Positions 1-64,000 of a DNA stretch of 64,000 nucleotides are shown one piece after another. Location: positions 1-64,000 of the forward strand of contig JAEUHN010000029.1 of the NCBI GenBank assembly GCA_016795365.1, given 5' to 3'. The notes under the pieces are model-generated. The model did no database searches, had not been told where the DNA came from, and worked only from the letters and a program-made list of their open reading frames with translations. Numbering within the stretch: the stretch's first letter is position 1; every line of letters begins with the position of its first letter. The position numbers and the translations under genes were made by a program. Source of the stretch: Verrucomicrobiaceae bacterium (GTDB taxonomy: Bacteria > Verrucomicrobiota > Verrucomicrobiia > Verrucomicrobiales > Verrucomicrobiaceae).

Positions 1-1
1 C

Positions 2-403
2 ACGAAGGGCAACGTCTTCATCAGCGTGAAGGAAGCCGACAAGCAAAACGTCGCGAGAATCGCCAAAGGCTACGCCGACCTCGGCTTCACCCTCTACGCC
101 ACCCCCGGCACCGGCCAGGTCATCACCGACGCCGGCATCCCGGTCAACATTCTCCCCAAACTCGCCAGCGGCCAGCGCCCCAACGTCATCGACCTCATGA
201 AAAACAAGGACATGGCCATGGTCATCAACACCCCCAGCGGCAAAAACACGCGTGAGGACGAAGTGAAGATCCGCACCGCGACGATGCAAAACCGCATCCC
301 CATCATGACCACACTCCGTGGTGCTGACGCGGCCTTGAAGGCGATCAAGTCACTGCAAGGCAGCGAGGTGCAGGTGAGGGCGTTGCAGGAGTATCATGGG
401 TAA
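2..403 (+). CDS. carB: Carbamoyl-phosphate synthase large subunit, C-terminal fragment
   Basis: This is the 3' end of carB; the reading frame is open from the left edge of the window. The encoded residues form the C-terminal MGS-like allosteric domain of the large subunit, which makes carbamoyl phosphate from bicarbonate, ammonia and ATP for arginine and pyrimidine synthesis. Visible family signatures are a start like FISVKEADK, the ATPGTG turn, the AGIPVN strand and the INTPSGK segment that normally contributes to UMP/ornithine binding. The catalytic ATP-grasp halves lie outside the window. The stop is TAA at 401-403. A GTG at 26 is internal and not the real start. Confidence 0.95.
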   Translation, partial: TKGNVFISVKEADKQNVARIAKGYADLGFTLYATPGTGQVITDAGIPVNILPKLASGQRPNVIDLMKNKDMAMVINTPSGKNTREDEVKIRTATMQNRIPIMTTLRGADAALKAIKSLQGSEVQVRALQEYHG

Positions 404-423
404 GTGTAGTGTGTTGATCACGG

Positions 424-1746
424 ATGAATGACATTTACTTCAGAGGTGAGCACTTCCCTTCCCTCAAAGAGTTGCACGCCAAACACGCCAAGGCTGGCGT
501 GACATATGCGGCTTTCTATGCACGATACCGGTCTGGCATAGACATTGAGGTGGCACTGTCCAATTCAGTCCTGCCACAGGATCGGCGAACCTTCTCAGTC
601 GATGGTGTGCTCTACAACAACCTCAAAGACTTGGCGGCGGCAGCAGGCATCGATTACAGACGCGCTTATAAACGATTTAGTAGAGGATGGCCAGATAGTG
701 AGATTTTCCACGGGCGCCCCAAAAAAACGAAGACGATCATTGTCCCATCGATTCGGGGCACTCCGATAGAGATTGATGGTGTAATCTATGCGAATCTGGC
801 CGCAGCGTACAATTCGATTAAACCGCCAGTCAGTCTGAACACGGTCAAACAGCGATTGCGTGTTTATCATTGGACAGCGAAACAAGCTCTTGGCCTTGAG
901 TCGAGAGTTGATGGGAGGTCAATTCGCACAGAAAGACCGTCTCACCGGCCCGCTAAAACTCTGATCAGCGCCTTCGGCATTACATATCCTGACATTGCTG
1001 CCTTGGCTAAGGCACACGGGATTAGCTACCACCTTGTATACAACAGATTGAAGTATGGGTGGACTGCTGAAAAGGCAGTCACAGAGGCGATTGGTCAAAG
1101 CGTAGATGTTAACGGCAAAACCTATAAAAGCGCGCTGAATGCTTGGGAACAACTCGGCAAGACCACATTGTTCGTGTTCAACTCGCGTCGTCAGGCTGGT
1201 CATGATTTGATGATTTGTCTTGGACTCGCACCGTTGCGGGATCAATCGCACCAGATTGACGGTAAAACTTACCCATCCCTATTGGCCGTTGCGGAAGCAT
1301 ACGGCATCAAAGAATCGGTGCTGGCTAGTCGCCTGAATCGCATGTCGATATCGGAGGCGGCAAGATATGCTCCATCGAATGGACGGTATAGTTCGAAGCG
1401 GTTTAAAGAAGAGCCGGAGTTGGCACATTCGATTGGGTGGCTGTATTTCGTCGAAATCAACTTCCCTACAGGTGCTTTGCACAAAGTGGGTATCACTCAG
1501 AGAACAGTCGAAGCTCGATTCTTGGGTCAATGTGAGTATCGGGTTCTAGGCGCTTTCCGAGGTGAATTGGCCAAACTCTTCGAAGTGGAACAGGCTTTGA
1601 TCAAAGAATTCAAAGAGAATAGTTATCGTGCAGAGGAGGAGTTTGAGGGGAGGACGGAGACCTTCATTCTAAACAAAGAAGAAGAACAGGCATTGATTTC
1701 GTTCATCAGGCGATTGCTTCCCAATTCGGAGTCATCAGTCGAGTAG
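424..1746 (+). CDS. Six-repeat protein with C-terminal GIY-YIG/T5orf172-like domain
   Basis: The gene encodes 440 aa and begins 20 nt after carB. Residues about 4-320 contain six diverged repeats of roughly 40 aa (near 4-45, 57-97, 115-158, 182-222, 226-269, 276-316). The repeat pattern is IDGxxYxSLxxxAxAxGIS, then a short helix ending in R and GW, which looks like a helix-turn-helix unit. Residues about 338-415 (GWLYFVE, then HKVGITQRTVEARF, then a helix with VEQALIKEF, then TETF) match the T5orf172/MUG113 branch of the GIY-YIG nuclease superfamily. I infer a DNA-binding array joined to a possible nuclease. Base composition is clearly more AT-rich than the flanking genes, which suggests horizontal acquisition. 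No signal peptide or membrane segment is seen. Target and function are unknown. Confidence 0.75.
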   Translation: MNDIYFRGEHFPSLKELHAKHAKAGVTYAAFYARYRSGIDIEVALSNSVLPQDRRTFSVDGVLYNNLKDLAAAAGIDYRRAYKRFSRGWPDSEIFHGRPKKTKTIIVPSIRGTPIEIDGVIYANLAAAYNSIKPPVSLNTVKQRLRVYHWTAKQALGLESRVDGRSIRTERPSHRPAKTLISAFGITYPDIAALAKAHGISYHLVYNRLKYGWTAEKAVTEAIGQSVDVNGKTYKSALNAWEQLGKTTLFVFNSRRQAGHDLMICLGLAPLRDQSHQIDGKTYPSLLAVAEAYGIKESVLASRLNRMSISEAARYAPSNGRYSSKRFKEEPELAHSIGWLYFVEINFPTGALHKVGITQRTVEARFLGQCEYRVLGAFRGELAKLFEVEQALIKEFKENSYRAEEEFEGRTETFILNKEEEQALISFIRRLLPNSESSVE

Positions 1747-1801
1747 TGAGGTTGAGTTGGCGGTGCATGGCTTGACCTTTGTTTGCCCATCTCCTCGGCT
1801 T

Positions 1802-1976
1802 GCGGACACTTCTGTCCGCCCGTCGAAGCGACTGACTCCGCTATCGCCTCCGCTTCCTGACCGCTCCACGCTCACGAACCTTGCCGAGCCCACACATGTC
1901 CCGTTGGGCGATTAGAGAGCGACTTGGCCTTTGCTTGTCCAACGCTCCGGCTTGCGGGCAAGAGCGCCCGCGCTCC
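1802..1976. repeat. REP pair (BIME) 1
   Basis: Two palindromic REP-like elements face each other. The first is at 1802-1820 (GCGGACA loop TGTCCGC) and the second at 1954-1976 (GCGGGCA-type stem followed by GCGCTCC). The cores are 152 bp apart. This unit is repeated with a period of 229 bp as the next BIME. It lies between the repeat/GIY-YIG gene and the RAYT gene in a 509-bp stretch that otherwise holds no gene. Confidence 0.8.
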
Positions 1977-2025
1977 TTTCCCTCTCGCTTCGCGTTCGGG
2001 AGGTAACGTCGCGTTGGCTTGCACA

Positions 2026-2205
2026 GGAGCGCGGACACTCCTGTCCGCCCTTCGAAGCGAAAGACTCCACCTTCGTATTCGCTTTCTGGGCGCTGCACGC
2101 TTTCGAACATTGCCGAGTCTTGAGACCTTGCGCTGGGTGGTCAGAGAACGGCTTGGCCTTTGCTTGATCATCGCTCCGACTTGCGGGCAGGAGTGCCCGC
2201 GCTCC
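2026..2205. repeat. REP pair (BIME) 2
   Basis: The forward element at 2026-2050 (GGAGC then GCGGACA CTCC TGTCCGC) is paired with an inverted element at 2183-2205 (GCGGGCA GGAG TGCCCGC then GCTCC). Core spacing is again 152 bp, and the spacer is related to that of BIME 1 across its whole length. The two units therefore form a tandem direct repeat with period 229 bp. The unit ends about 50 bp before the RAYT start codon. Confidence 0.8.
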
Positions 2206-2255
2206 TTTCTCGCTTCGCGCTTGCGGAGGGTGGCGCGCAAGCTTTTCTCACGCCC

Positions 2256-2915
2256 ATGGACTTCTTCAACGAACGCGCGGAGATCGAGAAGACGATCCAC
2301 AAGCTGCCACACTGGCAGCAAGGTCGTGTGCCCGTATTTGTCACCTTTCGTCTCGCGGATTCACTTCCTCATGAAGTCCTCGCGCCCCTCGTTGCCGCCC
2401 GCGATAGCTTCCTCGCCCAGCATCCCAAGCCCTGGGACGAAGCGACCGAGAACGAGTTCCATCGCCTGTTTTCCGTGAAGCTCGATGAGTATCTCGATGC
2501 CGGTCACGGCTGCAGCGCGCTACGTAATCCCAAAGCCGCCCAGATCGTCGCCGAACGTCTTCATCATTTCGACGGCGAATGTTACGACCTGCACAGCTAC
2601 GTCATCATGCCCAATCATGTGCATGTGCTCTTCAGTCCGCTTGACTCCATAACATTTCCCGAACTCGTGAAAGCCTGGAAAGGCATCTCCAGCCGCCTCA
2701 TTCACCAAGCACGACTGTCTGACCTGAATCCCTTCTGGCAGCCCGACTACTTCGATCGCCTCATCCGAAGTCCCCAGCACTTCGCGAAGGTCCAGCGCTA
2801 CATCGAAGACAACCCCGCAAAAGCCGATCTCCCTCCAGGCGACTACCTTCTCTGGCAAGCAAAGGAGCGCGGGCACTCCTGCCCGCCAGCCGGAGCGACT
2901 GTTAGTGAAGGGTGA
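2256..2915 (+). CDS. REP-associated tyrosine transposase (RAYT)
   Basis: This is a 219-aa Y1/HUH transposase-like protein of the RAYT type. Residues 118-125 read MPNHVHVL, the HUH metal-binding motif (HVH at 121-123), and the likely catalytic tyrosine is in RYIEDNP near residue 182. The early VTFRLADSLP segment is also typical of RAYTs. RAYTs bind and cut single-stranded REP hairpins and are domesticated relatives of IS200/IS605 TnpA. I chose the ATG at 2256 because residues upstream of it are encoded by REP DNA. The last codons (reading ERGHSCPP) are themselves encoded by a REP element, so the repeat has merged into the 3' end. The gene sits between BIME 2 and BIME 3. Confidence 0.9.
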   Translation: MDFFNERAEIEKTIHKLPHWQQGRVPVFVTFRLADSLPHEVLAPLVAARDSFLAQHPKPWDEATENEFHRLFSVKLDEYLDAGHGCSALRNPKAAQIVAERLHHFDGECYDLHSYVIMPNHVHVLFSPLDSITFPELVKAWKGISSRLIHQARLSDLNPFWQPDYFDRLIRSPQHFAKVQRYIEDNPAKADLPPGDYLLWQAKERGHSCPPAGATVSEG

Positions 2916-3045
2916 AGAGCTATCTGACCGCTCAACGCGATGGAGCGGTGCGCGATGTTCCTTTGCTGAGCAATTGACGTTAAGAGGACGACATCATCGT
3001 TCCAAGTCCAGCGCTTCGACGAGCGGACAAGAGTGTCCGCGCTCC
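2864..3045. repeat. REP pair (BIME) 3
   Basis: The forward element at 2864-2887 overlaps the RAYT 3' end, and the inverted element is at 3023-3045. Core spacing is about 154 bp, nearly the same as in BIMEs 1 and 2. The spacer has diverged but shares a TGACCGCTC-type block with them. The RAYT gene is thus bracketed by BIMEs of the same architecture. Confidence 0.75.
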
Positions 3046-3063
3046 ATTCCCCACGCACCACGC

Positions 3064-3130
3064 TGGTGCTAGTCACCTTCCACCTCGCCGATTCAATGCC
3101 GTGAGAACTCCTCGATGACTGGCCTCGCGA
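3064..3130 (+). pseudogene. RAYT remnant
   Basis: Just after the REP at 3023-3045, a short stretch translates as LVLVTFHLADSMP, a stop, then ELLD. This resembles the VPVFVTFRLADSLPHEVL segment of the intact RAYT at 2256. The in-frame stop and the lack of a recognisable HUH region downstream indicate a decayed copy. The rest of the 2916-3332 interval has no gene I can support. Confidence 0.5.
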
Positions 3131-3332
3131 TACTCCTCGACTAAAGTATCGGAGACCAAGCCTGCGATGCCTTCCTCATCGCAAATTCACCGCCACGAAG
3201 TGAGTTCACTGGAGCCTGTTACCATGAACCATTAACCACGACGCGCGACAAACCCCTCGGTAAGACAGGACACGGGCGCGCGTTGGCTACTCCACGCTGG
3301 CGAAGGTTTGCATCCGTGCTCCTGTGCGCTCC

Positions 3333-3797
3333 ATGCCGCATCAGTTTCGCACCGTGGATCAGCGTGTTTGGAAAGCCAGCCAGGCGATCGTGCTTTGGCG
3401 AGCAGATGGTTCACGGGTGGAGGGGATTTGGGGTGGATCGGCTACGGAGGAACGGCTCGATTGGTGGCTGCGCAAGCCGGGTAATGAGTTGACGCAGACC
3501 GACGAGATCGCCGCAGTCGCCGTTCGAGATGATGAGTCGAAGGAGGTGCGATGGGGCGATGCTCCGCAAGGCGCACGATTGTTCTTCGTGCTGGAGGCTC
3601 CGGTGATAGGGAAGTCGGGCGAGGCGTATCGGCTGGCGAAGATGGTAACGACGGCAGCGACTTCAGCGCAGGCGAGTTACTTTTGTGATGACCGGTTTGC
3701 GTTGCTGGGCCGCTTCAATTCCGAGGGTCTGATTTCGAGGATGCAACCCCTGGCACCACCACCTTTGCAGCGTCCAATCCAAGGTGAGTTGTTCTGA
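3333..3797 (+). CDS. Hypothetical protein
   Basis: This 154-aa protein (from the ATG at 3333) belongs to no family I recognise. It has a mixed alpha/beta composition, no signal peptide and no membrane segment. It starts HQFRTVDQRVWKASQ, has a Trp-rich part (GIWGG, LDWWLRK) and ends in a proline-rich tail (PLAPPPLQRPIQGELF) that could be a binding peptide. It is followed by a decayed isomerase fragment and then the ParA-like gene on the same strand. A GTG at 3324 is an alternative start. Confidence 0.55.
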   Translation: MPHQFRTVDQRVWKASQAIVLWRADGSRVEGIWGGSATEERLDWWLRKPGNELTQTDEIAAVAVRDDESKEVRWGDAPQGARLFFVLEAPVIGKSGEAYRLAKMVTTAATSAQASYFCDDRFALLGRFNSEGLISRMQPLAPPPLQRPIQGELF

Positions 3798-3872
3798 CCA
3801 TGTCGTCGCGCTCTTTCGACGCGGAATCTTAGCTCGCCATCCGGGCATCCTTGTGGCTGGCTACCTACGCTC

Positions 3873-4110
3873 CGGCTCGGCGGGTAAGGTCCACTTCTCT
3901 TTTTTCATCAACTGCAGCACTTCTTTGATCGGGGTCTGGCCTTGGCCCCGGGGCAGGTTGCCGCCGTCGGCGGTGCGGTCTTTGAGATGCAGGTTCGTGA
4001 TGCACGCGTGATACTTCTCCAGCACAGGAATCGGCGACTTACCCTTCGAGCCCGCGAGGTTGTGACTACAGTCGAAGATGGCATCGTTGAAGGGGTGCGA
4101 CGTCGTGAAA
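3873..4110 (-). pseudogene. Decayed fragment of sugar phosphate isomerase gene
   Basis: On the minus strand this segment encodes AGSKGKSPIPVLEKYH, NLHLKDRTADGGNLP and IKEVLQLMKKEKWT. These match the C-terminal third of the Tat-exported isomerase at 5625-6500 almost residue for residue. Nucleotide identity is high for about 190 bp. It then degrades towards 4110, with an apparent deletion of about 30 nt relative to the intact gene. The C-terminus is also lost (PAEPERR replaces PAEIELEYK). It is a duplicated or recombined fragment without a plausible start. The remainder of 3798-4343 contains nothing I can support. Confidence 0.75.
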
Positions 4111-4343
4111 CGACGGTTTGAGGTGCTCTGTCGCAACGGCGTAAATCTGACCGCTGGAGCAGGTTGAGGCAAAACCAAGAGAATTTCATGGGCAATACGA
4201 GAGCCGGTGGAGAATGCTGCCGGGCAGGCATGCTTCGTGCGGAGTCGGAAGGCCGTCCCTCATGAAAACTCATCATCCATTCTCGACACCGCCAACCTCC
4301 CTGTTGCCCGTTCATCTCATCAATTTCAAACTTGCTGACTAGC

Positions 4344-5039
4344 ATGGCTACCATTCATCTGGTGGGAGGGGAGAAAGGGGGTGTGGGCAAGTCTGTTGTT
4401 TCACGGGTGTTGGCCCAGTATTTGATCGATCACCAAATCGAGTTCCAAGGTTTCGATACCGACCGCTCGCATGGATCATTGCTGCGGTTTTACACGGACT
4501 ATGCGTCGCCAGTCGTCGTCGATAAATATGAGAGCCTGGACATGATCGTTGAGGCAGCGGTGACCAGTGCGGAGAAGCGCGTGCTCGTCGATCTGGCGGC
4601 GCAGACCCATGATTCCCTGGTGAAGTGGATGGACGAATCCGGCGTGCTGGAAATGGCGGGCGAATCGGGACTGACGATCAAATACTGGCACGTCATGGAC
4701 TCCGGGAAGGATTCGGTGGACCTGCTGAAGAAGCTCTTCGACCGCTTCGGCCCACGGCTGAACTACGTCATCGTCCTGAACCAACTGCGTGGTGACAGCT
4801 TTGATATCTTCGACAAGTCGGAGGAGAAGCCGCGAGCGTCAGAATTGAACGCCCAGATAATCACGCTGCGCAAACTGCATGACACCGTGATCAACAAGAT
4901 CGACGCCCTGAGCACCAGTTTTTGGGCAGCCAAGAACCGGTGCGACAGCCATCCAAGCGGGCTCGGTCTGCTGGAGCGCCAGCGTGTGAAGATGTGGCTG
5001 AACAATGCCTACGAGCAGTTGGATCAAGTGGGAGTTTGA
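4344..5039 (+). CDS. Orphan ParA/MinD-like P-loop ATPase
   Basis: The protein has 231 aa from the ATG at 4344. The N-terminus carries a deviant Walker A motif (GGEKGGVGKSVVSR), the hallmark of the ParA/MinD/SIMIBI class. A Walker B-like segment (RVLVDLAAQT) lies near residue 80. After residue about 100 the sequence diverges from classic chromosome-partition ParA proteins. Known relatives position plasmids, chromosomes or protein complexes through ATP-dependent dimerisation. No ParB-like gene or parS-like array is adjacent, so its cargo is unknown. It resembles the accessory ParA-like proteins seen on mobile elements and could be a relic of one. Confidence 0.75.
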   Translation: MATIHLVGGEKGGVGKSVVSRVLAQYLIDHQIEFQGFDTDRSHGSLLRFYTDYASPVVVDKYESLDMIVEAAVTSAEKRVLVDLAAQTHDSLVKWMDESGVLEMAGESGLTIKYWHVMDSGKDSVDLLKKLFDRFGPRLNYVIVLNQLRGDSFDIFDKSEEKPRASELNAQIITLRKLHDTVINKIDALSTSFWAAKNRCDSHPSGLGLLERQRVKMWLNNAYEQLDQVGV

Positions 5040-5105
5040 TCGGCATCGCTTATTGCTGGTCTTATTTTTTCTTCGCGCCGCTCAGACGTCAGCTTATGGT
5101 TGCAC

Positions 5106-5477
5106 ATGAATCAGTCTTCTCTCGGACTTCTGCGCGTGAAGGTAGTGGCGCTGGCGGTGAGCGATCTGGACCGCGCCCATCAGTTCTATGGTGGCACGCT
5201 GGGACTGGAGCCGGCGATGGAAAATGGGCAAGTGGTGGGCTTTCAGTTGGAACACCTCGTCTTGATGCTCAAGCCGGTCACAGACTGGTATGGCCGTCCG
5301 ACCATAGAGCCAAATCCGCGCATCACGCTGGAAGTGGCCAACGCAAGGGCGACCGAGCAGGCGTTGATCGAGCGCGGGGTCGTCATTTCCGACCTTGTTC
5401 AGGATTACGATGGATTCCTCGTCGGTGCATTTCTCGACAGCGAGGGTAACAAGCTTTGGTTTTGCTCGCAGTCATAG
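5106..5477 (+). CDS. VOC (glyoxalase/bleomycin resistance) family protein
   Basis: This 123-aa protein has the vicinal oxygen chelate fold: KVVALAVSDLDRAHQFYGGTLGLEP at the start of the first beta-alpha-beta-beta-beta module, and VGAFLDSEGNKLWFCS at the end of the second. VOC enzymes use a divalent metal for isomerisation, dioxygenation or drug sequestration; sequence alone does not give the substrate. The ATG at 5106 is preferred over a TTG at 5100. It is cytosolic and apparently monocistronic. Confidence 0.8.
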   Translation: MNQSSLGLLRVKVVALAVSDLDRAHQFYGGTLGLEPAMENGQVVGFQLEHLVLMLKPVTDWYGRPTIEPNPRITLEVANARATEQALIERGVVISDLVQDYDGFLVGAFLDSEGNKLWFCSQS

Positions 5478-5624
5478 TGCACGCCGAGCAAGACCACTCA
5501 GGGGATTTCTCATTCGCAAATCGAAGCTTCGAAACTCGCGTTGCGTGGTCAGCAAATAAGGAACGCGACGTCAGCCTGCATTAATCTACGGACGGTTGTG
5601 CTGTCCCTCGGAGGTGAACAACGC

Positions 5625-6500
5625 TCACGCCAGCGCCTCTTGGCAATACTGCACGCACTTCGCCACTTCTTTCACCGCGTCGGAGCCTTCGGGGATCTTG
5701 TATTCCAGCTCGATCTCGGCGGGGAAGGTCCACTTCTCCTTCTTCATCAACTGCAGCACTTCCTTGATCGGCGTCTGGCCCTGGCCCCAGGGCAGGTTGC
5801 CGCCGTCGGTGGTGCGGTCTTTGAGGTGGAGGTTCACGATGCGGTCGTGATACTTCTCGAGCACGGGGATCGGCGACTTGCCCTTCGATCCAGCGACGTA
5901 GTGCCCGATGTCGAGGTTCAGGCCGATGTATTGGCCGAGTTCGAAGATCGGGTCGTGGTATTCCATCTCGGGCAGATTGTTGGTATGGTTGTGGAAGCCG
6001 ACCCAGATCTTGTGCTTGTCCGCGAAGGGAGCGACTCGCTTGGCGAGGATGGCATTGCGCTCGGTGGTCACGCCGGTGCAGCCCAGCGCCTTCGCCACGA
6101 GGAAGCTGAAGTCGATCTCTTCATCCGACTGGCCGAAGCCCATCTTGTGGATGTGAATGTTGACGCCCGCGTCGTTGAACATCTTCCGCAGTTCCTTGCA
6201 CTTCGCGAGCTGCTGCTCACGCTCCGCGTCGGTGGCCTTGCCTTTGATGCCTGCAAAGTCCTGGATCGGTCCACCCATGAGTTCGGTTTCGCTGAGGCCG
6301 TCATCAAGCAAGGCCTTCAGTGTCTCCTGCGCTGTCTTTGCCATGCTGCGATAGCTATACGTGATGCAGCCAATGCGCACGCCATTGAAGACGGAGTTGG
6401 GCTTCTCAGCGGCCAAACCGAAACGTGGAAGCGAAAAACCCGTGGCAGCAGCAAGCGTGGTGCCGAGGAAGTGGCGACGGGAGAACGAGTGAGTGGTCAT
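5625..6500 (-). CDS. Tat-exported sugar phosphate isomerase/epimerase
   Basis: This 291-aa protein has a Tat signal (SRRHFLGTTLAAA) followed by an AP-endonuclease-2/xylose-isomerase-like TIM barrel. Visible barrel features are IGCITYSYRSM in the first strand, VGFHNHTNNLPEM in the middle, and metal-site regions LNLDIGHYVAG and IVNLHLKDRT. Such proteins isomerise or epimerise sugars and inositols, and Planctomycetes and Verrucomicrobia export many of them. The substrate is unknown. A partial decayed copy lies at 3873-4110. The gene is transcribed alone, convergent with the VOC gene. Confidence 0.85.
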   Translation of the reverse strand: MTTHSFSRRHFLGTTLAAATGFSLPRFGLAAEKPNSVFNGVRIGCITYSYRSMAKTAQETLKALLDDGLSETELMGGPIQDFAGIKGKATDAEREQQLAKCKELRKMFNDAGVNIHIHKMGFGQSDEEIDFSFLVAKALGCTGVTTERNAILAKRVAPFADKHKIWVGFHNHTNNLPEMEYHDPIFELGQYIGLNLDIGHYVAGSKGKSPIPVLEKYHDRIVNLHLKDRTTDGGNLPWGQGQTPIKEVLQLMKKEKWTFPAEIELEYKIPEGSDAVKEVAKCVQYCQEALA

Positions 6501-7010
6501 GCAAAGGTGGAACGCGCAAGCACGGCATCTTTTGCTGGAATCTCGGGGAAAACAAAAACGTGGTGGTGAAGAGCTTGGCGAAGCAAAACGAATCGACCGG
6601 GGATTCCAGCTTCCGCTGACTCCGATTTTTCGAAGTGACAGCGTCGAGGTTACCCCTGCATCTCCCCAACGAGCATCGCATGGAGTTGTGGCGCTGGGGA
6701 CGAACCAAACAAAAGCCGTGTGCCTGCGAGAGGACGACTCCGCGGATGTGTGGAGCCTGATTTGATGTCGCCCTCAGGTCATTTGTCGCGCTCGTCCGCT
6801 GTGGAGATACACATAAATGGACCGTTCCAGCGACACCGAAGACACTTGCGACATTCGCGGGCAAGCGGGCCGTCGAGCTACCTTCCGTTATCGGTCACGA
6901 ACCTTAAATCACCGTCATCTCGACAGCTTGAGGCAAGAATGTTTGCACATGTCTCCTCAGTAGAACGCCATTGCCAGCCCACTGCTTTGTCGCCAGCATG
7001 CCGAGACACA
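6501..7010. other. Gene-free interval
   Basis: About 510 bp separate the divergent isomerase and membrane-protein genes. The frame of the downstream gene stays open back to about 6720, but the upstream residues look like random Arg/Ser-rich translation, so I do not count them as coding. Promoters for both flanking genes should lie here; I found no convincing -35/-10 pair, RNA or repeat. Confidence 0.4.
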
Positions 7011-8600
7011 ATGGATCAGGGCACGAATGAGGAGACAACAGCAGCCAAGCAACCTGAGAGGGCTATCGCCGTGCGCTGGTCCTCTCTCTGGCCCTTCGAT
7101 GCTGATGCGATGAGTGGATCAGGTCCAGCTCCAATACATTGGCAGCATCTCGCGCTAGTGGCTTGGCTGGCAGTGCTGTCGTATGCTCCGATGCTGCAAC
7201 CTTACGTGTGGGCGATCGATGATTACCCACTGTCCCAGATGGCTCAATTGGGGTTCGTGAATTACCTGCAAGATGCCTTTGAGCAAAGAGGGGCATGGCG
7301 GCTTTTGCAGCATGGGATGGTTGGGTGGATTGTGAACGCCGGCACGTGGTTGCCAGGAGTGATTGCTGTGGGTTCACATGTCCTGACCAGCCAGTTTTTC
7401 TATCTGGTTTTCGCCGGGTTGTGCGTCACACGGGATGATGCGCTGAAGGTAGCCCTGCTCGCTGCCTGCGCGCCGTTTGGGTTTCAAGCGATCTCGTGGA
7501 CGTCAGCATTGCCCTACGTGCTGAGTTCCCTCGTGGCCTGGGCATCCTTATGGCTGTTTCTACACCATCGTTCGACTCCGAAGGGGCTTTGGATCGCATG
7601 GGGATGCGTCTTCGCTGCCACGCTGCTAGTGCATGACCACCTGTTATTTGCTCTGGCAGCCGTCGCAGTCGCAGCTTGGCTGCTGGCTCCCCAGCCTTCT
7701 CTTTGGCGGCAAGCCTGGCTGCAACCTTCCACTCGCTGGCTGCCGCCACTCATGGCCTGCGCCTACCTCGTCGCCTACTTCTGGTGGAAGCCGACAGATC
7801 ACCCTCTCTACATGGAGCCGCACTTCCATTGGCCATCGTTGGTGGGTCCTGCGGCGCGTCTTTGGCAATGGCTGGATGTCTGGGAACCATTCCCTTCACT
7901 GGCTTTGTGGCAGATCGCAGCCAGTGAATGGCCTGCGGGTGGATGGGGTGCAGGTGCCTGCATCGCGGCGGGCGTCGCCTCGCTGTGGCTGGTTCACCCA
8001 GAGCGGAGCAGGAACCAGACCTTGAGCAAACACCATGCGACCCGAATAGCAGTGGCCATGTTACTCTTGTTCTTGATGGCCAGCTTGATCTACGTCCCCG
8101 CTGGGGGGTATTCATTGGATTCCCGAAAGCGCTATCCGCTGTTCCTCTTTTTTCTCGGTGGAGTTGGAACCATCGCACTTCCATGGGGGCGAAGACTGTT
8201 TACTCGTGCTCGCCCCTGGCTGAGTCGGGCCGCAATGAGCCTTTTGGCAACGGCATGCATGCTGGCATGCTGGCTGCACGTCGGCTTGTGGAGAGCTGAA
8301 GGAAGGGCATCGCGGTTGCTCTCGGATTTCTTGGCCGCCAATCCAGCTTTTCGCCAAGTTTGCGCCAATAAACTGATCGACCCAGCCAAGGTAAGTCCTG
8401 CCGTGGCACGGCTGCACGGCGTGGGGTGGATTCAAACGGCTTACCTTCACCAACCGTTTCTCCTGGATCACCCCGCTCAAGCATTGCCTGAGATCAGACA
8501 TTCGCCGGGCCAAGACATTCCTGAACTGATCTACGATTACAGGAACCGAGAGTGGCGCGCCTTGCCTTCACTCACACCAACAAGCAAGACTCCGAACTGA
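7011..8600 (+). CDS. Polytopic membrane protein, possibly GT-C-like
   Basis: This 529-aa protein (ATG at 7011) has about ten hydrophobic segments, beginning HLALVAWLAVLSYAPML and ending near MSLLATACMLACWLHV. The first external loop contains AIDDYP, an acidic pair in the place where GT-C glycosyltransferases carry their catalytic Asp. That makes a lipid-linked sugar transferase a possible role, but no diagnostic family motif is present. There is no operon partner. An ATG further in (MSGSG) is an alternative start. Confidence 0.6.
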   Translation: MDQGTNEETTAAKQPERAIAVRWSSLWPFDADAMSGSGPAPIHWQHLALVAWLAVLSYAPMLQPYVWAIDDYPLSQMAQLGFVNYLQDAFEQRGAWRLLQHGMVGWIVNAGTWLPGVIAVGSHVLTSQFFYLVFAGLCVTRDDALKVALLAACAPFGFQAISWTSALPYVLSSLVAWASLWLFLHHRSTPKGLWIAWGCVFAATLLVHDHLLFALAAVAVAAWLLAPQPSLWRQAWLQPSTRWLPPLMACAYLVAYFWWKPTDHPLYMEPHFHWPSLVGPAARLWQWLDVWEPFPSLALWQIAASEWPAGGWGAGACIAAGVASLWLVHPERSRNQTLSKHHATRIAVAMLLLFLMASLIYVPAGGYSLDSRKRYPLFLFFLGGVGTIALPWGRRLFTRARPWLSRAAMSLLATACMLACWLHVGLWRAEGRASRLLSDFLAANPAFRQVCANKLIDPAKVSPAVARLHGVGWIQTAYLHQPFLLDHPAQALPEIRHSPGQDIPELIYDYRNREWRALPSLTPTSKTPN

Positions 8601-8975
8601 GCGCGTGCGCTCAGCAAAAAAGGCGAAGCCAGCGCAGCTGGCGTTAACCGCGGGCCTTACACGAAGTCTCATCGTTGGAGACGCCCGTGGAGCGGATGAT
8701 CAACGTGACATTCACTTGCGCGACGTGTGATCTCTTCGGGCAGGATTATCTTCGAGTTTCTACGAAAAGTGTGCGGCCAAATTTCTCGCAACCTTCCACG
8801 TCGGGTAATTCAGAACCCATTCATCTAGGACTACAGCAACGGGCTAAGTTTATAGTCACCATCATTCCTCCATACATTGAAACAAAAAACATTCTTGCTT
8901 TAACCAACACTTTTCACCTAACCTGGATCGTCTGAATCAAACGATCAGACTATAAGCGAATCCACATTCCTACCC
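8601..8975. other. Gene-free interval, AT-rich towards 3' end
   Basis: These 375 bp between a membrane-protein gene and a small secreted-protein gene hold no supported gene. The last 200 bp are noticeably AT-rich, consistent with a promoter for the gene at 8976. A short inverted repeat (GTCTGA at 8930-8935 and TCAGAC at 8945-8950, 9-nt loop) lies 25 nt before that ATG and may be an operator or 5' UTR hairpin. Confidence 0.4.
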
Positions 8976-9401
8976 ATGAAATCAAAGCTCATCACTTACG
9001 CCGTTGCATTGATTACCGCCTTCTCCGCTAGCACCGGCCTTTCGGCAGAGAAGGGCAAAGCCAAAGCATCTGAGACGACGGCAGCACCTAAAGCCAAGCG
9101 CGATACCTACCCGCTTTACGCCAAGGTCACCGCCATCACCTCGCGCACTCTGACAGTAGTTCGAAGCGACAAGGAAGACGCCAAGGAAAGCAAATACACG
9201 ATCAACTCGGCCACGCAGATCGTGAACGGAGAAAAGCCAGCCACAGTTGAAGACGTGAAGGTCGGGCGCTGGGTGAGCGGTTCCCTGAAAAAGGCTGAAG
9301 GCGATGGCAACGATGTGGTGATCAAGCTCAACGTCGGCGCCAAGCAGAAGGAAGCGGGAGCCAAGAGCACGAAAAAGGGTGATGAGAAGTCCAGCAAGTA
9401 G
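8976..9401 (+). CDS. Small secreted basic protein
   Basis: This 141-aa protein has a clear Sec signal peptide (MKSKLITYAVALITAFSASTGLSA, cleavage near residue 24). It continues into a Lys/Ala-rich linker, a compact beta-rich core (residues about 40-120, with YAKVTAITSRTLTVVRSD and VGRWVSGSLKK) and a Lys-rich tail. The core resembles small OB/DUF5666-like modules, but I cannot assign a family with confidence. It is probably periplasmic. A strong terminator follows at 9441. Confidence 0.7.
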   Translation: MKSKLITYAVALITAFSASTGLSAEKGKAKASETTAAPKAKRDTYPLYAKVTAITSRTLTVVRSDKEDAKESKYTINSATQIVNGEKPATVEDVKVGRWVSGSLKKAEGDGNDVVIKLNVGAKQKEAGAKSTKKGDEKSSK

Positions 9402-9440
9402 CAGGCCCCTGCTCCACCACGATCCATTCAATTAAACACC

Positions 9441-9477
9441 AAGGCGGCGAGGGTGCATCCCTCGCCGCTTTGTTTTC
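9441..9477 (+). terminator. Rho-independent terminator
   Basis: Perfect 10-bp arms (GCGGCGAGGG at 9444-9453 and CCCTCGCCGC at 9459-9468) enclose a 5-nt loop and are followed by TTTGTTTT. It ends the gene at 8976. It may also affect the convergent DUF1501 gene, but the T-run is only on the plus strand. Confidence 0.9.
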
Positions 9478-9496
9478 CGAGATTGTCTATTCGGGA

Positions 9497-10834
9497 CTAA
9501 GCAATCAGTTCGTTGATCAACCTGCCGCCGTTCACGATGTCGATCGGACGCACGCCTTCGAGGACGAGACGCTTCTGCGAGTTGATGCCCAGCAGGCGAT
9601 ACATCGTGCGGGCCAGGTCTTCAGGACCGACGGGATTCTCATCAGGCTCACCCCCGAGAGCATCGGACTTGCCGTAGATGAATCCCTTTTTCACGCCGCC
9701 GCCCGCCATCGCCACCGAGAAGACACGGGGGTAGTGATCGCGTCCATTGGTGCCATTGATCTTGGGCGTGCGACCAAATTCCGAGCTAACGAGCACGAGT
9801 GTGGTGTCCAGCATGCCACGCTCTTCGAGGTCACGAATGAGGCGGGCGAAGGCTTGGTCGAAGTTCGGTGCCTGTCCTTCGAAGGCACCCTTGATATTCG
9901 AGTGATGGTCCCAGCTCCCGTAGTTGACGGACACCATACGCACTCCTGCCTCAACGAGGCGACGGGCAAGGATGAAGCGCTGTCCAGCCGCATTGCGCCC
10001 GTATTCATCACGGAGCTTCGCGGGCTCGGCGCTGAGATTGAAAGCTTCACGAGCCTTATTCGAGCTGATCAAGCTGTAGGCGGCGCTGTAGAAGCTGTCC
10101 ATGGCATTGATCGCATCGGACTTCTCGATGCTGCGGAAGTGCTCATCCACAGTGGCCAGCAACGAGCGACGACGCTCAAAGCGCTTCATATCCACGTCCT
10201 TGGGCGACGTCAGGTCGCGCACGGAAAAGCTTGGATCTGCGGGATCGCTACCCAGGGCAAACGGACCATAAGCGCTGCTCATGTAGCCACTGCCTTGCTC
10301 GGGGGCGAACACATTGGGGAGGGCAACATAGGGCGGGAGACTATTCCGCGATCCCTGCTCATGCGAGATGATGGTGCCAAAGCTGGGGAACTTGATCGCC
10401 GGGCTCGGGCGATAGCCGGTGAGCATGTTGCAGGTGCCGCGCTCGTGGGCGGCCTCGCCATGGGTCATCGAGCGGATGATGCTGATCTTGTCGAGGATCT
10501 TGGCGATGTTTTGAAACCGCTCTCCCACATACTCACCAGTGACACCTTTGATCGGGCTGAAGGGACCGCGGTAGTCAGGGGAGGCGAAGGGCTTGGGATC
10601 CCAGGACTCGTGCTGAGCCATCCCACCAGGCAGGAAGATGTGGATAATCGAATCCGCAATCGGCTTGTAGGACTCCACCTTGGGCATGTCGATCGCGCCT
10701 GCCTGAAGCTTGAAGAGATCAGGCAAGGTGAGGCCAAGCCCCGCGATGGCACCCACCTGCAGGAAGTCGCGCCGACCTTGGCTGGAGACGAAGGGGTTCA
10801 CATGGTTGCCGGAGCATAGGCGATGCATTTTCAT
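9497..10834 (-). CDS. DUF1501 Tat-exported protein
   Basis: This 445-aa protein of the DUF1501 family belongs to the alkaline-phosphatase/sulfatase-like superfamily. The N-terminal GRRDFLQVGAIAGLGL is a Tat signal. Family landmarks are IHIFLPGGMAQHESWDPKP near residue 65, RSMTHGEAAHERGTCNMLTG, SVNYGSWDHHSN and VLVSSEFGRTPKINGTNGRDHYP. DUF1501 genes are expanded in Planctomycetes and Verrucomicrobia, usually next to DUF1549/DUF1553 cytochrome genes. No such partner is adjacent here. Function is not established; export to the periplasm or cell surface is expected. Confidence 0.9.
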   Translation of the reverse strand: MKMHRLCSGNHVNPFVSSQGRRDFLQVGAIAGLGLTLPDLFKLQAGAIDMPKVESYKPIADSIIHIFLPGGMAQHESWDPKPFASPDYRGPFSPIKGVTGEYVGERFQNIAKILDKISIIRSMTHGEAAHERGTCNMLTGYRPSPAIKFPSFGTIISHEQGSRNSLPPYVALPNVFAPEQGSGYMSSAYGPFALGSDPADPSFSVRDLTSPKDVDMKRFERRRSLLATVDEHFRSIEKSDAINAMDSFYSAAYSLISSNKAREAFNLSAEPAKLRDEYGRNAAGQRFILARRLVEAGVRMVSVNYGSWDHHSNIKGAFEGQAPNFDQAFARLIRDLEERGMLDTTLVLVSSEFGRTPKINGTNGRDHYPRVFSVAMAGGGVKKGFIYGKSDALGGEPDENPVGPEDLARTMYRLLGINSQKRLVLEGVRPIDIVNGGRLINELIA

Positions 10835-11023
10835 GGTCGGGATGAGATTGGGGTTAAGGCGATTCTACGCCCCCAGGCTTCGGCTTTTGCCAGCATGGCC
10901 GCAGTGTGACAATTCAGGGCAACTACTCCGCAATCGACGCATGGCCCAACTTCGAAGCAGAGGTCTTCCGCGGCAAATGAGACGAGCTTTGACATCCCTG
11001 GAAGAAACCTTCAGCCTGGAGCG

Positions 11024-12325
11024 ATGCGTTCGTTTTTTCAACACTACGGCATGGCCGCCGTGCTCCTGCTGCTGGCGGCCTGCTTCAGTCTCGCCACGCT
11101 GCGTGAACAACCGTCCGAGGGCGCGGAGGCAGCGACCGCCCTTGCGGCTGAAGTTCACGGTGATTCGATCCTGATCGTCGCCACTGGCACACCCACCGAT
11201 CGCGAGTTTGCCAACGCAGCCGAGGCCGCGCAGAAGACGAAAGGTGGAGCCACTCTGATTGGCAAGGTCACGGGCGAACCGGCTGATGCACGCAAGGCCT
11301 TGGAGGAGCTGGCAGCGAAGTCGGCCAAGCTGGACGCCATCATCGCCAGCCAGTCAGCGTCCCAATGGTTGCTCTTCGCCGATCTCGCCCACGACTTCCC
11401 GACGCTCGGATCACCACGTCTGGTGCAGCCTAGTTCGCAAAAGTGGCCCAGCTTTCTGAAGCGGGACAACCTGCTCAACATCGCCAATCAAATCGCCGTC
11501 ATCGCCATCATCGCGATTGGCATGACGATGGTGATCATCACGGGCGGCATCGACTTGTCCGTGGGCAGCTTGATTGCTCTGTCAGCGGTGGTGAGCACCC
11601 TCATCATTCGTCAGCATGCAGGAGCCGACAACGCCGGTGCCCTGGGCATGACAGGAGCCTGCCTCGCAGCTCTCATCATCTGCGCCGCCACGGGTGCGAT
11701 CAATGGCTGGCTAGTCACCCAATGGGGCCTGCCTCCTTTCATCGTCACGCTCGTGACCATGCTGGCCACCAGCGGAGCCGCTTACCTGCTGGCCGATGGG
11801 CAATCCATTTACCAAGTGCCTGAGAGCTTCATCTGGGTGGGACGTGGAGCTGATGTGTTCGGCCTGCCCAACGCTGTGCTGCTAATGCTGTTGCTCTACA
11901 TTGGAGCACACCTGTTTATGAAGCACACCACGATGGGTCGCTACCTTTACGCAGTGGGTGGCAATCGCGAAGCCGCGATGATCTCGGGTCTAAGCGTGAG
12001 TGGCGTGCTGATTTTTGCCTACACGATGAGTGGTCTGCTCGCAGGCCTGGGCGGCGTGGTGATGGCATCTCAACTCAAAAGCGGATCACCCACCTATGGG
12101 CAGATGTATGAGCTGTTCGTCATTGCAGCGGTCGTCGTGGGAGGCACCAGTCTCAATGGCGGCAAGGGGCGCATGTTTGGCACACTGATCGGCGCCTTCA
12201 TCATCGCGGTGATTCAGAATGGCATGAACCTCATGAACATCGAAAGCTACACGCAAAAGATCGTGCTGGGTCTCGTAATCCTGGGTGCGGTCCTGATCGA
12301 CCGCATGCCGTGGATGCGGCGCTGA
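11024..12325 (+). CDS. RbsC-like sugar ABC permease with inserted binding-protein-like lobe
   Basis: The protein has 433 aa. Residues about 150-433 form a typical BPD_transp_2 (RbsC/XylH-type) permease with IGMTMVIITGGIDLSVGS, LPPFIVTLVTML, GRYLYAVGGNREAA and VVVGGTSLNGGKG. Between the first membrane helix (about 10-25) and this core lies an unusual segment of about 100 aa. It reads like the N-terminal half of a type I periplasmic sugar-binding protein (DREFANAAEAAQKT, GEPADARKALEELAA, LDAIIASQSASQW). Genes for the ATPase and a full binding protein are not adjacent. The gene is followed after 16 nt by a sodium:solute symporter, so both may serve one sugar pathway. Confidence 0.85.
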   Translation: MRSFFQHYGMAAVLLLLAACFSLATLREQPSEGAEAATALAAEVHGDSILIVATGTPTDREFANAAEAAQKTKGGATLIGKVTGEPADARKALEELAAKSAKLDAIIASQSASQWLLFADLAHDFPTLGSPRLVQPSSQKWPSFLKRDNLLNIANQIAVIAIIAIGMTMVIITGGIDLSVGSLIALSAVVSTLIIRQHAGADNAGALGMTGACLAALIICAATGAINGWLVTQWGLPPFIVTLVTMLATSGAAYLLADGQSIYQVPESFIWVGRGADVFGLPNAVLLMLLLYIGAHLFMKHTTMGRYLYAVGGNREAAMISGLSVSGVLIFAYTMSGLLAGLGGVVMASQLKSGSPTYGQMYELFVIAAVVVGGTSLNGGKGRMFGTLIGAFIIAVIQNGMNLMNIESYTQKIVLGLVILGAVLIDRMPWMRR

Positions 12326-12341
12326 GCACCAACATCACGTC

Positions 12342-13904
12342 ATGACACACTTCTCCTGGATCGATTACACGGCCTTCGGCCTCTACCTGCTGGCCACCGC
12401 TGCCATCGGCCTCGCCTTTTCTCGGGGGCAGAAAGACGTAAAGGAATACCTGCTGGCCAGCCGCAGCATCGGCTCTGTGGTGCTTTCAATGACGGTGCTC
12501 GCCGCCTTTTTCTCCGGCATCAGCTTTCTCGCGGCCCCGAGTGAGACCTACACCAATGGCATCGGCTTCTTCGTGACGATGGTCTCCTTCTTTATCGCCA
12601 CGCCCTTCACCGCCACCTTCATCCTGCCGTTCTTTTACAACTCGCGCTTCTTCACCGCCTACCAGTATCTCGATGAGCGCTTCGATGGCCGCATCCGTAT
12701 GCTCGCCTCGGGCTCGTTCATCTTGCGAGTCACTTTGTGGTTGGCTGCCGCCACGTATGCGCCTGCACTCGCTCTCGAACAAGTTACCGGTCTGCCGCTG
12801 TGGTTCACCATTCTTTGCACCGGTGTGGTGACCACGATCTACACCACGTTCGGTGGCATGAGAGCCGTGATCTGGACCGATGTGATGCAATTGCTCGTCC
12901 TGTTCGGAGGCATGGTGGTCATCATGTTCACAGCCGTAGATCAACTGCCTGAAGGCTGGTCGCAAGTGGTGAGCACTGCGCAGAAGCATCATCTTTTCGA
13001 TCTGAACTGGAGCCTCGATCCCACTGTGCGCATCACGGTTTGGGCAGCTCTCATCGGCGGTGCGGTCATGAATCTCGTGCAAATGGCCTCCGATCAGGTG
13101 GCCGTGCAGCGCTACCTCACCGCGAAAAGCTACACCGAGGCGAAGCGCGGACTGTGGATCAAGCTTTGGCTTACCCTGCCAGTGACAGCGGTCTTCTATG
13201 GCACGGGCTTGGTGCTCTTTGGTTTTTATCAGATGAAAGGAGATCCTGTGGCCGCTGGCTTGGTCAAGAAAGCCGACACGATCCTCCCCTTCTTCGTGGT
13301 CAATGAACTGCCCGTGGGCTTCGCCGGATTGTTCATCGCTGCCATCTACGCCGCCAGCATGTCCACGATCTCAGCGGGCATCAATTCCCTCACCTCCGCC
13401 ACACTCATCGACTTCTACCAAAAGCTCGCCCCCGGTCTGGTCAACGATGAGCCCCGCCAGATGCGACTGTCGCGGTGGCTCACGGCTTTTTACGGAAGCG
13501 CTGTGATCGCCTTCGCCTTCCTGGTGCATCGACTGGGCACACTGCTGGAAGCCACGAACAAAGTGATCAGCCTCGTGGGAGGCCCGCTCCTGGGCCTGTT
13601 CTTCCTCGGTATGTTCACCACGCGCACGAATGCCCGCGGTGCCCTCTGGGGCTGGGCGGCCGGCTTCTTCACGTTGTTGTGCGTCAGCTTCGGGAAGTCT
13701 ATCGCGAGCATCGTGCCTGCGTCTCTACAGGGTGTGTTCACGACCCTTGGAAGCACTAGCTTTCTATGGTGGACGATCGTGGGCATCACCATCACCATGG
13801 TGGTGGGAATGATCGCAAGCCGGTTTGGTCATGCACCTTCCGCTCGACAGCTTCAGGACCTCACCTGGTCACATCTGGACAAGGCCAAGATCGGCGAACA
13901 GTAA
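12342..13904 (+). CDS. Sodium:solute symporter (SSS family)
   Basis: This 520-aa membrane protein has about 13 hydrophobic helices. SSS features include SRSIGSVVLSMTVLAAFFSGISF in the first helices, TTIYTTFGGMRAVIWTDVMQ in the conserved middle region, and AAIYAASMSTISAGINSL in the helix that binds sodium in vSGLT/SGLT relatives. It would import a sugar, sialic acid or related solute with Na+. It sits 16 nt downstream of the sugar ABC permease gene and is probably co-transcribed with it. Confidence 0.9.
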   Translation: MTHFSWIDYTAFGLYLLATAAIGLAFSRGQKDVKEYLLASRSIGSVVLSMTVLAAFFSGISFLAAPSETYTNGIGFFVTMVSFFIATPFTATFILPFFYNSRFFTAYQYLDERFDGRIRMLASGSFILRVTLWLAAATYAPALALEQVTGLPLWFTILCTGVVTTIYTTFGGMRAVIWTDVMQLLVLFGGMVVIMFTAVDQLPEGWSQVVSTAQKHHLFDLNWSLDPTVRITVWAALIGGAVMNLVQMASDQVAVQRYLTAKSYTEAKRGLWIKLWLTLPVTAVFYGTGLVLFGFYQMKGDPVAAGLVKKADTILPFFVVNELPVGFAGLFIAAIYAASMSTISAGINSLTSATLIDFYQKLAPGLVNDEPRQMRLSRWLTAFYGSAVIAFAFLVHRLGTLLEATNKVISLVGGPLLGLFFLGMFTTRTNARGALWGWAAGFFTLLCVSFGKSIASIVPASLQGVFTTLGSTSFLWWTIVGITITMVVGMIASRFGHAPSARQLQDLTWSHLDKAKIGEQ

Positions 13905-14184
13905 CCGCCATACCTAGGCGCTGATTCTGGATTCCGCCACAATCACGAGAAATAATCTCGGGTTAATTGTTTACGCCAGCTGAAGCAGGGCGCAACAATC
14001 CTCCGGCGTGAGCGTCGAGCCCGCCTCAGTTCACTTCGTGGTTCATGAAAGCTCTCTCACAGGCTCCCGCGCAGTCCTACCCGGCCGAAGCATGTCTATC
14101 CAGGTCGCTCAGAGCAGCACCATACCGAGATGTCACCTCACTTTTGCCCCCTGCTAAATCCGTCCACACTCAAACTGCACCATC

Positions 14185-14754
14185 ATGAGCAAAAAGAAGA
14201 GCACTGCCAGAAAAGTATCCCCTGCGAAAGCCAGACCCGCCCCAAAAAAGAAGGCTACCCCGACCAAGAAAGCCAGCGCAACCAAACGCACGATCAGGAA
14301 ACCAAAGACGCTTCGCCGAACAAACTGGGTGGCCAAACTTTTCCCCACCCCGCCGGCAACACGCGGAATCACTCGCGCCAAAGCCGCCACTCGCAGCACG
14401 GGAACGACCGCCGATCAAGTCGCTGCCGTATTCGTCACGGGCTTCATCCCCGACATCATCGCCGCCGGAGCGCAGACTTCCAGCGTCGAGGCCTGGATGA
14501 AGTGGGCGCTGAAACTGCGCATGGATCAATCGGTGTGGTTTGCCGCAGGCAGCACGCCATCGGCACTCACGGGAGGCAAAGCCAAGGCGGCTGCCGCCGA
14601 ACTCATGAACGATATTGAATCCGGAGCCAACATCGCCCGCGCCGATGGCCTCACTGGAGTCCAGATTCGAGATCAACTCGTCACCCTCATCAGCGACGGC
14701 TCAAAGACCGCCCAGGACCTCTCCAATCAGATCGCAGGGCTTTATCAATTCTAA
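14185..14754 (+). CDS. Protein with histone-H1-like Lys/Ala/Pro-rich tail
   Basis: This 189-aa protein has two parts. Residues about 1-75 are extremely basic and built from K, A, P, R and T, like bacterial histone-H1-like tails, so nucleic-acid or anionic-polymer binding is likely. Residues about 80-189 form a helical domain (DQVAAVFVTGFIPDIIAAG, GGKAKAAAAELMNDIESG, TGVQIRDQLVTLI) that I do not recognise. It has no signal peptide. It heads a three-gene co-directional group with a secreted protein (17-nt gap) and a peptidoglycan hydrolase. Confidence 0.65.
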   Translation: MSKKKSTARKVSPAKARPAPKKKATPTKKASATKRTIRKPKTLRRTNWVAKLFPTPPATRGITRAKAATRSTGTTADQVAAVFVTGFIPDIIAAGAQTSSVEAWMKWALKLRMDQSVWFAAGSTPSALTGGKAKAAAAELMNDIESGANIARADGLTGVQIRDQLVTLISDGSKTAQDLSNQIAGLYQF

Positions 14755-14771
14755 CCACCGCTTCCCACCCC

Positions 14772-15719
14772 ATGAAACTCACACGTTTCTCAATCACCTC
14801 TCTCGTGGCGGTCAGCATCACGACTTTCTCGATAGCCGCCGAGCCAGCCAAGCCATCGCCCATCTCGTTTTCCATCGACGCCCAGTGGCTACACAGCGAC
14901 GATTATGCGGACAACACCGCAGCTCTGGCCTGGGACTTCCTCTGGTCCACCGAGCAGGACAATCTGCCCTCGTTTTACTATCGGGCCCGCCTTCACAGCA
15001 GCGGCGTCATTGCCATCGACCCCGAGCTCAATCGCACGCCACTCATCATCGAAGGCGACGCCTTTGGCGAGATGATGCTTGGCGGTCAAAAGGCAGCCGA
15101 CGACTTCCAAGAAAGACTGAGACAACTCCAATCTGGAACGATCCCCTCCAATCGGGCCTTCCACTCGTTCTACCTCCAAAGCGGTATCACTGGGCGTTAT
15201 GAGACCGATCAGCAACTCGATCATCGCAACGGCGTCGCCTCTGCGTTTGTCGAGTTCTCCAACAACAATCTCAACACCGCCTGGTCATTGATTCCCACCT
15301 TCCGAGTCTCGCTTGATGGTGTGGTCCCGGATGAGAACGCCACGGCTGATGCGATGGCCGCCGACACCGATCCTCACCTCCGCCTCCGAGCGCTGGCCCA
15401 TTGGAATGTGGCGCTCGGCATCCTTGGATCGAGCGAGTTCCTTCGGCGCAGTTTCATCAGCGCCACGCTTCAGTATTCGCGCGACTTTAATCTTGATCGT
15501 CAGCTTCGCGACGCCGGTAAGGATGAATCGTTCGGCACGGCGGTCGAGTATGCCTTCCTTCTCGACAAAGGTGAGCGTGACGGGGCCAACGTGGCACCTT
15601 GGTTCCTCTTTGTCCGCGGGCAGACGGGCCGCTTTGCCCCGGAGCCAGAGAACGACACATCCCTCCTCGTCGGATTCCGCTACGGAATGGGCGACATGAA
15701 AAAGCTGCTGAGCCGCTAA
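14772..15719 (+). CDS. Secreted hypothetical protein
   Basis: This 315-aa protein has a Sec signal peptide (MKLTRFSITSLVAVSITTFS, ending IAA). The mature part has alternating aromatic and polar strands (LAWDFLWSTEQDNLPSFYYRARL, WFLFVRGQTGRF, LLVGFRYGMGDMKKLLSR). That pattern fits an outer-membrane beta-barrel or a beta-rich periplasmic protein. I do not recognise a family. It lies in the middle of the 14185-16892 group, 18 nt before the amidase gene. Confidence 0.65.
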   Translation: MKLTRFSITSLVAVSITTFSIAAEPAKPSPISFSIDAQWLHSDDYADNTAALAWDFLWSTEQDNLPSFYYRARLHSSGVIAIDPELNRTPLIIEGDAFGEMMLGGQKAADDFQERLRQLQSGTIPSNRAFHSFYLQSGITGRYETDQQLDHRNGVASAFVEFSNNNLNTAWSLIPTFRVSLDGVVPDENATADAMAADTDPHLRLRALAHWNVALGILGSSEFLRRSFISATLQYSRDFNLDRQLRDAGKDESFGTAVEYAFLLDKGERDGANVAPWFLFVRGQTGRFAPEPENDTSLLVGFRYGMGDMKKLLSR

Positions 15720-15737
15720 CCCAACCTGACACCGCAT

Positions 15738-16892
15738 ATGAAAACCAGTTCACTTGAGATTCTACAATCACCTGAAGTCATCGTGCTCGCCGCCGGACAC
15801 GGCGACAAAGACTCCGGAGCCACTTTTGGCCAGTTCAAAGAAAGCGAAGAGGCCATTACCATCGTTGATCGCGTCGCCGCGATTCTCAAAGAGCGCGACG
15901 TGAACGTCACCATCCTGCCCCATGAGCTTGACCTGGAGGACAGCATCGCCTGGGTGAACAAGCGCTTCAAATTCGGCGAGGCCTGGGTGATCGAAGTGCA
16001 TCGAGATTCGGCTGACAATCTCGATCCCGATGACGCTTCCCGACGCTGTGGCATCTACACCGGCACCAGTTCCCGCAGCATTGAGGTGGGGACATTCGTT
16101 CGGCAGTCATTCCTCAGGCACGGTGCCCACAGCAAAAGCTGGAACCGTCTTCACACCGAGTCGCCCCGTGGTTCCCTCGGCTGGATTCGACAAACCATCC
16201 CTGCTGCCCATCTCATCGAGCTAGGCTTTATGGAGGGCCGGAATGACGACGAACATCTGACCTTCCTCGCTCGCGTCGCTGGCGCAGCTCTTTACGAGGC
16301 GTTCACCGGACACTCCTTCGAAGACACGGTCAGTCGCTCCCGCGCCGTCGAACTCGTCAGCCGGAAAACACGCTCACATGGACTTTCTCGAGAAGTGACT
16401 GCCGCAGCTGCCACGCCGTCGTCCGCTGACCTGCTCAAGAGCCTGGCCACGGCTTACCGGGACATCGATCTCGCTGCGGTCTTCAAGAAGGTGAAGGCGG
16501 ATGTCCGCCCTGAAGATTACTCAGAACTGAAAGAAGCAACGCTGGCGCAATGGATTCTCGAATCCGGCTGGGCCAGCAGCAAGCTCGCACGTGAGGCCTT
16601 GAACTTCGGTGGCCTCAAGTTCCGCAAGGAACTCAAGCCCTACGCCACCGAGTATCAATACACAGACTGGCAGGGCGAGACCACGATGTATTGCAAGTTC
16701 GAAACTCTTGAGGCTTTCATCACCGGCTACTGGGCCTTCATTCAACGCGATGTGTATCGTGGCTGGACAGAGCACACCGGCTCAGCGGCAGACTTCATCG
16801 ATTACCTGCTCGACTGTGGCTACACCACCAGCGACACCTATCTCAACGAAGTGATGAGTCTCGTGCCCAAAGCAGCTGTGTTGCTTGGCTAA
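15738..16892 (+). CDS. Bifunctional amidase plus glucosaminidase peptidoglycan hydrolase
   Basis: The protein has 384 aa and two domains. Residues about 12-185 are an Amidase_3-type N-acetylmuramoyl-L-alanine amidase: LAAGHGDKDSG supplies His21, FKESEEA a Glu, EVHRD His88, and LIELGFM the catalytic Glu161. Residues about 235-380 match a glucosaminidase domain (LAQWILESGWASSKLA, NFGGLKFRKE, FETLEAFITGYWAFI). Together they could cut both the peptide-glycan amide and the glycan backbone. No signal peptide is visible, which is unusual for a housekeeping hydrolase and more like an endolysin or a specially exported effector. It is the last gene of the group that starts at 14185. Confidence 0.85.
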   Translation: MKTSSLEILQSPEVIVLAAGHGDKDSGATFGQFKESEEAITIVDRVAAILKERDVNVTILPHELDLEDSIAWVNKRFKFGEAWVIEVHRDSADNLDPDDASRRCGIYTGTSSRSIEVGTFVRQSFLRHGAHSKSWNRLHTESPRGSLGWIRQTIPAAHLIELGFMEGRNDDEHLTFLARVAGAALYEAFTGHSFEDTVSRSRAVELVSRKTRSHGLSREVTAAAATPSSADLLKSLATAYRDIDLAAVFKKVKADVRPEDYSELKEATLAQWILESGWASSKLAREALNFGGLKFRKELKPYATEYQYTDWQGETTMYCKFETLEAFITGYWAFIQRDVYRGWTEHTGSAADFIDYLLDCGYTTSDTYLNEVMSLVPKAAVLLG

Positions 16893-16943
16893 GTAAGCTT
16901 TCATCAAGATGGGCTTCTGTCCCAAGGCGGAAGCTCGTCTTGT

Positions 16944-18413
16944 TTATGGCTTGTCGGCGAGAGCCCAGAGTTGCTTCATGGTGGTCAGATACACCACGCC
17001 ATTGGCAATGGTGGTGGTGGCGCTGATGGGGGCCTTGAGTTCCAGGTTGCAGAGCACCTTCTTTTCTCGGCCTGCGGCGAGCACCGCCCAGTTGCCCTTG
17101 CGTGTGCCGAGGAAGATCTTGCCGTCGGCCACCATCGCCGAGGCCCAGAAGGAGCCGTTCATCGAATGCGTCCAGACCATCTTCCCCGTCTGTGCATCCA
17201 CGCAATGAACGGTGCCATCCGCGTCCGTGGCATACACGAGGCCGTCGTGAATCGTGGGCGTCGTGAGCGTGTGCTTGCCGAGTTCATAGCTCCACAGTTC
17301 CTTGGCATTGCGGGGATCAACGCACTTGAGCCAAGACTGATTCTTGCCCCAAAAGACATCGCCGCCACCCGCCACGAACAGCTTCCCATCAGCGATCACA
17401 GGCATGCCGTAGATGTTGCTGGGACTCTCCTGCTTGTTCTGCGTGAACCGATGCACCTGTGTCTTCGGTGCGGTGGGGTCCATGTCGTATTGCCAGCGTT
17501 TGGTAAGCTTGAGCAACTCACCGCTTGGTGCGGGCTGATCCAGCGGCTCGAAGGCATAGGTGATGCCATTGCCACCGCAGAAGAAGACAGTCGGCTTGCC
17601 GTCGATATCGGCAAAGCTCGGTGACGACCATGTCGAGTGGAAGATGTTGGGTGAGATGTGCTCGTCGTCACGAGCCAGGTATTTGCCAGTCGCCTTCTCC
17701 ACCACGATCAGGCTCGGTGCCTCCGGCCTGCGGATGAAGCGATGCGTGTTGTCCACGCCGGTGCCGGTGTTCACATACAAGTGCTCGCCCTGAATCATGA
17801 TCGAGCTGTGAGCCCCGTCGTGACACCAGATGCCGCAGGCCTCCTTCATGTCGAGCAGCCAGACGATGTCCGCATCGAGAGGACCCGAAGTCATCGGTGC
17901 AGCATCACGAGGTGTCATGTGTTGACCCTCATCTTGATAGCCATCGTTGCCATTCGCCATGCCATGCACGTCGAGGCACACTACTTCGCCACGGTTCGTC
18001 GTGAGGTAAACGCGCTCACCCTCGACCGTGGCTTCCGAGCACATGCCCATCTCTGGCCAGTCGAGATACTTGTCGTCTTCGAGCTTAGGCACCACGAGCT
18101 GCCACAGCAGATGCCCGTCCTTCTCATCCAGACACATGAGCACACCCCGGTCACCCACATGCTTGGGGTCGCGAGGATTAGCATTGTTGGTGCCGACAAA
18201 GATGCGACCACCCGCGATGATCGGAGTCGAGTGGGCCTGGGTGCCGAGATCGACCATCCACTTCACGTTTTGCTTCGTCTCAGGATCAAATCCATCTGGC
18301 AGGTGCTGCTCAGAGGAAACGAGATTCCGCGTCCACGCCTGCCCCCACTGAGGCTGATCGGCAGCGAAGAGGGCACTCGAATACAGAAGAAGAGCAAGGC
18401 GTGGGAGCGACAT
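16944..18413 (-). CDS. PQQ-like beta-propeller protein
   Basis: This secreted protein of about 489 aa (start at the ATG 18413; a GTG at 18422 is possible) has signal peptide MSLPRLALLLYSSALFAA. It contains repeated PQQ/BamB-type blades such as HSTPIIAGGRIFVGTNN, VYLTTNRGEVVCLDVHG, GMPVIADGKLFVAGGG and DGLVYATDADGTVHCVDAQTGK. Such eight-bladed propellers act as periplasmic scaffolds or quinoprotein enzymes. It probably sits with the cytochrome-containing gene at 18472 (58 nt upstream on the same strand), which suggests a shared periplasmic oxidation role. Confidence 0.85.
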   Translation of the reverse strand: MSLPRLALLLYSSALFAADQPQWGQAWTRNLVSSEQHLPDGFDPETKQNVKWMVDLGTQAHSTPIIAGGRIFVGTNNANPRDPKHVGDRGVLMCLDEKDGHLLWQLVVPKLEDDKYLDWPEMGMCSEATVEGERVYLTTNRGEVVCLDVHGMANGNDGYQDEGQHMTPRDAAPMTSGPLDADIVWLLDMKEACGIWCHDGAHSSIMIQGEHLYVNTGTGVDNTHRFIRRPEAPSLIVVEKATGKYLARDDEHISPNIFHSTWSSPSFADIDGKPTVFFCGGNGITYAFEPLDQPAPSGELLKLTKRWQYDMDPTAPKTQVHRFTQNKQESPSNIYGMPVIADGKLFVAGGGDVFWGKNQSWLKCVDPRNAKELWSYELGKHTLTTPTIHDGLVYATDADGTVHCVDAQTGKMVWTHSMNGSFWASAMVADGKIFLGTRKGNWAVLAAGREKKVLCNLELKAPISATTTIANGVVYLTTMKQLWALADKP

Positions 18414-18471
18414 GGCATTCACTAACGTCGCACGCTGTTCGATTCACTCCTGAAGAGCGCTCAATGATGTG

Positions 18472-21036
18472 TCACTTCGCCACCACGCCGAGCACATCGA
18501 GTTCGTGAATCGACCAGTAGGTCCCCGGCGTGCTGCCCAACTGGGAGATGCGGATGAACTTGGTGCGAGCGGGCTTGGGCAAGAGATAGTCGATCACACT
18601 CACGCCGCCCTTGCCTTGCAGAGCTGGCTTTTCCCACTCGGTGCCGTTCTTTGAGAACTCAATGGTGTAAGCACGCGGCCAGTCGCCTCGAGATTTTCCA
18701 GTGTCGAGCGCGAGGCCGCTGATGTCCGTTTCGGCAGGCAACTCGATCTGCAGCCACATGTCGGGCGACTGCGGCTTGCGTGTGTCCCAGCGAGTTTCGA
18801 TATCGCCATCAATCGCACGACCGAGCTCCTTGGCGTTGTGACTCGCTGTCAGCTTCCAGTCTTTCCGATTCGGAAGGGGCTGGGGCGAGAGGGCGCGCAG
18901 TTCTTCGATGGTCCAGGGCGTGGTGCGCTTGGCGAGCTCCTTGCGGAGCTTCGCCACGTCCTGCTTCGTGACAAGCTTGCCATTGTTACCAAAGGCCTTG
19001 CGGATGTAGCTGGCCACATCGGCGATCCATTGATCATTGTTGGTGGCCATGGTGACCATCTGCGCCTCGTAAGTCTTGCGATTGATCGGCCCCGTAAGGC
19101 CATGAAGCATCACGCGTATGATGGCATCACCCTGCACCGCCGTCTTGGAACCCGCGAGAGGCGGAGCCAGCGTTGCTCCGGGCTTGCCTGCGATAGGCAT
19201 GCCGTTGCCGTCAAAGCCGTGACAGGCAAAGCACAGCGAACGGAAGATCTCCTGACCACGCTCGACTTGCTTGCGCTCATCTTTGGTAAACGTGCCGGAA
19301 ATCTTCGGTGGCTCGACGAGCAATTGCGCTCCGATCTCCTTCACACCGACAATGGTGGAACCCATGAGAGTGCTCTGCGCATCGAGTTTCCAGTTTGGCC
19401 AGTTGAAGAGCTTGCTCGTGTAGAGCGTTTGCAGAACGACGGTGGGATCCTTGTCGGTGCGAAGGGCCTTGATGTCCGCCACCAAGGATGCATCGCCGTT
19501 CTTGATGAGCGACTCGGCCACCCGAATGCCGCTCACGCGCAGCTGCGGATGAGCATCTCTCATCGCGGTGCGAACGATCTCAGGTGTGAGCGCTCCCAGG
19601 CCTTCGAGTGTCCACAGTGCATGCAATCGTGCGAGGTGATTGTCGTTCTTGGCCGCCATCTCGATGAGCGCGGGAACGACGTCCTTGTCCCCTTTCACAA
19701 CGATCATCCGCTGCGCGGTATCACGCCACCAACCATTGGGATGCGTGAGATATGACACGAGTTGTGCTGCTGGCTGGCCAATCATCTTCGGCTGTGGACC
19801 CGGCTTGAAATCCTTGTGAACGAGCCGCCAAATCCTACCACGTCCTACATTGTGCTGTAGCCCCGTGGGCTCGATGGCACTGCGAAGATAACTGCCTGGA
19901 CGCACCCAGTTGCCCTCCTGAATGATGCCACGATAGGCATCAACAATGTAAAGGCAGCCATCTGGTCCCGTGGTCATGTTGAGCGGACGGAAGTTCGGGT
20001 CCGTGCTGCGGATGAACTCGCTCATCTGTGCCTCGTAGGGATTCGCAACGGTCGTGATGCCATCCTTCACCTCGACCGTGGCACGACGAATGAGACGCCC
20101 CACAGGCTCGGGGAGGAAGACGTTGCCATAGAGTTCCTTCGGCAGCCGGTCACCACGATAGATCGTCTGTCCTGCGCAGCCGGTGAAGTGGTTGAGTGTT
20201 TTGTCTTCAGCACGGAAACGACCGTTGCCGCCCTGGACATCGGCGAGACCGACGAGCGGCCAGACGGTGTCGAACAGCTCGCTCTTCTGCTGCGGCACAT
20301 TGATGGCGGCGTAGAGGATCGGAGCTTGGTAATTCCAGATCCCTTTCTCACCTCCGGCATTGCTCCACCACATCTTGCCATAGTCGTCCTGAGCCAGTCC
20401 CCACTGACCGCCGTTTGGTGCGGTGTTCTCCTTCAGAGCAGGCTTGCCCTCACCATCCCAGCGAAGGCGGTAACCGTTGTAGGTCGTGTAAATCCAGTTG
20501 TCCAAGCCCCACACGAGGCCGCTGGGCTGATGCTCCATATTGCCCCCACGCTCGCCACCTTGATACCAGACCGACTTTTGATCCGCCACGCCGTCGCCAT
20601 CCGCATCGCGGTGGATGGTGATGTCATTCGTGTTGGTGATCCCCACGAGGACACGGTCGTCGAGCGGAAGCACCATTCGAGGCAGCAGCACATTGTCCAG
20701 ATAAACGCTGTGCCGGTCAAAGACACCATCACCCTTGGTCGATTCGTGAAGGGAGATGCGGGATTTTGGCTCCAGCTCGCCTGTGCCATCAATGTCCTGC
20801 ATGTAGGTGCGCATCTCGACGACGAACATGCGACTGTTGCCATCGAATGCGATAGCCACAGGCTCCTTGATTGTCGGCTCGCTCAGCACCAACTCCAATG
20901 AGTAGCCATCGGGGAGTTGGATCGTCTTGAGTTCTTCCTCGGCGCTGAGCGCCTGGATTGGGAAGGTGTAGGTCGGCTTGGTCTGAGCAGCGAGAGAACC
21001 AACGATGAAGAGGGCCAGAAAGAGGTAACGGGACAT
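18472..21036 (-). CDS. PVC-type heme-binding dehydrogenase with HEAT, cytochrome c and discoidin-like domains
   Basis: This large secreted protein has 854 aa and signal peptide MSRYLFLALFIVGSLAAQ. Order of parts: an N-terminal PVC dehydrogenase beta-propeller (residues about 40-400, with AIAFDGNSRMFVVEMRTYMQ and GPDGCLYIVDAYRGIIQ), a HEAT-like helical stretch (about 420-540), a class I cytochrome c with CFACHG at about 602-607, and a C-terminal F5/8-type galactose-binding-like module (about 728-854, with AIDGDIETRWDT). This domain mix is typical of Planctomycetes and Verrucomicrobia and is thought to oxidise sugars or other substrates in the periplasm while passing electrons to the heme. Substrate unknown. 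Confidence 0.9.
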   Translation of the reverse strand: MSRYLFLALFIVGSLAAQTKPTYTFPIQALSAEEELKTIQLPDGYSLELVLSEPTIKEPVAIAFDGNSRMFVVEMRTYMQDIDGTGELEPKSRISLHESTKGDGVFDRHSVYLDNVLLPRMVLPLDDRVLVGITNTNDITIHRDADGDGVADQKSVWYQGGERGGNMEHQPSGLVWGLDNWIYTTYNGYRLRWDGEGKPALKENTAPNGGQWGLAQDDYGKMWWSNAGGEKGIWNYQAPILYAAINVPQQKSELFDTVWPLVGLADVQGGNGRFRAEDKTLNHFTGCAGQTIYRGDRLPKELYGNVFLPEPVGRLIRRATVEVKDGITTVANPYEAQMSEFIRSTDPNFRPLNMTTGPDGCLYIVDAYRGIIQEGNWVRPGSYLRSAIEPTGLQHNVGRGRIWRLVHKDFKPGPQPKMIGQPAAQLVSYLTHPNGWWRDTAQRMIVVKGDKDVVPALIEMAAKNDNHLARLHALWTLEGLGALTPEIVRTAMRDAHPQLRVSGIRVAESLIKNGDASLVADIKALRTDKDPTVVLQTLYTSKLFNWPNWKLDAQSTLMGSTIVGVKEIGAQLLVEPPKISGTFTKDERKQVERGQEIFRSLCFACHGFDGNGMPIAGKPGATLAPPLAGSKTAVQGDAIIRVMLHGLTGPINRKTYEAQMVTMATNNDQWIADVASYIRKAFGNNGKLVTKQDVAKLRKELAKRTTPWTIEELRALSPQPLPNRKDWKLTASHNAKELGRAIDGDIETRWDTRKPQSPDMWLQIELPAETDISGLALDTGKSRGDWPRAYTIEFSKNGTEWEKPALQGKGGVSVIDYLLPKPARTKFIRISQLGSTPGTYWSIHELDVLGVVAK

Positions 21037-21123
21037 GGAGAGCGGGAAGTCGCCTCCAAAAGCAGCAGTCTTACTTCGTGTCCACCTTATCCACCTTGCC
21101 TCGGCAACTACGGCCTCCGGGCT

Positions 21124-21582
21124 CTAGCTCGTGCGCTTTTTCAAGGTTACGCGTTTGAAGCGCGCGTCACCTTTGGCGCTCTCGGTCGCGATCTCCCGAT
21201 CATTGACGAAGGCGTTGTGAATGAGACGACGGTAGTAGCTGTTCATCGGCGGCAGCTGAACGGGCTTGCCAGTAGCACGAACGTGCTCGGCTTCCATGCG
21301 CGCCTTCTCCAGCATTTTGTCTTCTCGCATGGAGCGGTAGTATTCTACATCCACCCGAATACGTGGAGCGTCAGGAATCCGCCGCATCAGGAGGCGGTTC
21401 ACCAGATACTGAATGTCATCCAAAACTTCACCCCGAGGACCAATCAAGGCCTCCGATTCATCGGTCAGAATCTGCAAGGTGGGGCCATCAGGGCTGGCAG
21501 GATCCTCCTCCACAGTGACGTAGAAGCCGAGGTAACCGAGCATGTTCTCCAGGATCTGGCGGGATTGTTCGAGAGCGGTCAT
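21124..21582 (-). CDS. jag: Jag-like KH/R3H RNA-binding protein
   Basis: This 152-aa protein has a KH-like part (residues about 5-75, with LQILTDESEALIGPRGEVLDDIQYLVNRL, a GPRG turn typical of KH domains) and an R3H domain (about 85-150, with YYRRLIHNAF containing the R-x3-H signature). Jag/SpoIIIJ-associated proteins bind RNA and are encoded next to yidC in many bacteria, as here. The N-terminal Jag-N domain seen in Firmicutes is missing. It is the last member of the rpmH-rnpA-yidD-yidC-jag block. Confidence 0.85.
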   Translation of the reverse strand: MTALEQSRQILENMLGYLGFYVTVEEDPASPDGPTLQILTDESEALIGPRGEVLDDIQYLVNRLLMRRIPDAPRIRVDVEYYRSMREDKMLEKARMEAEHVRATGKPVQLPPMNSYYRRLIHNAFVNDREIATESAKGDARFKRVTLKKRTS

Positions 21583-21719
21583 GGCTTGAGAACGGGGCTA
21601 GTGCCAGATAGCTGGCGGTGAAACAAATTCGACGAACGATTACCGGCAGCACCCGAGGTTTCAACTCCCCAAATGAACCGACTTGCAGAGAACCGCCAGG
21701 AACCTGCGTGACCAGCCAA

Positions 21720-23540
21720 CTAACCCCCGAGTCGAGGCGGTGACGACTTGTTCTTCTTCGGCTTGTTCTGACCGGGCATCTGGAACAGGTGCGACTGCGG
21801 AGCCGGGCCTGCGGGCACTGGTTCCACCTTCTTCAGAGGCCCGTCATCATCCTTGCTGAACTTGCGCATCGCCCAGCTCTGGAAGATGCCGAAGATGTTC
21901 TGCGTGGTGTAGTAGAGCGCGAGTGCGGCAGCGAAGGTGTAGCAGAAGTAAACGAAGATCAGCGGCATGAGCATCATCATCCGCTGCTGCGTTTTATCCA
22001 CGCTCGGAGCCTGCGGTGTGAGCTTCATCTGAATGATCGTGCTCACGCCCATCAGAATGGGCAGCGGATTGAGCGGAATTCCAAACGGGTGAGCGATGGT
22101 GTCCGGCATGGAGAGGTCTTGCACCCAACCGAAGGACTGACCACGCAGCTCAGCCGCCACGTAAAGAACCTTGTAGAAGCCGCTGAAGATGAGGATTTGG
22201 ATCACCATCGGCATGAAGCAGCCAAGGGGATTGAAGCCATAGTCCTTGTAGAGCTTCATCATCTCCTGGGACTGGCGCTGCTGATCATCCTTATACTTGT
22301 CCTGAATCTCCTTCATCAGCGGCTGGAGCTTGCCCATGCGCTTGGCCTGCTTCATTGAGGAGGCGAACACCGGCCACGTGAGCAGACGAATCGTGATGGT
22401 CATGAGGATGATGGCCAAGCCCCAGCTGCCGACCGCGTTGTGCAGCCAGCGCATGAGGTTCACAAAGATCAGACTCACCGGCTTCACCCATCCATAAAAC
22501 ATGATGCCCGTGCGAAGATCACCCAGCGCCGACAAGCGATGGTATTCCTTGGGTCCGAGATAGACTTCATACTCGAACGACTGGGAGGCACCGGGGGCCA
22601 GATCGACCTTGGGCAGGCCCACTGATCCATGGATGGCGTAGTCCTTGTTGCCCGCTGTCGTGCCTGCGTATTTGTCGTCCGTGTGAGGAATGAGGAATCG
22701 CTCCGCCCACACTCGGCCGGGCTGCTCCTGGCCAATGCCCGTCGTGATCGAAAGCATGTTGACGTAGAAGCGGCTCATCACGCCAGCAAAGCGAAGCTGG
22801 CTAAATTGCTGGGCAAACTCCGCCTTGGCAGAGCCGAACATGCCGCCGTCGAACCATGTGGTGTCGTGAGAATAGGCATCGCCCGACTCATTCCAGAACA
22901 CCGCCGGGTGCAGGATGTCATCCGGCTGAAGCGCAGCAGCAGCCCCCGCATACAAGAAATGGGAATCCGAGACGTGCTGGGCCGTGCCCTTGTTGGTGAG
23001 CGTCACCGACAGCTTGAGCAAGTGCGGATCAGATCCTTCACCCGACGTCAATGAGTAGGTCTTCCGCACCGTGAGCCCCGAGACACTGTCCGTGCCCTCG
23101 AAGGTCACGGCCTGATCCGTGGCCTCGACGATGGAATAAGCAATGGCATCCGCAGCATTGGGCTCACGACGGAAGGCGCCGATCGCATCCTTGCCATGCT
23201 GGTTGAGCACCACCTGATCTTGAGCAGCGAGCACGGCGGTCTTGATGCCACCACCTTGAGTCGTGAGCACATAAGTGACACTTCCGGCCTTCAGTTCCTT
23301 GGTTTGTTCCGGCGCTCCGCTAGGAGCCGTCGCCGCTGGTGCTGCAGTCGTTGCGCCTGCCGCAGCTGGAGCGGCAGCGGGTGCAGCCGTTGTTCCTTTG
23401 GCAGCCTTCTCCACTTTTTCCCGCCCCAGTTTCTCCTGAGCGATCTTTTGCTTATAGGCGGTCTCCTTCTGCATATACCAGAAGTTGAGCGCCATCAGCG
23501 CGCCGCAGAGTGTTACGATGATCCAGGCTTTGCGATCCAT
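21720..23540 (-). CDS. yidC: Membrane protein insertase YidC
   Basis: This 606-aa inner-membrane insertase has the Gram-negative layout: an N-terminal helix (AWIIVTLCGALMALNFWYM), an Ala/Pro-rich linker, a large periplasmic beta domain (about 85-350) and the conserved C-terminal core. The core includes GSWGLAIILMTITIRLLTWP, MKQAKRMGKLQPLMKEIQ (the cytoplasmic helical hairpin), GFNPLGCFMPMVIQILIFSGFYKVL and the last helices. The C-terminal tail is basic (KPKKNKSS), which can help ribosome binding. It inserts respiratory and other membrane proteins with or without SecYEG. It lies between yidD and jag. Confidence 0.97.
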   Translation of the reverse strand: MDRKAWIIVTLCGALMALNFWYMQKETAYKQKIAQEKLGREKVEKAAKGTTAAPAAAPAAAGATTAAPAATAPSGAPEQTKELKAGSVTYVLTTQGGGIKTAVLAAQDQVVLNQHGKDAIGAFRREPNAADAIAYSIVEATDQAVTFEGTDSVSGLTVRKTYSLTSGEGSDPHLLKLSVTLTNKGTAQHVSDSHFLYAGAAAALQPDDILHPAVFWNESGDAYSHDTTWFDGGMFGSAKAEFAQQFSQLRFAGVMSRFYVNMLSITTGIGQEQPGRVWAERFLIPHTDDKYAGTTAGNKDYAIHGSVGLPKVDLAPGASQSFEYEVYLGPKEYHRLSALGDLRTGIMFYGWVKPVSLIFVNLMRWLHNAVGSWGLAIILMTITIRLLTWPVFASSMKQAKRMGKLQPLMKEIQDKYKDDQQRQSQEMMKLYKDYGFNPLGCFMPMVIQILIFSGFYKVLYVAAELRGQSFGWVQDLSMPDTIAHPFGIPLNPLPILMGVSTIIQMKLTPQAPSVDKTQQRMMMLMPLIFVYFCYTFAAALALYYTTQNIFGIFQSWAMRKFSKDDDGPLKKVEPVPAGPAPQSHLFQMPGQNKPKKNKSSPPRLGG

Positions 23541-23633
23541 GTTCTAAGTGGGAAGGTAAAAAAGTGGGAGAGGGGTGGCCTCAGTGCCAGAAGAGGCGGG
23601 CGGGAGCAATTCCGATTTTCGAGATTAGTGGAA

Positions 23634-23903
23634 CTAATGGTGGTTGCCACAGACGTCCTGGGTTGGTTTCTCAGTGCCCGGAACGGGATCGTATCCCGAC
23701 CCTCCCCAGGGATTGCAGCGAGCAATCCGGCAAATGCCCATCCAGCTGCCCTTGAAGAACCCACAATGTTCGACAGCCTGGAGGAAATATTCGGAGCAAG
23801 TTGGGCGAAAACGGCATCCTGCTCCCGGACCTCCGATGAAGTGGATCGCTGGCGAAAGAAAGCGCTGATAGCCGCGAATCAATATGCGAACGAGCACTTT
23901 CAT
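23634..23903 (-). CDS. yidD: Membrane protein insertion efficiency factor YidD
   Basis: This 89-aa YidD protein shows the family pattern: LIRGYQRFLSPAI, the Cys-containing CRFRPTCSEYFLQAVEHCG and the RIARCNPWGGSGYDPVP signature. YidD is a small peripheral inner-membrane protein that assists YidC. Its start overlaps the rnpA stop by 4 nt (ATGA), so the two are translationally coupled. Gene order and orientation match the conserved block. Confidence 0.96.
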   Translation of the reverse strand: MKVLVRILIRGYQRFLSPAIHFIGGPGAGCRFRPTCSEYFLQAVEHCGFFKGSWMGICRIARCNPWGGSGYDPVPGTEKPTQDVCGNHH

Positions 23904-24247
23904 GCCTTCAAGACGCCCGCCCGTCGCGCTGTTTTCAGCAGATCGGATCGGAGGTCATCAAGCGAAGCCTCCGCCGCACGCCATCTTGCAATGACAACCA
24001 TTCGCACGTCATTGGCAAATTTGCCCTGCTGCTCACGCACGACCTCACGGAGCAGCCGCCGGATGCGATTTCGAACAACTGCCTGCCCGATCTTTCGGGT
24101 CGTGATCAGACCAAACTGAAAGTGGGGCTGATCAGGCACTTTCTGCACCCCGAGCACCACACAGCGGCCTGGGAAGCTCTGCCCCAACTCCCGGACTTTG
24201 GCAAAATCACGGGAGGCCTTCAGACGAAGGCGTGGAGGCAGACGCAT
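23900..24247 (-). CDS. rnpA: Ribonuclease P protein component
   Basis: This 115-aa RnpA protein (ATG at 24247; a GTG at 24256 would add three residues) is the protein cofactor of RNase P, which matures the 5' ends of tRNAs. The hallmark region is ARG-rich: KIGQAVVRNRIRRLLREVVRE, matching the RNR motif. The N-terminus RLKASRDFAKV is also typical. It follows rpmH by 18 nt and overlaps yidD. Confidence 0.95.
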   Translation of the reverse strand: MRLPPRLRLKASRDFAKVRELGQSFPGRCVVLGVQKVPDQPHFQFGLITTRKIGQAVVRNRIRRLLREVVREQQGKFANDVRMVVIARWRAAEASLDDLRSDLLKTARRAGVLKA

Positions 24248-24265
24248 AGGACACACGCCAGGCTT

Positions 24266-24547
24266 TTACGCCTTGGCAGCAGCTTCAGCCGCCTTGCGCT
24301 TGGCCGCGAGCTTGCGGCCTCGGGCCGAACGCACTCGCTGGGCGTAAGTAGCATCAGCGAGCATTGGCTTGTTGGAATTGGTGTGGCGGCGGAACTTGAT
24401 GTCCGTTGCCTTGGGAGTGAGACGCTTGCGGCCAGCCTTGCGACGACGACGCAGAATGTCACGGCCCTTTTCAGTCTTTAAGCGAGCGCGGAAACCGAAC
24501 TGCTGCTTGCGGGTTCTCTTGGAGGGTTGGTAGGTCCTTTTGGGCAT
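24266..24547 (-). CDS. rpmH: Ribosomal protein bL34 with long C-terminal extension
   Basis: Residues 1-45 are standard bL34 ([20 protein letters not shown], then [17 protein letters not shown]), a small basic protein of the large ribosomal subunit. The usual length is 44-50 aa, but here the frame continues to 93 aa. The extra part is basic and helical ([20 protein letters not shown], then [17 protein letters not shown]). The extension is in frame without an internal stop, so it is probably translated. It is the first gene of the rnpA-yidD-yidC-jag block. A strong promoter-like sequence lies 70-95 nt upstream. Confidence 0.95.
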
Positions 24548-24614
24548 GGGCTTGAGCTTGGGCTAGAAATGACTGATTGCGGACGCACGGGGTGATCCTG
24601 CAAAAAGGGCGCGC

Positions 24615-24642
24615 ATAGTAACAACGAGACCCTCGTTGTCAA
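24615..24642 (-). promoter_or_regulatory. Sigma70-like promoter of rpmH block with dyad in spacer
   Basis: Read on the minus strand, a perfect TTGACA (-35; plus coordinates 24637-24642) is followed after 16 nt by TACTAT (-10; 24615-24620). A perfect dyad, ACAACGAG/CTCGTTGT with a 3-nt centre (24621-24639), fills the space between them and overlaps the last bases of the -35. Transcription would begin about 60 nt before the rpmH ATG. The dyad is placed where a repressor or a MerR-like activator would act. Confidence 0.65.
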
Positions 24643-24736
24643 ATGCGCCCTTCCTGGACGTGAAATTGTCCGATCCGGTCCCCGGCAACAGGAAATTCAC
24701 TTTTGGCACGGCTTCCAGCGGCTATGATCGGCCCCG

Positions 24737-25213
24737 ATGACGACCTCCCCTGCCCGAACTGAACCCCGCCTTGAGCCCGCGACCATTGAGGACCTGCCTC
24801 AAATGGTGGAGTTACTTGTGGCCTTGTTCAGCGAGGAGGAGGACTTCGCGCCTGACCGGCAAAAGCAGGAACATGGACTGCGACTGATCCTGGAACAGCC
24901 CAGCCGGGGACGAATCTTTGTGCTTCGCACGGATCACATGATCATCGGCATGATCAACCTGCTATTCACCATCAGCACGGCAGAGGGCGGCTTCGCTGTG
25001 CTTTTGGAAGACCTCATCATCCACCCCCAGCATCGTCGTCAGGGCTATGGCGGAAAGCTGCTCGACCACGCGGTCAGCTACGTGAAGAAGAAGGATTTCA
25101 AACGCATCACACTGCTCACCGACAAGATCAGCGCCGAGTCCCAGGCGTTCTTCCAAGAACACGGCTTCAAGTTCTCCAGCATGATTCCCATGCGTCTTGT
25201 GTTCGGCGAGTGA
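24737..25213 (+). CDS. GNAT family N-acetyltransferase
   Basis: This 158-aa protein has the GNAT fold: PATIEDLPQMVELLVALF at the start, the acetyl-CoA pyrophosphate-binding loop HRRQGYGGKLLDHAV (R/Q-x-x-G-x-G/A type), and the last strands FKRITLLTDKI and FFQEHGFKFSSMIPM. GNAT enzymes move an acetyl group from acetyl-CoA to an amine; the acceptor is unknown. The gene is divergent from rpmH and convergent with the gene at 25217. Confidence 0.85.
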   Translation: MTTSPARTEPRLEPATIEDLPQMVELLVALFSEEEDFAPDRQKQEHGLRLILEQPSRGRIFVLRTDHMIIGMINLLFTISTAEGGFAVLLEDLIIHPQHRRQGYGGKLLDHAVSYVKKKDFKRITLLTDKISAESQAFFQEHGFKFSSMIPMRLVFGE

Positions 25214-25216
25214 GCA

Positions 25217-25531
25217 TCACGCCCGCCCGAAGACCTGGAAGATGCCTTTGTCGTCGTCCCACGAATGCGCGTCCCCGCCCGGCTCCTCCAGCCACAGGCA
25301 GCCGGGGTCTTGCGAAGAACCGCTGAGCACCGTCCAGACGCTATCTTTGGGGATGGTGCGAACGACCTTGCCGCGTTCGTCTTCCAGCGGGATGGGCATC
25401 TTGAGCCTGAGCTTCTCGCCAGCTTTGAGCCCGCACTCGTAGGTGAGCACGTCGAAGGTATCAACCGTGATCTTTTCAATCTCACCGTCGTTATCGACTT
25501 CGACAATGTAACCGCGTGAAGGTAGGTGCAT
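25217..25531 (-). CDS. Conserved-looking hypothetical protein
   Basis: This 104-aa acidic cytosolic protein belongs to no family I recognise. It seems to be all-beta with alternating charged and hydrophobic residues (GYIVEVDNDGEIEKITVD, KLRLKMPIPLEDERGKV, DSVWTVLSGSS) and ends with a Trp/Asp-rich tail. Good codon structure and a plausible start support it as a gene. It lies 94 nt downstream of the VOC gene on the same strand. Confidence 0.55.
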   Translation of the reverse strand: MHLPSRGYIVEVDNDGEIEKITVDTFDVLTYECGLKAGEKLRLKMPIPLEDERGKVVRTIPKDSVWTVLSGSSQDPGCLWLEEPGGDAHSWDDDKGIFQVFGRA

Positions 25532-25624
25532 GGCTTGAGGAGAAAGTAAAGAGGTGGAGATGTAGAGATGACTCGGGTGGCAGAGCTTCTCAACCTCTCA
25601 CTTCTCGACTTCTCAACGCGGCGA

Positions 25625-25975
25625 TCAGTAGCCCACCCACTGCGTGAGCATGACCTGGTTGTTCTCCGTGTCGGCGAAGGTGGCGAGCACGATGGGCTCA
25701 CCGTCGCGTTTCTCGGGTTCGGCAACGATGCGGCCGCCGTTCTCGCGAATCAGGCGGCAGGCGGCAACGATGTTATCGACTTGGAAGCTGAGGTCCGTGC
25801 GGTTCGGTGTGCCATCGCCGCCGCCGTGCAGCGCGACGATGGTGTCGCCGAAGTTCAACTCGCTCCACCATTCGCCGTGCTCTGAAACCGTGAGGCCGAA
25901 GACCTTCTGGTAGAACTGAATCGCGCGATCCATCTCCTGCGCGAGGATGAGGTATTTGATCTTCTCGAGTTTCAT
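25625..25975 (-). CDS. VOC family protein
   Basis: This 116-aa glyoxalase/bleomycin-resistance-type protein (ATG at 25975) shows the two VOC modules: KYLILAQEMDRAIQFYQKVFGL and the end GEPIVLATFADTENNQVMLTQW. Residue patterns are close to those annotated as lactoylglutathione lyase-like, but the substrate is not known. In-frame residues upstream of 25975 are encoded by the repeated hairpin DNA, so I exclude them. It is cytosolic. Confidence 0.8.
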   Translation of the reverse strand: MKLEKIKYLILAQEMDRAIQFYQKVFGLTVSEHGEWWSELNFGDTIVALHGGGDGTPNRTDLSFQVDNIVAACRLIRENGGRIVAEPEKRDGEPIVLATFADTENNQVMLTQWVGY

Positions 25976-26009
25976 TCGGTGGTGGGGTTTCTTCTCACAC
26001 AAAGCCACA

Positions 26010-26046
26010 AAGACACGAAGACAAAACCTTGGTGGCTTCGTGTCTT
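26010..26046. terminator. Hairpin between S10 peptidase and VOC genes
   Basis: Perfect 11-bp arms (AAGACACGAAG at 26010-26020 and CTTCGTGTCTT at 26036-26046) with a 15-nt loop lie 12 nt after the stop of the minus-strand peptidase gene. On the minus strand the stem is followed by TTGTGGCTTTGTG, only moderately T-rich, so it may be a weak terminator or a dispersed hairpin repeat. Confidence 0.5.
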
Positions 26047-26058
26047 GGTGTGAACCGC

Positions 26059-27582
26059 TTACTTCTTCAGGCAGCCATCCATGAACGCCGTGATGTCAGT
26101 GTGCATCTTCTTCAGGTCGGCTTGATTGGTATACATCATGTGACCGGCTTCATAGTCGGCGGTGTGGATGTTCTTCCGCAACTCGTCGGGGATCGCGAGC
26201 TTGCGCAGGCTGAGCAGCATGTTGTCGGGAGGCGTGACGAGGTCGCTGTAGCCCATGAGCGCGAGCACTTGCAAATGCGGATTGCCCTTCATCGCCTTGG
26301 CCAGGTCGGCGTTCACACTGGTGAAGCTGTTGCCCTGGCCGTGGTTCCATCCGGGCTGGGGCTTGAGCACTTCGTAGGGCGTGTCCTTCTCATACTTCAG
26401 CACCTCGCGCAGATACGCGTTCATGCTCGCCGCAGCGATGCCGCCCACCACATTCATGAAGGGATCGATCTGCGGACGGTCATCCGCCTTGTCACCATCG
26501 CGACCGGTCACGCGCGCATCGTAGGCACCGAGGACGAGGCCTTGATCGCGCAGCAGCATTTCACGGAAGAGACCTCCATCGATATACAAGTCGTGGTCGT
26601 CGATGAGCTTCGGAGCGAGACCAGTGAGGCGTGCGAGCTTGGCGACAGCGGCGGCACGTTTCTCCTTGGAGATCAGGCGGCCTTGCAGCAGCACCTGTGC
26701 ATACTCACCGAACGCATACTCGCGGGATTCGGCGATGGCCTTGGCGCGATCGGCTTGCAGGTCGGCGGGCAGCTTCTTGTGGTAGTGCGCGACAGCGGTC
26801 ATCGCGGGCAGCGAGACGATGTTGGGCAGGTCGTTTAAGGTGGTGCCCACGAGCGTGTCGTAGTCGAGCAGGCCGGAGACGATGATGAGGCCGTTGATGT
26901 AGATGCGGTGACGCGAGGCGAGGTGCTCGGCGAGACCACCACCACGAATGCCTCCGTAGCTTTCACCGGCGATGAACTTGGGCGAGAGCCAACGCTTCTC
27001 ACGCGTGAGCCAGAGGCGGATGAACTCGCCCACGGCCTGGATGTCCTCGCGCACGCCGAGGAACTCATTCACCTTCTGCGGGTCCTCGGCCTGGCTGAAG
27101 CCCGTGTTCACCGGGTCGATGAAAACGAGGTCCGTCTTGTCCAGAATGGAGAACTCATTGGGCACCCAACCGCCCGGGGGCAGGGGAGCGGTGAGGCCGT
27201 CGGCAGGCAGGTTCACACGTTGCGGACCGAAGGCACCCAGATGCACCCACACGCTGCTGGACCCTGGGCCACCATTGAAGCAGAACGTCACCGGACGCTC
27301 GGCCTCGGCTGCGCCTTCGATCACATACGAGGTGTAAAACACGGACGCCGACGGCTTGCCATCGGGCTTCAGGATCGGCAGCGTCGTGGCAGTCGCCTTG
27401 TAGTTGATCGCCTTGCCGCCAATGGTCACGGAGCCTGTGGAGGTCGCGGCCTCGGACTTCTTGTCGTCCTTCTTCTCCTCTTTCTTGGGCTCTTCCTTCT
27501 TGACGGGCGGAGCCTTGGGTTCATCAGCGTGAACGGTGTAAGCCGTGAGGCACAGAGCGAGAGCAAGCTTGAGGCGGGTCAT
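26059..27582 (-). CDS. Serine carboxypeptidase-like (peptidase S10) secreted protein
   Basis: This secreted protein of 507 aa has signal peptide MTRLKLALALCLTAYTVHA (start taken at ATG 27582), then a Lys/Glu-rich linker and an alpha/beta-hydrolase body of the S10 family. Diagnostic elements are FCFNGGPGSSSVWVHLG (the oxyanion/substrate loop), GESYGG (nucleophilic serine), VITHL-type strands and GYSDLVTPPDNM with the catalytic Asp near the end; GHMMY carries the final His. S10 enzymes remove C-terminal residues from peptides; bacterial members are exported. The linker is very acidic/basic (EEPKKEEKKDDKK). Confidence 0.9.
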   Translation of the reverse strand: MTRLKLALALCLTAYTVHADEPKAPPVKKEEPKKEEKKDDKKSEAATSTGSVTIGGKAINYKATATTLPILKPDGKPSASVFYTSYVIEGAAEAERPVTFCFNGGPGSSSVWVHLGAFGPQRVNLPADGLTAPLPPGGWVPNEFSILDKTDLVFIDPVNTGFSQAEDPQKVNEFLGVREDIQAVGEFIRLWLTREKRWLSPKFIAGESYGGIRGGGLAEHLASRHRIYINGLIIVSGLLDYDTLVGTTLNDLPNIVSLPAMTAVAHYHKKLPADLQADRAKAIAESREYAFGEYAQVLLQGRLISKEKRAAAVAKLARLTGLAPKLIDDHDLYIDGGLFREMLLRDQGLVLGAYDARVTGRDGDKADDRPQIDPFMNVVGGIAAASMNAYLREVLKYEKDTPYEVLKPQPGWNHGQGNSFTSVNADLAKAMKGNPHLQVLALMGYSDLVTPPDNMLLSLRKLAIPDELRKNIHTADYEAGHMMYTNQADLKKMHTDITAFMDGCLKK

Positions 27583-27699
27583 GACCGGCAGTGTCCACGG
27601 TCCCCCGGCGTGGGTCAATTTCTCCTTCATTGTTCATCATTGATCCGCCGTCCTTTCGTTGTTGCCACGCGTGTCCGGCTTCTCTAGCATTCGCGCCTC

Positions 27700-28557
27700 A
27701 TGAAAATTGGCTTCAATCTTTTGCTTTGGACGGGTCACGTCACCGACGCGGACTTCCACCTTTTCGATAAACTCAAGGCCGCTGGCTACGACGGCGTTGA
27801 AATCCCGATCTTCGACGTGAGCAATGCGGCTCACTTCGCCAGCGTGGGCAAGGCGATCAAGGACAACGGCCTCGAATGCACGGCGGTGACCGTCCTTCCA
27901 GATGAGGCTCACAACGCGATCAGCCCCGACACGGCGAATCGCCAGGGTGCCATCGATCACCTGAAGCGCGTGATCGAATGCGGCCACAATGCGGGCGTGC
28001 AGACGCTGTGCGGACCTTACTACCAGGTGCTCGGCCAGTTCACCGGCAAGTATCCGACGGAAACTGAACTCGATCACGCTGCGGGCGTGCATCGCGCCAT
28101 CGCTGGCGTCGGTCAGGATGCGGGTATCAAGTTCGCGATCGAAGCGCTGAACCGCTTCGAGTCGCACCTGCTCAACACGATGGAGCAGGCCGCCAGCTAC
28201 GTGAAGCGCGTGAATCATCCGAACTTCGGCACCATGTATGACACCTTCCACGCGAACATTGAAGAGAAGGACGCCGTGGGCTGCATCGACACTGTCTTCG
28301 CCACCGGCAAGCTGAACCACGTGCACATCTCCGAGAATGATCGCGGCACTCCCGGCACCGGTCACGCGCCCTGCCGTGAAGCGATCAAGAAGCTCGTCAG
28401 CATCGGCTACGACAAGTGGCTCACCATCGAAGCCTTCGGTGGCGCACTGCCCGACCTCGCTGCTGCCACCCGCGTGTGGCGTGACTTCTTCAAGTCGCCC
28501 GAGGAAGTCTATACCGACGGCATCAAATTCATTCGTGGCGTGCTCGCCGAAAAATAG
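27700..28557 (+). CDS. Sugar isomerase/epimerase, D-tagatose 3-epimerase-like
   Basis: This 285-aa cytosolic TIM barrel belongs to the xylose-isomerase-like/AP-endonuclease-2 family. Features: KIGFNLLLWTGH, GYDGVEIPIFD, CGPYYQVLGQF, KFAIEALNRFES (metal-binding Glu), FGTMYDTFHANIEE (Asp, His) and LNHVHISENDRGTPGTGH. The ExxxNRFE plus DTFHANIEE pattern is typical of D-tagatose/D-psicose 3-epimerases, which interconvert ketoses by C3 epimerisation with Mn2+ or Co2+. It is followed after 13 nt by a toxin-antitoxin pair. Confidence 0.88.
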   Translation: MKIGFNLLLWTGHVTDADFHLFDKLKAAGYDGVEIPIFDVSNAAHFASVGKAIKDNGLECTAVTVLPDEAHNAISPDTANRQGAIDHLKRVIECGHNAGVQTLCGPYYQVLGQFTGKYPTETELDHAAGVHRAIAGVGQDAGIKFAIEALNRFESHLLNTMEQAASYVKRVNHPNFGTMYDTFHANIEEKDAVGCIDTVFATGKLNHVHISENDRGTPGTGHAPCREAIKKLVSIGYDKWLTIEAFGGALPDLAAATRVWRDFFKSPEEVYTDGIKFIRGVLAEK

Positions 28558-28570
28558 TTAAACTCCAACC

Positions 28571-28798
28571 ATGACCGCTCTGCTCCAACAAGTGATCGCC
28601 AAGGCCGAAGCGTTGCCTGAGGAAACTCAGAATGCGCTGGCGTCTGACTGGCTGGAAGCACTGGAGTCAGAGCGGAAGTGGGATGATTTGTTCGCCAACA
28701 GCCGGGAGCAGCTTGCCCAGATGGCAAGGGAAGCCCTGGCCGAGCATCGCGCAGGCAACACCAAGCCGATGGAGTCCCTGCGTGAACTCGACGACTGA
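28571..28798 (+). CDS. Putative antitoxin of RelE-type pair
   Basis: This 75-aa acidic helical protein (LLQQVIAKAEALPEETQNAL, then ASDWLEALESERKWDDLFAN, then LAQMAREALAEHRAGNTKPM) has the layout of small antitoxins that pair with RelE/HigB-like toxins, where the C-terminal tail wraps the toxin. It ends 16 nt inside the toxin gene. The 5' part of the sequence has no clear DNA-binding domain, so autoregulation is uncertain. Confidence 0.65.
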   Translation: MTALLQQVIAKAEALPEETQNALASDWLEALESERKWDDLFANSREQLAQMAREALAEHRAGNTKPMESLRELDD

Positions 28799-29054
28799 TC
28801 CGAGATTTTGGAAGTGCTATTTCGACCTTCCCAAAAGCGTCCGTGATGTTGTCTGGAAGAATTATCATCTGTGGGCGAAGGACCCGTTCCACAATAGCCT
28901 CAACTTCAAGAAGATTCTCGATGACCCGCCCGTTTGGTCAGCACGCTGTGGAGGCGACTATCGTGCTGCTGGCGTGATGGACGGCGATACCATCATCTGG
29001 TTCTTCGTCGGCTCCCATGCTCAATACGACCGCCTCATCAAGCTCATGAAATAA
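28782..29054 (+). CDS. RelE/HigB-like toxin
   Basis: This 90-aa protein starts at GTG 28782 and overlaps the antitoxin gene by 17 nt. It is a small alpha/beta protein with RelE-superfamily features: FWKCYFDLPKSVRDVVWKNY (helical N-terminus), SLNFKKILDDPPVWSARCGGDYRAAG (beta core with the Arg) and TIIWFFVGSHAQYDRLIKLM (C-terminal His/Tyr/Arg region). RelE-family toxins cut mRNA on the ribosome. Activity is inferred only. The pair is wedged between an isomerase and an oxidoreductase. Confidence 0.7.
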   Translation: MNSTTDPRFWKCYFDLPKSVRDVVWKNYHLWAKDPFHNSLNFKKILDDPPVWSARCGGDYRAAGVMDGDTIIWFFVGSHAQYDRLIKLMK

Positions 29055-29077
29055 TTGCCTCCCCTTTTTCCCATCCC

Positions 29078-30583
29078 ATGAACAACGACAACCCAACCGC
29101 TCAGCCCGCCGCCACACGCCGGGATTTCCTCCGCACTGCCGCCGTCGCTGGCGCCGCTAGTGCGCTCACCATTGAACAATCCGCCTGGGCTGCTGGCTCC
29201 GACGAAATCAAGATCGGCATGATCGGCACCGGGGGCCGCGGCTCCGGCGCTGGCGGTCAGGCTTTGAGTTCACCCAACAAAGGCGTGCGCCTCGTGGCCA
29301 TGGCTGACAACAGCAAGGAGAACCTCGACAAGTCGCTCTCCAACCTGCGCAACGCGCACGCCGACAAGGTGGCCGTCGATGAGAAGCGCCAATACGTGGG
29401 CCTCGGTGCTTACAAGGAGCTGCTCGCGAACGACGACATTAACCTCGTCATCCTCGCCACGCCTCCAGGCTTCCGTCCGTATCACTTCGAAGCCGCGATC
29501 AACGCAGGCAAAAACGTGTTCATGGAGAAGCCGGTCGCCGTCGATGCTCCGGGCGTCCGCAAGGTGCACGAAATGGCCAAGGTGGCTGACAGCAAGGGCC
29601 TCAAGGTCGCGTGCGGTCTTCAGCGCCGTTACCAGAACTGCTACCGCGAAGCCTTCAAGGCCGTGCAAAACGGCGTGATCGGCGAGATCGTGAGCGGCAA
29701 CGTCTATTGGAACGGCACGACGCCTTGGTTCCGCGAGCGCAAGGAAGGCCAGAGCGAGTTGCAATACCAGCTCTACAACTGGTATTACTTCACCTGGCTG
29801 TGCGGCGATCACATCAACGAGCAGCACATCCACAACCTCGACATCGCCAACTGGTTCATGTCGATCTTCGTGCCGCCGCGCAAGGACGCTCCTGGTCCGC
29901 AAGACAAGCAGGTGTTCCCGTATCAAATCCACGACGCCACGCCGGTCGAGGCCCAGGGCATGGGCGGTCGTCAGCAGCGCGCTGAGAAGAAGCACGGCCA
30001 GATCTATGACCACCACGCCGTGGAATACACCTACTCCAACGGTGTCCGCATTAGCAGCCAGTGCCGCCACATGAACGGCACCTTCGGTCAGGTGCGTGAA
30101 GAGTTCACTGGCACCAAGGGCATCCTTTACCTCACCAACAGCGGCAACTGCTACGCCAAGGACTTCAAGGGCAACGAGATCTGGCGCTACACGCCAGCCG
30201 CGGCTCCTGCCGGTGCCAAGGCCGAGCCAACCGGCCCGGGCAAGAAGCGCAATCGCGGCGGCGGCAACGATCCTGATCCGTATCAGGTCGAGCACAATGA
30301 ACTGCAGCAGGCGATCATCGAGAACAAGTATCGCAACAACGCCTACTACACCGGTGACTCGACGATGATGGCCATCTTGGGCCGCATGGCGACCTACTCC
30401 GGCAAGAAGGTGACGTGGGATGAAGCCTACAACTCGAAGGTGCAGCACATGCCGAACATCGTGACCAACGAAACCGAGGCTCCGGTGAAGGCCGACGCCA
30501 ATGGCTGGTATCCGATCGCGATCCCCGGCTGGAACGCCCAGCAGTATAAAGACGCTGGCCTGCAGCCTGTCGATATCGTCTAA
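29078..30583 (+). CDS. Tat-exported Gfo/Idh/MocA oxidoreductase
   Basis: This 501-aa protein (start ATG 29078) has a Tat signal (TRRDFLRTAAVAGAASAL) and a Gfo/Idh/MocA oxidoreductase body. The Rossmann fold has KIGMIGTGGRGSG, the EKP motif is in FMEKPVAVDAPG, and the C-terminal catalytic part carries WLCGDHINEQHIHNLD. Such exported enzymes use bound NADP and act on sugars or inositols; glucose-fructose oxidoreductase is the model. The substrate is unknown. A Gly/Pro/Lys-rich insertion lies near residues 380-410. A terminator follows. Confidence 0.9.
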   Translation: MNNDNPTAQPAATRRDFLRTAAVAGAASALTIEQSAWAAGSDEIKIGMIGTGGRGSGAGGQALSSPNKGVRLVAMADNSKENLDKSLSNLRNAHADKVAVDEKRQYVGLGAYKELLANDDINLVILATPPGFRPYHFEAAINAGKNVFMEKPVAVDAPGVRKVHEMAKVADSKGLKVACGLQRRYQNCYREAFKAVQNGVIGEIVSGNVYWNGTTPWFRERKEGQSELQYQLYNWYYFTWLCGDHINEQHIHNLDIANWFMSIFVPPRKDAPGPQDKQVFPYQIHDATPVEAQGMGGRQQRAEKKHGQIYDHHAVEYTYSNGVRISSQCRHMNGTFGQVREEFTGTKGILYLTNSGNCYAKDFKGNEIWRYTPAAAPAGAKAEPTGPGKKRNRGGGNDPDPYQVEHNELQQAIIENKYRNNAYYTGDSTMMAILGRMATYSGKKVTWDEAYNSKVQHMPNIVTNETEAPVKADANGWYPIAIPGWNAQQYKDAGLQPVDIV

Positions 30584-30618
30584 CTCTTTCAACGGGCCGT
30601 GATGCTCGTCGATTCCAC

Positions 30619-30660
30619 AGCCCCGGTTCTGCCAAGCGCGGAGCCGGGGCTTTTTGTTTT
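30619..30660 (+). terminator. Rho-independent terminator
   Basis: Arms AGCCCCGG (30619-30626) and CCGGGGCT (30644-30651) surround a 17-nt loop and are followed by TTTTGTTTT. It ends the Gfo/Idh/MocA transcript and lies 15 nt from the convergent MBL gene. Confidence 0.85.
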
Positions 30661-30674
30661 GAGCCAACCCTCGA

Positions 30675-31523
30675 TCACAGCAACACCAGTTGCTCCGTAA
30701 CAACTATCGAGGGCACCACTGCCTCAGAACGAACCATGGGCCGGGCAACATCCCGAGTAGGGCTGGGAGCTTTGCGATCAGCGCACCAGACCTCCACGTT
30801 GTGCAGATTCTTCTCAGCCAGAGCCGAACGAATGAAGCCTGCCGCTGTGACGGGGCAGTTGCAGTCTTCGCTGAGGTGGCCGAGCACGACTTGATGCAGT
30901 TCATCATGAGCGATCGCGGACACAAGCTCCGCAGCCTGCTCGTTGGAGAGATGTCCATGGCGCGAACTGATGCGCTGCTTGGTGGACCATGGCCGCTTGG
31001 TGTCGGCATCGAGCAGTTGCGTATCGTAGTTCGCCTCCAGGAAGAGCGTGTGAGAACCTTGCAGGCGATCCTTGATGAGGTTGGTCACAAAGCCGACATC
31101 GCTCACAAAGCCGAGCTTGGACTCATCATCACGAATGGCAAAACCAACGGGGTCGGCGGCGTCATGGGGGACTGGGAAGCACTCGATGCGCAGGTCTTTG
31201 ACCTCGAAGGGGCTGCCCGTCTGCATCATCCGCCAGCGCGGCTGGTGACGAAACCCGTCCTCCAGGCACTCGCGCGTCAAGGGGGTGACGTAAATGGGGA
31301 TATCCCACTTCTTGGTGAGGATCTCCAGCCCTGCGGTGTGATCGCCATGCTCGTGCGTGAGGAAGATGCCATCGAGATCTGATGGCTTGAAGCCATTGGC
31401 CTCCAGCCTGAGCACGATCTGCTTGGCACTGAGCCCGGCATCAATCAGCACGGTGCTTTGCGCCGTGGAGACCACTGCGCAATTGCCCGAACTGCCGCTG
31501 CCTAAAACCGTGAGCTTTAACAT
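30675..31523 (-). CDS. MBL-fold metallo-hydrolase (WalJ/YycJ-like)
   Basis: This 282-aa protein (start ATG 31523) begins LKLTVLGSGSSGNCAVV, the WalJ/YycJ signature. It has the metal motif LTHEHGDHTAG (HxHxDH), PVPHDAADPVGF and GHLSEDCNCP. Relatives are 5'-to-3' exonucleases or phosphodiesterases with two bound metal ions; YycJ acts in DNA repair or cell-wall signalling in Firmicutes. The C-terminal 40 aa extend beyond the fold. It is convergent with the Gfo/Idh/MocA gene. Confidence 0.85.
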   Translation of the reverse strand: MLKLTVLGSGSSGNCAVVSTAQSTVLIDAGLSAKQIVLRLEANGFKPSDLDGIFLTHEHGDHTAGLEILTKKWDIPIYVTPLTRECLEDGFRHQPRWRMMQTGSPFEVKDLRIECFPVPHDAADPVGFAIRDDESKLGFVSDVGFVTNLIKDRLQGSHTLFLEANYDTQLLDADTKRPWSTKQRISSRHGHLSNEQAAELVSAIAHDELHQVVLGHLSEDCNCPVTAAGFIRSALAEKNLHNVEVWCADRKAPSPTRDVARPMVRSEAVVPSIVVTEQLVLL

Positions 31524-31648
31524 TCGCCGGATGATGACCAGTGGATGAAGACGGGCAACGGGAAGATTCGCACCCAAGCGATTAAGGGGAGACCAACAGG
31601 ATCCGTGCGAGCATTTGCTTCATCTCAATCCGTGGTGACAATGCGCGC

Positions 31649-34312
31649 GTGTTTCGTTTCCTACGTCGGCTGATCGTGCTGGCTGTCGCTGCGGCGATGG
31701 CGGGAGCTGTCGTGTATTCGTTCACCGACCATTTCTCGCAGCGGTGGAGGACATTCGTGATTGCCCAATTCGAGGAGCGTGGTGTTCACATCGACTTCGC
31801 GCGCTTTGGTCTTGGCCTCGCCGATGGATTGTCAGCACGTGAAGTCCGTGTGTATCGCGATCGCGAGCATCGCCAGGTATTGATGACGATGAATCGTCTC
31901 AATCTGGACGTGGACTACGGTCGCCTGATGAAGCGCCAGTTTTTTGTCGAAGGGCTGGAGCTTTTGAATGCTGCCGTCTCCCTCCCACTCGATCCCGAGG
32001 ATCCCAAGCAAGGGACTCTGGATCTTACCAGCTTCAGTGCTCGCGCCTTCCTCATGGATGATCGCCTCGATATTCGGCGCGCGGAGGCCGACCTCGCAGG
32101 ACTGCACCTTGTGATGAGTGGTTCACTACAGCTGCCAGAAAAAGGCAAGCCGGGTTCCAAGCCCAAGAAAGAAGGTATGCACAAGGATTTGGTCGATTTG
32201 AAGATGGTCCGCGATCAACGCGGGCACATTCAGCAGGCCCTCAAGTGGCTGACTCGATTTGAGTTCAAGAAACGTCCGGTGGTCACCTTTGAGATCAGCG
32301 GCAGCGTCGAGTCCCCCGACGAACTACGCGCCCTGCTCCGCTTCGAGGCGTCAGGCGTTGGTCACGATACTTATGTCTGTGACGAACTCCGCGCCACGGC
32401 CGAATATCACGACCGCCTGCTGGACATTCGCGAGGTGACGATGCGTGATGACATTGGCACTTTCGAAGCCAGCGCTACATGGCCCATCGGCAGTGATGAG
32501 GTGGACTTCCGGGTCAACACAACAGCCAATCTCCCCCAACTAGCCCAGAGTTTCTTCGAGTCGGACGAGCTGAAGGAAGTCGTTTTCTACAAATCGTCGT
32601 CACCCAGCCTTTCGCTCGAAGGAAAGTGGTTCGTCGGAGGCCCCAAGGCTGGCCCCAAGCGCCCGGTCGAAGCCACGGGCAAGGTGAAGTTCGGCATGTT
32701 CACCACCCGTGGTGAGGTCTTCGATGGCTTGACCGCAAGTTTCGGCGTCACCCCCGGCGGCTACTACATCCGGGATGCGATGCTGCGGCACAAGACGGGC
32801 ACGCTCTCGCTACAGGCCATGCTCCAGCAGTTGGAAGGCTTCAAGTATCGAGCGGTGCTGAAGATGGATCCTCACGCGTTCCTGCCCTTCGCCACCGCTC
32901 CGGCCGCCCGCGACTGGATTCAGCGATTCGAGTTTTCGGAGACGTCCACGATTTACGCCGACTTCAGCGGCACAGGATCTGACGCGTCGCTGGCTGCATG
33001 CCTGAACCTTGGACGAATGGACCTCCGCGACTTCAAGTTTCGAGGGATTGAGTTCGATTCATGGTCGGCGGACGTCGAGTTTTTCAATCGCAAACAGATC
33101 TTCCACAATGTGGTCGTGGTGCCACGTCACGGGCAGGCGGCGGCTGATGAGGTGCTGGTGGATCTCGAGAGCAAGAGTGTGAGGCTCTCCAAAGTGCGCG
33201 GAAAGCTAGATCCGATTCCCGTGACGAGCTGTTTTGCCCGCGTTACTGCCGAGGCGCTGGCCAAGTATCGCTTCGGCCCCGACACGGAGGTCAATCTGGA
33301 CGGAACCATCGGCTTCGGGTCCCAGGAGTTAACTGACTTCAACATCACTTTCACAAGCCCCGAATCGCCCGTCACTTACCCCCTGTTCCAACGTGATCTG
33401 GCAATCCACGGCGCGTCAGGACGGTTCACGATCAAGAACGGCAACCTCGCCTACTCCGTGTCTGGTCGTCTTTACGGTGGACCCATGCAAGCAACGGGCA
33501 ACGTGCTCCTGGGGGCAGATCACCGGGGATTCAATGTGAAGCTCCAGGCCGCGGAGTTCCGGCACTCGGTTTTGGGCAAGGATCTGCCGCTGCGCAATCT
33601 GCACGCCACCATCGTGTCCACATCCGAGCGGACACCTTACGACATCACCGCGACAGTTCTGGGCGGAAGCATGTCGCTGAAGGGGGAACTGGAATCCCAC
33701 GATCTGTTCGATGGTGAATTGCAGGTGTCCGGCATCGACTTCCAACAGTTCGCAAGCATCTACGCGCCTGGCAACGAGTCTGAAGGCGACATCACAGGGC
33801 ACTTCAACTGTAGCGGACAGCTCGGAAACTGGAAGAAGCTCAAGGGCAACGGAGTGATGATCATCGTGAACGGAAACCTCTATGCCATCCCGGTGCTGGG
33901 CCCGCTGACTCCTCTGCTAGGAGCCGTTCTACCTGGACAAATCGGAGGCTACAACGTCGCCCGAGAAGCCAACTGCAACTTCACCGTTGCCGACGGTGTG
34001 ATCTCGACCTCCGACTTTGAAGCCCTCACCAGTGCTTTTCGAATTGTAGCCAGCGGCACAGCGAACTTCATCGACGACGAGATCGATTTCACCGCCCAGG
34101 CACGAGTCCGCGGACTGCCCGGACTGGTCCTGCGTCCGGTGAGCGAGTTGCTTGAATTCAAAGGAGAAGGCAGCCTAGCCAAGCCTACATGGCGGCCCCA
34201 CTACCTGAGTCTCGCTCCCGAAAAGCCCGCGAAGACTAACAAGGGCGAGGGCTCCAATACTACCGACTCCGAGAGGCCAGCCGTTGCCCCGCTCGGAAGG
34301 CCTGGGCGCTAG
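31649..34312 (+). CDS. AsmA-like envelope protein
   Basis: This 887-aa protein starts at GTG 31649. It has one N-terminal membrane helix (LRRLIVLAVAAAMAGAVVYSF) and then a very long beta-rich periplasmic body. It resembles AsmA/TamB/DUF3971-type proteins in its repeated short beta strands and in the C-terminal part IPVLGPLTPLLGAVLPGQIGGYNVA, a typical AsmA2-like end. Known relatives bridge the inner and outer membrane and move phospholipids or assist outer-membrane biogenesis. Not part of an evident operon. The Ser/Thr/Pro-rich end is likely disordered. Confidence 0.75.
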   Translation: MFRFLRRLIVLAVAAAMAGAVVYSFTDHFSQRWRTFVIAQFEERGVHIDFARFGLGLADGLSAREVRVYRDREHRQVLMTMNRLNLDVDYGRLMKRQFFVEGLELLNAAVSLPLDPEDPKQGTLDLTSFSARAFLMDDRLDIRRAEADLAGLHLVMSGSLQLPEKGKPGSKPKKEGMHKDLVDLKMVRDQRGHIQQALKWLTRFEFKKRPVVTFEISGSVESPDELRALLRFEASGVGHDTYVCDELRATAEYHDRLLDIREVTMRDDIGTFEASATWPIGSDEVDFRVNTTANLPQLAQSFFESDELKEVVFYKSSSPSLSLEGKWFVGGPKAGPKRPVEATGKVKFGMFTTRGEVFDGLTASFGVTPGGYYIRDAMLRHKTGTLSLQAMLQQLEGFKYRAVLKMDPHAFLPFATAPAARDWIQRFEFSETSTIYADFSGTGSDASLAACLNLGRMDLRDFKFRGIEFDSWSADVEFFNRKQIFHNVVVVPRHGQAAADEVLVDLESKSVRLSKVRGKLDPIPVTSCFARVTAEALAKYRFGPDTEVNLDGTIGFGSQELTDFNITFTSPESPVTYPLFQRDLAIHGASGRFTIKNGNLAYSVSGRLYGGPMQATGNVLLGADHRGFNVKLQAAEFRHSVLGKDLPLRNLHATIVSTSERTPYDITATVLGGSMSLKGELESHDLFDGELQVSGIDFQQFASIYAPGNESEGDITGHFNCSGQLGNWKKLKGNGVMIIVNGNLYAIPVLGPLTPLLGAVLPGQIGGYNVAREANCNFTVADGVISTSDFEALTSAFRIVASGTANFIDDEIDFTAQARVRGLPGLVLRPVSELLEFKGEGSLAKPTWRPHYLSLAPEKPAKTNKGEGSNTTDSERPAVAPLGRPGR

Positions 34313-34341
34313 CTTCGATCAAGCAGGAAGTCCTTGCCCGA

Positions 34342-35055
34342 TCAATAAACCATGATCGGCACAGGAACGATCTTCACAGGGGCTCCGGCGAGCGGATTAC
34401 CTTTGGTTTCCTCGATCACATCCACGACTCCATTCTTGAAACTCACCGACAAGGTCCCCACCTCGACTTTCACATACACCACGCTTTCCACGAGTTGACC
34501 GTTGGGTGCCCTGCCAACGGCAGGTTGGGGCACTTTTTGGAATATCGCATATTCCAGGCGCTCCTCCCGGCCAGCAGCCGTGACCTTGGTCGATGTCCGT
34601 GTGGGCCTCCCCAGCGACTTGCCCACCTCATCGCGCGTCATTCCGATAGCCACCTCATGCTGAGAGATCAGCTCAGTAATTTTCATCTGCCGTTCATATA
34701 GAGACTTCAGCTTCTCCGGCAGCGTTGGGTCACCCATCACCAAATCTGAAAACTTCATCCAGCCAGCGACATCGCCGTGTTTTGCTCTACCGCGAACCCT
34801 GCAACCATTGTCCGAAAGCCCCACGATAGTCACCGGAGTCCCCGCAGCCATCTGCCCTAACGCCCGATCGAAAACCGAGTGGTAGTAGATGATGGCATCT
34901 TTCTTGACAGAAAGTCGCAGAGGCCTAGGAAGCAGGTCCTCAACCGAGATCGTTCCAGGCTCCGTCGGCAGCGCCGCAGGAGAGGCAGACGCCACGAGGA
35001 GTAAAACTGCGCAGAGGGCGTGAGCAAAGCCGATGAGCCTTTTCATGGAGTCCAT
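34342..35055 (-). CDS. Secreted SH3-like domain protein
   Basis: This 237-aa protein has a signal peptide (KRLIGFAHALCAVLLLVAS; starts at 35055 or 35046 both fit). Residues about 50-110 look like a bacterial SH3 module (YYHSVFDRALGQMAAGTPVTIVG, then CRVRGRAKHGDVAGWMKFSDL). A helix (LYERQMKITELISQHEVAIG) and a SmpA/BamE-like region with MTRDEVGKSLGRP follow. Periplasmic location is expected. It is convergent with the AsmA-like gene and divergent from the exopolysaccharide operon. Confidence 0.7.
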   Translation of the reverse strand: MDSMKRLIGFAHALCAVLLLVASASPAALPTEPGTISVEDLLPRPLRLSVKKDAIIYYHSVFDRALGQMAAGTPVTIVGLSDNGCRVRGRAKHGDVAGWMKFSDLVMGDPTLPEKLKSLYERQMKITELISQHEVAIGMTRDEVGKSLGRPTRTSTKVTAAGREERLEYAIFQKVPQPAVGRAPNGQLVESVVYVKVEVGTLSVSFKNGVVDVIEETKGNPLAGAPVKIVPVPIMVY

Positions 35056-35162
35056 TTAACGAAAATTGCCAGATTGGCGCAAACCTTTCGACGCGGTTTC
35101 TGCTCCGGCATTCGATTCGGAGGAAACATTCCGAGGGCACCTCTAGTGCAGGTGGTGAAAAT

Positions 35163-35196
35163 ATAATCAAATCCTGATTATTTAGATTTTTAAATC
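35163..35196. promoter_or_regulatory. Inverted repeats upstream of exopolysaccharide operon
   Basis: Two small dyads lie in a locally very AT-rich stretch: ATAATCA/TGATTAT with a 5-nt centre (35163-35181) and GATTT/AAATC with a 2-nt centre (35185-35196). They are followed by TATATAA-type sequence. This is a plausible operator and promoter region within the 318-bp gap before the barrel gene at 35374. Confidence 0.5.
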
Positions 35197-35295
35197 GATA
35201 TATAAACCCCTGGAGGCCCGCAAAATGGGGAAAGAATCCCACAATTCCGGAGTCAGGTCGCGCCTGGAAAGCCCGGTTTCAAGGCCTTTGACCGC

Positions 35296-35327
35296 CAATT
35301 TGTGATGGACAACGTCTTCACAAATTG
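35296..35327. promoter_or_regulatory. 10-bp dyad in the leader of the exopolysaccharide operon
   Basis: Perfect arms CAATTTGTGA (35296-35305) and TCACAAATTG (35318-35327) are separated by 12 nt and followed by CTTTTATG. As DNA it contains TGTGA and TCACA half-sites like a CRP operator, but with a 12-bp instead of 6-bp gap. As RNA it would form a hairpin before a short T-run, so attenuation is possible. It ends 46 nt before the ATG at 35374. Confidence 0.55.
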
Positions 35328-35373
35328 CTTTTATGGGCAGGTTTACCCCAACTTGGTCCCGAAAATTTGCGCT

Positions 35374-37230
35374 ATGACGTCTGAATCCAATCACCGTGCC
35401 CTGCCATCAGTTTGGAGATCGCTCCTGTCTTCCTGCCTTCTGATGACAACTGTCACCGGTTTCGCCCAATACGGAGTGTCCCCATCCCAAACTGGCGTGT
35501 TTTTCGACGATCTTCGAGGCCGTGCCGGAGCTAAGAATGACCAGATTGCTGTTCGCCAGGGCGGGGAGTATGACTTCTCCCAGGGCGGTTATCAAAACGG
35601 CGAGAGCACTGGATCGGTGATGGAAGATGCCTCCAGACAGATCAACCAAAGCTACAACGGCATGGGAAATCTGATCTATTCCAACCGCCAAGCTGGCGAT
35701 TACACGCAGTATTCGGGTCCCTACCCCGCTTCCAGCACCTTCTTCGCGCCTCCCTACACCTCAGACCCCCTTCTCGGCGGCAAGCGTAACCTGAAGGTCG
35801 GCCCTCTCAATTTGGGCTTTGGTCTGACTTCGCTGCTCGAATACAACGACAACATCACCCGCACGGGTGTCGATCCGGTGAGTGACTTCATCGGCAGTGC
35901 CTACCTCAACATCAGCGCCAACTATCCGCTGACCGAAACCACCGCCCTTTCGCTCTCCACCGCCATCGGCTTCGATCACTACTTCGATCATCCCGAGCTG
36001 GCCCCCTACGGCGGTGACATGGTTCTCAATGTTCTTCCTGGTAGCACTATCGCCATCGATGGCAAGATCGGTCCAGTTTATGTGGTCGTGTATGATCGCA
36101 TGTCGGTCCGTCCTGCGATCCAAAACTACTACGCCGTCAACAATCGGAGCATCTTTGGAGTGTTCCAAAATGATGCCGGCTTGGGTGCCAGCTGGGCCAT
36201 CAACTCCAAGCTCAACCTCTCGCTTAACTACGTCCACTCGGACGCCATTGCTCTGGAAGATGCAGACAGTATTTACGACCGCACCACGGATAGCGTTCAG
36301 GCATCACTTGCCTGGAGCCCGACCGGGACCTGGACCGCAGGTCTCGAAGGAAGCAACACTTGGCTCTCTTATCCAGAAGGTTATAACAATGACGGTGTGC
36401 TGAGCAATATCGGCGCTTTCTTCGCGATGCCCGTCGGTAAATCCACTTCGATCCGCCTGTCGGGTGGTGTTCAGAATTTTGAGTTCGATGCTCCACCGGA
36501 ATTCAATCGTCGCGTCACCGATCAGGACATAGCCAACCTCAACGCCCAAATCAGCGCCACCAATGCTCGTGCAGCCGCCCTGCAGGCCAAGGGCGCCGCC
36601 ATGACCGCTGAGGAATCAGCAGAGCTTACTCGCCTAACCAACGATGCGGCAAGGCAGCAGAGCCAGCTCACAACCTTGCAAACCCAGAAGGCTGAAGATG
36701 ATGCGGAGTATGCCAGCAACACGCGAGATAACAGTGACCTCTCGGATTACTACTTCAACTTCACGATCTCGAACCGTCTCTCCTCCCGCATTTCCCATGC
36801 TCTCAACTTCGGCCATGAGTCCTCGCTGAACACCACTTCCAACTTCATCTCGGCCGATTACATCAGCTACGGTATGGGCATTATCGCCTGGAGCGGCAGC
36901 CGCATCTCTCTCAGCGGCTACTACGAGAACGCTCAGGACTCCGGCGGCACCCTCGCCGAAGAAATCGAACAGTGGGGCTTTGATGCTTACTTCTCCCACC
37001 AGTTGACCTCAAAGCTTCGTTTTGGTCTCGGCTATCACTATGGCGTGGCGCAGTCCAGCACTCCGAATCGAGACTACACTCAGCAAGCTTTCAATGTGGA
37101 CCTGAGCTACGTCCTATCGCGCAAGATGAACGTGGGCCTCGGCTACCGTTTCTTCACGACCGATGCGGACACCGAAGATTTCAGCTTCGACCAGAACCGT
37201 GTGGTCATGTCGGCCAACTACAATTTCTAA
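35374..37230 (+). CDS. Outer-membrane beta-barrel protein of exopolysaccharide operon
   Basis: This 618-aa secreted protein (ATG 35374) has signal peptide-like SVWRSLLSSCLLMTTVTGFA, a Gln/Gly-rich N-terminal linker, and a beta-barrel rich in paired aromatic strands (NLGFGLTSLLEYNDNITRTG, SLNYVHSDAI, LRFGLGYHYGV). It ends with the strand RVVMSANYNF, whose final Phe is typical for BAM substrates. Residues about 380-452 are a coiled-coil-like insertion (DIANLNAQISATNARAAALQ, then LTRLTNDAARQQSQLTTLQ). It is followed by wza- and wzc-like genes, so it probably aids polysaccharide export. Confidence 0.85.
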   Translation: MTSESNHRALPSVWRSLLSSCLLMTTVTGFAQYGVSPSQTGVFFDDLRGRAGAKNDQIAVRQGGEYDFSQGGYQNGESTGSVMEDASRQINQSYNGMGNLIYSNRQAGDYTQYSGPYPASSTFFAPPYTSDPLLGGKRNLKVGPLNLGFGLTSLLEYNDNITRTGVDPVSDFIGSAYLNISANYPLTETTALSLSTAIGFDHYFDHPELAPYGGDMVLNVLPGSTIAIDGKIGPVYVVVYDRMSVRPAIQNYYAVNNRSIFGVFQNDAGLGASWAINSKLNLSLNYVHSDAIALEDADSIYDRTTDSVQASLAWSPTGTWTAGLEGSNTWLSYPEGYNNDGVLSNIGAFFAMPVGKSTSIRLSGGVQNFEFDAPPEFNRRVTDQDIANLNAQISATNARAAALQAKGAAMTAEESAELTRLTNDAARQQSQLTTLQTQKAEDDAEYASNTRDNSDLSDYYFNFTISNRLSSRISHALNFGHESSLNTTSNFISADYISYGMGIIAWSGSRISLSGYYENAQDSGGTLAEEIEQWGFDAYFSHQLTSKLRFGLGYHYGVAQSSTPNRDYTQQAFNVDLSYVLSRKMNVGLGYRFFTTDADTEDFSFDQNRVVMSANYNF

Positions 37231-37290
37231 GCTCCGAAAAGCTTCCAGCCACGCGGCTTCAGATCACTGGACGCGCAGACAATCCCCACC

Positions 37291-38043
37291 ATGCACCCGT
37301 ATCGCCTCAGTTTCTTCGCCTGCCTCTCAATCGCCGCAGCGCTTCACGCCCAGGATCCTGGATTTCAGCCCGCCAAGCTGCCTAGTAGTCAGCCACAACC
37401 AGCCCAGACTCAGGTTTCGAATAGCGGTGATGAAGTTCGTTCAGCCGGTCTGATCAATTCCATGGAGCAGCTGGACAACACCACCCAGCTCCAGCCCGAC
37501 TACCAGATCAGCTTCCGAATCCTTGAGGATCGGAATGAACCCATTCGGCTTCGCGTCCAGGACTCTGGAGACATCCAGGCTCCTCATGTAGGCCTCGTCA
37601 GAGCAGCTGGCAGAACCTGTCGCGAGCTTGCATTTGCCGTTAAAAAGGAGCTGGAAAAGAGCTACTATCAGACGGCTACCGTTATCATCGCCATTGATGT
37701 CATTCCCAGGAATCCCTACGGTGCAGCTGTTGCTGGAGGAGGAGGAACCTTCGTTCGTCCAGGCATGGAGTTTTTTACCATCTTTGGACACGTCATTCGT
37801 CAAGGTAAGTATGAACTGCCTCTGGATGAAGATGTAACAATCAGTCAGGCCATTCTTCGTGCAGGTGGTCCCGCGCAGTTCGCGAATCTGAACAAGGTTA
37901 AACTGATCCGGAAAACGCCCCAGGGAAACAAGGCCGTTCAGGTCAATGTGGAGGCAATCATGAAAAACGGAGCTTTGGAGCGCGACATCTACATCCGCAA
38001 CAATGACGTTCTGATTATCCCGGAGAAGGCTGTCAATTTCTGA
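37291..38043 (+). CDS. Polysaccharide export outer-membrane protein (Wza-like)
   Basis: This 250-aa protein has signal peptide HPYRLSFFACLSIAAALHA. Residues about 75-130 form the Poly_export domain (YQISFRILEDRNEPIRLRVQ, PHVGLVRAAGRTCRELAFAV), and residues about 155-240 an SLBB domain (ITIFG-like FFTIFGHVIRQGKYELPLDE, DVTISQAILRAGGPAQFANL). Wza family proteins form the outer-membrane channel for capsule or exopolysaccharide. It is shorter than E. coli Wza (about 380 aa) and has no lipobox. It sits between the barrel gene and the tyrosine kinase. Confidence 0.9.
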   Translation: MHPYRLSFFACLSIAAALHAQDPGFQPAKLPSSQPQPAQTQVSNSGDEVRSAGLINSMEQLDNTTQLQPDYQISFRILEDRNEPIRLRVQDSGDIQAPHVGLVRAAGRTCRELAFAVKKELEKSYYQTATVIIAIDVIPRNPYGAAVAGGGGTFVRPGMEFFTIFGHVIRQGKYELPLDEDVTISQAILRAGGPAQFANLNKVKLIRKTPQGNKAVQVNVEAIMKNGALERDIYIRNNDVLIIPEKAVNF

Positions 38044-38155
38044 CCCCGGTTCTTTCTAGCGTCCCTTAACAGTCCCTGCCTTTCAAAGGCATCTAACTCG
38101 CATACTCACGAGGGGTAACCTCATTGAAGCCGCCGGAAAGGCGCAGAAGTAATCT

Positions 38156-40345
38156 ATGGATTCTAACTCACTTACCCTTCCCGGCCAGTCTTCGACGCTG
38201 AACCGAATCCACGAAACCTCAGCCAAGTTCCAGCGCTACAAGATTCTGCTGCGCCGTCGCTGGTGGTTTCTACTGCTGACAGCCAGCATTGGCGTTTGCT
38301 TCCAGGCCCTCCGCATCACCAGCAATCAGCAGCAATATGTGTCGTTGGCCAAACTGGTAGCTGGTGGGCGTATGGTCTCAGGGACCGCCGGTGGTCCTTC
38401 ATATGTTGACTACCTCACCGACTTCTATGGCACCATTATTGAGACATTGGAGAGTGCCGAAATGCGCCGTCATGCATTGGAGCGCGTTCGTGCCCTGAAT
38501 CCTGATCTCAAGGAGTCCGATGTGGATGTGCACGTGACTCAGAACAAGGGGTCGGCAATCTTCAACGTCGCCGCTATCGGCAGCGAACCCAAGTTCACCC
38601 GTGTGTTCCTTGATGCCCTGCTCGATGAATTCCGCGCTTTCCGTGAACAGATCCGCGAGCAACAACGCAACAAGGCACTCACCGCCTTGGCGGAAGACGT
38701 CGTAAAACGCGAGGCAGCCAACAAGGAGAAGGCTGAAAAGCTGGCATCGTTCAAGAAGAACAACAACGTGGTGGTCCTGATGAACGGCCAGAATCAGGCT
38801 GCTGAATTCCTGAAGCAGGTTACCCTTGAGAAGAACAGGTTGATGCTTCAACTCAGTGACATCGATCTTGCCCTAAAGGATCTCGATTCCACGCTGCTCC
38901 AACGCCAGCGTTCAACTTCATCAGCTCCTGCAGCACCTGCACCGGGAAGTGGCAACGTTCCATCGACTGTAACGGGCACCTCGGACACCAACGCATTCTC
39001 TAGAGATGCCGCCGTGGGATTCACCCAGGCTGAAAAGGACTACATGGAGACCAAGCGCTCCATCACGTTGCTTAAAGCCGACAAAAACGAACTGTTGAAG
39101 TCGCTTCGTCCGCAGCACCCCGCCGTGCTTGAGATTGATGAGAAGATCGCCAAAGCCAACGGCATCCTCACGACCTACCAGGACGAAATTGGCGAGCAAC
39201 TCCGCGGACAGAAGGCTGACATCGAGCGTCGGATCACCGTGCTGGATGGCAAGATCACCGAGTTCACCCAGACGGCATCCGAAGTCGGTGGCAAGCTGGC
39301 AGAATTCTCCCGTCTGGAGAAGGATTTCGAAGACAGCGACAAGGCCTACAAGGAGATGTTCGACCTCGTTCACAAGTTCCAGGTGAACGAAGAAATGCAG
39401 GGCGACTATGTGAGCATCATGGAACGTGCATCTGGAGCAGTGGAAGACGTTCAGCCCTGGGTGATGCCGATCCTCATCGGTCTCGGCGCAGGCCTAGCAC
39501 TCGGCAGCTTGGTGCTCTTACTCTTCGATCGCCTGGACGATCGCATGAACTCATTCAGTGAGTTCCAAACTCTCTTCCCCAACGAGGCCATCCTGGGCCA
39601 GGTGCCTGAGCAGCGCCAGCGGGGTGATGTGGCGCTCCTTCGCTCGAACGATGATCGTCATCTTTACGCCGAGGCATTCCGTAACGTTCGCTCCTCTCTT
39701 CTCTTCAAGAACTGGCGCGGCAAGCCGCCGAAGACCATCCTCGTGACCAGCGCGGTGCCGAATGAAGGCAAAACGACGGTAACATCGAACCTCGCCATCA
39801 CGATGGCGTTGGCGGGTGCACGAGTGCTACTAGCCGACTGTGACCTTCGTCGCGGTGGCGTAGCAGAGCTTTTCAAGATGCCCGTCACTCCGGGATTGTC
39901 CGAAGTGTTGCGTGGCAAAGTTCACTGGCGCGACGCTGTGCAGGAGACCGGCACTCGCAACCTCGACCTTCTCGCCCGTGGTGAAGTCTTTGACCAAACC
40001 TCCGAAATGCTTCTCTCCCAGGTAGCCGACGAGATGCTGCGCGAGATGGGCGAAGAGTATGATTATGTGATCTTCGACAGTGCCCCAGTGCTGGTGGCCG
40101 ATGACACAGGCAGCTTCGCCCCAAAACTCGACACCGTTCTCTTCGTCGTCCGCATGTCCTCCACCATGGCTCGTCTCACGGGCAAAGCACTCGACCTTCT
40201 CTATGATCGTCAGGTCAAGGTGGGTGGAGTCATCCTCAACCGCTCCAGCAGCAGCTTGAAGGAATACACATACTACAACTACGCCAGCTACTACTACACA
40301 CCGAAGGCTTCGACACCTCCGGCTGACGCAGGCAAGCCGTCCTGA
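38156..40345 (+). CDS. Polysaccharide co-polymerase / tyrosine autokinase (Wzc-like)
   Basis: This 729-aa protein has a Wzz domain between two membrane helices (RRWWFLLLTASIGVCFQAL near 40 and VMPILIGLGAGLALGSLVLL near 440). The periplasmic part is coiled-coil-rich (residues about 150-430). The C-terminal BY-kinase has Walker A SAVPNEGKTTVTSNLA, Walker A' VLLADCDLRRGG and Walker B YDYVIFDSAPVL. The tail (EYTYYNYASYYY) is the tyrosine cluster that is autophosphorylated. Such kinases set polymer length and couple Wzy polymerisation to Wza export. It ends the operon; a terminator follows. Confidence 0.95.
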   Translation: MDSNSLTLPGQSSTLNRIHETSAKFQRYKILLRRRWWFLLLTASIGVCFQALRITSNQQQYVSLAKLVAGGRMVSGTAGGPSYVDYLTDFYGTIIETLESAEMRRHALERVRALNPDLKESDVDVHVTQNKGSAIFNVAAIGSEPKFTRVFLDALLDEFRAFREQIREQQRNKALTALAEDVVKREAANKEKAEKLASFKKNNNVVVLMNGQNQAAEFLKQVTLEKNRLMLQLSDIDLALKDLDSTLLQRQRSTSSAPAAPAPGSGNVPSTVTGTSDTNAFSRDAAVGFTQAEKDYMETKRSITLLKADKNELLKSLRPQHPAVLEIDEKIAKANGILTTYQDEIGEQLRGQKADIERRITVLDGKITEFTQTASEVGGKLAEFSRLEKDFEDSDKAYKEMFDLVHKFQVNEEMQGDYVSIMERASGAVEDVQPWVMPILIGLGAGLALGSLVLLLFDRLDDRMNSFSEFQTLFPNEAILGQVPEQRQRGDVALLRSNDDRHLYAEAFRNVRSSLLFKNWRGKPPKTILVTSAVPNEGKTTVTSNLAITMALAGARVLLADCDLRRGGVAELFKMPVTPGLSEVLRGKVHWRDAVQETGTRNLDLLARGEVFDQTSEMLLSQVADEMLREMGEEYDYVIFDSAPVLVADDTGSFAPKLDTVLFVVRMSSTMARLTGKALDLLYDRQVKVGGVILNRSSSSLKEYTYYNYASYYYTPKASTPPADAGKPS

Positions 40346-40373
40346 TCTTGTCGGCTCTTCGCACCCTTTTGGG

Positions 40374-40407
40374 CCCCGTGTGGATCGCAAGACCACACGG
40401 GGTTTTT
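40374..40407 (+). terminator. Rho-independent terminator of exopolysaccharide operon
   Basis: Perfect 10-bp arms (CCCCGTGTGG at 40374-40383 and CCACACGGGG at 40393-40402) with a 9-nt loop are followed by TTTTTG. It separates the exopolysaccharide operon from the biosynthetic operon that starts at 40470. Confidence 0.95.
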
Positions 40408-40469
40408 GCATTCTCCCCCAACCTGCGATTGCATCCTGACCTGACGACCGCTTCGATACTCAAGCTCTC

Positions 40470-41480
40470 ATGCCTTCGCCAAGCGCACCCTGCCCCATTC
40501 CTCTTCGCATCGTTGCCTGCGGGCAACATCTGCCGTCGCGAGTGGTGACAGCAGAGGAAATCGACGCGCGCCTGTCCATTGCTCCAGGCTGGACAGAACG
40601 TCATACGGGAGTGGCTCGTCGCCACTACGCCAGCACCGAGACATCAGCTCAGCTAGGAGCGGCCGCCGTTCGAAACATGATCGAGCCACTGGGGGCATCC
40701 TTCACGATGCCCGATCTCTTGCTCGGAGCCAGCGGCACTCCCCAACAACCGATCCCTTGCAACGCAGCACTGATCGCGGCGGAACTTGGCTGGCATGGCA
40801 TCCCGTGTTTCGACGTCAATGCCACATGCCTGAGCTTCATCGTCGCACTCCAGGTCGCCTCGGGGTTGATCGCCGCAGGTCATGCCTGTCGCATCGTGAT
40901 CGTGTGCGCGGAGGTGGCATCCAAGGGGCTTAACTGGAACCAGCACGAAGCCGCTGGCCTGATCGGAGATGGTGCCGCTGCGGTGCTGATCGACCGAGAC
41001 GAGTCCGGTGACTCCATGCTGCTGAATGCCAAAATGGAAACCTGGCCCGAGGGCGTGGCCTTGACTGAGATTCGGGGAGGAGGAAGTCGCATGCCAGCGA
41101 TGGAGCATCGGCAAGGCGAGAACACGGAAGACTTCTTGTTTCACATGGATGGACCTGCCGTGTTTCGATTGGCCGCCGAGAAGATGGGTCCTTTTGTGGA
41201 TCGGTTAGTCAGTGCGAATGCGGATCGCTGGAGCGCGATTGATTGGGTGATTCCTCATCAGGCGAGTCTGCCTGCGATCCGACACCTGCGTCGGCGTCTC
41301 GGCATTCCCGCCGGGAAGTTGATCGAGACCATCCAGCATCAAGGCAATGTCATCGCCGCGTCCATGCCACTCGCTCTGAATGAAGCGATTCGGAGCGGTC
41401 GGCTACAGAGGGGGCAGACGGTGCTTTTCCTTGGCACGTCAGCCGGTTTTTCGCTGGGTGGAGCACTTTTGCGTTTCTAA
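40470..41480 (+). CDS. 3-oxoacyl-ACP synthase III-like ketosynthase
   Basis: This 336-aa thiolase-fold enzyme of the KASIII/OleA type has catalytic Cys120 (FDVNATCLSF), His in WVIPHQAS and Asn in QHQGNVIAAS, so the full Cys-His-Asn triad is present. It should condense an acyl-CoA or acyl-ACP with a second acyl unit to give a beta-keto product. The next gene resembles OleD, the reductase partner of OleA, which favours a non-housekeeping role. It is the first gene of a six-gene operon and begins 62 nt after a terminator. Confidence 0.9.
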   Translation: MPSPSAPCPIPLRIVACGQHLPSRVVTAEEIDARLSIAPGWTERHTGVARRHYASTETSAQLGAAAVRNMIEPLGASFTMPDLLLGASGTPQQPIPCNAALIAAELGWHGIPCFDVNATCLSFIVALQVASGLIAAGHACRIVIVCAEVASKGLNWNQHEAAGLIGDGAAAVLIDRDESGDSMLLNAKMETWPEGVALTEIRGGGSRMPAMEHRQGENTEDFLFHMDGPAVFRLAAEKMGPFVDRLVSANADRWSAIDWVIPHQASLPAIRHLRRRLGIPAGKLIETIQHQGNVIAASMPLALNEAIRSGRLQRGQTVLFLGTSAGFSLGGALLRF

Positions 41481-41492
41481 CTTCAGTCCATC

Positions 41493-42515
41493 ATGAGCTG
41501 CATCCTCGTCACTGGAGCTACGGGATTCCTGGGCGGAGCAGTCGCCAGGGAATTGCATCGCTGCGGGCTCAACGTGATTGCGACAGGGCGCAATCGGGAG
41601 GCAGGCAAAAAGCTCAAGGACCAGGGCATTGAGTTCCAACCATGCGACATTGGTCGCGAGCCGGAATTGCTCAACCAACTCATATCCCAGTGCAGCGCAG
41701 TGGTTCACGCGGCCGCCCTGTCGGCTCCATGGGGCAACCCGCACGAGTTCACGATCACCAATCAACACGGAACCGAGCACGTCATCAAAGCGTGCAGAAG
41801 CGCAAAAAGTGTGAAGCGCCTAGTCCACATCTCGTCGCCCAGCGTGCAGTTTGATTTCAAAGATCAACCTCTGGCCAAGGAGATGACCACCTGGACCTCT
41901 GCACCAGCCAATGACTACATCGCCACCAAGCGACAAGCCGAAACGATGATTCTCGAAGCCTCACGCACTGGCCTCGACACCATCGTGCTCCGCCCAAAGG
42001 CTCTCTTTGGTCCTGGCGACACTACTCTGCTGCCACGCGTGGCTAGGGTCGCAATGCGTGGTAGCTTTCCCTTGTTCGGTGATTCTGATTCGCTGATGGA
42101 CCTGACCTTCATCGACGACGCCGTGAATGCCGTGTTGCTTGCCTTGGATGCGGATTCCTGCCACTCCGGCAAGGTTTACAATGTCACCAGCGGCGATCCG
42201 CAGCGGCGGAGCCGAGTGCTCGGCACCCTGCTTGAGGCATGTGGTCTGCCTGTGCGCTTCAGGAGTCTCTCGATAAAACATGCGCTGGCTCTCGCCACAG
42301 CACTGGAATGGGCCTCGTGTGTCCTCACTCGTGGACGGTGGGAGCCTCCTCTCACTCGCTACTCCGTGGGTGCTCTAGGCTATGAACAGACACTCGACAT
42401 CTCTGCGGCTCGTCGCGATCTTGGCTACGCGCCACCGACGGACGTGCTCGCCCGGCTTCGCGAGACGGGATGCCAGTGGCGCAAAACACAAACCCGATCG
42501 AATACTTTCGCATGA
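41493..42515 (+). CDS. NAD-dependent epimerase/3-beta-HSD family reductase, OleD-like
   Basis: This 340-aa extended short-chain dehydrogenase has NAD-binding GATGFLGGAVA at the N-terminus, the substrate region HAAALSAPWG, SSPSVQF and the catalytic YIATK (Tyr-x3-Lys). The AAL-WG and SSPSV patterns are close to OleD, which reduces the beta-keto acid made by OleA to a beta-hydroxy acid. Its position 12 nt after the ketosynthase supports that chemistry. It shares a 4-nt ATGA overlap with the MBL gene. Confidence 0.85.
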   Translation: MSCILVTGATGFLGGAVARELHRCGLNVIATGRNREAGKKLKDQGIEFQPCDIGREPELLNQLISQCSAVVHAAALSAPWGNPHEFTITNQHGTEHVIKACRSAKSVKRLVHISSPSVQFDFKDQPLAKEMTTWTSAPANDYIATKRQAETMILEASRTGLDTIVLRPKALFGPGDTTLLPRVARVAMRGSFPLFGDSDSLMDLTFIDDAVNAVLLALDADSCHSGKVYNVTSGDPQRRSRVLGTLLEACGLPVRFRSLSIKHALALATALEWASCVLTRGRWEPPLTRYSVGALGYEQTLDISAARRDLGYAPPTDVLARLRETGCQWRKTQTRSNTFA

Positions 42516-43300
42516 CGCACTGGCATTGGACTGTTCTCTCGGATGGCTGGACCGAGGCCCATGAGGCGGCAGCGATCCGTGGTGGCTCCTGGTTCAAGAA
42601 GGTGCGGTTTCACGCAACGGTGGTGCTGCTGGAGCATCCGGTGCATGGACGCGTGCTTTTCGATACCGGCTATTCGTCACGCTTTTTCACTGAGACGCAG
42701 CACTGGCCTTACCGGCTCTACCGCATGCTCACGCCAGTGACCCTCTCCGAACCCCTCGGCATGAGTGAGGTCCTCAGACGTCGAGGCATCGAACGCAACG
42801 GCATCGGGCACATCATCATTTCGCACTGGCATGCGGACCACATCGGCGGGCTACGGGATTTTCCCGGCGCCAGGTTGCACACGCATGGTGAGGCCTGGGC
42901 TTCGATCCAAGGCCTCAGCGGCATTGCTGCACTGCGTCGGGCATTTTTGCCCGGCCTGGTGCCAGAGGATGCGGCATCGCGAATGCAGTGGCTGAGCGAA
43001 GGCAGCGACGTCTTCGGTGATGGATCAATGACCGTGCTTGAGCTGCCGGGGCATGCGATCGGCCAGATCGGGGTCCGGTTTGTCGATACGACTGGACGGT
43101 CCGTGTTGCTGGCTGCGGATGCTTGCTGGCTGAGCAAAGCTTTTCGCGAGATGCACATGCCGCATCCGATCACGCGAGTAATGCACGATTGGCCCGTTTA
43201 TCGCGCATCATTGGAGCGTTTGCACGCCCTCCACCGTGATGAGCCAGATCTCCTCATCGTGCCCTGCCATTGTCCGGAGACGGCCGCCTTGATGCCATGA
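42512..43300 (+). CDS. MBL-fold metallo-hydrolase
   Basis: This 262-aa protein starts at ATG 42512, overlapping the previous stop as ATGA. It has the metal motif ISHWHADHIGG (HxHxDH), a further His in ELPGHAIGQ, ADACW with the bridging Asp, and CHCPE near the end. The pattern is close to N-acyl-homoserine-lactonase/quorum-quenching-type MBL enzymes (DTGYSSRF near residue 50). Within this operon it would hydrolyse a lactone, thioester or ester intermediate. It overlaps the next gene by 4 nt. Confidence 0.85.
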   Translation: MTHWHWTVLSDGWTEAHEAAAIRGGSWFKKVRFHATVVLLEHPVHGRVLFDTGYSSRFFTETQHWPYRLYRMLTPVTLSEPLGMSEVLRRRGIERNGIGHIIISHWHADHIGGLRDFPGARLHTHGEAWASIQGLSGIAALRRAFLPGLVPEDAASRMQWLSEGSDVFGDGSMTVLELPGHAIGQIGVRFVDTTGRSVLLAADACWLSKAFREMHMPHPITRVMHDWPVYRASLERLHALHRDEPDLLIVPCHCPETAALMP

Positions 43301-44613
43301 GTGAACGTTTGGGCATTCTGTGGCACTACTTCGCCGCCCGACGGGCCTTCACGCGCTGGCGTAACCGGGCCGAACTCAGAGCCTGGCAGGAACGTCAGGC
43401 AAGGCGGCACCTGGAGCGTGTGGCAGCTTGTTCGCCCTACTTTAGCAAACTCCGCGATCACCTCGGCGCTGATCGCTGGCGTGATTGGCCAACCACCAAC
43501 AAGGCGGAGATGATGAGCCACTTTGATGATTGGAACACAGCGGGCGTCCGTCTGGACGAAGCCTTTCGGATAGCGCTCGAAGCAGAGCGCACACGTGACT
43601 TCACGCCCACGCTACGAGGCATCACGGTGGGGCTCTCGTCCGGCACCTCCGGCACTCGCGGGCTATTTCTCGCAAGCGCCTCCGAGCGTCGTTTGTGGGC
43701 AGGCACTTTGTTAGCACGCGTGCTGCGTGGCACTTTACTGCACAAGCATCGCGCTGCGCTGTTCTTGCGCGCTGACAGCCCCCTGTATCAAACGGTTGGA
43801 TCAAGGCGGTTCCGCTTCGAGTTCTTCGATCTGATGCAGCCTTTGGAGGATCAATGGCATCGTCTTCAGGCACTGCGACCCACCATTCTCGCGGCTCCGC
43901 CCGGCGTGCTCAGGCGGCTCGCCACCTTGCCAAATGCAGATCACCTGCTCGCGCCACCAGCTATTCTTCTGAGCGTGGCGGATGTTCTCGACAAAGCCGA
44001 ATGGGAGCAGATCGAGCGAGGATTTCACATGGATCCTGGCCAGCTTTATCAAGCAACCGAGGGCTTTCTGGCAGCGACGTGTCCTCATGGTCGTCTGCAC
44101 TGGAACGAGGACGCAGTCGTCATAGAGAAAGAATGGCTGGATGCTGCTCGCACTCGCTTCACACCCATCATCACGGACTTCCGACGTTTCACACAGCCAG
44201 TCATTCGCTACCGCCTCAATGATGTTATTGTCGCAGATCAAGGTTCACCCTGTCCCTGTGGCTCGATCTTCGAGACCTTCGCGGCGATCGAAGGTCGCTG
44301 CGACGACGCGCTTCAATTGCCAGCATTGGGTAGTTCGGCCTTGGTCACCGTGTTTCCTGACTTCGTGCGGCGTTCGATGATTCTCGCCTTGCCTGGGAGC
44401 CTGGACTACACGGTGACACAGCCGTCGTTGACCGAGTGGTGTGTGGCCCTTTCTGAAGACGCCCCGCTGGAGCCTGTGCGACGGGAGGTGAATGATCTTT
44501 GCCAACGCCTCGGAGCCATACCTCCCACTCTCACTCGAGTGCCCTGGACACCCACCGCCCTGCATGCGAAACGCCGTCGCGTGAGATGTGAAATTCCCTC
44601 CTCCGATCCATGA
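43297..44613 (+). CDS. Adenylate-forming enzyme (F390/CoF synthetase-like)
   Basis: This 438-aa member of the PaaK/CapK-like branch of adenylate-forming enzymes begins at ATG 43297 in an ATGA overlap. It has the phosphate-binding loop GLSSGTSGTRG (about residues 110-120), YQATEGFLAATCPHGRLHWNED (the adenine and Asp region) and QPVIRYRLNDVI, with CPCG following. Such enzymes activate a carboxylate with ATP for transfer. F390 synthetases attach AMP to coenzyme F420, but no F420 genes are near. In this operon it probably activates an acyl or amino acid. ATGA overlap with the ATP-grasp gene. Confidence 0.85.
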   Translation: MSERLGILWHYFAARRAFTRWRNRAELRAWQERQARRHLERVAACSPYFSKLRDHLGADRWRDWPTTNKAEMMSHFDDWNTAGVRLDEAFRIALEAERTRDFTPTLRGITVGLSSGTSGTRGLFLASASERRLWAGTLLARVLRGTLLHKHRAALFLRADSPLYQTVGSRRFRFEFFDLMQPLEDQWHRLQALRPTILAAPPGVLRRLATLPNADHLLAPPAILLSVADVLDKAEWEQIERGFHMDPGQLYQATEGFLAATCPHGRLHWNEDAVVIEKEWLDAARTRFTPIITDFRRFTQPVIRYRLNDVIVADQGSPCPCGSIFETFAAIEGRCDDALQLPALGSSALVTVFPDFVRRSMILALPGSLDYTVTQPSLTEWCVALSEDAPLEPVRREVNDLCQRLGAIPPTLTRVPWTPTALHAKRRRVRCEIPSSDP

Positions 44614-45683
44614 TTCATTGTGTCCTGCTCACCGGAACCAGAGCCCCGGCCACGCTCGACGTTGCGCGACGTCTTCATCGCGAGGGCGTGCGAGTGATTG
44701 GAGTGGATTCGATGCAATTTCCCCTCGGGCGTTTTTCAAACGCCTTTGCCGTCCACTACCGGGTGCTGCCGCCTCGGCACAATCGGGAGAATTTTCTGCG
44801 TGAGGTCGCAGCGATCGCGAGGCATGAGGGCGTCGATGTGATATGGCCTACTTGCGAGGAAGTGTTTCATCTGGCTCAAGGGAGCGAGGTGCTGAGCGAG
44901 ATCGCGCGTGTGCTCTGTCCTTCGATGCCCACGCTGGACTTGCTTCATCACAAGCTGCGATTCGCTCTGTGGACTCATCAGCTTGGCGATGAAGTGAAAG
45001 CGCCTGCATCCTGGCGATCATCGGACGCGCCAATGGATGAGCGCTTGGTCTGGAAGCCGTGCTATTCGCGATTCGCATCGCGCACCAGCTTCGAGCGACC
45101 ATCGGGTGATCTCGCTGGATGGATGGCACAGCGACGAGTGCAAGGCCGGGAGTTTTGCACCTGGGCGCTGTGCATGGATGGCGCGGTGCGCACGCTCGCG
45201 CAGTATGTATGCCCAGTGCGGTCGGGGCGCGGTGCAGGCTGCGCCTTTGAGCCGGTCTGGTCAGAGGCTGCGCAGCATTTCACAGGTCGCGTCGCGCGAG
45301 CACTGAACTACACAGGATCGCTGGCCTTCGACTTCATGGAGTCGGGTGACGACAAGCAAACCTATGTGCTCGAGTGCAATCCGCGGCTCACGAGCGGTGT
45401 GCATGTCCTGTCGCCAGAGATCAGCATCCGCGCCTTGCTCGAAGGCAAGGTCATGGCGCATCCTGATCAACGTGCAGCCCAGTTGCTGCTGCCGGTGCTG
45501 GCCTCGTCACCTCGACACGCGGGACGGTCACCCGATGTGATGGCCTCCGCTGACGATCCCCGACCCGCCTGGGCGCAGGTGCTGGCCGTGGGTGAGTTCA
45601 TTGGCATCGCGATGAGGCACGGTATCTCACTGCTGGAATCGACCACGTTCGACATTGAATACAATGGCCCCAAGCATCAATGA
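44610..45683 (+). CDS. ATP-grasp ligase
   Basis: This 357-aa protein starts at ATG 44610 (ATGA overlap). The N-terminal Rossmann-like lobe (HCVLLTGTRAPATLDVARRL) is followed by an ATP-grasp core with LVWKPCYSRFASRTSF and the metal-binding end GSLAFDFME...YVLECNPRLTSGVHVL (Glu/Asn). ATP-grasp ligases join a carboxylate, via acyl phosphate, to an amine or thiol. In this operon it could form the amide or peptide bond of the product. It overlaps the GNAT-like gene by 20 nt. Confidence 0.9.
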   Translation: MIHCVLLTGTRAPATLDVARRLHREGVRVIGVDSMQFPLGRFSNAFAVHYRVLPPRHNRENFLREVAAIARHEGVDVIWPTCEEVFHLAQGSEVLSEIARVLCPSMPTLDLLHHKLRFALWTHQLGDEVKAPASWRSSDAPMDERLVWKPCYSRFASRTSFERPSGDLAGWMAQRRVQGREFCTWALCMDGAVRTLAQYVCPVRSGRGAGCAFEPVWSEAAQHFTGRVARALNYTGSLAFDFMESGDDKQTYVLECNPRLTSGVHVLSPEISIRALLEGKVMAHPDQRAAQLLLPVLASSPRHAGRSPDVMASADDPRPAWAQVLAVGEFIGIAMRHGISLLESTTFDIEYNGPKHQ

Positions 45684-46773
45684 CACACCTGCCAGCGCGA
45701 TGCTTCGCACCTGGTTCGCGCCTGTGCTGGAGCATGGCAGCGAATGGTGCGCGCCTAATCTCGACACCACTCTGGCATTCGTTCGTGCAGGCGACCACGA
45801 GTTGCCGCTGACGATCAACGACGAGCAATGGGACAACTCCTGGTTTTGCTCACCATTCACGCACTACATCTCGTATGCCCAGGAGGAGATCGTGGGAGCC
45901 GTTGGCAAGGTCCTTGGGCTGCCTGCTTGCCTCATCCTGCGCGCGCTTGGCCCTTGGCTGCGCCGGGTGGACTTCAATCGCGTGGTGATGGTGAACAACT
46001 GGCTGATGTCCACGAACCCATGGCCGAAAATCGATGCTTCCACCTTGGCCCCGATGGTCGAATCGCTTCGCCTTCGATGGCCTGGGCACGCGCTGGTGTT
46101 TCGGTCGCTCACCGATGGTATCGACCAGGGAGTGATCGATGCGCTGCGATGCGCGGGAGCACGACTGATTCCCAGCCGGCAGGTCTGGTGGTTCGATCAC
46201 GATTCGCAAGCCGTGAAGCACGCGACCAATTGGAAGCGCGATGTGCGCTTGCTCCGCAGCCCAGACCTGGAGCGAGTGTTGCACGATGATCTGATCGGCG
46301 ACGACTTCGAAAGCCTCACCCAGCTCTACCACGAACTCTACCTGGGCAAGTATTCCCGCCACAACCCCGCCTACACGGTGCCGTGGCTGCGCCATCTTTG
46401 GCAGCACCGCCTGCTGAAGTTCACAGGTCTGAGGCAGCGCGGTGGCGAACTGATTGGCGTGGAGGCATGTGGCGTGGTTCATGGCACGATGGTTTCGCCA
46501 GTCGTGGGCTATTCGCTCCGGTTCCCGATGGAGCTTGGCCTGTATCGTCGCCTCGCGGCGGTGCCTGTGGTGGCGGCCCAGGAGGCACGAGTGCCGCTGA
46601 ATCTGAGCGCTGGCGTCGGCCGTTTCAAAGCCACGCGTGGAGGGCAGCCGCTCATGGAATACATCGCCGTGCTCGATGCCCACCTGCCAGCTTCCAGGCG
46701 GGCACCCTGGCATCTCATTGAAGTGATCAGCCGCGAAGTGCTGGCCCCCTTGACGCAGCGCTGGGGCTTGTAG
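45664..46773 (+). CDS. FemAB/GNAT-like acyltransferase
   Basis: The protein has 369 aa and starts at ATG 45664. It resembles the double-GNAT (FemAB-like) proteins: SNWFCSP-type first part with NDEQWDNSWF, a central NWKRDVRLLRS, DFESLTQLYHELYLGKYSRHNP and a C-terminal GNAT end (GVGRFKATRGGQPLMEYIAV). FemAB-like enzymes move an amino-acyl or acyl group to an amine. In this operon it may be the last tailoring step. No membrane segments are seen. The operon ends here. Confidence 0.75.
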   Translation: MAPSINDTPASAMLRTWFAPVLEHGSEWCAPNLDTTLAFVRAGDHELPLTINDEQWDNSWFCSPFTHYISYAQEEIVGAVGKVLGLPACLILRALGPWLRRVDFNRVVMVNNWLMSTNPWPKIDASTLAPMVESLRLRWPGHALVFRSLTDGIDQGVIDALRCAGARLIPSRQVWWFDHDSQAVKHATNWKRDVRLLRSPDLERVLHDDLIGDDFESLTQLYHELYLGKYSRHNPAYTVPWLRHLWQHRLLKFTGLRQRGGELIGVEACGVVHGTMVSPVVGYSLRFPMELGLYRRLAAVPVVAAQEARVPLNLSAGVGRFKATRGGQPLMEYIAVLDAHLPASRRAPWHLIEVISREVLAPLTQRWGL

Positions 46774-46843
46774 CCGAATCAATGAGTTGCAAGCGCCGCC
46801 AATGCCCCTAGTATCGGCGCTCCAAAACCATTCCACGCTGCTC

Positions 46844-47044
46844 ATGAAGACCTTCGCCACCTGCCTGCTCGCCATCGCCGCTGTCACGCTCATCGGAGCC
46901 TGCGACAGCCACTCATGGGACAAGACCAAGGTGCTGCACGAGAAGTTCCAGGAGCACGGTCACGGCGACCACGGTGCCGCTGGCGAGCACAAGACCGAAG
47001 GTGCAGCCAAGGACGAGCACCACGGCGAGAAGAAGGCTCACTAG
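46844..47044 (+). CDS. Small His/Glu/Lys-rich lipoprotein
   Basis: This 66-aa protein (ATG 46844) has a lipoprotein signal peptide MKTFATCLLAIAAVTLIGAC with the lipobox ending at Cys20. The mature part is short and dominated by His, Glu, Lys and Gly (HGHGDHGAAGEHK, HHGEKKAH), typical of metal-binding linkers. It is probably a small periplasmic metal (Zn, Ni, Cu) buffer, but this is inferred only from composition. It is 70 nt after the biosynthetic operon. Confidence 0.65.
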   Translation: MKTFATCLLAIAAVTLIGACDSHSWDKTKVLHEKFQEHGHGDHGAAGEHKTEGAAKDEHHGEKKAH

Positions 47045-47173
47045 GCCTCAGGTTCTTCTAAGTCGGTTGAGACGGAGCACGTCCGCACACTTTCTCGTGC
47101 CGCTCGCAATCCCACGCACATTCTAGGATTGCTGCCGCCTCGGAGTCACGTATCATCGCGGCCCGTTGGCTCC

Positions 47174-48193
47174 ATGCATTGGCACCCCAGACGATTCTCC
47201 CCATGCCCGACCGCCTTGTTGAAACGGGCGGCGGCTTTGATCTGTCTCCTGGTCGCCTCGGAATCGCCCGCTGAGACTTCGAAGCCAGTGGGAACGCTTC
47301 AGGACCTGATGCGCGTGCAGAAATCGGTGAGCGAAGTGCTGCCCATGGCTCGCCGGGCGCTCGTCGCCTTGAGCACAAATGACGGAGCTGCCAGCGGTGT
47401 GATCGTGTCGGCCGAGGGCTTGGTTTTGACGGCCGCCCATGTGGTGAGCGATGCCAAGAAGCACCCTGCTCCAGGAATGAGGGTGCGTGTTTACTTCGAG
47501 GATGGAAAGCAAACGATGGGCACCGCGCTCGGCATGGATGTGGCTACCGATGCCGCCATGATTCAGCTGGACGGTCCGCGCAAGGACTGGCCCTTCGTGG
47601 AGCTTCGTCGCCCGCAAAACCCTGTGCTGCCAGGCGACTGGTGCTTTGCGCTGGGTCATCCCGGTGGCTACGACGACAAGCGCGGTGACGTGCTTCGTGT
47701 CGGCAAGATCATCAAGACCATGCCCAATGGCTTGCAGTCCGACTGCGTGCTCATGGGCGGCGACAGCGGCGGGCCGCTCTTCGATCTGGATGGCAACCTC
47801 GTGGGCATTCACAGCCAGATTTGGGAAGGTCGCGATCAGAACGTGCATGTTTCCCTCACGCCTTTCCTCCGCTCGTGGGACATCATGAAGGAGTCGGAAG
47901 TGGTGCGCGCATGGGCACAAGGCAGCGGCGGATGGCTGGGCCTCGCCACTCGGCAGAGCACCTCGGGAGCTATCGAAGTCGCTGACGTGGCGGACAAATC
48001 CCCAGCCGCCCGTGCAGGTCTGCGCTCCGGCGACACACTCGTCTCCCTGGATCGTCGGCCTGTGAAAACTCAGTCCCAATTCAGTGCTGCGATTCGTGCC
48101 CGGCCCGCCGGTGACAGCGTGGTGCTCCTCGTGCGGAATCGCTCAGGCGATCGCATCGTCACCATCAAACTCGCTCCCCGCCCCGAAGAATGA
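47174..48193 (+). CDS. HtrA/DegP-type serine protease with PDZ domain
   Basis: This 339-aa S1C protease (ATG 47174) has a signal-like hydrophobic segment (LLKRAAALICLLVASESPA) and an intact triad: His89 (VLTAAHVV), Asp126 (DVATDAAMI) and Ser198 (GGDSGGPLFD). A PDZ domain occupies residues about 255-339 (KSPAARAGLRSGDTLVSLDR). Such proteases degrade misfolded envelope proteins. Its stop overlaps the next gene by 4 nt (ATGA), coupling it to a degenerate partner. Confidence 0.92.
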   Translation: MHWHPRRFSPCPTALLKRAAALICLLVASESPAETSKPVGTLQDLMRVQKSVSEVLPMARRALVALSTNDGAASGVIVSAEGLVLTAAHVVSDAKKHPAPGMRVRVYFEDGKQTMGTALGMDVATDAAMIQLDGPRKDWPFVELRRPQNPVLPGDWCFALGHPGGYDDKRGDVLRVGKIIKTMPNGLQSDCVLMGGDSGGPLFDLDGNLVGIHSQIWEGRDQNVHVSLTPFLRSWDIMKESEVVRAWAQGSGGWLGLATRQSTSGAIEVADVADKSPAARAGLRSGDTLVSLDRRPVKTQSQFSAAIRARPAGDSVVLLVRNRSGDRIVTIKLAPRPEE

Positions 48194-49254
48194 GCCGGTT
48201 CACCACCTTTGCCTTTGCCCTTGGTCTGGTCGCGTTCTCCTTGCACGGTCAGGAGGAGACCACCCCCCTCCCTGCTAGCCTGCAGACGAACGGAACTCGC
48301 ACCCTGGATGCGCTCAGTCTGGTGCAGAACACCACGCGCCCCAGCATCGTGCAGATCATTGATGAGAATGGCGAGACCGCGCAGCTCGGTGTGGTCGTCA
48401 CCTCCGATGGCTATGTCATCACCAAGGCCAGCGAAGTGCCCGGCCTTGATCTCGTCTTCGCCTGGTCCGATGGCACCCAGTCGCCCGCCAGCGTCGTGCT
48501 CATGGATCGCGGCCTGGATTTGCTTCTGGCCAAGGCGGAACGTGACGACGCCATCCCGATCACCTGGGCCTCTTCGACGAAGTGCGACCGTGGTGAATGG
48601 ATGCTCTCGTTTACCAAACCCTCGGGCAGCAACATGGCTCTCCGTCTGGGCAATATCAGTGCCAGCCGCCGTGGCATCATTGGCCATGGTGCCGCGCTAG
48701 GCATCCGCATGGACAACAGCCGCAACAGCGGCGTGCGCATCGTCGAAGTGGCCTCCGAGAGCCCGGCCGAAGCGGCGGGCATCAAGACGGAAGATGTGCT
48801 CATCGCCCTCGATGACCAGCCTGTGACCGACACTTCCAGTCTCTCGCGTGTGATGATGACGCTGCAACCCGGCGAGCAGGTGAAGCTGCGCATCCGCCGT
48901 GGCCCCAGCGAACACGACTGCCGCGTGCGGCTGGCCAGCAAGTCCAAGGTGGTGGCCAACTGGGATGGCGAGGACTATGCCAATGGCGGCGTCTCCCTGC
49001 GCACGGACAACTTCCCCGACGTGCTTCAGCATCAGCTCCCGCTCAACCCTCACGACATGGGTGGTCCGCTGCTCAATCTCGATGGCCAGGCGATTGGCAT
49101 CAACATCGCCCGTGTCGATCGCGTCTCCACCTTTGCCCTGCCAATGGAAACGTTTTGGAACAAGGTCCAGCAATGGATCGTGGCAGACCGCAAGGCCACT
49201 GACGGTGGCGTTCCCGAGATTCGCCCGGCGGAAGCACCCGAGGCACAGAAGTAG
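48190..49254 (+). CDS. HtrA-like pseudoprotease with nested PDZ domain
   Basis: This 354-aa secreted protein (signal peptide SRFTTFAFALGLVAFSLHG) is related to HtrA but lacks the catalytic His (VITKASEV in the place of VxTxxHVV) and Ser (NPHDMGGPLLNLDG, with Met290 for Ser). The Asp110 region (GLDLLLAK) is kept. A PDZ domain (about 163-250, with ESPAEAAGIKTEDVLIALD) lies before the NPHDMGGP loop, so it is nested inside the protease fold; in HtrA the PDZ comes after it. It probably regulates or scaffolds the active protease encoded immediately upstream (ATGA overlap). Confidence 0.85.
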   Translation: MSRFTTFAFALGLVAFSLHGQEETTPLPASLQTNGTRTLDALSLVQNTTRPSIVQIIDENGETAQLGVVVTSDGYVITKASEVPGLDLVFAWSDGTQSPASVVLMDRGLDLLLAKAERDDAIPITWASSTKCDRGEWMLSFTKPSGSNMALRLGNISASRRGIIGHGAALGIRMDNSRNSGVRIVEVASESPAEAAGIKTEDVLIALDDQPVTDTSSLSRVMMTLQPGEQVKLRIRRGPSEHDCRVRLASKSKVVANWDGEDYANGGVSLRTDNFPDVLQHQLPLNPHDMGGPLLNLDGQAIGINIARVDRVSTFALPMETFWNKVQQWIVADRKATDGGVPEIRPAEAPEAQK

Positions 49255-49313
49255 TCACGCCCGCCTTCGCTGACTCCGCGAAGGTTTGATCCCGCGCAGC
49301 CGTAGGACTGTTC

Positions 49314-50627
49314 ATGCTCCGAACTTTGCTCACCCTGATCGCCCTTGCTTCACTGGCCCACGCTGACACTGCACCACCATTCAACCTTGCCGTGAGCTTT
49401 GGAGGGCTGAAGCATGACAAGGTCCGCTGCATCAACCTCGATGCTCAGGGCAACATCTTGCTCACTGGCGAGTTCGCAGGCGAAGGCACCTGGGGTGACC
49501 AGAAAACCGTGAGCAACGGCGACATGGATTTCTTCGTGGCCAAGCTCGATCCGCAAGGCAAGCCGCTCTGGGTTCACAACGGCGGCGGCACCAAGGTCGA
49601 TCGCGGTTATGGCGTTGCTGCTGATGCCGCAGGCAATGTGTATGTCACCGGCCACAGCCAGGGCACGGATGCCACCTTCAGCGGAGAAAAGATCCCGAAT
49701 GCAGGCGACTACGATGTCTTCACCGCGAAGTATGATCCCGCCGGCAAGCTTCTGTGGATCAAGACCCAGGGCGGCCCGGGCTACGACTACGGTCACGGGG
49801 TCGCGGTCACACCCCAGGGCGATGTGGTGGTGACAGGTGCGCTCGTCATCGACAAGATCGGGCGAATGTTCTGCGCCTGCTACTCGAGTGAGGGCAAACT
49901 CAAATGGAGCCAGCGCACCGAAGGTCAGGCACGCGGAAGTGGCCACGGCATAGCCGTTGATCGTCTGGGCAATGCCTACGTCGGCGGCTTCAGCAGCGGC
50001 CTGGGCAAGCTGGGCTCCGTCGATCTCACCACAGCGAAGGGTAGCGATGTGTTGATCGCCAAGTTTGATACCACGGGTGCCGTCGCCTGGGTTCATCAGG
50101 GCTATGGCAGCACCAGTGCCATGATTCACGAGATCAGCGTGGACGAGGATGGCTACGTCTGGGCCTGCGGCATGTATAAAGACGCACCTCTGGCGCTCGC
50201 GAATGGCACCGTGCCGAATCGCGGCGGCAACGACCCCTTGTTGACCTGCTTGAACCCCAAAGGCGAGCGGCTGTGGACCATCACGGGCGGCAGCGCGAAA
50301 GTCGATTACGGTCTCGGCATTGCCTCCGATCACAAAGGCGGTGCGGTGTTCGTCGGCGAGTTCAGCGAGACTGCCGACCTCTTCGGCCAGACGCTCACCT
50401 CCCGCGGCGCGACAGACATCTTCGTCGCAGGCATCAACCGGGACGGCACCGTCCGTTACGTCACTCAGGCGGGCGGCGACAAAGGGGACAACTCCTACAC
50501 GGCCACCGCCGACAAAGATGGTCAGGTGCTCTTCAGCGGCAGCATCACCGGCACCGCGCACTTCGGCGACAAGACCGTCACAGCCGTCGGAGCACAGGAC
50601 GTTTACGTCGCCCGGATCGCGCACTGA
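49314..50627 (+). CDS. Secreted SBBP-type beta-propeller protein
   Basis: This 437-aa protein has signal peptide LRTLLTLIALASLAHA and repeats of the SBBP/NHL kind, each with GNxYVTG and DxFxAKxDxxGKLLW (for example MDFFVAKLDPQGKPLWVHN, GNVYVTGHSQGTDATF, DVFTAKYDPAGKLLWIKTQ, GNAYVGGFSSG, DIFVAGINRDG). About seven repeats form one propeller. Function is not known; such proteins bind ligands or act as surface scaffolds. A small hairpin lies between this gene and the previous one (49264-49284). Confidence 0.8.
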   Translation: MLRTLLTLIALASLAHADTAPPFNLAVSFGGLKHDKVRCINLDAQGNILLTGEFAGEGTWGDQKTVSNGDMDFFVAKLDPQGKPLWVHNGGGTKVDRGYGVAADAAGNVYVTGHSQGTDATFSGEKIPNAGDYDVFTAKYDPAGKLLWIKTQGGPGYDYGHGVAVTPQGDVVVTGALVIDKIGRMFCACYSSEGKLKWSQRTEGQARGSGHGIAVDRLGNAYVGGFSSGLGKLGSVDLTTAKGSDVLIAKFDTTGAVAWVHQGYGSTSAMIHEISVDEDGYVWACGMYKDAPLALANGTVPNRGGNDPLLTCLNPKGERLWTITGGSAKVDYGLGIASDHKGGAVFVGEFSETADLFGQTLTSRGATDIFVAGINRDGTVRYVTQAGGDKGDNSYTATADKDGQVLFSGSITGTAHFGDKTVTAVGAQDVYVARIAH

Positions 50628-50703
50628 AGCCCCATAAATCGCCAAATCCGCTGATTGCACAGCCGCCATCCTGGCGTTTAATCCCGCCCCTTTCCGAACC
50701 ACC

Positions 50704-52485
50704 ATGTCCACGACCGTCGCACCGTCCACACCGGCCAAGCAGCTCCGCAACGCCGTCATTCGTCTCGCAGGCAACTCCCAGGATGGCATTCAGTCCATCG
50801 GCGGCATCCTCGCCCGGCTCGCCGGACGCACTGCCCAGGAAGTGATGACCTACATGACCATCCCCTCCACCATCAGCGGCGGTCCTTCGATCTTCCAGGT
50901 GCATCTCGGTTCCGGCGAAGTGCTCAGCGCTGGCGATGAGGCGGACGTGCTCGTGGCTTTCTACCAGCACAGCTACGACGGCCATCTGTCCTCCGTGCGC
51001 AACAACGGCATCTGCATCTACGACAGCGGTGAGGTGACCGAACTGAAGCACGAGCGTGGCATCACACACATCGGCGTGCCCTTCACCAGCGCCACCATCG
51101 AAGCGACCGGCGGCAGCGCGCGTGACCGCGGCAAGAACATCTTCGTGCTCGGCCTGCTCTGCGCCGCCTTCAATCTCGACAAGGAAAAGATCATCGCGAT
51201 CCTCTCGCGCCAGTTCGGCAAGAAGGACGAAAGCGTGCTGCGCAATGCGATGCTCGCCTTCGATGCAGGCTTTGCCTATCAGGTTGGCGATCTGGAAAGG
51301 TTTGCCTTCGCCCCCGGTGAAGCTGGCAGCGGCCACCGCATCAGCTCCGATGGCAATACAATGCTCACGATGGGTCTGCTCGCTGCCGGCGTTCGTTATG
51401 GTTCAGCTTATCCGATCACACCATGGTCTTCCATCATGGAAATGATGCGCACCGAGCTGCCCAAGTATGGCGGCATCTACGTGCAGGCGGAAGATGAACT
51501 CTCCGCCGTCGCGATGACCATCGGCGCAGCTTTCGCCGGTCACTTGGCGATGACTGGCTCCAGCGGCCCCGGCTTGTCCCTGAAGATGGAAGCGCTCGGC
51601 TATGCCAGCATGGCGGAGCTTCCTCTCATTGTCGTCAATGTGCAGCGCGGCGGCCCTTCGACTGGTCTGCCCACCAGCATGGAGCAAAGCGACCTCCTCC
51701 AGGCCATCTACGGCAGCCACGGCGATTCACCTCGCATCGTGCTCGCTCCTGAGAACGTGGAAGACTGCTTCTACATCGCCCTTGAAGCCGGACGCCTCGC
51801 CCGCGAATACAGCTGCCCTGTCATCATCCTCAGCGACCAAGCGATTAGCTCCCGCATCGAAGCCTTCGCCGAGCCTGATCTCGACAAGCACTGGGTGGAG
51901 CCCATGTGCGACACCACGCCACGCCCTGAAGACTTCAAGCCCTACCCGCTCGACAAGATCACCCGCCACGCACCTCCGGGAACCAAGATGCTGGGCGGCA
52001 AGTATCCGATCGTGACCGGTCTGGAACACGACGAGTATGGCCACCCCAGCGGCAGCCCGAAGATGCACACCGCGATGACCAACAAGCGCCGCGACAAGCT
52101 CGTAAAGCTCAGCAAGGAGCTTCCGCTTCCCCCGGTGCACGGCGATGCCGAAGGCGATGTCCTTGTCGTTGGCTGGGGCAGCACCAGCGGCCCGATCAAG
52201 GAAAGCGTGGATCGCATGCGTTCCGAAGGCCACAAGGTGGGCAGCATCACCATGCGCCACATGCACCCGATGCCTGCCGGACTGGACACGGTCTTCAAGC
52301 GCTACAAGAAGGTCATCGTCACCGAGATCAATGACTCGGGCGTCTATGGCTTCGGCCAGCTCGCCATGCTCCTGCGCGCCGCCTACGCGATGCCGCACAT
52401 CCAGAGCGTGTGCAAGTGCGATGGCCTCGCCTTCCGCGTGCGTGAGATCGTCACAGGCGTGGAAAAGGCCATGGCAGACAAGTAG
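50704..52485 (+). CDS. 2-oxoacid:ferredoxin oxidoreductase subunit alpha (gamma-alpha fusion)
   Basis: This 593-aa protein has the gamma domain first (residues about 10-190, with VIRLAGNSQDGIQSIGGILARLAGRTAQ) and then the alpha (pyrimidine-binding) domain, with GLLAAGVRYGSAYPITPWSSIMEMM and GSSGPGLSLKMEALGYASMAELPL. The C-terminal domain begins DVLVVGWGSTSGPIKE. KorA-type enzymes convert 2-oxoglutarate plus CoA to succinyl-CoA and reduce ferredoxin. They need a beta subunit with TPP and Fe-S; no korB is adjacent, since the next gene is a metallophosphoesterase. Confidence 0.9.
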   Translation: MSTTVAPSTPAKQLRNAVIRLAGNSQDGIQSIGGILARLAGRTAQEVMTYMTIPSTISGGPSIFQVHLGSGEVLSAGDEADVLVAFYQHSYDGHLSSVRNNGICIYDSGEVTELKHERGITHIGVPFTSATIEATGGSARDRGKNIFVLGLLCAAFNLDKEKIIAILSRQFGKKDESVLRNAMLAFDAGFAYQVGDLERFAFAPGEAGSGHRISSDGNTMLTMGLLAAGVRYGSAYPITPWSSIMEMMRTELPKYGGIYVQAEDELSAVAMTIGAAFAGHLAMTGSSGPGLSLKMEALGYASMAELPLIVVNVQRGGPSTGLPTSMEQSDLLQAIYGSHGDSPRIVLAPENVEDCFYIALEAGRLAREYSCPVIILSDQAISSRIEAFAEPDLDKHWVEPMCDTTPRPEDFKPYPLDKITRHAPPGTKMLGGKYPIVTGLEHDEYGHPSGSPKMHTAMTNKRRDKLVKLSKELPLPPVHGDAEGDVLVVGWGSTSGPIKESVDRMRSEGHKVGSITMRHMHPMPAGLDTVFKRYKKVIVTEINDSGVYGFGQLAMLLRAAYAMPHIQSVCKCDGLAFRVREIVTGVEKAMADK

Positions 52486-52559
52486 GCTTCACACAGCCTT
52501 CACGAGCATTTCACCCTTCACGGGTTGAGCCTCCAGAGCGGACATCGTAGCCTTGCTGC

Positions 52560-53429
52560 GTGTCCGCTTCTTCTTTGTCCACTCGTCGTTCTTTCCTCCG
52601 CCGCTTCGTCCGCGGTGCCTTGTGGACCAGCATTGCCAGCGGCGGCGGGGCTTATGGTTACGCACGCATGATCGAACGGCACCATCCGGTGATCGAACGT
52701 GCGCGTGTATCGCTCAAGAACCTTGGCACCGCGTTCGAAGGCTCTCGCATCGTTCAGATCAGCGACCTCCACGTCGAGCCCAATCTCAATCCCGCCCTTC
52801 TGCACAAGGCCGTTGAGATGATCAATGGTCTCCAGCCCGACCTCATCGCCATCACGGGCGACTTCATCACGCACAACGCCAGGCTCGTGGCCGAACTCAC
52901 CGCACCACTTGCCGAACTCAAGGCGCGCACCGGAGTCTTCGCCTCGCTGGGCAATCATGATGTCTGGAACGCACCACGTCGGATCACCGAAGCGCTCACG
53001 CATCATGGCATTCAGGTGCTGACCAATTCGGGTGTCGCACTCACCCAAGATCACGCCCAGCTATGGGTCGCTGGCATCGACTCCGCCTGGGCTGGCGACA
53101 TCGACCTTCCCGCAGCACTGAAAGGACGCGCCAAAGGAGCCCCGTGCATCATGCTCGGCCACGAGCCCGACTATGCGGACGAGCTTGCTCAGCGATCCAG
53201 CAATCTCATCCACCTCGCAGGCCACACCCACGGCGGCCAGGTTTGTCTTCCCGGAGGTCAGCCACTGATGCTTCCCACTCTTGGCAAGAAGTATGCCCGT
53301 GGCCTCTTCCAAGTAGGGCGCATCTCATTGTATGTGAACCGCGGCCTGGGCACCATCGGTCCGAAAGCACGCTTCGCCTGCTCGCCCGAGATCACGGAGA
53401 TCACGCTCACCAACGCTTCTGGCGCATGA
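52560..53429 (+). CDS. Metallophosphoesterase with Tat-like signal
   Basis: This 289-aa protein starts at GTG 52560. It has an N-terminal Tat-like signal (STRRSFLRRFVRGALW) and a calcineurin-type phosphoesterase fold with all blocks: IVQISDLHVEP (Asp/His), ITGDFITHN (GD), ASLGNHDVW (GNHD), MLGHEPD and HLAGHTHGGQV (GHTH). It is close to the YkuE/YaeI group that works on lipid or nucleotide phosphates at the membrane. Its stop overlaps the next gene by ATGA, and that gene overlaps the third in the same way. Confidence 0.9.
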   Translation: MSASSLSTRRSFLRRFVRGALWTSIASGGGAYGYARMIERHHPVIERARVSLKNLGTAFEGSRIVQISDLHVEPNLNPALLHKAVEMINGLQPDLIAITGDFITHNARLVAELTAPLAELKARTGVFASLGNHDVWNAPRRITEALTHHGIQVLTNSGVALTQDHAQLWVAGIDSAWAGDIDLPAALKGRAKGAPCIMLGHEPDYADELAQRSSNLIHLAGHTHGGQVCLPGGQPLMLPTLGKKYARGLFQVGRISLYVNRGLGTIGPKARFACSPEITEITLTNASGA

Positions 53430-54238
53430 GCTCACTGCACGCCATCACCGCACCGTTGAAGACGCTGCTGCGCGGCGATGCCGAGGACCTGGCCTCCATG
53501 TTGCGTGCGCCGTTGTCTGCAGTGTTGCGTCCTTGCCTGGTGGTGATCGTGATCGGCTGCGGCATGTATGGCGCGTCGCTTGGGCTCTGGCGTGCTCCGC
53601 TGATGGCCGTGTATGTGGGGATCAAGATGCCGATGCTCATCTTCCTCACGCTCGCGGTGAATGGCCTGCTCAACGGCATTCTCGCGCTCTTGCTCGGTAG
53701 CGGCTTGTCGTTCCGCCAGACGCTCACCGCGTGCCTGATGTGCTTCGCGATCTTCGCGATGCTCGTCGGGTCGCTGAGTCCCATCGTGATCGGCATGGTG
53801 GTGGATGCGCCGCCTGCCGAACAGCCCGGGGCCGAGTCGTGGTATCGCATGTTTCTGCTCACGCACACGGCGGTGATCGCGTTCGCAGGCATCGTCTCGA
53901 ATCACAAGCTGCTGCGCCTGCTGCAAAGCTTCGCGGGCAGCCCGGCGATCGGCTGGCGGACATTGATCGCATGGCTAGCAGGCAATCTGTTCGTCGGCGC
54001 GCAGTTGTCCTACAACCTCCGGCCTTTCTTTGGCAATCCCGACCTGCCAGTCCAGTTTGTCCGCGATCATCCGTTCGACGGGAACTTCTACATCGCAGTG
54101 TGGAGCATGATGCAGCCCGCTCTTGGTCCCGTGCTCTTCGCTGCCGGAGGGCTGCTGTGTGTGTCGCTGCCCTTCATCGTGCTCATCCTGTTCACCAAGC
54201 GTCCGCTCCCAGTTACCCCCACCTCATCCCAATCATGA
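53426..54238 (+). CDS. Polytopic membrane protein A (coupled to metallophosphoesterase)
   Basis: This 270-aa protein (ATG 53426) has about six hydrophobic helices (LRPCLVVIVIGCGMYGASL, MLIFLTLAVNGLLNGILALLLG, LMCFAIFAMLVGSLSPIVIG, LTHTAVIAFAGIV and others). It may belong to the Yip1-like superfamily, but I see no diagnostic motif. Tight ATGA overlaps on both sides place it in one operon with the phosphoesterase and the membrane protein at 54235. Confidence 0.65.
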   Translation: MSSLHAITAPLKTLLRGDAEDLASMLRAPLSAVLRPCLVVIVIGCGMYGASLGLWRAPLMAVYVGIKMPMLIFLTLAVNGLLNGILALLLGSGLSFRQTLTACLMCFAIFAMLVGSLSPIVIGMVVDAPPAEQPGAESWYRMFLLTHTAVIAFAGIVSNHKLLRLLQSFAGSPAIGWRTLIAWLAGNLFVGAQLSYNLRPFFGNPDLPVQFVRDHPFDGNFYIAVWSMMQPALGPVLFAAGGLLCVSLPFIVLILFTKRPLPVTPTSSQS

Positions 54239-55017
54239 CCACCGAACCTAACCCTCCTCCGTCGCTGCCACCGAGCCCAACTCCGCCAGCGTTCCTTCAA
54301 GCCACACGCGCCGCAGCCGCGCCTGCCCACAACTGGAAACTCGAACCCATCGAGGGCACGATCAACTTCGCCAGCGTGATCGAGAACCTGCTGCGTGCGC
54401 CAGGTCGCATCCTGCATGAGGCCGGTAGCGGAGGCTCACGAGTGCCGCTTCTCCTGCTCGTGATCAGCATGTTCTGCCTGGGCGTGTTTGGCTTCCTGCT
54501 CGGCACTTTCTCAGGAGGCATTCAATACTGGGCTGCTCCGGCCAAGGTGGTGCTCGGGGTGCTCGCCGCCACGTTCATCTGCCTGCCCAGCCTCTACATC
54601 TTCAGCGCACTCGGTGGAGTGGAGGCACGGCTCGCACACATCGTGGCTCTGGCCGTTGCCGCGATCGCACTGACCGCCTTGCTTCTGCTGGGATTCGCGC
54701 CCGTGCTTTGGGTCTTCAGCCAGTCCACGGAATCGCTTTGCTTCATGGGCACGCTGGCGCTCGCCTTCTGGATGATCTCGCTCATCTTCGGTATGAGATT
54801 GCTGCACGCCGCCGCAACGGCACTGAAGGCACGGAGTCCGGGCTATCTGACGATCTGGATCATGATCTTCGTCGTGGTCACGCTGCAGATGTCCACCGCG
54901 CTGCGGCCGATCATCGGCACGGCCGACAACTTCCTGCCGCAGGAGAAAAAGTTCTTCCTCACGCACTGGTTCGATGAACTCGATGCCTCGGCGAAGAAGG
55001 CGCGGACGACAGATTGA
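54235..55017 (+). CDS. Polytopic membrane protein B
   Basis: This 260-aa protein (ATG 54235) starts with a Pro-rich cytosolic stretch of about 30 aa (PPPSLPPSPTPPAFLQ). It then has about five helices (VPLLLLVISMFCLGVFGFLL, VLGVLAATFICLPSLYIF, IVALAVAAIALTALLLLGF, MGTLALAFWMISLIFG, YLTIWIMIFVVVTLQM). The final cytosolic tail is charged. Function unknown; a partner of the protein encoded at 53426 is likely because of the 4-nt overlap and similar size and topology. Confidence 0.65.
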   Translation: MTTEPNPPPSLPPSPTPPAFLQATRAAAAPAHNWKLEPIEGTINFASVIENLLRAPGRILHEAGSGGSRVPLLLLVISMFCLGVFGFLLGTFSGGIQYWAAPAKVVLGVLAATFICLPSLYIFSALGGVEARLAHIVALAVAAIALTALLLLGFAPVLWVFSQSTESLCFMGTLALAFWMISLIFGMRLLHAAATALKARSPGYLTIWIMIFVVVTLQMSTALRPIIGTADNFLPQEKKFFLTHWFDELDASAKKARTTD

Positions 55018-55062
55018 TCCTCTGCTTGTCGCCACGCGCCGGTGCGCTAGGATCGCGCCGCC

Positions 55063-55404
55063 ATGAGTGACGCCTTCAAAGAATTTATCGCCAAACGTGA
55101 AGCCGAACAACACGCCCGCGACGGGGCACAGCGGTGGTTCTGGGTGGCACTCGTAGTCGCGGTGGTCGTGGTGATGGCCATCATTCTTTTGCGCGGCGAT
55201 CCTTCGACGAAGATCCTGAATCCCAACACCGCGAGCGCGGAAGAACTCGTCACTCTGCCTGAGGTCGGCCCCACCATGGCCAATGCGATTATCGCCAAGC
55301 GCAATGAGAAGCCTTTCACCAAGCCCGAAGACCTGCTCGACGTGAAAGGCATCGGACCCAAGACGCTGGAGAAAATGAAGCCTCGGCTCACGTTCCAGAA
55401 GTAG
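55063..55404 (+). CDS. ComEA-like helix-hairpin-helix protein
   Basis: This 113-aa protein has a single membrane helix (WFWVALVVAVVVVMAIILL, residues about 23-43) after a charged N-terminus. A ComEA-type HhH domain follows (LNPNTASAEELVTLPEVGPT, MANAIIAKRNEKPFTKPEDL, VKGIGPKTLEKMKP). ComEA proteins bind DNA non-specifically during natural transformation. No other competence gene is near. A short linker and one HhH pair are as in typical ComEA proteins. Confidence 0.85.
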   Translation: MSDAFKEFIAKREAEQHARDGAQRWFWVALVVAVVVVMAIILLRGDPSTKILNPNTASAEELVTLPEVGPTMANAIIAKRNEKPFTKPEDLLDVKGIGPKTLEKMKPRLTFQK

Positions 55405-55422
55405 CCGCATTCGACTCCCCGC

Positions 55423-56817
55423 ATGACCTCCCCACAAGCCATCGACCGCTACGCCGCAACCGTTGATCCGGGCGTTCGTGCTTCGGTTTATGAAGGCACC
55501 AAGGTGCCCACCGAATGGCGGAGGCAGGCTCTGTGGCGCGACTACACTGATCCAGATGCCCTGCGCAGGCTCGCCTCCCAGATCAAGCAGCACACCCTTG
55601 ATCACCTGGATCAGTATCTCGAGCAGGCGACCGCCAGGATGGAGGCGAATGGCGTGGAGGTGCTCTTCGCCACCACGCCCGAGCGCGCCCGCGATCTCGC
55701 GCTGCAAGTGCTTCAGCGCGAGCAGGCGAAGACGGTGGTGAAATCCAAATCGATGCTGAGCGAGGAATTGCACCTCAATGCCTTCCTCGAAGGCTACGGC
55801 ATCGAGTGCATCGAGACGGACCTCGGTGAGTTCATCATCCAGATCGACGACGACATTCCCAGCCACATCATCAAGCCCATCGTTCACAAGAACCGGCGCG
55901 ACATCGCGAAGAGCTTCGAGCGCGAAGGACTGGGCGACTACAACGATGATCCCGAGACCATCACGCGACGTGCTCGCAAGCACCTGCGCACCGGGTTCCT
56001 CCGCGCTGACTGCGGCATGACTGGCGGCAATTTTGTCTCGGCAGAATCAGGTCGCATGGTGCTCGTCACCAACGAAGGCAACGCACGCTGGTGCGTCACG
56101 GCGCCCCGGCTGCACATTGCCATGATTGGCATCGAGAAACTCGTGCCCCGTGACCGCGATCTCGGTGTGATGCTGAACCTGCTCGCACGCAGCGCCGTCG
56201 GTCAGCAGCTCACGGTTTACACGCAGTTTGTGAACGGACCCCGCAGCCCAGGGAAGGATGGACCGGAGAAGATGGTGGTCATCTTTGTCGATGGTGGCCG
56301 CAGTCGGGTATTAGGCAGCGAGTATCGGGAAATCTTGCGCTGCATTCGATGCGGTGCCTGCCAGAACGTGTGCCCTGTTTATCGCCAGGCCAGCGGTCAT
56401 GCCTACCGGGCGACCTATCAAGGTCCCGTCGGAGCTGTGCTCAGTCCCTTGCTCAGCAACGATTTCACACAGCTTGCCGACCTGCCGAAGGCCTCATCGC
56501 TCTGTGGAGCATGCAATGAAGTCTGCCCAGTGGACATTCCGATCCCCGACCTCCTGGTGCGCCTTCGTGACAAGGCCTTCCGCGAAGGTGCAACAGAAGC
56601 CAAGCGCGGCACGCCGCCCATGGCCCCCTACGCCTGGATCGCCACGCATCCCACCGCATGGCGCACTGGGATCAAGTTGAGCAACGCAGCCAATGTGCTG
56701 CCCATCAATCTAACGCCCGTCCCCGCGCTGCAACGCTGGTTGGGGGCTCGTGAGTTGCCCGAGTTCCGTGGCGGCAAGTTCCGCGAATGGATGAAGGCGC
56801 GGTCCACGACAAAGTAA
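55423..56817 (+). CDS. LutB-like iron-sulfur lactate-utilisation protein
   Basis: This 464-aa protein of the LutB/YkgF family has an LUD domain (residues about 60-290, with VVKSKSMLSEELHLNAFLEGYGIECIETDLGEFI) and two 4Fe-4S motifs: CIRCGACQNVCP (about residue 306) and CGACNEVCP (about 364). LutABC oxidises L-lactate to pyruvate; LutB is the electron-transfer subunit. No LutA or LutC gene is adjacent in the window. It begins 18 nt after the ComEA-like gene. Confidence 0.9.
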   Translation: MTSPQAIDRYAATVDPGVRASVYEGTKVPTEWRRQALWRDYTDPDALRRLASQIKQHTLDHLDQYLEQATARMEANGVEVLFATTPERARDLALQVLQREQAKTVVKSKSMLSEELHLNAFLEGYGIECIETDLGEFIIQIDDDIPSHIIKPIVHKNRRDIAKSFEREGLGDYNDDPETITRRARKHLRTGFLRADCGMTGGNFVSAESGRMVLVTNEGNARWCVTAPRLHIAMIGIEKLVPRDRDLGVMLNLLARSAVGQQLTVYTQFVNGPRSPGKDGPEKMVVIFVDGGRSRVLGSEYREILRCIRCGACQNVCPVYRQASGHAYRATYQGPVGAVLSPLLSNDFTQLADLPKASSLCGACNEVCPVDIPIPDLLVRLRDKAFREGATEAKRGTPPMAPYAWIATHPTAWRTGIKLSNAANVLPINLTPVPALQRWLGARELPEFRGGKFREWMKARSTTK

Positions 56818-56911
56818 CAGAGCTGTTACCAATTCTTCACCCTCAAGAGTCGGATGTGTCCACGGGCCGCTTGGCAGGCTGCCATCGGGCGTGATACTTC
56901 TGGCATCCTCC

Positions 56912-57589
56912 ATGCAAATACTTGTGATCGAAGATGAGCCGCAACTCGCACGCCATGTGTGCAGCGCCTTGAACCGCAACGGACACGAGGCACGAGCCAG
57001 GCACGACGGCACCGAAGGTCTGGCCGCAGTGCTCAGTGAATCCCCGGATCTGGTAGTGCTTGATCTCAACCTCCCTGGCATGAACGGCCTGCGTGTGCTG
57101 GAGGAAATGAGAAAGGCACGCAACCCCGCACGAGTGATCGTCCTCACTGCGCTGGGAGATCTGGATCATCGCATCAAAGGCCTGAGATCTGGTGCGGATG
57201 ATTACCTCGCCAAGCCCTTCGCCATGGAGGAGCTTGTCGCCCGCGTGGAAGCGCTGGGCCGCCGAGGCTCCACTCCGAAGGCCGAGGACATCCTCAAGGT
57301 GGCTGATCTCCAGATGGATGTGCATCAGCGCCGCGTGATGCGCGCGGGCAAGATAATCGCACTGTCGCCGCGCGAGTTCGAGCTGCTCCAGGTGCTCATG
57401 GAGGAGCCTGGGCGCGTCTTCACGCGCACTGAGCTGTGCGAGCGTGTCTGGCAGCGCGAGCATGAATACGACACGCGCACGGTGGAGATCTTCATCGCTC
57501 GTCTGCGCAAGAAGATTGACGCGGGCACCGATCTGCAACTGATCCAAACCATCCGCGCGATGGGCTACACTGTGAAGTCCGCCGCTTGA
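56912..57589 (+). CDS. OmpR-family response regulator
   Basis: This 225-aa regulator (ATG 56912) has a receiver domain with Asp51 (VVLDLNLPGMNG) and Lys in DDYLAKPFAMEEL. The C-terminal winged-helix DNA-binding domain has ALSPREFELLQVLMEEPGRVFTR and the wing QTIRAMGYTV. The likely cognate kinase is at 58225, after a cupredoxin gene. The order regulator-cupredoxin-kinase-porin suggests that the system responds to copper or redox state in the periplasm. Confidence 0.95.
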   Translation: MQILVIEDEPQLARHVCSALNRNGHEARARHDGTEGLAAVLSESPDLVVLDLNLPGMNGLRVLEEMRKARNPARVIVLTALGDLDHRIKGLRSGADDYLAKPFAMEELVARVEALGRRGSTPKAEDILKVADLQMDVHQRRVMRAGKIIALSPREFELLQVLMEEPGRVFTRTELCERVWQREHEYDTRTVEIFIARLRKKIDAGTDLQLIQTIRAMGYTVKSAA

Positions 57590-57598
57590 TGCTCGCTC

Positions 57599-58228
57599 AT
57601 GAAAACCATCTTTGCCGCCGCCTTCCTCGCCGCTTCGTTCGCATCCGCTGACACCGTCATCGAGGGCCACGTGGAACTGCCGAAAACGAAGTCCACGCCG
57701 GTGATGGCCAAGCGCTATGACATTGTCACAAAGGGTGGTGTGCTCTCGACGAATCCTCCGGTGGCTGTGGTTTATCTGGAAGGCAGTTTCGCCGCTCCTT
57801 CGAAGGCGCAAGTGAGGCAGATCGTGCAGAAGGACTACCTTTTTCATCCATCGCTGCTGCCCGTGCAGGTGGGCACCAGGGTGGAATTCCCCAACCAGGA
57901 CGACGCCTATCACAATGTGTTCTCGTTCTCCCCAGCCAAGCGCTTCGATCTCGGCCGCTATCGTCCCGAGGACAAGCCTGTGCCATCACAGGTCTTCGAC
58001 AAGGCGGGAATGATCACGCTGCGTTGCGACATTCATGAGCACATGCGGGGCATCATCCTTGTGCTCGATACGCCCCATTTCGTGGTAAGCGGCACGAATG
58101 GAAGCTTCAAGCTCACAGGGCTGCCTGCGGGTTCATTCAAGCTGAAGGCGTGGATCAACAGCCGCAAGACGCTGGAGCAAACGGTTCACCTCATCGAAGG
58201 CAGCACCACCAAAGTTCACTTCCCGTGA
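57599..58228 (+). CDS. Secreted cupredoxin-like protein
   Basis: This 209-aa protein has signal peptide KTIFAAAFLAASFASA and a plastocyanin/methylamine-utilisation-like fold with all four type-1 copper ligands: His105 (DDAYHNVFSF), Cys143, His146 and Met149 (LRCDIHEHM). The last 55 residues (LTGLPAGSFKLKAWINSRKT) resemble a carboxypeptidase-regulatory-like beta domain. It probably binds one copper ion in the periplasm. Its start is 9 nt after the regulator stop and its stop overlaps the kinase start (GTGA). Confidence 0.85.
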   Translation: MKTIFAAAFLAASFASADTVIEGHVELPKTKSTPVMAKRYDIVTKGGVLSTNPPVAVVYLEGSFAAPSKAQVRQIVQKDYLFHPSLLPVQVGTRVEFPNQDDAYHNVFSFSPAKRFDLGRYRPEDKPVPSQVFDKAGMITLRCDIHEHMRGIILVLDTPHFVVSGTNGSFKLTGLPAGSFKLKAWINSRKTLEQTVHLIEGSTTKVHFP

Positions 58229-59934
58229 ACCCGGCTTCCAGCATCACCGGCTTTCGTTTGCGCGTGCTCTTCGGCATGATGCTGGTGGTGGGCGCTTTCA
58301 CAGCGCTGGCTCTGTGGATCGCTCAGCAGCAGGTCACCAAAGACGCACGGCAGCAGCTGGAGAAGGTTTTTCAGAACGAAGTGGCATCGCTGGATCGTGC
58401 CCGTGCCGTTCGCCACGCCGCGCTCGTCGAACGTTCGCGCTCCCTGGTGCGCAAGCCTCGCATCCACGCGGCACTCGAAGATGATGCTCTCGATCTGCTG
58501 TATCCCAATGCCGAGGACGAGCTGCGTGACGTGATGGAGGGCGATGCTGATGCGGATCATCCGCTGCGTGCGAACTTCTACCGTTTCCTGGATGCAGAAG
58601 GAAAAGTCATCCCCGCTCCGCCCGGCGTGGATGCAGGCAAGCTGAACCAACGCGAAGAAACTCGGCTGAGCCTGGACCAACTGCCTGCGACTCAGCAGAT
58701 CGGCTACCTCGTTCGCAGCGGTGGCGTGGACGAGATCATCGCTGCGCCCATCATCTCGACCGAAACCAATGAAGTCATCGCCAGCATCGTGCTGGGCTTT
58801 CAGCCCTTCCAGATGAGTCTGGCAACGGCTGGCATGAAGGCCGGCATCTGGGCCGATGGCCATTTGTTCATCCAGGGAGCGGATGAGGAAACCCTTTCGA
58901 AGCTGTCCGCGCTGATGACCACCACGCCCGAGCGTGCACACGCGGAGATCATGATTGGCGGCATTCCGCACTTGGTCTTCAGCCAGCTGCTGAATCCGGG
59001 TTCCATGTTCCCGCCCACCTTCGAGGTGTGCGTTTACTCGCTCGCTGATTCGGTGGCACGTCAGCGTCAGTTGCGCTGGCAGATTCTCAGTGTGGGTGCG
59101 CTGATGCTGCTGGGTGCTGCGGGCATGAGCCACTGGATGGCCGGTCGTCTTAGCGTGCCGGTGGAGCGACTGGCCGTCGATTCAGCGAGAAACGTGGTGC
59201 GTCGCGAACAAGCCGAAGCCGCGCTGGAACAGACGAGTGTTGAGCTGGAGCGGTCGATGCGCTTCTCCGCTGATACCTCGCACCAACTGAAGACTCCCAT
59301 CACCGTGCTGCGCGCGGGATTGGAGGAACTGCGTCTGCGCCCCGGCATGTGCGAAACGGCCCAGGAGGAGATTGGCTCGCTCATCTATCAGACCGCGAAG
59401 CTCTCAAGCATGATTCACGATCTGCTCTTGCTCTCGCGTCTGGATGCAGGGCGGCTGGAGTTGAGTCTGGTCGATGTGGATCTCACCCAGCTCATCGATT
59501 CGCTCGCGGACGACCTGAGTGCCGTGCCGAGTGCGCCTGACTTCGATGTGGAAGTGGACGTGCCGCGCGATCTGCGAGTGCGCGGAGAAAAGCGCTATAT
59601 CTCGATGATTCTTCAGAACCTGATCGAGAATGCCTGGAAGTATAATCATGCGGGCGGCACCATTGCGATTACAGCTCATGAAGAGGGTCCCATGCTTGTG
59701 TTGCGAGTGGGCAATACGGGGCCTGGAATTCCTGCCGAGGCACAGGCTCATGTGTTCGAACGATTCCATCGCGCGTCCGTTGGCGAAAACGTGCCCGGTC
59801 ATGGCCTTGGCTTGAACATTGCCCGGGAACTTGCTCTTCTCCACGGCGGTGATCTGCGACTGATCCGTTCGGACTCTGAGTGGACAGAATTCGAAGTGAC
59901 GTTCCAGAGAGCCGACACTTCTGCTGCTTCATGA
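58225..59934 (+). CDS. Sensor histidine kinase
   Basis: This 569-aa kinase starts at GTG 58225. Two membrane helices (about 13-34 and 285-306) flank a periplasmic sensor domain of about 250 aa. Then come a short linker, the HisKA box with phospho-acceptor His353 (SADTSHQLKTPITV) and the HATPase domain with N box (NLIENAWKYNH), G1 (VGNTGPGIP), F (FERFHRA) and G2 (GHGLGLNIA). The cognate regulator is at 56912. The sensor part is rich in Arg and acidic residues (RSLVRKPRIHAALEDDALD). Kinase stop overlaps the porin start by ATGA. Confidence 0.95.
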   Translation: MNPASSITGFRLRVLFGMMLVVGAFTALALWIAQQQVTKDARQQLEKVFQNEVASLDRARAVRHAALVERSRSLVRKPRIHAALEDDALDLLYPNAEDELRDVMEGDADADHPLRANFYRFLDAEGKVIPAPPGVDAGKLNQREETRLSLDQLPATQQIGYLVRSGGVDEIIAAPIISTETNEVIASIVLGFQPFQMSLATAGMKAGIWADGHLFIQGADEETLSKLSALMTTTPERAHAEIMIGGIPHLVFSQLLNPGSMFPPTFEVCVYSLADSVARQRQLRWQILSVGALMLLGAAGMSHWMAGRLSVPVERLAVDSARNVVRREQAEAALEQTSVELERSMRFSADTSHQLKTPITVLRAGLEELRLRPGMCETAQEEIGSLIYQTAKLSSMIHDLLLLSRLDAGRLELSLVDVDLTQLIDSLADDLSAVPSAPDFDVEVDVPRDLRVRGEKRYISMILQNLIENAWKYNHAGGTIAITAHEEGPMLVLRVGNTGPGIPAEAQAHVFERFHRASVGENVPGHGLGLNIARELALLHGGDLRLIRSDSEWTEFEVTFQRADTSAAS

Positions 59935-61148
59935 TTTCCCGCCATGCCATCTGCGCCATCCTGCTAGCGATGACACCTGTCATCTCGCATGGGGAAGATG
60001 TGCTGGATCGCGTGGAAGAGGCCCTGACCTTTTCAGGCTTTGACGACCAGGTGCGTGTTCGCTTCAGCGGCTTGCTCAGCCTTGAATACTATCATCACGA
60101 CCAGTCCGCGACGAACCTGATCTTTTCGGATGCCGACAACTTTCTCAATCCGCGGCTCTCGCTGTTCTTCGATGCCCAACTCGGGCCACAAGTTTATCTT
60201 TTTGCTCAATCACGAGTGGATCGTGGATTCGATCCCGCAGATCACGATGCTGAGATGAGGCTCGATGAATGGGCCGTGCGCTGGACTCCGTGGGGTGATG
60301 GACGCTTGAGTGTGCAGGCCGGGCAATTCAGCACCATCGTGGGGAACTACATCGAGCGACATCTAGCCTGGGAGAATCCGTTCATCACTCCGCCGCTGAT
60401 CTATGATCAAATCACCGCCATCTATGATGCCGAGGCGCCGGGCAGTGCGTCGGTCTTCGCTGAAGGCATCACGGACGAAAAGTATGACTACAACCCCGTG
60501 GTGTGGGGACCTGCTTACACCTCGGGACTCTCCGTTTCCGGCCAGCTCGGCAAGTTCGACTACGCCGCCGAATTCAAGAACGCCGGCCTCTCGTCGCGGC
60601 CTGAGTCCTGGAGCGTGACGAATGTGAGGTTCGATCATCCCACGATCAGCGCACGCATCGGCTATCGGCCAGACTTAGCTTGGAAGTTTGGCATCTCCGC
60701 CAGTGAGGGCGCTTACTTCACCGATCATGCGGCTGGCGATCTTCCATCCGGCTCCGGCCTCAATGACTACAAGCAGAAAGTCCTCGCCCAGGACGTAAGC
60801 TTTGCCTGGAGACACTGGCAGTTCTGGGCGGAGGTTTACGAAGCGCGATTCGAGGTTCCCTACACCGGTAACGCGGACACCGTGGGCTACTACCTGGAAG
60901 CCAAATACAAGTTCGCACCGCAACTCTTCGGCGCACTGCGCTGGAACCAGATGTTCTTCGGCGACATTCCCAATGGACAAGGCGGCACCCAGCCATGGGG
61001 TCGTGATACCTGGCAGCTCGACACCGCTGTGACCTATCGCATGACTCCCCACATGCAGATGAAGCTGCAATACAGCCTGCAACACCAGTCACAGTTGGCC
61101 GACGCCTACACTCACCTGCTTGCCGCACAGTTCACCGTGCGCTTTTGA
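59931..61148 (+). CDS. Porin-like outer-membrane beta-barrel protein
   Basis: This 405-aa protein (ATG 59931) has signal peptide ISRHAICAILLAMTPVISHG and a 16-18-strand-like barrel of alternating aromatic strands (RVRFSGLLSLEYYHHDQS, RLSLFFDAQLGPQVYLFAQS, VSFAWRHWQFWAEVYEARF). It ends with LLAAQFTVRF, with a C-terminal Phe. The pattern resembles DUF1302/phosphate-selective porins. It is coupled to the kinase by an ATGA overlap and may be the outer-membrane port of this copper/redox system. Confidence 0.8.
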   Translation: MISRHAICAILLAMTPVISHGEDVLDRVEEALTFSGFDDQVRVRFSGLLSLEYYHHDQSATNLIFSDADNFLNPRLSLFFDAQLGPQVYLFAQSRVDRGFDPADHDAEMRLDEWAVRWTPWGDGRLSVQAGQFSTIVGNYIERHLAWENPFITPPLIYDQITAIYDAEAPGSASVFAEGITDEKYDYNPVVWGPAYTSGLSVSGQLGKFDYAAEFKNAGLSSRPESWSVTNVRFDHPTISARIGYRPDLAWKFGISASEGAYFTDHAAGDLPSGSGLNDYKQKVLAQDVSFAWRHWQFWAEVYEARFEVPYTGNADTVGYYLEAKYKFAPQLFGALRWNQMFFGDIPNGQGGTQPWGRDTWQLDTAVTYRMTPHMQMKLQYSLQHQSQLADAYTHLLAAQFTVRF

Positions 61149-61210
61149 GTTGGCCGATCGCGCCGAAAGAACCGCCTCGCGGATGGACGTTTGGTTTTCT
61201 CCATTCATCT

Positions 61211-62641
61211 ATGAAACCACGTCATCTCTTCTCCGCGCTCATGCTGGCCGCCGTGCCCGCATTGGCTGAAAACAATACGCCACCACCAGGCTTCACCGCG
61301 CTGTTCAACGGCAAGGATCTCTCCGGCTGGTATGGCTGGGGCACCCAGGACCCGACCGACCTCGCGAAGATGTCGGAAGCCGAGCGCGCTGAGTATAAGA
61401 AGAAGTCCGTCGAAGGCGGCCTGAAGGACGCGAAGGGCAACGACAAGGGCGACCACATCAACGCGCACTGGAGCGTGCAGAACGGCGAACTCGTCAATGA
61501 TGGCAAGGGCCTCTACCTCACGACCGAGAAGGATTACGGCGACTTCGAGTTGATGGTCGAATACAAGATGCTGCCACTCGGCGACTCCGGCATTTACCTG
61601 CGCGGCCTGCCACAGGTGCAGATCTGGGATTACACCGAGGAAGCCAAGTTCAAGCTCGGTGCCGACAAGGGCTCCGGCTCGCTTTGGAACAACAAGGGTG
61701 AGGAAGGCAAGTTCCCAACCAAGCGCATGGATAAACCCTTCGGCGAGTGGAACACCTTCCACATCAAGATGATCGGCGAGCGCGTGACCGTCACCTTCAA
61801 TGGTGAAGTCGTCGTCAACAACGCACCGATGGAAAACTACTTCGCCAATGCCAAGGCTGGCTACAAAGCCTTCGGCAAGCCCGGCGAAGCGAAGAAGGAA
61901 GCGCCCAAGAAGCCCAATGGTTTCATGATTGATCCCGCCTTCGCCAAAGGCCCCATCCAGCTCCAGACGCACGGCAGCGAGATCCGCTGGCGCAATGTCT
62001 TTGTCCGCGAGATCGGCGCCGAAGAGGCCAACAAGGAACTCGCCTCACGCAACGCTGACGGCTTCGTCGAACTCGTGAACGGCAAGGACCTGAGCAACTG
62101 GCAGGGTGCCGTGGACAGTTATGAAGTGAAGGACGGCGCCATCACCTGCAAGCCCGGCAAAGGCGGCGACCTCCTGACAAAGGATGAGTATGAGAACTTC
62201 ACCATCCGCACCGAGTTCAAGCTGCCCAAGGCTGGCAACAATGGCATCGCCCTGCGCACACCGCTCGGCGGCCACTCCGCCTCCGACGGCCTGGAACTCC
62301 AGGTGATCGACAGCGACGGCTACAACGAGAAGATGGCCGCCGCCGGCAAGAAGGGCCTGGAACCGTATCAGTATCATGGCTCGCTGTATCATTGCGTGGG
62401 TGCCAAGCACGGCTACCTGCGTCCCGTGGGTGAATGGAACTTCGAAGAGATCGAAGTGCAGGGTCAGAAGATCAAGGTCACGCTCAACGGCACCAAGATC
62501 CTCGACGTGGATATCGACACCTTCGACCGCAGCCAGATCGCCCATCCGCCCAAGGGCCTCGACCGCAAGTCCGGCCTCATCGGTTTCGCCGGTCACAGCG
62601 ACCCAGTCGAGTTCCGCAGCTTCAAGGTGAAGAAGCTGTAA
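61211..62641 (+). CDS. Secreted protein with two DUF1080 (3-keto-disaccharide hydrolase) domains
   Basis: This 476-aa protein (ATG 61211) has signal peptide KPRHLFSALMLAAVPALA. Two DUF1080 lectin-like domains follow: residues about 25-280 with GFTALFNGKDLSGWYGWG and GIYLRGLPQVQIWD, and residues about 288-476 with VELVNGKDLSNWQGAVDS, NNGIALRTPL and GLELQVID. DUF1080 members hydrolyse 3-keto-disaccharides or bind glycans and are greatly expanded in Planctomycetes and Verrucomicrobia. It is followed by a clear terminator. Confidence 0.92.
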   Translation: MKPRHLFSALMLAAVPALAENNTPPPGFTALFNGKDLSGWYGWGTQDPTDLAKMSEAERAEYKKKSVEGGLKDAKGNDKGDHINAHWSVQNGELVNDGKGLYLTTEKDYGDFELMVEYKMLPLGDSGIYLRGLPQVQIWDYTEEAKFKLGADKGSGSLWNNKGEEGKFPTKRMDKPFGEWNTFHIKMIGERVTVTFNGEVVVNNAPMENYFANAKAGYKAFGKPGEAKKEAPKKPNGFMIDPAFAKGPIQLQTHGSEIRWRNVFVREIGAEEANKELASRNADGFVELVNGKDLSNWQGAVDSYEVKDGAITCKPGKGGDLLTKDEYENFTIRTEFKLPKAGNNGIALRTPLGGHSASDGLELQVIDSDGYNEKMAAAGKKGLEPYQYHGSLYHCVGAKHGYLRPVGEWNFEEIEVQGQKIKVTLNGTKILDVDIDTFDRSQIAHPPKGLDRKSGLIGFAGHSDPVEFRSFKVKKL

Positions 62642-62672
62642 GCCCACATTGATCCGAACCACTCCAACCACG

Positions 62673-62700
62673 AAGCGGGCCAGCGATGGCCCGCTTTTTT
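62673..62700 (+). terminator. Rho-independent terminator
   Basis: Arms AAGCGGGCC (62673-62681) and GGCCCGCTT (62688-62696) with a 6-nt loop are followed by TTTTG. It ends the DUF1080 transcript. Confidence 0.93.
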
Positions 62701-62766
62701 GTTGAGAAGGCCCGTGTGCCTATCAACCTACACCATCGGTGTTGGCTCACGAGTCTCCCCTCGCCA

Positions 62767-62814
62767 AGCCGCAGAGCGGCGACCGAAATGTAGCCCGGCC
62801 TTTCAAGGCCGGGA
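62767..62814. repeat. Left inverted repeat of Y1 transposase unit
   Basis: A 48-bp sequence carrying GCCGCAGAGCGGC and CCCGGCCTTTCAAGGCCGGG-type palindromes matches the reverse complement of 63382-63429 at 45 of 48 positions. Between it and the transposase start lies a second small palindrome (GTCGC AGC GCGAC) that also has a relative in the right flank. Confidence 0.9.
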
Positions 62815-62878
62815 ACCGAACGTCGCCACGAAATCCAGTCGCAGCGCGACGCCCGAACCTTCCACCACCTCCCTGACC

Positions 62879-63331
62879 ATGGCCGATTCGTTCCACTCGC
62901 TGAACTACCACCTCATCTGGAGCACCAAGGATCGCTACCCGTGGTTCACGGCCGACATCGAGCCTCGCGTGTGGGAATACTTAGCAGGCATTGCCCGAGA
63001 GAAAGGGATGACGGCCATCTGCGTCGGCGGTTATCGGGACCATGTGCATCTGCTCGTGCGCGTGCCGCCCACGATGGAGTTGAGCAAGGCGGTGCAACTT
63101 CTCAAAGGGCCGTCGTCCAAGTGGCTGCGGGAGACGCTTCCGGGGTTCTCAACGTTCCATTGGCAGGACGGCTACGGAGCCTTCACCGTCAGCAAGTCGG
63201 GCATCGACGGCGTGGTCGAATACATCCGTGGTCAGGCCGAGCATCATCGCGTGAAGACGTTCCAGGAGGAGTTCATGGAGTTTCTGAAGCGCCACGAGAT
63301 CAATTACAAGCCGGAGTATCTGTGGGGGTAG
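62879..63331 (+). CDS. tnpA: IS200/IS605 family Y1 transposase
   Basis: This 150-aa HUH transposase starts at ATG 62879. The HUH motif is DHVHLLV (HVH at 55-57), and the catalytic Tyr is Tyr115 (GVVEYIRGQ). The N-terminus (FHSLNYHLIWSTKDR) and C-terminus (INYKPEYLWG) are typical of IS200-like TnpA. It nicks and joins single-stranded DNA at hairpin ends. No TnpB/Fanzor-like gene or omega RNA was noticed near it. It differs strongly from the RAYT at 2256, so two Y1 families are present in the window. Confidence 0.93.
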   Translation: MADSFHSLNYHLIWSTKDRYPWFTADIEPRVWEYLAGIAREKGMTAICVGGYRDHVHLLVRVPPTMELSKAVQLLKGPSSKWLRETLPGFSTFHWQDGYGAFTVSKSGIDGVVEYIRGQAEHHRVKTFQEEFMEFLKRHEINYKPEYLWG

Positions 63332-63343
63332 CGAAGTCTTCGT

Positions 63344-63360
63344 GTGTCGCTCTGCGACAC
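63344..63360. repeat. Hairpin in right flank of Y1 transposase
   Basis: Perfect arms GTGTCGC (63344-63350) and GCGACAC (63354-63360) with a 3-nt loop lie 13 nt after the transposase stop. A related palindrome is in the left flank near 62850, so both ends have the order hairpin-spacer-hairpin pair. Confidence 0.75.
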
Positions 63361-63381
63361 AGGGATATTGAGGACGAGTGG

Positions 63382-63429
63382 TCCCGGCCTTGAAAGGCCG
63401 GGCTATATTTCGGATGCCGCTCTGCGGCT
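63382..63429. repeat. Right inverted repeat of Y1 transposase unit
   Basis: This is the partner of 62767-62814 (45 of 48 matching positions in inverted orientation), with the CCCGGCCTTGAAAGGCCGGG palindrome and GCCGCTCTGCGGC. It lies 41 nt from the end of the convergent ABC permease gene. Confidence 0.9.
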
Positions 63430-63470
63430 GGATTGAATCGACCGCCCTGAGATCAACAGGCCGTGAGCAC

Positions 63471-64000
63471 CTACTCACTCACGCTCTTCGGATCGAATGC
63501 ATCGCGCAGGGCGTCACCGAGGGTGTTGAGTGCGAGCAAGGTGGAGCAAAAGAAGAGGGCGGGGCCGAGTAGCAGCCAGGGATACGATTGGATGCCGGCT
63601 GCCCCTTCGCCGATGAGGACACCCCACGAGGCAAACGGTGGCTGCACGCCGAGGCCGAGGAAGCTGAGCGTGGCTTCCAGCAGCATGACGCCGGGGACGG
63701 TGAGGCTGGCGTAGATGACGATGCTACCGGCGACATTGGGCAGCAGGTGGCGGAAAAGGATCTGCCCGAAGCTGGCTCCGTAGGCGCGGGCGGCGGTGAT
63801 GAACTCCTGGTTCTTCAGTGCGAGCACTTGGCTGCGCACCACGCGCGCCATGGTGAGCCACTCAACGGCACCGATGGCGGCAAAAAGGAGCCACAGCTCG
63901 CGGCCAAACACGACGGTGAGCAGGATCACAAACGTCATGAACGGGAAGGCGTAGAGGATGTCCACGAAGCGCATCATGGCGGAGTCCACGCGCGGATGGC
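63471..64000 (-). CDS. Oligopeptide/dipeptide ABC permease (OppC/DppC-like), 3' part
   Basis: The gene starts beyond the right edge; the frame is open to the window end. The 176 visible residues hold the C-terminal permease part with MMRFVDILYAFPFMTFVILL, the EAA loop VLALKNQEFITAARAYGASFGQILFRHLLPN and LLEATLSFLGLGVQPPFASWG, which is diagnostic for OppC/DppC proteins. It ends with LNTLGDALRDAFDPKSVSE. It would import peptides with OppB, OppD and OppF, not visible here. Confidence 0.95.
   Translation of the reverse strand, partial: HPRVDSAMMRFVDILYAFPFMTFVILLTVVFGRELWLLFAAIGAVEWLTMARVVRSQVLALKNQEFITAARAYGASFGQILFRHLLPNVAGSIVIYASLTVPGVMLLEATLSFLGLGVQPPFASWGVLIGEGAAGIQSYPWLLLGPALFFCSTLLALNTLGDALRDAFDPKSVSE

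Follow-up and report, generated by a model that had tools for sequence, protein, structure and literature searches.

A putative modular nuclease with six helix-turn-helix units behind carB, an insertion hotspot in a family of Verrucomicrobia

Homing endonucleases of the T5orf172 type occur at boundaries of genetic exchange, and the authors who described this stress that homing often cannot be deduced from sequence alone (PMC10448857). In those of phages such as ICP1, the T5orf172 domain stands at the C-terminus behind repeated DNA-binding modules. The same order is seen in a protein of 440 amino acids encoded at positions 424–1746 (+ strand) of the DNA analysed here, a stretch of 64,000 nucleotides from a Verrucomicrobiaceae bacterium (the window). 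The ICP1-type modules are mostly zinc fingers (CapR, DUF723/DUF4379; PMC10448857), whereas those of the window protein are predicted to consist of a β-hairpin and a helix-turn-helix. A second relevant protein is the ICP1 nuclease Odn (Gp88/ORF88), which retains the catalytic Arg and Glu of GIY-YIG enzymes but lacks the His/Tyr of helix 1 (PMC8263062). By alignment, this pattern also fits the window protein, which however has no counterpart of the RepA_N-like part by which Odn is directed to a satellite origin (PMC8263062). GIY-YIG homing endonucleases of the I-TevI type likewise join a nuclease domain to NUMOD-type modules (PMC1564403), but in the reverse order, the nuclease domain being C-terminal in the window protein. 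While the overall kind of protein is known, a T5orf172 nuclease in which an array of helix-turn-helix units takes the place of zinc fingers is new in architecture.

Proteins with the same whole-length architecture are few and scattered. They comprise Vpf497/ORF8 of the Vibrio filamentous phages VfO3K6 and f237 (25% identity, E 2e-22) and homologues on three gammaproteobacterial contigs, from Pseudohongiella, Aliiglaciecola and Thiocapsa. Like the window protein, these proteins consist of an N-terminal array of units, a short linker with the motif (N)SGRY, and a C-terminal nuclease-like domain of the pattern WLYFVxI...KxGIT...R...E...E. They contain seven units instead of six, are annotated in their records only as "unknown", and are encoded in a filamentous phage or at unrelated positions in chromosomes. 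Even the nearest homologues share no more than 25–30% identity with the window protein, and scans of genome contigs and viral contigs with this single protein as the query returned no match. The homologous genes have differing neighbours and are clearly richer in AT than their surroundings, except for the one in Pseudohongiella. No flanking duplications were found around them, either on the three gammaproteobacterial contigs or in the Vibrio phage. In the Pseudohongiella metagenome-assembled genome (L102:1635-5413), the homologue lies 82 nt behind an AAA_13 gene that matches the candidate defence family PDC-S06 (E 8e-271), and a SIR2-like gene is also nearby.

The first-pass annotation had described six diverged repeats of about 40 residues in the N-terminal part of the window protein. 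We examined this description with a unit profile that was made exclusively from the units of other proteins, with the window sequence excluded. This profile matched the window protein with 131.6 bits (E 8e-41) in six hits (residues 5–45, 58–89, 115–159, 181–219, 228–237 and 278–306), while the best full score among 200 shuffled controls was 6.2 bits. Five of the six units are individually significant: unit 1 (427–558, + strand as are all units; residues ~2–45; i-E 2.8e-4), unit 2 (592–711; residues ~57–96; i-E 5e-7), unit 3 (763–900; residues ~114–159; i-E 1.6e-4), unit 4 (961–1092; residues ~180–223; i-E 8e-14) and unit 6 (1246–1365; residues ~275–314; i-E 2e-8). Unit 5 (1099–1218; residues ~226–265) is degenerate and scores weakly (i-E 0.14), though its hairpin and helices are visible in the AlphaFold model. 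Matching units are carried by phage HNH endonucleases (phrog_3377, E 4e-15), and unit 2 overlaps a weak Pfam match to an I-TevI DNA-binding domain (residues 48–75; 22 bits at a cut-off of 27). Since the curated NUMOD/IENR profiles in Pfam gave no NUMOD match to the window protein, we call the array NUMOD1-like and not NUMOD1.

The structural model agrees with this assignment. AlphaFold run on the single sequence produced a model of no use (pLDDT 37), but a model built on an alignment with five homologues reached middling confidence (pLDDT 68, pTM 0.30). It contains six units of a β-hairpin followed by a helix-turn-helix (in unit 1, strands 4–6 and 9–11 and helices 14–21 and 28–36) and then a GIY-YIG-like C-terminus. 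Comparison of the model with PDB structures returned no significant fold match, and a phmmer search of the PDB with the window protein gave chance matches only. Among predicted viral structures, the top match is a NUMOD1 protein, and the other best matches include HNH, GIY-YIG and intron endonucleases as well as T5 Orf172 proteins; ICP1 ORF88 (Odn) ranks 48th. As is expected of a protein built like a string of beads, overall TM-scores in this comparison are low, and the matches therefore support the kind of modules and not a rigid common fold. With predicted structure, viral structure matches and phage families in agreement, the proposal of helix-turn-helix repeats stands, and sequence and model support the view that the array consists of tandem, putatively DNA-binding units of about 40 residues joined to a nuclease domain.

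This C-terminal domain (1432–1722, + strand; residues ~337–433) was recognised as T5orf172-like on the first reading, and the profiles concur, although marginally. Against T5orf172 (PF10544, cut-off 20 bits), the whole protein scores 18.2 bits and only the isolated C-terminus of 153 residues passes, with 21.0 bits; phrog_681, annotated as "endonuclease", matches the C-terminus with E 5.5e-7. In the model, the core follows the GIY-YIG-like order strand–strand–helix–strand–long helix (strands 337–347 and 350–356, helix 359–366, strand 371–381, helix 382–398), followed by a strand at 413–415 and a helix at 418–431. The landmark residues are Y341, K354-V355-G356, R365, E389 and E412, of which Y341, K354, G356, R365 and E389 are invariant across the five homologues. 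From alignment and model we assign Y341, R365 and E389 as the putative catalytic Tyr of motif 1, Arg of helix 1 and Glu of the long helix, respectively. Retention of all three, together with a reading frame that is unbroken over 440 codons, makes it quite unlikely that the protein is a decayed, catalytically dead nuclease that now acts solely as a DNA-binding regulator or is inert. The degeneration of unit 5 and the marginal T5orf172 score would fit such decay, as would the existence of a large Alteromonas protein that has the same units without a nuclease. This protein, encoded on a megaplasmid of Alteromonas mediterranea (L058:2275-4557, 760 amino acids), has the unit in about eleven significant copies, and a nuclease domain was not found in it.

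The gene begins 21 nt past the stop codon of the essential gene carB, a spacing comparable to that of the inserts in relatives (12–40 nt). The suggestion that it follows carB immediately and is AT-rich relative to its neighbours was borne out. Its GC content is 0.494, compared to 0.589 for the window, and its GC3 is 0.52, compared to 0.80–0.86 for KorA and the carB tail. An insertion would have been contradicted by a gene native to all relatives, but this one is absent from all 67 other genomes of the bacterial family, and carB loci free of it exist in all relatives. It was also not found among 388 sampled genomes of the phylum, the window's own genome apart. Judged from these sequence comparisons, the nuclease gene is foreign, recently and horizontally acquired and not native in the relatives.

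The site of insertion turned out to be shared by many other genes. We searched relatives with the carB 3' end and retrieved about 60 carB loci; carB homologues were present in 57 of 57 relatives searched, and additional partial carB copies surfaced behind carB. The interval between carB and the convergent isomerase gene ranges from 70 nt in an insert-free locus (L071) to several kilobases. Almost every genome has a different gene in the first position behind carB, and in many cases this is a conflict gene: PIN/small-ORF and GNAT/small-ORF pairs, DUF3800, ORF6N, SIR2, TIR, GmrSD, SMEK, caspase-like and N6 methyltransferase genes all occupy this slot. The PIN and GNAT matches fall just under the Pfam cut-offs, and from gene order alone we infer that the accompanying small ORFs are antitoxins. 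Within the family, insertions thus concentrate at the carB 3' end, and the case for such a hotspot, once the flanks of relatives are compared, is stronger than the first-pass annotation had supposed.

Of about 55 loci, 10 have a partial, displaced carB 3' end behind the first insert (L032, L034, L040, L043, L044, L045, L046, L047, L048 and L049). Seven of 13 displaced ends, isolated copies included, begin 243–253 nt before the carB stop, and those that do so adjoin different passengers, namely PIN plus small ORF, GNAT-like plus small ORF, and DUF3800. Where the passenger is a PIN/small-ORF or GNAT/small-ORF pair, the small ORF comes second, and its stop codon precedes the junction by a few nucleotides. 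Cassettes also stack, and some displaced ends lie two deep. L032 reads carB, GNAT pair, carB end, DUF3800, carB end, HsdR-like gene; elsewhere a PIN cassette precedes the remains of a cassette that is found alone in L040. ORF6N directly follows carB in L037 and stands behind a displaced carB end in L080. A comparable arrangement of an inserted gene with a spare 3' end is known from fungal mitochondrial atp6 and cox2 (PMC4019555). In contrast to that mitochondrial, intron-linked case, the window has no spare end and most carB cassettes have no nuclease. As far as our literature search goes, cassettes ending in a carB tail are apparently undescribed; that no description was found is weak evidence, as subscription papers lay mostly outside the search, and the mechanism proposed below is one that we infer.

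Several loci also have a hairpin-forming palindrome within the first 20–35 nt after the carB stop; it precedes different passengers and occurs in different genera. An identical 19-nt palindrome, CTTCGAGTGGCACTCGAAG, follows the carB stop in L034, L040 and L048, a palindrome is also present in this flank in L044, L045, L069 and L043, and palindromes of the type GAGGTGGTCGCAAATTGCGACCACCTC occur in L037, L039, L068 and L080. The stems show compensating changes, and the palindrome may be an operator, an RNA element or an attachment site.

The window's nuclease gene comes immediately after a complete carB 3' end, as do the inserts of the family's cassettes, and the ancestry of this end is discordant with that of core genes. 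Because the contig end falls inside carB, the window includes no more than its final 403 nt; the open frame at 2–403 (+ strand) covers the last 133 codons and the stop, and has carB homologues in relatives. For the window's KorA and YidC, the nearest counterparts are those of the same-genus genome G001 (98% and 87% amino acid identity), compared to at most 86% and 59% for other genera. The carB tail (132 amino acids), on the other hand, is identical to those of four genomes from other genera (G011, G439, G436 and G440) and only 92% identical to that of G001. At the DNA level, it is 93–99% identical to genera whose KorA genes agree at 71–77%, and codons 83–132 from the carB end are 99.3% identical to one copy in G436, at a KorA identity of 75%. 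These comparisons indicate that the carB end of the window, of G001 or of both came from elsewhere.

A greater similarity of the carB tail than of the rest of carB between genera, which would be a sign of cassette exchange, was considered and rejected, since family-wide identity at fourfold sites is 0.66 for the last 82 codons and 0.82–0.86 upstream. As pairs with outgroups have a comparable step at the tail, this step does not decide the matter. Both values exceed that of KorA (0.52). Because its fourfold sites are more alike across the family than those of KorA, carB seems to have been exchanged between genera as a whole; alternatively, with KorA as the one control gene, the pattern may reflect strong codon constraint on carB. 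Contigs that end inside carB are not limited to the window (window 1) and occur in G436 (L065, L066), G439 (L064, L076) and G011 (L032, L033), and some genomes have two different carB 3' ends. These features may reflect short-read assemblies that break on repeated carB tails, or mixtures of strains.

We consider it probable that the gene encodes a sequence-specific endonuclease that is carried as a horizontally acquired passenger among the conflict genes in the carB slot. According to this proposal, the six NUMOD1-like units, lined up like beads, would bind a DNA site of extended length, and the T5orf172/GIY-YIG domain would cut at a set place relative to the bound site. The gene would have come horizontally into a slot used for toxin-antitoxin-like pairs and for genes of the restriction and abortive-infection type, into which incoming DNA may often bring its own carB 3' end, so that carB is restored and the old end displaced downstream. 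The most likely target of the nuclease would be a particular mobile element or phage, by analogy with Odn of ICP1, and a benefit of carrying the gene is presumed. We found no displaced carB end downstream of the nuclease gene or elsewhere in its genome, and for this reason its own entry may have differed from that of the cassettes: ordinary homologous exchange may have brought it in from a donor in which it was already present, or loss may have removed the old carB end.

The nuclease could instead be a free-standing homing endonuclease, which cleaves gene-free chromosomes in carB or at its 3' junction and is copied in by repair, with the co-transferred carB tail protecting the cleavage site. 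T5orf172 proteins with repeated DNA-binding modules do form a large class of phage homing endonucleases (PMC10448857), homing genes are linked to duplicated 3' gene ends in fungal mitochondria (PMC4019555), and the window gene stands 21 nt behind carB, beside a carB tail of foreign type. We nevertheless regard homing into carB as unlikely. The gene is not followed by a displaced carB end, no other T5orf172 protein was found at carB in the family, and the homologues lie at unrelated places without flanking duplication. Moreover, nuclease-free cassettes linked to carB use the same slot, so that the slot does not require a nuclease. For this last reason, we favour the passenger conflict nuclease over homing into carB.

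If it reads a long site unit by unit, the protein would represent a modular nuclease of natural origin whose code could be deciphered. The carB neighbourhood, however, is a larger and more interesting finding than the nuclease itself. Across the family, defence and toxin-antitoxin genes that bring their own carB tail appear to dock at the carB 3' end. We suggest tentatively, and with somewhat less than even confidence, that carB is a docking site independent of integrases, at which conflict genes arrive with a carB 3' end of their own as a homology arm that restores carB, and cassettes stack in the manner of islands at tRNA genes. If true, docking at carB would be an integrase-free route by which bacteria gather conflict genes. 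Perhaps, but very doubtfully, site-specific nucleases such as that of the window start the exchange by cutting carB.

On its other side, the nuclease gene is followed by REP-like repeats (1790–2230) and by an ORF for a REP-associated tyrosine transposase-like protein (2160–2915, + strand; Y1_Tnp, PF01797, E 3e-10), which scores 60 bits against NF047646, under that model's cut-off of 80. The REP/RAYT island that had been noted beside the gene is therefore real. In insert-free relatives, similar REP sequences lie within ~30 nt downstream of the carB stop; in the window, a REP of this kind is separated from carB by the nuclease gene. Whether or not they have an insert, relatives commonly contain REP/RAYT sequences around carB. 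Taken together with the missing displaced carB end, this could mean that the nuclease gene is an ordinary intergenic gene and a chance neighbour of the island, with no special relation to carB. Such a coincidence is highly improbable, given that this exact place is occupied by a different gene in nearly every relative and that the carB tail is at odds with core genes.

An Rfam scan of positions 1–6600 gave no match. Farther downstream, positions 4332–5039 (+ strand) encode an orphan ParA/MinD-like P-loop ATPase of 235 amino acids with sub-threshold Pfam matches and no visible partner gene. It sits between the full-length sugar-phosphate isomerase-like gene (5625–6500, − strand) and an isomerase-like fragment upstream of this copy (3870–4076, − strand), which corresponds to amino acids 196–264 and is 75% identical to a relative's protein. 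The interval between carB and the isomerase gene of the window thus also holds a second, partial isomerase end.
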